DNA of 25,788 nt from positions 1-25,788 of IMG/VR virus record IMGVR_UViG_3300025806_000197, one strand, 5' to 3'. This DNA comes from a virus. Below, one piece after another: positions 1-25,788 of the stretch (within the stretch, counting starts at the first letter, position 1; each line of letters starts with the position of its first letter). Both the position numbers and the translations under genes were made by a program. Under the pieces are notes generated by a model. The model did not search any database. It saw only the letters and a program-made list of their open reading frames with translations, and was not told the origin of the DNA.

Positions 1-1
1 C

Positions 2-2176
2 TCTATAAACGGTGATCTATCTTATTTGAACCTAGACTGGAAGCCTGTACCTATTATACCTAAGTTTGTTGATATTGTTACTAACGGTCTATCTGACCGT
101 ATGTTCAGTATAAAAGCTTATTCGCAAGATCAATACGGAGTTAGCAAGCGTACTGAGTACATGGACGCTATAGTCCGTGACATGAAGTCGAAGCAGTTTA
201 ACGACAACTCAAAGGCTTTATTTAATATAGATTTATCTGAGACTAACGCAGAGGAGCTTCCGGAGACCGAGGAGGAGCTTTCTCTCCATATGCAGCTAAA
301 CTATAAGCAAGCTGTGGAGATTGCCGAAGAGCAAGCTATAAACGTGCTTCTAGACGGTAATGACTACGACTTGATTAGACGTAGACTTGTTTACGATCTT
401 ACGGTGCTAGGACTTGGTTGTGTAAAAACTAGTTTTAACTGGAGTGAAGGTGTTACTATAGATTACGTTGACCCAGCTAATATAGTTTACTCTAGAACTG
501 AATCACCTTATTTCGAAGACGTATACTACGTAGGTGAAGTAAAGACTATACCCATTAACGAGCTTGCCAGAGAGTTTGAGCATCTCACGCTTGACGATCT
601 AGAGAAAATCCAAAGCTCTGCGTCTAAAAGGTACGGCAATAGAACCTACAGGACAGAGGTCAACGATATAAACAAGGTTCAGGTTTTGTATTTTAACTAC
701 AAGACCTTTATGAACAATGTTTACAAGGTTAAAGAAACTTCTACTGGCGGCTATAAAGCCATAGAAAAACCTGACACTTTTAATCCACCAGAAGATAAAG
801 AAGGTGGTTACTCAAAGCTACAGCGGTCAGTTGAGTGCGTGTATGAAGGTGTTATGATTCTAGGTACTGACATCCTACTAAAGTGGGAGCGGGCAGAAAA
901 CATGATGCGTTCTAAGAGCGACTTCAATAAGGTAAAAATGAATTACTCTATTGTAGCGCCTAGAATGTACAACGGAAGAATTGAATCTATAGTTAGCAGA
1001 ATCACTGGTTTTGCTGACACGATACAATTAACGCATTTAAAACTACAGCAGGTTTTATCACGCATGGTACCCGATGGGGTTTACCTTGACGCTGATGGAC
1101 TTGCTGAAATTGACTTAGGCAACGGAACAAACTACAACCCGCAGGAAGCGCTTAATATGTTCTTCCAAACAGGCTCTGTTATAGGTAGGTCTTTCACTGG
1201 CGATGGGGATGCTAATCCAGGTAAGATACCTATTCAGCAGATATCTAACGGCGCTGGTCAAAACAAGATAGGAAGTCTAATACAGACTTATAACTACTAT
1301 CTTCAAATGATAAGAGATGTAACTGGCCTTAACGAGGCTAGAGATGGCAGTTCACCCGATCCAAAGTCTTTAGTTGGGGTTCAAAAGCTAGCAGCGGCTA
1401 ATTCAAACGTAGCTACTAGGCACATCTTAGATTCATCGATGTACTTGACGACTGAAGTGGCTAACGCTTTGTCTTTGCGGATTTCAGATATATTAGAGTA
1501 TTCGCCAACAGCTGACGCGTTTGTTCAGGCGCTTGGCGCTCACAACGTAGCGACGCTGAAGGAGATGTCAGAGCTTTACCTTTACGACTTTGGTATCTTT
1601 ATAGAACTAGAGCCTGACGAAGAAGAGAAGCAGATGCTAGAGAATAACATCCAAACAGCACTAGCCCAACAGTTGATAGATCTTGACGATGCTATTGACA
1701 TACGAACTGTTAGGAACGTTAAGCTTGCTAATCAGCTACTAAAGATAAAGCGAAAGAAGAAGCAAGAGCGCGATCAGCAGATTAGACAGCAAGACATGGA
1801 AGCGCAAGCGCAGGCTAACTCACAAGCTCAGCAACAGGCGTCTCAAGTTGAAATGCAGAAGAACCAGGCTAAGTCGCAGGCTGATATGGGCCTAGAGCAA
1901 ATGAAGTCAGAGGCTAAGCTTGTTTACCTACAGAAAGAAGTTGAGTTAAAAAAGCAGTTAATGGCTTATGAATTTGAGCTTAATCAAAAACTTCGCGGGC
2001 AAGAAAGGCAAGACGCGAAAGGTATGGAGCAGCTTAAAGAAGACGGTAAAGACAGAAGGGAGGTAATGAAGCAAACAAATTCACCAAAACCCGCTAAAAA
2101 GTTTGAGTCTTCAGGTAATGATATACTCGGTGGTGGAATCGGTTTAGATGACTTCACCCCGCAAATAGGAAGTTAA
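2..2176 (+). CDS. Portal protein, 5'-partial
   Basis: Portal proteins form the dodecameric ring at the DNA-packaging vertex of the head. The reading frame is open to the left edge of the window (codons from base 2 read SINGDLSYL before NLDWKPVP), so the true start lies upstream. The TTG at base 26 should not be taken as the start. The N-terminal WKPVPIIPKFVDIVTNG segment and the R-x-F-x-I-K-A that follows match the N-terminal pattern I associate with crAss-like and related marine podovirus portals. The central region contains an RDVTGLNEARDGSSP stretch, a typical portal helix and loop. The last ~140 residues are very rich in Gln, Lys and Glu and look like a long coiled coil ending in a flexible GGG-containing tail. 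Visible length is 725 codons, normal for this portal type. The next gene starts 17 nt downstream. The assignment rests on recognised motifs, the long podoviral length and the position just before the scaffold and capsid genes. No terminase is visible; it probably lies upstream. Confidence 0.85.
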   Translation, partial: SINGDLSYLNLDWKPVPIIPKFVDIVTNGLSDRMFSIKAYSQDQYGVSKRTEYMDAIVRDMKSKQFNDNSKALFNIDLSETNAEELPETEEELSLHMQLNYKQAVEIAEEQAINVLLDGNDYDLIRRRLVYDLTVLGLGCVKTSFNWSEGVTIDYVDPANIVYSRTESPYFEDVYYVGEVKTIPINELAREFEHLTLDDLEKIQSSASKRYGNRTYRTEVNDINKVQVLYFNYKTFMNNVYKVKETSTGGYKAIEKPDTFNPPEDKEGGYSKLQRSVECVYEGVMILGTDILLKWERAENMMRSKSDFNKVKMNYSIVAPRMYNGRIESIVSRITGFADTIQLTHLKLQQVLSRMVPDGVYLDADGLAEIDLGNGTNYNPQEALNMFFQTGSVIGRSFTGDGDANPGKIPIQQISNGAGQNKIGSLIQTYNYYLQMIRDVTGLNEARDGSSPDPKSLVGVQKLAAANSNVATRHILDSSMYLTTEVANALSLRISDILEYSPTADAFVQALGAHNVATLKEMSELYLYDFGIFIELEPDEEEKQMLENNIQTALAQQLIDLDDAIDIRTVRNVKLANQLLKIKRKKKQERDQQIRQQDMEAQAQANSQAQQQASQVEMQKNQAKSQADMGLEQMKSEAKLVYLQKEVELKKQLMAYEFELNQKLRGQERQDAKGMEQLKEDGKDRREVMKQTNSPKPAKKFESSGNDILGGGIGLDDFTPQIGS

Positions 2177-2193
2177 TTATATAATATTTTATC

Positions 2194-3354
2194 ATGAGTA
2201 AAAAAAAGAAAGAAAAGGTTGAAGAACCAGAAGTTCAAGAAAAGGTAGTTGAGCAGAAAGAAGAGAACGTTATTGACCTGGGTAAGTTTGCAACAAAAGA
2301 CGACCCTAGCGTTGTTAAAGTAGATTTATCTGCACCACCACCGACAGACAACGTAAAGGAAGAAGTTGTAGAGGAACAGGTGGTAGCTGAAGAAGCTCAG
2401 CCAGAAGCAGTTGACGAAAACCAAACATCTCTAATCGAAGAGATTACTGAGGTTGAGCAGCAGCAGGCGGACGAGCTTGGCGAAGAAGCCGTTGAGGCTA
2501 TCCAGGCATCAGAAGAGTCAGGCGCTGTAATTCCAGAAAAGATTCAGAAGCTACTGGATTTCATGGATGACACAGGTGGTGATCTAGAGGACTACGTTAG
2601 ATTAAACAAAAACGTAGACGAGCTAGATTCTAAAGACGTACTTCAAGACTACTATAAAGCCACAAAACCTCATCTGTCTAGCGACGAGATTGATTTTCTT
2701 ATGGAAGACAAGTTTTCGTTTGACGAAGATATAGAAGATGAGACACAGATAAAAAGAAAAAAATTAGCCTTGAAAGAGCAAGTTGCCGAGGCTAAGACCT
2801 ATTTAGACGGGCAAAAGTCTAAATATTACGAAGAGATCAAAGCTGGAAGCAAACTAACACAAGAACAGCAGAAGGCTATAGATTTCTTCAACAGATACAG
2901 TAAAGAGACGGAGCAATCAAACAAAACAGCAGAGTTAAATAAAACTAGGTTTGACAAGAAGACCAATGAGGTTTTCAACGACGAGTTCAAAGGTTTTGAA
3001 TACAATGTCGGTGACAAACGATTTAGATTTAACGTTAAAGATGCGGGGCAAGTTAAAGAGAACCAGAGCGATATAGGCAACTTCATTAAAAAGTTTTTAA
3101 ACGAAGACAAGTCTATTAATGATGCTAAAGGTTATCACAAAGGCTTGTATACCGCTATGAACGCTGATGCTGTTGCTCAGCACTTTTATGAACAAGGCAA
3201 AACAGACGCGTTGAAAGACAGCGTGGCTAAAGCCAAGAATATCAACACAACAGCTAGATCCTCTCATGGAGAAGGCCAGACTGGAGGTATAAAAATGAGA
3301 GTGCTAGGCGATGATTCCGCCTCTTTTAAGTTCAAGATTAAAAACAAAAAATAA
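2194..3354 (+). CDS. Acidic scaffold-like head protein
   Basis: This is a 386-aa, strongly acidic protein lying between the portal and capsid genes, the usual place for a head scaffolding protein. It begins with a lysine cluster (MSKKKKEK), followed by about 110 residues dominated by Glu, Val and Gln that are probably disordered or helical. The middle (about 120-290) is charged and predicted helical. The C-terminus is basic and short (FKFKIKNKK). Scaffolding proteins typically have this design: acidic helical body with a small basic C-terminal capsid-binding tail. No catalytic motif is visible and I see no protease domain. The start ATG has an AT-only leader and no Shine-Dalgarno sequence. 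The N-terminal tail resembles that of the 280-aa protein at 4872. It could instead be a portal-associated or packaged internal protein. The scaffold call is an inference from position and composition. Confidence 0.5.
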   Translation: MSKKKKEKVEEPEVQEKVVEQKEENVIDLGKFATKDDPSVVKVDLSAPPPTDNVKEEVVEEQVVAEEAQPEAVDENQTSLIEEITEVEQQQADELGEEAVEAIQASEESGAVIPEKIQKLLDFMDDTGGDLEDYVRLNKNVDELDSKDVLQDYYKATKPHLSSDEIDFLMEDKFSFDEDIEDETQIKRKKLALKEQVAEAKTYLDGQKSKYYEEIKAGSKLTQEQQKAIDFFNRYSKETEQSNKTAELNKTRFDKKTNEVFNDEFKGFEYNVGDKRFRFNVKDAGQVKENQSDIGNFIKKFLNEDKSINDAKGYHKGLYTAMNADAVAQHFYEQGKTDALKDSVAKAKNINTTARSSHGEGQTGGIKMRVLGDDSASFKFKIKNKK

Positions 3355-3372
3355 ATTTAAAATTAAGAAAAA

Positions 3373-4797
3373 ATGGCAATTACTGCAAGAACGTCGTTTC
3401 AAGCTGCACCAATACAGCAAGTAACGTCGGACAATTATTTAGACATCCAAACAAATGGATGGGCACAGCAATACCTTCCAGATCTAATGGAGAAGGAGGC
3501 TGAAGTATACGGAAAGCGTACTATTGCTGGTTTCCTAGGACAAGTTGGAGCTGAAGAGGCTATGTCAGCTGATCAAGTTATTTGGTCAGAGCAAGGTAGA
3601 TTACACCTTTCGTACAAAGCGGACTGTTTAGACGCTTCTGCTAGTACGATTAATATTACTCACGACATCGACGGTGTAGCTCAAACTACTACTCACGGTA
3701 TCCGTGTTGGTGATCAGGTGTTAATTGCAGGTGGAGGTCAAACTGTTACTGCTTTAGTAACTGTAGCTGCTGCTGGTAACCAAACTATCACTGCGCTACC
3801 TTACGGTGGAGCTCACTTAAGTGACGTTGGTTTCGCAGATACAGACAATGATCTTCGTGTTCTAGTGTTTGGTTCTGAGAATTCAAAAGGAACTGAGTAC
3901 AGTGGAGCTAGATCTGTTAAGCCTTCTTTCACTACTTTCACTAACAAGCCAATTATCCTTAAGGATCAATACGAAGTATCAGGTTCTGATGCTGCGCAAG
4001 TTGGCTGGGTTGAAGTTTCAGGTGAAGATGGACAGAACGGTTACATGTGGTACCTAAAAGCTGAAGGTGAGACACGCTCTCGATTCACTGATTACTTAGA
4101 GATGAGTATGATTGAGTCTGAGAAAGCTGCTGACGCTTCTACTATCTTGGGTGGTGCTAACGGACTAGTTGGTACACAAGGTTTATTTGCTGCTATTAAA
4201 GACCGTGGTCACCAGTCTTCTGGTGTTACTGGTGTTAATGCTGCTACTGACCTAGCTGAGTTTGATGCTATCCTAGCTGAGTTCGATAAGAACGGTGCTA
4301 TCGAAGAGAACATGATGTTTGTTAATCGCGCAACAGCTTTAGCTCTTGACGATATGCTAGCTTCTATGAATTCTTACGGTGCTGGAGGTACTTCTTACGG
4401 GGTATTCGAGAACGATGAGGATATGGCTTTAAACCTAGGATTCTCTGGATTCCGTCGCGGATCTTACGATTTCTACAAGTCAGACTGGAAGTACCTAAAC
4501 GATCTGGCTACACGTGGAGGCATCAATGCTAACGCTACTGCCGGTGAGGACATCAGAGGTGTAATCATCCCTGCTGGTACTTCTTCTGTATATGACGAGC
4601 AAATGGGTAAGAACCTTAAGCGTCCTTTCCTACACGTTCGTTACAGAGCATCTAACACTGAGTCTCGCAAGATGAAGACTTGGATCACTGGTTCAGTTGG
4701 AGCTGTTACGTCTACTCTAGACGCAATGACTGTAAACTTCTTGTCAGAGAGATGTTTAGTAACTCAAGGTGCTAACAACTTCATGTTGTTGAACTAA
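3373..4797 (+). CDS. Major capsid protein (HK97-type fold expected)
   Basis: This 474-aa protein should be the main shell subunit. Its N-terminal region (NGWAQQYLPDLMEKEAEVYG, then a Q-V-I-W-S-E-Q-G-R-L segment near residues 67-78) matches the pattern I know from crAss-like and marine podovirus capsid proteins. Residues ~85-165 are rich in Gly, Thr, Val and Ala and look like an inserted beta domain. The C-terminal half has alternating beta segments and ends with SERCLVTQGANNFMLLN. Position after the portal and scaffold-like genes supports the call. Codon use is unlike its neighbours: I count 23 Ile codons of which only one is ATA, while ATA dominates nearby genes. This is the mark of a very highly expressed protein. 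The leader (AATTAAGAAAAA before ATG) is A-rich with no Shine-Dalgarno sequence. A strong terminator follows directly. An HK97-type fold is expected for the family but is not provable from the sequence alone. Confidence 0.85.
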   Translation: MAITARTSFQAAPIQQVTSDNYLDIQTNGWAQQYLPDLMEKEAEVYGKRTIAGFLGQVGAEEAMSADQVIWSEQGRLHLSYKADCLDASASTINITHDIDGVAQTTTHGIRVGDQVLIAGGGQTVTALVTVAAAGNQTITALPYGGAHLSDVGFADTDNDLRVLVFGSENSKGTEYSGARSVKPSFTTFTNKPIILKDQYEVSGSDAAQVGWVEVSGEDGQNGYMWYLKAEGETRSRFTDYLEMSMIESEKAADASTILGGANGLVGTQGLFAAIKDRGHQSSGVTGVNAATDLAEFDAILAEFDKNGAIEENMMFVNRATALALDDMLASMNSYGAGGTSYGVFENDEDMALNLGFSGFRRGSYDFYKSDWKYLNDLATRGGINANATAGEDIRGVIIPAGTSSVYDEQMGKNLKRPFLHVRYRASNTESRKMKTWITGSVGAVTSTLDAMTVNFLSERCLVTQGANNFMLLN

Positions 4798-4814
4798 GAT
4801 AAGTATATTTGGTG

Positions 4815-4844
4815 AAACTACCTCTCCTTCGGGAGGGGTAGTTT
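4815..4844 (+). terminator. UUCG-loop terminator after the capsid gene
   Basis: A 13-bp inverted repeat (4815-4827 with 4832-4844, one G-T wobble, otherwise perfect) closes on a TTCG tetraloop. It is followed by TTATATTAATTTTTTATT. It starts 18 nt after the capsid stop codon. An A-rich left arm and T-rich right arm give the usual intrinsic-terminator shape on the + strand. The U-tract is interrupted, so some read-through into the next gene is plausible. Confidence 0.9.
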
Positions 4845-4871
4845 TATATTAATTTTTTATTATATTATATT

Positions 4872-5714
4872 ATGGCTAAAAAGCAAACAAAAAAAGTAGA
4901 GGTCGAAGAACCCTACGTAGAAGAAACGGTTGTACTAGAAGCTCCAAAACCGGAGCCTAAACCAATCGCGAGAAAAGAATTACCTAAGAAAGACACTTGG
5001 GAAATTAAAGACAGAACTTACGTTCTTAGATATAACAAAAGCCCTTTAAGTAGATCAATAAAATCTGCTGGAGTATACTACTTCGATGAGGAAAAGGGTT
5101 ATGAAAGAGAACTAAAGTACTGCGAAAACCAAAGAACTTGTTTCGTAGATGAAATGCAAGGTGATCAAAGGTTATCACATATTATATTCCGCAATGGAGT
5201 TTTGATGGTGCCTAAAAATAAAGTGACATTGCAAAAGCTTTTGTCTTTGTATCACCCAAATCGCAAAAACATATACGAAGAACTTAAGCCTCAAGTTAGA
5301 GCCGCTCAAGAGATTGATTGGTTAGAAATGGAGGTTGAAGCCCTAAACGCAGCCATGAACCTAGACATTGACATGGCAGAAGCTGTTATGAGAGTAGAGA
5401 TTGGTTCTAAGGTATCTCAGATGAGTTCTAAGGAGCTTAAGCGTGATTTACTATTATACGCTAAGAGAAACCCTAGTTTGTTCTTAGAATTAGTCAATGA
5501 CGACAACGTGGTACTTAGGAACTTTGGTATCAAAGCTACAGAGATGGGAATCATTAAACTATCCTCTGATCAAAGAACGTTCTCGTGGGGAACTAACGAC
5601 AGAAAGTTAATGACTGTTCCTTTTGACGAACACCCGTATTCAGCTTTAGCCGCTTGGTTTAAGACTGACGAGGGAATGGAGATTTACTCCAACATAGAGA
5701 AACGATTAAATTAA
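4872..5714 (+). CDS. Conserved phage structural protein, head-tail region
   Basis: This 280-aa protein has no function I can name. Residues 1-35 are a lysine-, glutamate- and proline-rich tail (MAKKQTKK, then PKPEPKP), probably disordered. A beta-rich domain follows (about 42-120), then a mostly helical domain (about 120-230). The C-terminus has a W-G-T-N-D-R-K-L motif and then VPFDEHPYSALAAWFKTDEG. I recognise that C-terminal pattern from proteins encoded beside the capsid gene in uncultured marine phages. The gene is isolated: a strong terminator lies before it and a UUCG hairpin after it, with a 74-nt AT-rich spacer upstream. Its expression level may therefore be set apart from the capsid gene and from the adaptor genes. 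Reasonable roles are head decoration, head completion or connector stabilisation. I see no enzyme motif and no membrane segment. The start ATG has a T/A-only leader. Confidence 0.6.
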   Translation: MAKKQTKKVEVEEPYVEETVVLEAPKPEPKPIARKELPKKDTWEIKDRTYVLRYNKSPLSRSIKSAGVYYFDEEKGYERELKYCENQRTCFVDEMQGDQRLSHIIFRNGVLMVPKNKVTLQKLLSLYHPNRKNIYEELKPQVRAAQEIDWLEMEVEALNAAMNLDIDMAEAVMRVEIGSKVSQMSSKELKRDLLLYAKRNPSLFLELVNDDNVVLRNFGIKATEMGIIKLSSDQRTFSWGTNDRKLMTVPFDEHPYSALAAWFKTDEGMEIYSNIEKRLN

Positions 5715-5731
5715 TAATCATATACGGTGAT

Positions 5732-5755
5732 GCGACTGCCCTTCGGGGTAGTCGC
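5732..5755 (+). terminator. Second UUCG hairpin, weak terminator or RNA-processing hairpin
   Basis: A 10-bp stem (5732-5741 with 5746-5755, one G-T pair) closes on TTCG, 17 nt after the stop codon of the 280-aa gene. It is GC-rich and clearly not random. No T-run follows on the + strand (the next bases are TAAACCATAAAAAAAG). It may therefore act as a weak terminator, a 3'-end stabiliser or a processing site. The A-run downstream also serves as leader for the next gene. Confidence 0.65.
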
Positions 5756-5775
5756 TAAACCATAAAAAAAGAATT

Positions 5776-6531
5776 ATGGCAATAAGTGTAGATACTATAT
5801 ATCAAAGGGTTTTAGCTCTTGCTAACAAAGAGCAGAGAGGCTATATAACCCCGCAGGAGTACAACTTATTGGCCAACCACGCCCAAATGGCAATATTTGA
5901 ATCTTACTTTTACGATAAGAATCAAAGAAATAGAATAGAGGACGCTAGGTCTATAGAGGTAGACGAAACAGATATAAGTGAGTTGCTAGATAAAAAGCTC
6001 GCTCCTTTTCAGTCTTATGAAGCAACTGTCGACAACGCCGGGCACACATTCCCAAGCATAATAGCAGTTGATAGCGTTAACTACGATGTCTTCCAAACAG
6101 GTGTGGTTTTACTTGGTGATGAGCCCTGTCAAAAAGTGTCTATGTTTGAGGCGCAGCGGTTTAAGAAGTCTACAAGGCATATGGCAGTTACTGACAACCA
6201 GGCGCCGTTCTATACCGATAACAGGGTTAGTGGTAGAGACATAGTCGTTTACGCTGGCGGAATCGATGGTTCTGACGATAACGAGGAAACCGCTGGGGTC
6301 ACTGTTGAATGCTTTAGAGTGCCTAAAACAGTAGCATGGGGATACGTTGTCGTAAACGGTAAAGCACTTTACAACAGCGCGACATCCGTAAACTTTGAAT
6401 TGCATAGATCTGAAGAGGATACACTCACGAATAAAATACTAGAGCTTGCCGGTATTATAATGAACAAAGTAGGCCTTGCTCAGACGGTTAGTCAATACAG
6501 CGCTGCTGAAACAACTTCACAAAAATCATAA
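5776..6531 (+). CDS. Head-tail adaptor or ring-type structural protein
   Basis: This 251-aa protein begins with a helical segment (VDTIYQRVLALANKEQRGYI, then TPQEYNLLANHAQMAIFE). I recognise this pattern from structural proteins encoded after the capsid gene in crAss-like and related marine phages. The remainder (about 90-230) is beta-rich, with mixed polar loops and no catalytic motif. Proteins in this slot commonly form a ring below the portal, linking it to the tail; the exact ring is not determinable here. Twelve of 14 Ile codons are ATA, typical of this phage apart from its capsid gene. The leader is CATAAAAAAAGAATT, A-rich and without a Shine-Dalgarno sequence. Only 3 nt separate it from the 307-aa gene, so the two are almost certainly co-transcribed and their products may contact each other. 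Structural role is well supported; the ring assignment is inference. Confidence 0.6.
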   Translation: MAISVDTIYQRVLALANKEQRGYITPQEYNLLANHAQMAIFESYFYDKNQRNRIEDARSIEVDETDISELLDKKLAPFQSYEATVDNAGHTFPSIIAVDSVNYDVFQTGVVLLGDEPCQKVSMFEAQRFKKSTRHMAVTDNQAPFYTDNRVSGRDIVVYAGGIDGSDDNEETAGVTVECFRVPKTVAWGYVVVNGKALYNSATSVNFELHRSEEDTLTNKILELAGIIMNKVGLAQTVSQYSAAETTSQKS

Positions 6532-6534
6532 ACA

Positions 6535-7458
6535 ATGGGTATAATTAAACAAGCCCCACTAGCGTACTACAATACGGGTGGAGATCACGGGGATTATAGG
6601 TATATACCATTGAATGAGATTATAGATTCTTTTAATGCTACTTACGTAGGCAAAGACAAGCTGTGTGAGAACGTAACAAACAACGACATTACATTCCACG
6701 CTTTAAGAGCATTGCAAGAGCTAAGCTACGATACGATTAGATCGACAAAGGATTGGGAGGTTGAAGTACCAGCAACACTCGTGCTCGTGATGCCGTTAGA
6801 TTATGTTAACTATATAAAACTTGGCTGGAGTGACAGTAGCGGCATTGAAAGAATTATATATCCTACTAGTAAAACGTCTAATCCTTTAAACGTTGACACG
6901 AATACTCATGCGTTGGTTCAAGACTGGGGTGGTTGGACCACAGAAGGCACAAACACTGACTTGGATGGATCTGAAGCATCAGACACAAATGCCAACTTCC
7001 AAACTATAACACCTTCTGACGTAGCTTCTTTAGACTATGATGAAGTTGACGACGTGTACGGTAACTTAACAGGCGCTAGGTTTGGTTTAGACCCTCAGCA
7101 CTCGCAGGTTAACGGGTCTTTCTTTATAGATGAGACAGCTGGCAAGTTTCACTTTAGCTCTAACTTAAGCGGTAAGACACTGGTGTTAAAATACTTGAGT
7201 GATGGCGTATCATCTACTTCTAACGGAGGCATTGATCTTACTACTTCATACGTTCCTAAACTAGCTGAGGAAGCTATATACAAGCATATACTGTACGGTG
7301 TTTTGCTTGCTAGGAAAGACACGCCAGCAGGTACGCTTGCTTACTTGAAGAAAGAAAGGTTTGCTGAAACTAGAAAAGCTAAACTAAGGCTTTCGAATAT
7401 AAAACTTGAAGAGCTTACGCAAGTATTAAGAGGTAGTTCAAAAATAATTAAGCACTAA
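6535..7458 (+). CDS. Head-tail connector or tail-tube-type structural protein
   Basis: This 307-aa protein has an N-terminal motif, LNEIIDSFNATYVGKDKL, then a helix with ALRALQELSYDTIRSTKDWE and a VMPLDYVNYIKLGW strand. I recall this arrangement from a family encoded beside tail genes in uncultured marine phages, where it is usually called structural or connector-like. The middle (about 110-230) is a Gly/Asp/Thr-rich beta region. The C-terminal 75 residues are helical and charged (AEEAIYKHILYGVLLARKD and following). No enzyme motif is visible. The spacing of 3 nt on both sides ties it to the 251-aa adaptor gene and to the giant tail gene in one operon. Most likely it is a ring or nozzle component joining head and tail. 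An alternative is a T7 gp11-type tail adaptor. The start ATG follows ATAAACA, and the GTG/TTG alternatives upstream would overlap the previous gene. Confidence 0.6.
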   Translation: MGIIKQAPLAYYNTGGDHGDYRYIPLNEIIDSFNATYVGKDKLCENVTNNDITFHALRALQELSYDTIRSTKDWEVEVPATLVLVMPLDYVNYIKLGWSDSSGIERIIYPTSKTSNPLNVDTNTHALVQDWGGWTTEGTNTDLDGSEASDTNANFQTITPSDVASLDYDEVDDVYGNLTGARFGLDPQHSQVNGSFFIDETAGKFHFSSNLSGKTLVLKYLSDGVSSTSNGGIDLTTSYVPKLAEEAIYKHILYGVLLARKDTPAGTLAYLKKERFAETRKAKLRLSNIKLEELTQVLRGSSKIIKH

Positions 7459-7461
7459 AGA

Positions 7462-10400
7462 ATGCCGCTATCAAAACGTAATTTCCAAAAGGCTAAGATG
7501 AACAAGGATGCCGACGAGCGTTTGATTCCTCAAGGTCATTACAGAGATGCATTAAACATACAGGTTTCCACGTCTGACGGTTCTAACGCTGGATCAGCCC
7601 AAACCCTTCTCGGTAACACCGCGTCTAGCACAATGCTAGCGGGTCACAGCATAAACGTGCCTACCACAGCCACTTGTGTTGGTGCAGTTGCCGCTAAAGA
7701 TTCAGACAAGATATACTACTTCGTTTCAGCTGGAGACGAGGCCGCTTCATCTAACCACAGGCCTGTAAGAAAAGACTATATATTAGAGTACGATTCTGTA
7801 TTAGACAAGCACAGGTATGTGTTTGTTGATATATACAGATCGACGATCACCACTGTTGCCACGACGTCTAGCACATCGGCTTTTGTTAGTTTAGCGGCAT
7901 CAAGCGCGACCAACGACACAGGCATTAGATTAGACATGATTGTGACTGGCACGGTAAACGGCGTTACCTACACTCGCGCAGACGCACTTAAGGTTTCTGA
8001 AATAAAGTACAACGCTAACTTAGGAAGCCCTAAGTGGGATGTTTACTTAACACACCCTAATGGTGTCGCTTTTTCCTCGTCGTCAGGCGTGGTATCGCTA
8101 AGCTTCCACGCAGACAGGGTTTTGAATTTTTCAAAAAACATTATTATAACAGGCATAAACGTTTTAGACGAATTTATATACTGGACAGACAACTCTTCTG
8201 AGCCTAAGAAAATAAGTATACCTAGATCTATAGCTGGAACGGGCGGTACTGATTACTTGTACGGCGCTGGAAACGGAGGTTGGTCAAACGCGTCGACTGT
8301 TAACACAAGCAGCGTGTTTGAAGGGGACTTCGACCACTTCCACACTAGGTTAGTCAAAGATAAAGCTTTTTACAACGTAGACTCTAATAGGTATAGCGTT
8401 GTTACTAACGCTAGCGGAAATAAAGCAGTGTACGTAAACGAAAGCCACATAACTGTGATTAAAAAAGCTCCAACACAACCCTTGGAGATAGAGATGTTTA
8501 GGGGGCCTAGCTCTAGAGTTACTGACGCAGGTGTTGAAAACAAGCTTTCAACGACATGCTCTTTTGACGTGGGGGGCTTAGAAGTTGGTAATACTATTGA
8601 TGTGGATTTTGACGAGGCGGTAGATTTTAGAGTAGGAGATGTTCTTTTGTTAGCAATGCAGACCAGTGCAGCTGTTAACTCTGACACTCTCACGTTTGAG
8701 CCCTCGGACTACGACATAAGGGCTTTAGTTACAGCGTCTGATGTCCTTGACGCAAACGCGTTGTCGTCTACGGGTTTTGTGCTTAAAATCAGAACTATAT
8801 CGAATAGTATATCAGACTTAGAATCTCAAGATCTCGAAGACTTAGGTTTTGTTGCTAGACTTGAGGTTTCAGAAACTTTGTTTAACTTAAAGTTTCCTAG
8901 GTTTTCTTATAGATACAAGTACCAAGACGGGGAATACTCTACCTTCGCACCGTGGTCTCAAGTTGCTTTTCTGCCAGATCATTACGATTTCAAGCCAGCA
9001 AAAGGATTTAATCTTGGTATGGCTAATCAAGTAAAAAGCGTTAAGCTAAAAGGTTACCACGCTAGCGAGGCTGCAATACCGCAAGACATTGTTGAAATAG
9101 ACCTGCTATATAAAGAAACAAACAACCCTACGGTATACACTGTAAAAACACTAAGAAAGTCTGACGGCTTCGACAACGGTATTTGGCCAGACCTAAGCTC
9201 TAATGCAAATGCTAGAGGTGAATTTGTTTTAGACACGGATCTTATACACGCTGTCGTGCCTTCGAACCAGCTGATTAGACCTTGGGACAATGTCCCTAGA
9301 AAAGCGCTAGCTCAAGAAATAAGCGCTAATAGAGTAGTATACGGGAACTACCTACAAAACTACACTATATTAAAAGATCCGGTTATAGATGTAGGTTTAC
9401 ATGTTGATGGCTTGCACTATGCAGGTATTGGTTGGGGAGGTGGTTTTGCTCTTCCTTCTGTTAAAACATCTAGAGAATATCAAGTAGGCGTTGTGTTTAG
9501 CGATGAGTACGGTAGGGAGACGCCAGTGCTAAGCTCTAAAAAATCATCAATATCCGTACCTAAAGACGCTTCTAAAAGAAGAAACAGAATAACGGCTTCT
9601 TTAAGTGAAGATACTGTTGTGCCAGACTGGGCTAAGCACTATTCTTTCTACATAAAAGAAACCTCTACAGGGTATCACAACATGACCATGGACAGATGGT
9701 ATCATGCTGAAGATGGCAATATATGGCTTTCGTTTCCTTCATCAGAGCGAAACAAAGTAGATCTTGACACTTTTTTAAGCCTTAAGAAAGCACACAACTC
9801 AGACCAAGTTGTAGAAGATAAAACTAAATATAAGGTTCTTGCTTTAGAGAATGAAGCTCCACCTGACGTAAAATCCTTTAATAAGTCTTTAGGGTCTTTA
9901 TTTTGTGGCGAAGCTGGCTCTGTAATTGGCATAAACGGTAATGGGTATCCTTTGCAAGACACTACGTTTATAACAGTGGACGGTGGATCATTTGATAGTG
10001 CATTCGGTAGCGATTTCGCAACCCCAAACGGGTCGAACATGTTCATCACGTTCACTGGTCAAGGAAAAGCCTCTAAACCATATGGCGTGGCTAGCATCAC
10101 CCAACAAGAAGCTAATAAAAAAATTCAAATTATAGGTAGGTTTGGCGGTGACGTTGCGTTTGCTTCTTCAGATGACACTATTGACAATACTATTAACGAT
10201 CTTTCGTTTCTCTTATTCGAGCGCGAGCCAAGAGACACCCCAGAGTTTGATGGAAGGTTTTTTGTAAAAATAAATAGAGACGAGTCTATAGATCAGCAAA
10301 TTATTCAATACGAAAGCTCTGACTACACTGTGGAGACATCTTGGCCTTTAAGGTATATAAACAGCAACGCTTGGTTTGATCACCCTTCAGGTTGGAGTGT

Positions 10401-13197
10401 TGGAAACAGCCATACGCAGGCTATGATGAGCCCGGATATTGACAACACCAGTCAAAACAGATCTAAACACCCTACAGCGCAAGACTTAAACACTGCTCAA
10501 AGATACTGGGGTGGTAACTCTGCTGTAAATGGACAAAACCAGTCATCCAATGGTAATATAACCGCAGATTATTACAATCAACATCCGGATATTTTAACAA
10601 ACGGTACTGACCCAAGCGTGAAGTTTTGGGAGAACATGGCAGATCACCACCATTTTTTCATTGATGCTTGTACTGCCTACTCCTGGAGTGGAAGAGGTAA
10701 CGCCAACGGCGATATGAGACCTGGAAATATCCTTTCGCAAAACGCTACTGTCATGGCAAGCGGAGGTAATGTCTACACATACACAGACTTCTATGATACC
10801 GGCGGCGTTGCAGAAGAACAGTCGGATGGTGCAGTTGATGGTATCACTGGTAACATGAACCCCATTCCATCGCAGCGGTTAGCGCACCCAAGTAGAGGTA
10901 TATGGGGCTGGGATGATGGGCAAAGGTACATGGATATATCGTGGACAGGTATGTCAAAAGGGTACGATGGCAACAACTTTAATTCCGGTAAACCTTTCCC
11001 AGCTAAACTCTCCCAAATTCCATCCACAGATGGTGGCGGGATATATGCTGAAGCCAATAGTTTTATAAAAAAACTTGTAGCTCCTGGCACAAAGTTTAGG
11101 TTCCAAAGAGATCCAGACGGCATTGTTTATACCGTACAGGCTTATAATTGGTACCAAGGATACAATAACCCATACTATTATAATCCTGATATCGGTGGCA
11201 ATCCCGCTAGTGACGGCGCGTGGGGTATTAGAAACTATAGAACCGGCTCTCCCCATCGTGATAAAAAACAGTATAGAGGCGACAATTTAAGGCAACGATG
11301 GACTATTCAAGTCGATCCTCCCATAGGCGATGGTGGCACTTACAAGCCAACGAGGGGTAATGACAGCGTTGACGCTCTTAGGCACGACGGCTCTGACTCA
11401 GACGTTATAGAGATACTGGGTCCGGTAGAAGGTATTGGCAATGATGATAGTTTTTCTGAAAACCCGGCAATTTGGGAAACAGAACCTAAAGAGTCTGTGG
11501 ACTTAGATATATACTATCAAGCTACTGGGCTCATTCCTGTCGAGCTTAATGAAAAAACAAATGAGGAGTACCTACCTATAGGAACAAAGTTCAAGAGCCA
11601 TGAAGGCGATCCTTCTTCACCAACAATTCACACTATAACTAACTGGACTGGGCCGCAGACCTTTACTTTTACCCCAGCGATAAGCCCACAAGAAGAAGAT
11701 TCAAATCCAATTACAGCGAACTCTACAGTTGTCTTTGATAAAAGAAACTCATATTCATTGACAGCTGTGGTTAAATCAGCAGTTGGTGCTGGTGCAAGTT
11801 CTATGACGCTTTGGGGAGGACCAGAAACAACACTTGCTAGCAGGAAGCTCTACTCTCAAAAGCACCGCTTAGACTGGAGCAACTGCTACAGCTTTGGAAA
11901 CGGCTTGGAATCTGATACCGTAAGAGACTCCTTTAACGGCGCTAAGCTTGATAACGGCGTAAAAGCGTCAACGGTGCTAGGCACGCAGTCAAGAGAAGAG
12001 CGCCGTAAAAACGGCATGATCTGGTCTGGTATATACAACTCTAGCGCAGGTGTTAATAATACAAATCAATTTATAGCCGGAGAGAATATAACCAAAGACG
12101 TAAACCCTAGCCACGGCAGTATACAAAGGCTGTTCAATAGAGGTACTACCCTCGCTATATTCTGCGAAGACAAGGTTTTACAAGCAGTAACAAATAAAGA
12201 CGCGCTATACAGTGCCGACGGTAAACCTCAACTAGTAGCTAGCAATGCTGTTGTAGGCGATGTCACCGCTTATCAGGGTGACTGGGGTATATCTAAAAAC
12301 CCTGAATCTTTAGCTGTTACGCCTGGTAACTTGTATTTCACTGACATAATAAGAGGGCAGGTTTTAGCTCTGTCTAACGAAGGTGTAAGATCTATATCAA
12401 ACGCTGGTATGAAGGACTACTTCGCTGATCTTTCTAAGTCTTACGTGTGGAGATCTTTAGGCACATACGATGAGAGAAAAAATGAGTACAACGTTACTAT
12501 ATCTAAAAAATACGCTAGCTATCAAATCCAGCCACACGAGCAAACCACTATATCGTATAGCGAAATAGCTAAAGGATGGGCAAGCTTCAAGTCTTTCAAC
12601 CCTCAAAACGGCGTTAGTTTAAACAACGATTACTTTACTTTTTCCAGCGGTCGTATCTGGAAGCATCACACTAACGAAACTAGAAATAAATTTTACGGCA
12701 ACCAATACACGTCAAACGTTACGCTAGTGTTTAATGACGCTGTAGAAGCTGCTAAGAGCATAGGCTCTATCAACTACGAGGGCACTCAAGCTAGAATTAC
12801 TAATTTTGATCTTGTGTCAACACAAAGACTTACCGGTGATATCGACACGGGTGACGGGTTAGCAACCGCGGCAAACATAGCGGATGGAGAGTACTTTAAC
12901 ATAGAGGATGATGTACCAGGGTGGTACGTGGAGTCTATAGTTACAAACCTGCAGACGTGCGGCGAGTTAGAGTTTAAAGACAAGGAAGGTAAGTGGTTTG
13001 GTATCCCTAGCGGAGAAGCTACTTCCTTGTCAAATATAGACGGTAAAGAGTTTTCCGTGCAGGGACTTGGAACAGCAACGGTCGACCGTGATGACACTCA
13101 AAAAGAAACTTTCAACTTGACGGTTTCTAATAATACGTCTACAACGTACGAAGGCTCCGACGGCGGGGGTGGTGCGTGGGACTCAACGGCAGATTAA
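7462..13197 (+). CDS. Giant tail protein, muzzle / stabilisation type
   Basis: This 1911-aa protein carries an N-terminal signature (residues ~10-50: KAKMNKDADERLIPQGHYRD, then ALNIQVSTSDGSNAGSAQ). I associate this with the large tail-tip proteins of crAss-like and many uncultured marine podoviruses, called muzzle or stabilisation proteins. The C-terminal third has a second signature: YDERKNEYNVTI (about 1669-1680), then SEIAKGWASFKSFN (1700-1713), WKHHTNETRNKFYGNQY (1733-1749) and NYEGTQARI (1771-1779). The middle is beta-rich. Residues ~970-1310 are rich in Gly, Asn, Trp, Tyr and His (HHH at 1062-1064) and look like an exposed inserted domain. The last 15 residues include a GGGG linker. It probably forms the tail tube tip or muzzle through which DNA and internal proteins leave. 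It is co-transcribed with the connector gene 3 nt upstream and the 666-aa gene 9 nt downstream. Receptor binding is possible for the insertion but unproven. Confidence 0.75.
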   Translation: MPLSKRNFQKAKMNKDADERLIPQGHYRDALNIQVSTSDGSNAGSAQTLLGNTASSTMLAGHSINVPTTATCVGAVAAKDSDKIYYFVSAGDEAASSNHRPVRKDYILEYDSVLDKHRYVFVDIYRSTITTVATTSSTSAFVSLAASSATNDTGIRLDMIVTGTVNGVTYTRADALKVSEIKYNANLGSPKWDVYLTHPNGVAFSSSSGVVSLSFHADRVLNFSKNIIITGINVLDEFIYWTDNSSEPKKISIPRSIAGTGGTDYLYGAGNGGWSNASTVNTSSVFEGDFDHFHTRLVKDKAFYNVDSNRYSVVTNASGNKAVYVNESHITVIKKAPTQPLEIEMFRGPSSRVTDAGVENKLSTTCSFDVGGLEVGNTIDVDFDEAVDFRVGDVLLLAMQTSAAVNSDTLTFEPSDYDIRALVTASDVLDANALSSTGFVLKIRTISNSISDLESQDLEDLGFVARLEVSETLFNLKFPRFSYRYKYQDGEYSTFAPWSQVAFLPDHYDFKPAKGFNLGMANQVKSVKLKGYHASEAAIPQDIVEIDLLYKETNNPTVYTVKTLRKSDGFDNGIWPDLSSNANARGEFVLDTDLIHAVVPSNQLIRPWDNVPRKALAQEISANRVVYGNYLQNYTILKDPVIDVGLHVDGLHYAGIGWGGGFALPSVKTSREYQVGVVFSDEYGRETPVLSSKKSSISVPKDASKRRNRITASLSEDTVVPDWAKHYSFYIKETSTGYHNMTMDRWYHAEDGNIWLSFPSSERNKVDLDTFLSLKKAHNSDQVVEDKTKYKVLALENEAPPDVKSFNKSLGSLFCGEAGSVIGINGNGYPLQDTTFITVDGGSFDSAFGSDFATPNGSNMFITFTGQGKASKPYGVASITQQEANKKIQIIGRFGGDVAFASSDDTIDNTINDLSFLLFEREPRDTPEFDGRFFVKINRDESIDQQIIQYESSDYTVETSWPLRYINSNAWFDHPSGWSVGNSHTQAMMSPDIDNTSQNRSKHPTAQDLNTAQRYWGGNSAVNGQNQSSNGNITADYYNQHPDILTNGTDPSVKFWENMADHHHFFIDACTAYSWSGRGNANGDMRPGNILSQNATVMASGGNVYTYTDFYDTGGVAEEQSDGAVDGITGNMNPIPSQRLAHPSRGIWGWDDGQRYMDISWTGMSKGYDGNNFNSGKPFPAKLSQIPSTDGGGIYAEANSFIKKLVAPGTKFRFQRDPDGIVYTVQAYNWYQGYNNPYYYNPDIGGNPASDGAWGIRNYRTGSPHRDKKQYRGDNLRQRWTIQVDPPIGDGGTYKPTRGNDSVDALRHDGSDSDVIEILGPVEGIGNDDSFSENPAIWETEPKESVDLDIYYQATGLIPVELNEKTNEEYLPIGTKFKSHEGDPSSPTIHTITNWTGPQTFTFTPAISPQEEDSNPITANSTVVFDKRNSYSLTAVVKSAVGAGASSMTLWGGPETTLASRKLYSQKHRLDWSNCYSFGNGLESDTVRDSFNGAKLDNGVKASTVLGTQSREERRKNGMIWSGIYNSSAGVNNTNQFIAGENITKDVNPSHGSIQRLFNRGTTLAIFCEDKVLQAVTNKDALYSADGKPQLVASNAVVGDVTAYQGDWGISKNPESLAVTPGNLYFTDIIRGQVLALSNEGVRSISNAGMKDYFADLSKSYVWRSLGTYDERKNEYNVTISKKYASYQIQPHEQTTISYSEIAKGWASFKSFNPQNGVSLNNDYFTFSSGRIWKHHTNETRNKFYGNQYTSNVTLVFNDAVEAAKSIGSINYEGTQARITNFDLVSTQRLTGDIDTGDGLATAANIADGEYFNIEDDVPGWYVESIVTNLQTCGELEFKDKEGKWFGIPSGEATSLSNIDGKEFSVQGLGTATVDRDDTQKETFNLTVSNNTSTTYEGSDGGGGAWDSTAD

Positions 13198-13206
13198 ACA
13201 TATAAC

Positions 13207-15207
13207 ATGGCAAATTGGACAGTAGCGTCAGATAGCAAAGCGTTCGTAGACGAAGCAACAGTAGCGGCAAACGAAAAGTTTAATTTAAAAATATCAAACA
13301 TAATCAACGGTGTTTATTCAGGTTACAACTTATCTGCGACCGACTTTAAGATAGGTGATGCAAGTCAAAGCGGTACGACTTGGACAGGCGGGAATGTGGA
13401 TTCTGGTATAGCTAAAGTTATTTTTTCTGACGACGGTACGGCTGGAGATCCGGCCAACATCGTCAATGCTGAAGTTTACACGTCACAATTCACGGCTGAC
13501 GTTGACGCTGCTATAAAATACATAGATATTGACGAGGTAACCGATTTAAGGCCAGACACGGTAAGGCCTGTCTTTATTTTTGGTGAATGGGAATATACAG
13601 CGGCAGGTCACACCGTTACCCCCTTGGATCTAGATGACGGTACTGTCAGGAGCGAAGCATTACAAAGAAGCGCTAATGCTTCTTCTTCAGAAACAGAGGT
13701 AGATGATGGTACAACTAGTGGTACTCAGAGATACTCTTTTTCTGGTTCGGTGCCGCAAGGCACTTCCACCCTTGTTTCGTACGTTACTTTTACAGCTGCA
13801 TCGGGATATTTTTACAGATTTGAGCCAACTATTTCTTTTAGTAATTTAAAATCGTACGCGAACTCTTATAGTTCAGAAGTAGTCAGCACAAGAACAAGTG
13901 GGCGCATAACCTCTTTTGTTGTAAAAGTATACTACACGCCAAGCACAAGTTTCAGCGGAAGCAGTGAAGACGTCGAACAGTTAGGTCACACTTTTGGTGT
14001 TAACTATTCTTTAGCCGCTGTTAGCGTTCCTGTATCTAACACCATAAAAAAATTAAGCTATACTAAGTTTTTTGGTAAAAACGGTCAAAGCGCTGTGGTT
14101 CGCGTTGCTGGATCGCCCAACACTGACTTCACACTTAAAGTTGTTTATAAAGACCTTACTAAACAATACAACTTTGCGAGTAAACTGTTTCAAACAACGA
14201 CTAACCAATCGTCTGTGTATTTAGGCACTACTAACGGTTTTGGTTTTAGCTACGTTTCTTACGACTTGCCAGATATATCAGGGTCAAATGTAGAGTATAA
14301 AATTGTAATAGAGTCACGTAATGGAAGTGTTATACTACCTGCAACACAAGCAAAGTCAAACGACGTAGTGCAGTACGGTAACAGTACCCTCACGTTGCAA
14401 CCAATTAGTCTTCAGGCTAGTAGGTTTGGTAGTTTACCTAGCGGTGTAGAAATAACTAGAGCCACTTCTTACACGTCTTCAGCTAGCTACAGACCAGAGC
14501 ACGTAGAGGTTAGAGCTGTAGCAACCACAGGTGGAAGTGCGATCGTAAACTTGACATTAACTAGAGCCGAGTCTAGAATACATAGCGGCATGATAGCTAT
14601 GGGAGCTGGAATACCACACGGTACAACTGTAGTTCAGGTTGTAAAAAACAACGTAATTAAGCTAAGTCAAACAGCGACAGTCGCGGCAAACACCCAGGTT
14701 AAATTTGTAAGAGATTCTAGTGATATTTTTGAATTTAGCTTTGCTGTTGGTGAAAACGCTGATGGCGATGATATTTCAATTGTAAAACAACCGTATTTAA
14801 TAAGCACTCCTATAGGAGGTTTAGGCAGCGCTTCGGTGCTTACTAACGGTCAAGATTTTAACACTATTATTACGGTTGATTCTGTTGCTGGATTAGCGAT
14901 TGGGATGTCTGTCTCTAGCACTAACATAGTGAAAGATACCGACGGAAATGATCCGGTAATAACCAGTATTGATTTTGCAAATGGAAGTAGATTTACCTTA
15001 AATGTAGCTCAACCAGCGTTGGGGAATAACGAGTTATTGTTGTTCTCTAACTCTCTTACAACGACTTCTTCGCTTCTTTTTGCGCAAGCAACTATTTTAG
15101 GTTCACCTAATACTAGAGCCACAATATCAGGATATATAAAGGTTGGAGAAATATTTAAATCAGGTGATCTTAATTTATTTTTAGACAACATAATAACAGT
15201 ATCATAA
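13207..15207 (+). CDS. Tail-associated beta-rich protein, possible fibre
   Basis: This 666-aa protein is rich in Ser, Thr, Val and Gly, with few charged helices, as expected for a tail fibre, tail appendage or adhesin. I do not recognise its N-terminal 430 residues. The C-terminal part contains two related modules (about 445-497 and 545-612). Each has a G-M-x-x-x-x-x-x-I pattern followed by a short V/I-x-x-V/I turn and a T-L or L-S-Q strand, for example SGMIAMGAGIPHGTTV and LAIGMSVSSTNIVKD. Similar modules occur in many phage fibres and baseplate proteins. No signal peptide, membrane segment or enzyme motif is visible. The gene lies 9 nt after the giant tail gene, and its stop codon overlaps the next ATG by one base (TAATG). 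A role in host recognition is plausible. The alternative is a structural spacer of the tail. The lack of recognisable N-terminal homology may mean it is fast evolving. Confidence 0.55.
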   Translation: MANWTVASDSKAFVDEATVAANEKFNLKISNIINGVYSGYNLSATDFKIGDASQSGTTWTGGNVDSGIAKVIFSDDGTAGDPANIVNAEVYTSQFTADVDAAIKYIDIDEVTDLRPDTVRPVFIFGEWEYTAAGHTVTPLDLDDGTVRSEALQRSANASSSETEVDDGTTSGTQRYSFSGSVPQGTSTLVSYVTFTAASGYFYRFEPTISFSNLKSYANSYSSEVVSTRTSGRITSFVVKVYYTPSTSFSGSSEDVEQLGHTFGVNYSLAAVSVPVSNTIKKLSYTKFFGKNGQSAVVRVAGSPNTDFTLKVVYKDLTKQYNFASKLFQTTTNQSSVYLGTTNGFGFSYVSYDLPDISGSNVEYKIVIESRNGSVILPATQAKSNDVVQYGNSTLTLQPISLQASRFGSLPSGVEITRATSYTSSASYRPEHVEVRAVATTGGSAIVNLTLTRAESRIHSGMIAMGAGIPHGTTVVQVVKNNVIKLSQTATVAANTQVKFVRDSSDIFEFSFAVGENADGDDISIVKQPYLISTPIGGLGSASVLTNGQDFNTIITVDSVAGLAIGMSVSSTNIVKDTDGNDPVITSIDFANGSRFTLNVAQPALGNNELLLFSNSLTTTSSLLFAQATILGSPNTRATISGYIKVGEIFKSGDLNLFLDNIITVS

Positions 15208-15623
15208 TGCCACAACCAGTAACACTAATCTTTGCAGCACCTCTAAATGCCTCTTGTCAAGTAGGCGACACGGCTTATTACGTCGAAACTGAAGATGACG
15301 GTGGGTCAATCAACGCCGCTGGTGCTTTGGTTCCGTTTAAGAAAAACTCTGGTAGCATAATAGAGATAGGCCAGATAAGAGAGATCACGCCTTTTGATGG
15401 GACCGCTTCACCGCCTGTTGCGAAAGTTAAATGCATGACGGATCTTCCTAACTCTGGAGGGCTAGCCGACGGAGCAACACCGTTTATTTTATTTAGCAAA
15501 GACAACAAAGCAAACTTAAGCTCTGTGCTGGGTTACTATGCCGATGTAAAGATGGTAAACAACTCGGAAGATGAGGCAGAGCTATTCTCCGTAGGCGTAG
15601 ACTACTTTGAGAGCAGTAAATAA
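15207..15623 (+). CDS. Small conserved tail-associated protein
   Basis: This 138-aa protein has a beta-rich N-terminal half with an AYYVETEDDGG loop. It ends with a distinctive C-terminus, LGYYADVKMVNNSEDEAELF, followed by SVGVDYFESSK. I recall this C-terminal pattern as common in small proteins encoded beside tail genes of uncultured marine phages; their function is unknown to me. Its ATG overlaps the stop of the 666-aa gene (TAATG), so translation is probably coupled to it. The two proteins may therefore be needed in similar amounts and may act together at the tail. No membrane segment, cysteine pair or catalytic motif stands out. Length agrees with a single compact beta domain. A 46-nt spacer with no hairpin follows. 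Confidence 0.6.
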   Translation: MPQPVTLIFAAPLNASCQVGDTAYYVETEDDGGSINAAGALVPFKKNSGSIIEIGQIREITPFDGTASPPVAKVKCMTDLPNSGGLADGATPFILFSKDNKANLSSVLGYYADVKMVNNSEDEAELFSVGVDYFESSK

Positions 15624-15669
15624 ACTGTAAAAAGTGTGACTATTATAGCAGGTAATTCAATTAAATATA

Positions 15670-16170
15670 ATGGTGGACAACAGTTTAGCTAAAAAGCAGA
15701 CGTCCAGCTTAACTAATGAGTTTAGATCTGCTGTCACCGCTCTTGAACAAGCGATGATTAGTGAAGCCGATAACAACGACTGTGTTGTGGCCGGTACAAA
15801 AGACAGGCCTATAGTTAGCGATAGCACCAAAGTGCCTATAAGGCATTTTTTCATGGACGGTGTTTACGTAAGAGAAATGACGATGTTCAAAGGAACACTA
15901 GTGGTGGGAGCTATACATAAGCATCTTCACATGTGTTTCTTGCTTAAGGGACACATAACAGTTGCCAACGAAGAAGAAACTATTGATCACATAGCTCCTT
16001 GTTTTATAGTGTCAACACCTGGCGTTAAGAGAGTTTTGTTTGCTAACGAGGACTCTATATGGTACAACACACATAAGAACCCGTCTAACACAGAAGACCT
16101 GTGTGATCTTGAAAAAGATATCGTAGCTATAACTTACGAGGAGTATGAGGAATATAAAGAAAACAAATAA
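15670..16170 (+). CDS. Cupin-fold protein of the tail module
   Basis: This 166-aa protein has a cupin (double-stranded beta-helix) pattern: YVREMTMFKGTLVVGAIHKH, then HMCFLLKGHITV, then an APCFIVSTPGVKRVLFANED segment. The histidine cluster (HKHLH, near residues 95-99) corresponds to cupin motif 1. P-G-V-K-R-V with the later Y-N-T-H corresponds to motif 2. This gives plausible metal ligands, though the usual Glu of motif 1 is not obvious. The N-terminal ~50 residues are helical. The C-terminus is strongly acidic (YEEYEEYKENK). I recall closely similar proteins encoded among tail and internal-virion genes of marine podoviruses, where their job is unknown. No catalytic partner or sugar-metabolism gene is nearby, so an enzymatic role in nucleotide-sugar chemistry is not supported. 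It may be a structural or host-directed binding protein. It lies 3 nt before the next gene. Confidence 0.7.
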   Translation: MVDNSLAKKQTSSLTNEFRSAVTALEQAMISEADNNDCVVAGTKDRPIVSDSTKVPIRHFFMDGVYVREMTMFKGTLVVGAIHKHLHMCFLLKGHITVANEEETIDHIAPCFIVSTPGVKRVLFANEDSIWYNTHKNPSNTEDLCDLEKDIVAITYEEYEEYKENK

Positions 16171-16173
16171 AAC

Positions 16174-16926
16174 ATGTCATTTTTAATAGCAGCAGCAGTA
16201 ACGACAGCCGTGGTAGGCGCAGCAAAAGCTGTTGACGGAGGTATACAAGCCAATAGGGCCAAGAAGGCGGCGGCTAAAGCTCAGGTAGAGCTTGATAAGC
16301 AGAAGAAAGCATTTGAAGCGCTTGATACAAGTAATCCATACCTAAACATGGAGAACACCAAGGAAGATCTTACAGTTAACACTCAAGAGGCAGAGTTTGC
16401 AAAACAGCAATCTATGCAGTCTCAAGCTAATATAATGGAGCAGTATAGAGGTGTAGCCGGTGGATCTGGTATTGCGGCTCTTGCTCAGACGATGGCAAAC
16501 CAAGGTGCTACAGACGCTCAGAAAGCTTCAGTTAGTATTGGTAAGCAAGAACAAGACAACCAGAAGCAACAGGCGGTTGAAGCCTCTAGAATACAAGATC
16601 TTGAGAGAAAGGGCGAGATCATGTCTAGAAGCGCTGAGCAAGGTAAGATAGAAAGCTTGATGGGTATGTCAGCAGATGAGGTAGCCGCGGCAAACGCAGC
16701 TAGAGCAGCTGGTAAAGCTCAGGCGTGGGATGGGCTTGGCGATATCGCTGGTTCAGTTTCAGGTATGGGTGGTGGAGGCACGCCAGAAGTCCCCGGTACA
16801 GTTAAAACAGCAGAGACAGCGGGTGCTGGTAGCGTGGCGGTTGGGGGTGCTACGAACACCACGGGCGTAAACCCGTGGCAACCTGGTACAGAACAATACG
16901 ACCAATGGATTCAAGATAACATCTAG
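16174..16926 (+). CDS. Internal virion protein, ejection-type (gp14-like)
   Basis: This 250-aa protein opens with a hydrophobic Ala/Val segment (FLIAAAVTTAVVGAAKAV, residues 3-20). A long Lys/Gln/Ala-rich helix follows (about 25-55). It then has a conserved-looking patch, QYRGVAGGSGIAALAQTMAN, followed by more Gln-rich helix with coiled-coil character. The last 60 residues are Gly/Thr-rich and end with EQYDQWIQDNI. This design is typical of a small podoviral ejection protein that sits inside the head and inserts in the host membrane, like T7 gp14. I recall very similar sequences from marine phages. It is followed by the 377-aa protein and the giant polyvalent protein, consistent with a three-part internal complex. 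Unlike the other genes, it ends in TAG, with a second in-frame TAG two codons later. It is almost contiguous with the cupin gene (3 nt apart). Confidence 0.65.
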   Translation: MSFLIAAAVTTAVVGAAKAVDGGIQANRAKKAAAKAQVELDKQKKAFEALDTSNPYLNMENTKEDLTVNTQEAEFAKQQSMQSQANIMEQYRGVAGGSGIAALAQTMANQGATDAQKASVSIGKQEQDNQKQQAVEASRIQDLERKGEIMSRSAEQGKIESLMGMSADEVAAANAARAAGKAQAWDGLGDIAGSVSGMGGGGTPEVPGTVKTAETAGAGSVAVGGATNTTGVNPWQPGTEQYDQWIQDNI

Positions 16927-17017
16927 GATTAGAGAACAATAATATCACGGCAGAAACAGGAACATCAGAGGTCTTATGTCATCTGGAGGAAATTAAAGCA
17001 AAATAGCAGACACAACA
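16927..17017 (+). other. 91-nt intergenic spacer, no recognised element
   Basis: This is the longest spacer in the window after the stop codon of the 250-aa gene. It holds no convincing hairpin or promoter. It contains a GGAGGA at 16985-16990, but that lies 27 nt from the next ATG, which is too far for a normal ribosome binding site. One frame stays open for about 28 codons without a start, which is not more than chance would allow. Confidence 0.5.
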
Positions 17018-18151
17018 ATGGCAACTTTAGATTACAAATTATCAGCCGACACCCTTAACAGGGTCGGGCGTGCCAAGTCTAGTGGTTACGCTGCTAGTGG
17101 CATTGGTGACACCAGTGGGCTTGAAGACAGCCTGGAAACTATAGTAGAAGAAGGCGAGAAGGAAAAGGAAGAGGATAAGATCAAAGAGCAGGAAGCGGGC
17201 TTAGCTGGCCTTTCCATGGAACAAGGCTTTAACGAGCAAGCTGAAAGAGGAAGCTGGGGCGACACACCTGAGCTGTATGAGCAGATGCGAGTGTACATGC
17301 AGACGGACAAAGAAGCTCACCTTGCAGCTTTAGACAGTGAGGACCCTGTTGAAGCACAGAGGATACTTCAAGATCAAAATAGAAAAAGCGTAGAGATGAA
17401 CAAGTGGTCGTCCCTAATGAAGACTGCTGGAGAAATACATAGTGAAACCGGTTGGGGAGCGCTTATAACAGATGATCCAGACGCCTCGTACAAGCTTGGC
17501 CAGCTGACATCTATGGCTAACGGTGAAATGAAATTTGACCCCCAAGGCAAAATGTATATTGAAATCCCATCGCAAAAAGCAGGTGGTGAGCCAATACAGG
17601 TTTATCGAGAAGAGATTGACCAATTAGTGGCGCAAGGTATCAAACCCAAAGAGCGCCAAGCTGCTTTTTTAAACTCAACCGTAAACATCAAGGAGCAAGG
17701 CTTAAATGGAACCGTATGGGACGAGTCAACGCAGAATGTTATCATGACAAACAACAAAAACATGATAGACAAGAAAAACGCTTACTCCGTTGCGATGGAC
17801 GAATGGACTGGTACTAAGTTTATTGACGATTTAAAAGAATTTACCCTAGGAGGAGTGGAGCTAGATAACGGTGACCCTTTGATGGACCAAAACGGAGACG
17901 GAGTTGACTTTAAAGAAGCAAGGGAATGGATAGCCAGTAAGATTCAAGAAGCTAAACAAGGCGCTATAACAAACGAAGACTTTGATGTTCTTCAAGATAT
18001 AATGGCTCGTTGGATGATGGGTAAACAAAAAACTAACTTTGACGACGGCGCAAGACAACGCGCGACGACCCAAGTGGATAAAATGAGGGGGATGGGTGGT
18101 CAGACAAACATTGCCGAAGCCAATAGGCTCGAGGGATTGATTCAACCGTAA
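17018..18151 (+). CDS. Probable internal virion protein, function unknown
   Basis: This 377-aa soluble protein is mostly helical and acidic. The N-terminal 60 residues are flexible and end in a KEKEEDKIKEQE charged stretch. The middle has D-P-x-x-A-x-x-I-L-x-D-Q repeats of helical type (DPVEAQRILQDQN at about 109-121). Around residues 290-301 lies MDQNGDGVDFKEAREW, a loop with D290, N292, D294, G295 and D297 that resembles an EF-hand or dockerin calcium loop. The expected acidic residue at loop position 12 is missing, with E300 one position earlier, so calcium binding is only possible. I do not recognise the family by name. Its place between a hydrophobic ejection-type protein and the giant protein suggests an internal virion component like T7 gp15, although it is shorter. 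The start ATG has no Shine-Dalgarno sequence. The next gene starts 5 nt after its stop codon. Confidence 0.5.
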   Translation: MATLDYKLSADTLNRVGRAKSSGYAASGIGDTSGLEDSLETIVEEGEKEKEEDKIKEQEAGLAGLSMEQGFNEQAERGSWGDTPELYEQMRVYMQTDKEAHLAALDSEDPVEAQRILQDQNRKSVEMNKWSSLMKTAGEIHSETGWGALITDDPDASYKLGQLTSMANGEMKFDPQGKMYIEIPSQKAGGEPIQVYREEIDQLVAQGIKPKERQAAFLNSTVNIKEQGLNGTVWDESTQNVIMTNNKNMIDKKNAYSVAMDEWTGTKFIDDLKEFTLGGVELDNGDPLMDQNGDGVDFKEAREWIASKIQEAKQGAITNEDFDVLQDIMARWMMGKQKTNFDDGARQRATTQVDKMRGMGGQTNIAEANRLEGLIQP

Positions 18152-18156
18152 AATAC

Positions 18157-21100
18157 ATGAACGAAGAGCAAATAAAAGCCAGGGCCTCAGAGATGATCGC
18201 CGCTGGCGACCGTGCTGGGCGAGATAAAAGCGAGGTCGACGCAGAGGTTAGAGCATTTGTTCTTGCTGCTAGAGCTAAGCGAGATGAGGAGCCGACTGAA
18301 CCACCTGCTATAGCTAACGCTTACGCCGATCACAGCTGGTGGCGCGAAAACGAAGAGGTTTTTGGCAGTAGAGATGGTTACGTTAAAAACGAAGAAGGTT
18401 TTTGGAGCGACTCACAAGGTAGAGAGTTAGAGGGACAGCGAAGCGTAATGCTTGGTTTTGGAGGAGCGCCATCTCCAGATGCAGACGTGCTATCAAAACT
18501 AAGAGATGAAGATGCCAGCGAGTTCATAGTTGCCCAAAAACCTGTGTATAAGGAGTATTCCACAGAGTCCGACTCAACTCTAGATCAAGCGTTAGAAGAT
18601 ACCTCTGTTACAGAAGAGCAAGAGGCTGACAATGAGCTTATCGCAAGAAAAGATTACAACAACCGTAGCCAAACTGCTCGAACCGTAGCAGAGTTTGACT
18701 CAGGATTTGGGTCAATCACAAGGGACGAGGAGGAGCAAAAAGAGAAAGAGTTAAGAGATGCCTATGCTGAAGAGGGGAGACTCGCGTATGTGGCTAAGTA
18801 CAAAAGCGAGTACGATGATGTCACTGGAGGATGGGCGAGGGCGAGAGAGAAGTACGTCGACGAGCGTATTAAAGAAGACGATATAGACTCGTATTCAGAG
18901 GTAATAGCTCGGAATGACGCTTATAACAATGCTCCTGAGTTTCAGCAGGCAAAAATTAACACCGCAAAAGCTAGGTTTGCTGAAGAAAATGGATACACTC
19001 ACGCTCAGCAATTAGAGCTCAATAACACAGTTATAGACGTAAACGACCGTGAGTCTTGGCCAGAAGGTTTTGAAGACACCTACAACAATGTGCGGGTCGA
19101 CGACCCGGATCTTAGAAAGGCCGTTATAGGTAACGCATCTAGAGCAGGCGATGCTGAGTCTGTTCAAAAAAACGTAGCAGAGTTTGTTGAGAACTTACCG
19201 TCAGACTGGGGCATGTCAGAATACACCGAAGTGAGTTTTGACACTGGAGGAATTGAAGCCATTGCCGGCTTACAAGCTGGTAATTTGTTTTCCAAAAAAG
19301 ATGCTCAAAGAGCAATTGAAGACACAGCTGATGGTAGATTAGAGCTGTTAAAAGAGAACGACGCTGTTCTAGCTAAAAAACTCAACGTAACAGCGATTGC
19401 TTTAGAGAGCAATAGTAAGGCGCTAGACAGCGCGATGAAAGAATTAAACGACTTAGGTGACGTTGAAGCAAAGATCAAGGCTATTGCTGAAGGTAGTTAC
19501 ACTACGCAAGACCAGGTTGACAAAGCGAAGTCTGAGATACAGGCTTTAGTTTCGCAGTATAAAGAGAAATCTAGCGAAGCAAACAAATACGCAAACAACC
19601 ACAAAGCGCTTGTTACAGCATACGGCACCTTAGGTGACGAGTTTGAGACCTTGCAGTTAGAAGAGGACGAACTAAGTGTGTTTACTGATTACATAGGTGA
19701 TAACCACCAGTTAGGCACTCAAATGGCTTGGTCGCTTGCTAGTGCCGCTGTAGACCTTGGACAAGGATTAGCCGATGCGGTTTACATGATAAATCCTTTA
19801 GGCGCGCTTGCAGATTCTGTTATCTCTAGTCTAGAAGACAAGGGATACGACAATTTAGATACAATTAAATCAGCCGTGGACTTGGCAAGGTTTACGACAG
19901 GTCCGGTTAGTTGGTACTCTGGCGATACAAGGCAGAGCATAAAAGCGAGTGTTGACGGATGGCAAGCTAACGTAGCCAGTAACATCCAAGCTCCTATGGC
20001 TTACGGAGACATTGACAGTTTTAGTGATCTTGGAGAATACGCAGGCGTCATGATTGCTGGTCAGATACCAAACCTAGCTTTAATGTACGCTTCTGGTGGG
20101 CTTTCTTTGTATATGATGGGCGCGAGTTCGGCTGGAGCTTCTTACTCTGCTATGGAGGATAAAAGAAATGCTTTTGAAGAAAGCGGAGGTCTGTACGGGC
20201 AAGATTATAATTTTGCACAAATGCTTACGGTATCTACTCTTAAAGGCACGGCTGAGGCTTTGTCTGAAAAAGTAACATTAGGACAACTTAAGAAGACTGG
20301 TTTTAACTTAAGTAAAAGCTCTTTAAGAACAGGCGGAGTACAAGGTTACGCTAAGTACCTTAGACAAAATGTTTTTGATAGCCAGTTAATGCGTAACAAC
20401 TTACTGGATCTCACTGAAGAAGGCGGTTCTGAGGTTCTGGCAACGCTAGCTGGAAACGGTTTAGATATTATGTCAGGAAGTAAAGACGTAGGGCTTTTTG
20501 ATGATTTAGCTGAGTCTTTTGTTAGTGGTGCTATGATTAGCTCCACCATAAAGTCTCCTGTTTTATTTAAACATGCTATAGCTCCTTTCCAGTCAAACAA
20601 CGGTAGGCAAGTCCTTAACGAAAACTTTGCTAGAATAAACCAGATAGAGGACTTGATTGCTAGCGGTGGATTAAGCGTTGATGCTCGGGTAGAGCTTGAA
20701 ACTGAAGTTGCAGAACTGGTGCAACAAAACAAGAAAGCAATAGAGATAGACGTCCAGCGTGTAGATGCGTTAGAGGATAATGATAAGTCTGCTTTGCTAG
20801 AGATAGAAAGAGCTAATAACGGGTTGTCAAGAAAGTACAATGCTTTAAGCAGTGAAGACAGCGGTTTAACGGAGGAGCAGAGAGAAAGAGAAGTCCAAAA
20901 ACTTGAAGCGAAGTTTGCGCAGAACATCGCAAAAAAGCAAGGTATATTACAGAAATACCCAAGCGAGGAAAACACTAAGAAGTACAAGCAATCTGTAGAG
21001 GTTCTAAGAAACAGATCTAAAGAGGTTGAAAAAGCCGGAGGAAAAAAGGTCAACGTAGTAGAAGGTAGCTCTAAGGCTTTCGTGGAAGAGGTGGCCAGGA

Positions 21101-24100
21101 TTAATACACCTGAAATTAGAAAGAAACTAGAGGGCATCGTACAAGACCCTAATGCCTCAGCTGGGGATAAAGCCGCTGCTCAACAGGCTTTGGACCAAGG
21201 GGCTGAATATTCTGTATCGTTAAATAAAGCGAAAAGAGAAGGGGTAGGGGAAAACTACGGTCTTATGACGCCTAACTTTAACGAAAATGGGGAGCTTGAT
21301 TCGTACACTATCTTTATCAATAAAGAAACATCACTTAAAGACGGTATGATAACGACTGGAGCTCACGAGTTCATGCACGTTGCGTTGTATAATACCGTCA
21401 AGCGAGACCCTGAGGTTAGAGCCGCGCTAGGCACGAAGGTTGATGAAATACTTGGTATCCAAGATGACGGATCTTACGCTGGAGGGAAAGGCGTTAACAT
21501 AACTAAAAAAGGGTCCGCGATACTTAAAGCGCGGTTGAAAGAATATAAGAAAGGAGAGCAAGGAGAAGAGACCTTAGCTATTGTTTCAGAGTTAATGGCT
21601 AACGGTGATATAACTATAGATGACTCTGCTATGGGTAGGCTCAAGGATTTTTTCAGAAGAATCTTTCAACTCAAAATAAACCGTGATATAAAGTTCGATA
21701 CTAGCAACGATGTTAGGAATTTTATGAAGGACTTTCATAGATCGCTTAACAAAGGTAAGAAGGATGCTAGAATCTCTCGACTTACAGCTGAAGGCGCTAG
21801 TGGAGGGCTAATTCAAGAGGCTCAGGAAAAAAGAGACGCCGGTGTTGCTAAAGCCGTTGAGGAAAAACAGCGGGCTCAGTTTTCAAGAGCAGTGGATTCA
21901 AACATGCGGGCAAACCCTGACATGAAAAGCGAGATTGACACTTTTGTTCAAGACGAAGCCGGTGATAGAAAGTTTGAGAATAACGAAGAATTTAAGGTTG
22001 CGCCAGAATATTACGAGGCTTACTTACACCTGGTTGAAGGTAGAACTCTAGACGGTCTTATCCAACAAGGTATGACTGACCTTGGTTTACCACCTGACGC
22101 GCTACGTGATTTTACAGTAAAGGTTAAGAGTAATATAGGCGAACGGTTTTTAAAAAACTACGACGTAGCCAAAAACGATAGTTTGTTTGGTTGGTTAACC
22201 GGTGTATCTGGAGGCGCAGGACGTTCTATTATCTACAGAGCCAAAGGCGACGTCATGAACAAGTACAAGGAGGACAACCAACTTGCTACTGTTTCTATTG
22301 ACGCAAGTATGGATTCTGGAGGAGGAGATTCTTTTGCTGCTCAGATAGAAGCTGAAGTAGACGAAAGCACAACAAGTTTTGAAGAACAGGATCTGTCTGT
22401 AGGGTCTAGGAACAGGCCTAGAGTGAGAAGAAGAAAGAGACAGGGTGTTAAGGCAGCTGAGTCTTTAAGTATGTCTCCTAAGGTCATCTCTGGCATTGAG
22501 ACCGTTGTGAACGACGCTAAAGTTAACCTTGAGGGACTAACATATAAAGGCGTTAAGAAGCTAACGTCAACCCCTGGCTCTTCGCTTTCAGGCGTGTTAG
22601 ACGCTGTAGCGACTGAGTTTGGTATAGAGGCAAAAAGAATTGTTAAGCCAGCTGACTTAAATGGAGCGCAAAGAAAAGCTGCTCAAGAGTATATAAAGAA
22701 AAACTCAAAAGCACTTTTAGAGTTACTACCAGAAGGTGAGACTAGAAGTGGTCAGGCCACGGGCGTCGCAAAAAGCAAGCTAAGCGAGTTGTACGAGAAA
22801 GGTGGTAGAGTAAAAGCTGCTGAAGGAGCTGGAACACAAGGTAAGTTTTCTCAAACTAAAAGAACTGACGTTACAACAGAAGAGTTTAACGCTTTGTTTG
22901 GTATCAAACCAGACGGAACGCTTGACGGTAACAAGAAGTTTGACGGGGCGATTAAAGCTATGGTTAATCAAACAGCTGTGATAGTTGCTAACCAAGCTAT
23001 TAGAGAAAACGCTTTAGAAAACGGCACGTTCGCCGAAGCAACGGTTGCTTTGTTGGGTGATGGAAGATCAGAGGTTATGTTTAGCAAAAAGGTCTCTGAT
23101 AAAAACAAAGATCAATTTACCGAACAGTTTGACTCTTTGGCAAAACAAGTTGCGGCTTCTAATCCAGCTGATTTAAAGTCCGTGGAAATAGCCGTTGCAA
23201 GCGTTTTAACAGATGAGCTAGGGTTTTCTAATAGAGAAAGAAAAGCTATAGCGAAGAACATATGGGAACAAACTAAAGACTACAACAGAATTGTCTCTGC
23301 TCACAAAGCTGGAGCGAAAGTAGTGGGTGTACCGAAGTCTCTTGATGAGTTTTTAAATGACAACTTTGCTCAAGAAAGCTTAGACCCAGGTATTATAGGC
23401 GCTTTAAGAGATGTTTTACCTAAAAACTCTAAAGGAAAAACAATCCCAATTGGAGCTCACTTTTTAGAAGCAGACAGGGTTCAAAGAAACAGAGCCGCTG
23501 TAGTAGGTATAGGCAACAAGATGGTTGAGGAAGGTTCTTCCTTACAAGAAGCGGCAGAGATTATGATTGCTTACTTTTCTGGTATGTACTCAAGAGCTGC
23601 TAAAATGGCTGACGGTAGGTTTGTTGTCGACGACAACGTGGTTATCGACAACCCTGCGTGGGACCAGTTAGTAAAAGACTCTATTAACAAAGACGGAAAG
23701 CCACCAAAAAATAGAAAACAAATATTTTCTAATCAAGCTGACTTTATAAATACGCTTAGATCTATACCTGGACTAGAGTCGTTGAAGAAAAGCGGTAAAG
23801 GATACTCTTTAAATGGGGTCAAGCTAGAAACAACTTTGCTGGGAGAAAGCTCTAAGGCTTTTTTGAAAGGCGTCGAAACAAACCCTTTACGTGAGTTTGA
23901 ATCAAGAAAAGCTCAGGCAGATAAAGCCAGAAAAGCAGTTAAGATAGCTCTTGATTTTTACTGGGAAAGAATAAACTCGAAGGAAGGAGGTTATGACTAC
24001 GCTGATTTTGCTATGATTGTCACGAGCATGGGTTCAGGCATGCAGGCTCCTATTAGAAGAGCGGCGCCAGCAGAGTACATTGCAGAGGGAACCGAACAGT

Positions 24101-25788
24101 TGATTGCAGACGCAGCAAAAAAAGGTAAGTCAATAGGAAAAGTTACAGAGTATGAACACATGGTGCCTCAAGAAGAGGTCGCTATAAAGATATTACACTC
24201 TTACCTTAATGAAGGAGAGCTGAACAACAATGTTTGGGAGAACTATAAGGTGCAGGTCATACCTAAATCAATGGATAGGGTGATTGTAGAGGCTGGGTAC
24301 CAACGAAGATCACCGGCAGATGGAGGCTCTAGAAACTATAACATGAAAACCTTTAGAGATCCAAGACTAAGGGCTATTAGAAGTATAGATCCTGCTAAAA
24401 AAGGCACTCCAGCAGAGTTTGTTGGAAAAAACTTTGTTGAAGCCGCTAAAGCTTTAGACTCTAAAACAGACGTGAAAGCCTCGGATATTCAGGCTTTAAA
24501 CGAAGCCTACAGGGGTATTAGTTTTTCTAAAAAACCTAAAGGAGCAAGCGTCTGGGATTTCGACGATACGTTGGCTAGAACCAAGTCAGACGTATTGTTT
24601 ACTAGTCCTGATGGCGTTAAAGGAAAGCTCAGTGCAGAAGAATTTGCGACACAAGGCAGTGAACTTCTAGCTGATGGTTATGAGTTTGATTTCTCTGAGT
24701 TTAATAAAGTTACTGAAGGCAAGCCAGGACCACTACTTAACAAAGCTCTTGAAAGAGCTAAGAAGTTTGGGACAAAAGATCAGTTTATACTTACTGCTAG
24801 AGCACCTCAAGCACAGCAGGCTATATACGAGTTTCTAAAAGGTGTTGGTCTTAACATACCTATGGAGAACATCAAAGGTCTAGGTAACTCAACGGGCCAA
24901 GCTAAAGCCAGTTGGATCGCTGAGAACTTAATAGCAAATGGGTATAATGATCTTTACTTTGCTGACGACGCACTACAAAACGTTGATGCTGTTAAAGACA
25001 TGTTTAACCGTTTCGACGTTAAAGGTGTGGTGCAGTTAGCTAAAGTCCAGTTTAGCAAGAAAGCACCAGTGGTGATGGACGGTATTATTGACGAAGGCGC
25101 TGCAGACCTTAATAAAGAGTTTAACATAACGCTTGAGCAAACCAAAGGCGTTAAAGCTGAAAAAACTTTCTCTCCTGCGAAAGCAAGACAAAGAGGCAAG
25201 GACAAGGGTAAGTACAAGTTCTTTATACCGCCTTCAGCGGATGACTTCGCTGGTTTAATGTATAGTTTTTTAGGTAAAGGTAAGCAAGGGGAAAAGCACC
25301 ATGCTTGGTTTAAAGAGCATTTGTTCGATCCTTACTCAAAAGGCATTAGGCACTTGAACGCTGTTCAAACAGTCGTCGCGAGCGATATGCGAGCTCTTAA
25401 GAAGGCTATGCCTGGCGTTAAAAACCTACTTAAGAAAACAATTCCAGGAACTGAATACACCAACGAGCACGCTGTCAGGGTTTACAACTGGGTTAAAGCA
25501 GGGCTTACTGTACCCGGTTTATCACAGGCTGACACTGACACGCTAGTTAAAAAAGTAGAGAACAACGCTGATCTTAAGCAATTTGCTGAAACAGTCTCTA
25601 GTATAGCTCAAATGCCTGGAGGGCTTCAACAAGCTGGTAACGACTGGTTGGCCGGTAATATTACTACAGATCTAAAGGATGCCCTAGACATTGCAAGAGG
25701 GACATACCTGGACCAGTGGAAGAATAATGTTAAAGTCATATTCAACGACGCTAACATGAACAAGATAGAGGCCGTCTATGGCTCTAAC
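18157..25788 (+). CDS. Giant polyvalent virion protein, 3'-partial
   Basis: I followed this frame codon by codon to the window edge: 2544 codons without a stop, so the protein is larger still. N-terminal region: charged helices to ~500. Hydrophobic segments lie at ~523-559 and ~629-665 (MIAGQIPNLALMYASGG and following), suited to membrane contact. A coiled coil spans ~829-948. A metallopeptidase-type site, HEFMH (H1070, E1071, H1074), has E1137, E1138 or E1145 as candidate third ligand. An acidic stretch then a basic patch, RNRPRVRRRKR, ends at 1428. EHMVP lies at 2000-2004. A HAD phosphatase domain (~2129-2290) has DFDDT (D2134, D2136), T2213, K2250 and D2270-D2271. A further conserved region includes KFFIPPSADDF (2354-2364) and LGKGKQG. 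Short FS[KRQ] motifs recur at borders (F378, F1242, F1564, F1642, F2123, F2299). I recall such proteins from marine phages. It is probably an internal virion protein ejected into the host, possibly processed. Overall function unknown. Confidence 0.8.
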   Translation, partial: MNEEQIKARASEMIAAGDRAGRDKSEVDAEVRAFVLAARAKRDEEPTEPPAIANAYADHSWWRENEEVFGSRDGYVKNEEGFWSDSQGRELEGQRSVMLGFGGAPSPDADVLSKLRDEDASEFIVAQKPVYKEYSTESDSTLDQALEDTSVTEEQEADNELIARKDYNNRSQTARTVAEFDSGFGSITRDEEEQKEKELRDAYAEEGRLAYVAKYKSEYDDVTGGWARAREKYVDERIKEDDIDSYSEVIARNDAYNNAPEFQQAKINTAKARFAEENGYTHAQQLELNNTVIDVNDRESWPEGFEDTYNNVRVDDPDLRKAVIGNASRAGDAESVQKNVAEFVENLPSDWGMSEYTEVSFDTGGIEAIAGLQAGNLFSKKDAQRAIEDTADGRLELLKENDAVLAKKLNVTAIALESNSKALDSAMKELNDLGDVEAKIKAIAEGSYTTQDQVDKAKSEIQALVSQYKEKSSEANKYANNHKALVTAYGTLGDEFETLQLEEDELSVFTDYIGDNHQLGTQMAWSLASAAVDLGQGLADAVYMINPLGALADSVISSLEDKGYDNLDTIKSAVDLARFTTGPVSWYSGDTRQSIKASVDGWQANVASNIQAPMAYGDIDSFSDLGEYAGVMIAGQIPNLALMYASGGLSLYMMGASSAGASYSAMEDKRNAFEESGGLYGQDYNFAQMLTVSTLKGTAEALSEKVTLGQLKKTGFNLSKSSLRTGGVQGYAKYLRQNVFDSQLMRNNLLDLTEEGGSEVLATLAGNGLDIMSGSKDVGLFDDLAESFVSGAMISSTIKSPVLFKHAIAPFQSNNGRQVLNENFARINQIEDLIASGGLSVDARVELETEVAELVQQNKKAIEIDVQRVDALEDNDKSALLEIERANNGLSRKYNALSSEDSGLTEEQREREVQKLEAKFAQNIAKKQGILQKYPSEENTKKYKQSVEVLRNRSKEVEKAGGKKVNVVEGSSKAFVEEVARINTPEIRKKLEGIVQDPNASAGDKAAAQQALDQGAEYSVSLNKAKREGVGENYGLMTPNFNENGELDSYTIFINKETSLKDGMITTGAHEFMHVALYNTVKRDPEVRAALGTKVDEILGIQDDGSYAGGKGVNITKKGSAILKARLKEYKKGEQGEETLAIVSELMANGDITIDDSAMGRLKDFFRRIFQLKINRDIKFDTSNDVRNFMKDFHRSLNKGKKDARISRLTAEGASGGLIQEAQEKRDAGVAKAVEEKQRAQFSRAVDSNMRANPDMKSEIDTFVQDEAGDRKFENNEEFKVAPEYYEAYLHLVEGRTLDGLIQQGMTDLGLPPDALRDFTVKVKSNIGERFLKNYDVAKNDSLFGWLTGVSGGAGRSIIYRAKGDVMNKYKEDNQLATVSIDASMDSGGGDSFAAQIEAEVDESTTSFEEQDLSVGSRNRPRVRRRKRQGVKAAESLSMSPKVISGIETVVNDAKVNLEGLTYKGVKKLTSTPGSSLSGVLDAVATEFGIEAKRIVKPADLNGAQRKAAQEYIKKNSKALLELLPEGETRSGQATGVAKSKLSELYEKGGRVKAAEGAGTQGKFSQTKRTDVTTEEFNALFGIKPDGTLDGNKKFDGAIKAMVNQTAVIVANQAIRENALENGTFAEATVALLGDGRSEVMFSKKVSDKNKDQFTEQFDSLAKQVAASNPADLKSVEIAVASVLTDELGFSNRERKAIAKNIWEQTKDYNRIVSAHKAGAKVVGVPKSLDEFLNDNFAQESLDPGIIGALRDVLPKNSKGKTIPIGAHFLEADRVQRNRAAVVGIGNKMVEEGSSLQEAAEIMIAYFSGMYSRAAKMADGRFVVDDNVVIDNPAWDQLVKDSINKDGKPPKNRKQIFSNQADFINTLRSIPGLESLKKSGKGYSLNGVKLETTLLGESSKAFLKGVETNPLREFESRKAQADKARKAVKIALDFYWERINSKEGGYDYADFAMIVTSMGSGMQAPIRRAAPAEYIAEGTEQLIADAAKKGKSIGKVTEYEHMVPQEEVAIKILHSYLNEGELNNNVWENYKVQVIPKSMDRVIVEAGYQRRSPADGGSRNYNMKTFRDPRLRAIRSIDPAKKGTPAEFVGKNFVEAAKALDSKTDVKASDIQALNEAYRGISFSKKPKGASVWDFDDTLARTKSDVLFTSPDGVKGKLSAEEFATQGSELLADGYEFDFSEFNKVTEGKPGPLLNKALERAKKFGTKDQFILTARAPQAQQAIYEFLKGVGLNIPMENIKGLGNSTGQAKASWIAENLIANGYNDLYFADDALQNVDAVKDMFNRFDVKGVVQLAKVQFSKKAPVVMDGIIDEGAADLNKEFNITLEQTKGVKAEKTFSPAKARQRGKDKGKYKFFIPPSADDFAGLMYSFLGKGKQGEKHHAWFKEHLFDPYSKGIRHLNAVQTVVASDMRALKKAMPGVKNLLKKTIPGTEYTNEHAVRVYNWVKAGLTVPGLSQADTDTLVKKVENNADLKQFAETVSSIAQMPGGLQQAGNDWLAGNITTDLKDALDIARGTYLDQWKNNVKVIFNDANMNKIEAVYGSN

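Follow-up and report, generated by a model that had tools for sequence, protein, structure and literature searches.

The stretch of DNA analysed here (hereafter the window) comprises 25,788 nucleotides of IMG/VR virus record IMGVR_UViG_3300025806_000197. It ends within a single large open reading frame on the plus strand (18157..25788), which has an ATG start, encodes 2544 aa of a giant multi-domain protein in the window and is open at its 3' end; a complete relative of this protein has 3310 aa. There is no obvious Shine-Dalgarno sequence 5' of the ORF (window 18100..18160), as is common in Bacteroidetes. The portal protein of the window shares 41-51% identity with portals from Flavobacterium phages, Maribacter phages and an unclassified podovirus, and Cellulophaga phages match as well; the window thus probably stems from a marine podovirus of Bacteroidetes with kinship to the crassviruses. 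A virion protein of 1911 aa (window 7462..13197) gave a match to the C-terminal domain of the crassvirus muzzle protein that was sub-threshold, lying below the curated cut-off; the portal and this muzzle-like protein thus bear some resemblance to those of the crassvirus group. The position of the giant gene after the portal, capsid and tail genes, together with distant structural proteins of Cellulophaga and Tenacibaculum phages, suggests that its product is packaged in the virion.

Profile searches of the giant protein and three relatives against Pfam, PHROGs and NCBIfam revealed no informative domain, and a PDB sequence search gave no match. Nor did the window protein match any of the described polyvalent domains (LPD, PBECR, ArdC and others), and scans of its relatives gave no relevant match. 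A candidate zincin-like metallopeptidase domain lies at about aa 1030-1200 (21244..21756, +; borders approximate). Sequence and alignment place its HEFMH active-site motif at aa 1070-1074 (21364..21378, +), and E1138 (21568..21570, +) is a candidate third zinc ligand. H1070, E1071, H1074 and E1138 are all invariant in 38 aligned homologues, and HExxH is present in 126 of the 130 long family members. In the structure model, the domain shows the order strand-strand-HExxH-helix at moderate confidence; a Foldseek search with it returned weak sigma-factor-like and unrelated matches, none of them significant, and it is the conserved residues that point to a zincin fold.

Further modules follow. A conserved helical module (aa 1250-1640; 21904..23076, +) showed only a weak resemblance to sigma factors (Foldseek E 0.7 or worse), and a central module (aa 1646-2115; 23092..24501, +) is well folded in the model and differs among relatives. 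Next comes a HAD-like phosphatase domain (aa 2126-2296; 24532..25044, +) with the motifs DFDDT, LTAR and FADDA. Its residues D35, D37, T39, T114, K151, D171 and D172 (numbering of alignment A1) are invariant and supply the DxDxT motif, the Thr of motif II, the Lys and the acidic motif IV of the Rossmann-like HAD superfamily. HAD structures ranked among the top Foldseek matches of the domain, although no match had an E-value under 0.03. Sequence comparison puts the start of a C-terminal module, conserved across the family, at 25108..25788 (+). As one ORF joins a HAD domain, an HExxH metallopeptidase and two or more other modules, the architecture is of the polyvalent type. In the relatives L101_5459, L105_5684, L107_5525, L111_5564, L100_5090, L067_3494 and L127_2361, the HAD domain has a long stretch of sequence between DxD and DFSEF (ETSLxxALxRNxxRKER) that looks like a nested, inserted domain.

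The family was sampled in four IMG/VR scans, which yielded about 180 loci; with the HAD plus C-terminal part as query, relatives were found encoded on 343 IMG/VR stretches. From the loci 185 family ORFs were extracted, 134 of which were left after removal of near-duplicates. No cultured family member was found in the collection searched, and a search of bacterial genomes found no relative of the giant protein.

A short motif at the module borders

The tetrapeptide FSKK occurs in the giant protein at aa 378, 1642, 2123 and 2299, with FSRA at 1242 and FSQT at 1564, exactly where an earlier, sequence-only reading of this DNA had placed them. Four copies of FSKK compare with 0.05 expected from composition, and none of 2000 shuffles reached three. 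About 4% of shuffles hold some tetrapeptide at least four times, so that the FSKK count alone is suggestive, not conclusive; what sets FSKK apart is the lower frequency of its residues.

Comparison with homologues identifies four of these positions as genuine border sites, at each of which aligned homologues keep [FYM]S. Site S1 (FSRA, aa 1242; 21880..21891, +) comes after the metallopeptidase domain, and in this interval [FYM]S[KRQE] was found in 33 of 61 relatives against 9.5 expected. Site S3 (FSKK, aa 1642; 23080..23091, +) lies in a low-pLDDT gap and within a conserved context, G[KR]S..MFSK. Site S4 (FSKK, aa 2123; 24523..24534, +) marks the left border of the HAD domain, and [FY]S[KR] occurs within 70 residues before this domain in 31 of 60 relatives (2.7 expected). 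At the right HAD border, the place of site S5 (FSKK, aa 2299; 25051..25062, +) is occupied by [FY]S in 87 family members, 68 of which have K or R in third position. The preferred form across sites is phi-x-F-S-[KR]-x, usually with a hydrophobic residue two positions before the F.

The structure models agree with this placement for most of the sites. AlphaFold2 applied to aa 1630-2420 with 46 sequences gave a mean pLDDT of 82.6, and the segments below 50 were 1630-1643, which holds S3, 1720-1722, 2104-2125, which holds S4, and 2297-2316, which holds S5; the HAD domain sits between the last two. A second model, of aa 1000-1700 (mean pLDDT 73.8), again left S3 in a gap and put S1 at the start of a predicted helix. 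S3, S4 and S5 fall in low-pLDDT segments and so withstand the refuting condition that the earlier reading had set, namely motifs inside folded domains; S1 is less clear-cut. The earlier claim that F2123 and F2299 flank a HAD domain holds, the model placing that domain at aa 2126-2296 (model residues 497-667). Its broader proposal, that the motif marks domain borders and so should lie outside folded parts, is well supported for 1642, 2123 and 2299; 1564, in a strand, does not fit, and 378 and 1564 were dropped. The motif also behaves as that reading had asked of homologues, in that it is retained while the linker before the HAD domain varies fivefold, S4 lying 10 to 50 residues from the HAD aspartates.

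The FSKK at aa 378 (19288..19299, +) we judge to be coincidental: FS is not conserved there, and homologues have FLKS, FTKT, FTKG, FSRG or FTAS. Likewise, FSQT at aa 1564 (22846..22857, +) was not accepted as a motif site; it falls in a predicted beta strand, and homologues mostly have KAQ, LAT, FAQ, FTQ or LAV within a conserved context.

Across the family ORFs, FSK, FSR, FSE and FSD are over-represented 2.3 to 3 times, and the permuted controls FKS, KSF and SFK are not. Some of the surplus of FSE and FSD can be traced to a DFS[ED]F motif that is constant within the HAD domain and to invariant positions in the C-terminal part; later motif tests were designed to avoid both. Other ORFs of the same loci showed no enrichment (5 occurrences against 3.2 expected); the enrichment is restricted to the giant protein. 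The ends of local homology between relatives cluster at the motif, with 808 of 4918 falling within 10 residues of it as compared to 259 +- 31 when motif positions were rotated.

Phage-specific versions of the motif

We regard it as decisive that each protein has its own version of the motif, repeated at its borders. The window protein uses FSKK; others carry four copies of FSET (L030_3716), FSRD at more than one border (L056_3722), three copies of FSRK (L140_1025), FSER (L145_1172) or [FYR]S[QE]D (L138_1385). Non-homologous borders within one phage match as FSER/FSER, FSRE/FSRE, FSLS/FSLS or YSQD/FSQD. S3 and S5 lie about 650 aa apart in unrelated sequence, and their residues 3-4 are identical in 10 of 18 proteins of less than 50% identity, against 0.9 +- 0.9 after permutation (p=0.0002). 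Residues 3-4 also agree between S4 and S5 (9 of 40 against 2.3, p=0.0003) and between S1 and S5 (5 of 47 against 1.6, p=0.01). When S5 tetrapeptides were permuted among 61 proteins below 50% identity, recurrence of a protein's own S5 tetrapeptide ahead of its HAD region was again well above expectation (23 times as against 5.3 +- 2.5, p=0.0002). In the same 61 proteins, upstream recurrence was not significant for the last three residues of S5 without F/Y or for its last dipeptide alone.

The matching of variants does not stem from shared ancestry, since a tree of 84 C-terminal modules requires no fewer than 50 changes of the S5 dipeptide. Among pairs that are phylogenetically independent and differ at S5 (K/R versus E/Q), the upstream sites shifted alike in about 5 of 7 and in the opposite direction in none (median p=0.06). 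The evolutionary evidence is very strong, and we consider the repeated motif very probably a real recognition element.

The metallopeptidase as candidate enzyme, and the alternatives

Partial Mantel tests showed that similarity of the S5 variant follows similarity of the HExxH domain (r=0.19, p=0.002) and does not track the adjacent HAD, the N-terminal or the C-terminal parts (p>0.5). A 13-window scan gave its highest correlation at the HExxH core, with r=0.21, and with r=0.165 (p=0.003) when a less redundant set was used. With all windows as covariates, the HExxH signal became marginal (p=0.06; 0.027 for the less redundant set), and one C-terminal window was also significant in this fully partialled test. 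We regard the correlation between enzyme and motif as suggestive: significant, and modest in size.

Since the border motif is repeated within each phage and its version follows the built-in protease, the protein most likely cuts itself. The motif, we think, is probably a cleavage signal for the metallopeptidase of the same chain. The giant protein would then be a virion-packaged polyprotein carrying its own zincin-like metallopeptidase, and F-S-[KR]-x, exposed in flexible linkers, would be the signal that this domain recognises. Cutting would release the helical module, the central module, the HAD phosphatase and the C-terminal module as separate proteins, and the enzyme and all its sites would change together between phages, as in viral polyproteins. 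We infer the metallopeptidase as the partner, cleavage as the outcome of recognition, the scissile bond and the timing, whether during assembly, in the capsid or after ejection. Phage tails are too narrow for folded domains, and giant proteins are injected through them. On balance we lean slightly towards a wider picture, in which a polyprotein driven by its metalloprotease is delivered by a large family of uncultured Bacteroidetes phages from the sea and cleaves itself at an F-S-x-x code particular to each phage, so that one ejected chain may give rise to several separate enzymes. The sequence-only reading had offered a proteolytic processing site as one role for the motif, and that idea gains indirect support from the concerted variants, from a metallopeptidase that tracks the variant and from the lack of enrichment in other ORFs. 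What speaks against self-cleavage is that the enzyme-motif correlation is small, that S1 stands at a helix start, that the zincin fold drew no significant Foldseek match, and that the metallopeptidase motif is altered in four members, to EExxH in L045_4130 and L035_4181 and to HDxxH in L070_4601 and L083_4274, with at least L045, L035 and L083 retaining the border motif. The alterations may reflect recent loss, an alternative chemistry or a domain that binds without cutting.

Retention of the motif in such members would also suit a docking peptide, by which a partner in the virion or the cell (portal, capsid, chaperone or the HExxH domain itself as a binder) grips every linker, for instance to order packaging or threading. 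Any shared partner would produce concerted change, and crAss001 cargo is thought to unfold partly during ejection (PMC10172136). However, binding alone would not require the catalytic residues to be conserved, as they are in nearly all members, and of the parts tested the HExxH core is the one that the variant follows best; we consider docking unlikely. The same members would be accommodated if the sites were cut by some other protease, encoded separately by the phage or by its host, and separate prohead proteases do serve the heads of P1 and SPN3US. Such an arrangement strikes us as quite improbable, as a host enzyme would not account for variants that differ from one phage to the next, as the S5 variant goes with the HExxH domain in the correlation tests, and as other ORFs lack the enrichment.

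Two further readings were considered. As a structural hinge or linker cap, F-S-K would merely end a domain and start a flexible linker, in keeping with the location of sites within predicted disordered linkers; it leaves unexplained why residues 3-4 are protein-specific at unrelated borders and change rapidly and jointly, and we rate it very improbable. The threading hinge suggested earlier has the same weakness, as it would not account for residues 3-4 that are shared at unrelated borders of one phage and differ in the next. Alternatively, the clustering of homology ends at motif sites might betray a seam in the DNA, a short repeat at which modules recombine. The four copies in the window, however, are encoded as TTTTCCAAAAAA, TTTAGCAAAAAG, TTTTCTAAAAAA and TTTAGCAAGAAA. 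In the family as a whole, 74 pairs of identical tetrapeptides include only 7 in which the 12-mer is the same. Serine codons differ between copies, including TCN versus AGY, and the codon box is no more alike than usage predicts. The likeness of the copies is at the protein level, not the DNA level, and on this codon comparison we rejected a recombination seam, which we find barely credible.

Known systems and the reach of the motif

Self-processing in the manner proposed here has a precedent in potyviruses, picornaviruses and retroviruses, whose own protease cuts the polyprotein at short inter-domain sites that coevolve with it. Those proteases are of the cysteine, serine or aspartic type, whereas here a metallopeptidase would act within a virion protein of a dsDNA phage, the cutting being proposed from sequence. 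Among phages, Iyer et al. (2017) predicted that polyvalent proteins are processed by their embedded peptidases, be it ahead of packaging, within the head or once injected (PMC5512222); the prediction was made on domain evidence, and the part of that paper drawn on here names no cleavage site. Our search of the open literature found no cleavage signal for polyvalent proteins or for crassvirus cargo. The window protein is like the polyvalent proteins of that account (PMC5512222) in its giant size, its phage origin and its combination of a zincin-like metallopeptidase with further domains, but differs in its protein-specific border motif and in matching no Pfam, PHROG or NCBIfam profile. A self-processing polyvalent protein would be of a known kind, and the new element a mapped, phage-specific signal that changes in concert.

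P1 DdrB, also polyvalent and with an HExxH domain, is reported to be processed to about 76 kDa before packaging (PMC5512222). As an independent test of a known cut it was not supportive, for it has no FS[KR] and a single FSET at 359, far from residue 690. The virion RNA polymerase of N4, gp50, is likewise giant, cysteine-free and ejected and has an HExxH domain, but in a C-terminal subdomain, and its two FS[KR] against 0.7 expected represent no clear enrichment. PMC5512222 has it packaged uncut, which counts against the self-cleavage proposed here. Crassvirus cargo (crAss001 gp45, gp46, gp47, gp49 and gp50) is virion cargo of related Bacteroidetes phages; FS[KR] enrichment was absent in gp45, gp46 and the N-terminal half of gp47, and the crAss001 structure paper (PMC10172136) uses none of the terms proteoly-, cleav- or protease. 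Clear enrichment was also absent from phi38:1 gp101, Gundel_1 Gundel1_74, Panino, MW202828 (a search for relatives of which found none), elemo gp18 and the P1 Dar proteins. The sequence-only reading had pointed to a similar F-S-[KR] habit in other phage polyvalent proteins, which the set tested does not bear out; because DdrB and N4 gp50 lack the pattern, the code is proposed for the family of the window protein and not for phages in general.

If the proposal is true, polyvalent proteins would have their first cleavage code, and RNA-virus polyproteins would have a counterpart among dsDNA phages. The motif names probable cut sites together with an enzyme in the same chain, which makes the predicted processing directly testable. 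It also shows where modules meet in hundreds of giant proteins that lack annotation, and the family offers a set of matched protease-site pairs.

Two minor observations concern giant proteins more widely. Elemo gp18 (L012 1852-12936) has five [FY]SE, at 46, 525, 1154, 1913 and 2544, which are roughly regular in spacing (1.6 expected) and are not kept in two relatives. Finally, the 2544 residues of the giant protein in the window include no cysteine. Many family members have none either, or else a cluster of six that forms a C...CxxH motif near the C-terminus (L001, L003); the observation was noted for the window, L196, L006, L007, L009 and L012. N4 gp50 and other flavophage giants are similarly free, or nearly free, of cysteine, a scarcity that could be linked to passage through the periplasm.
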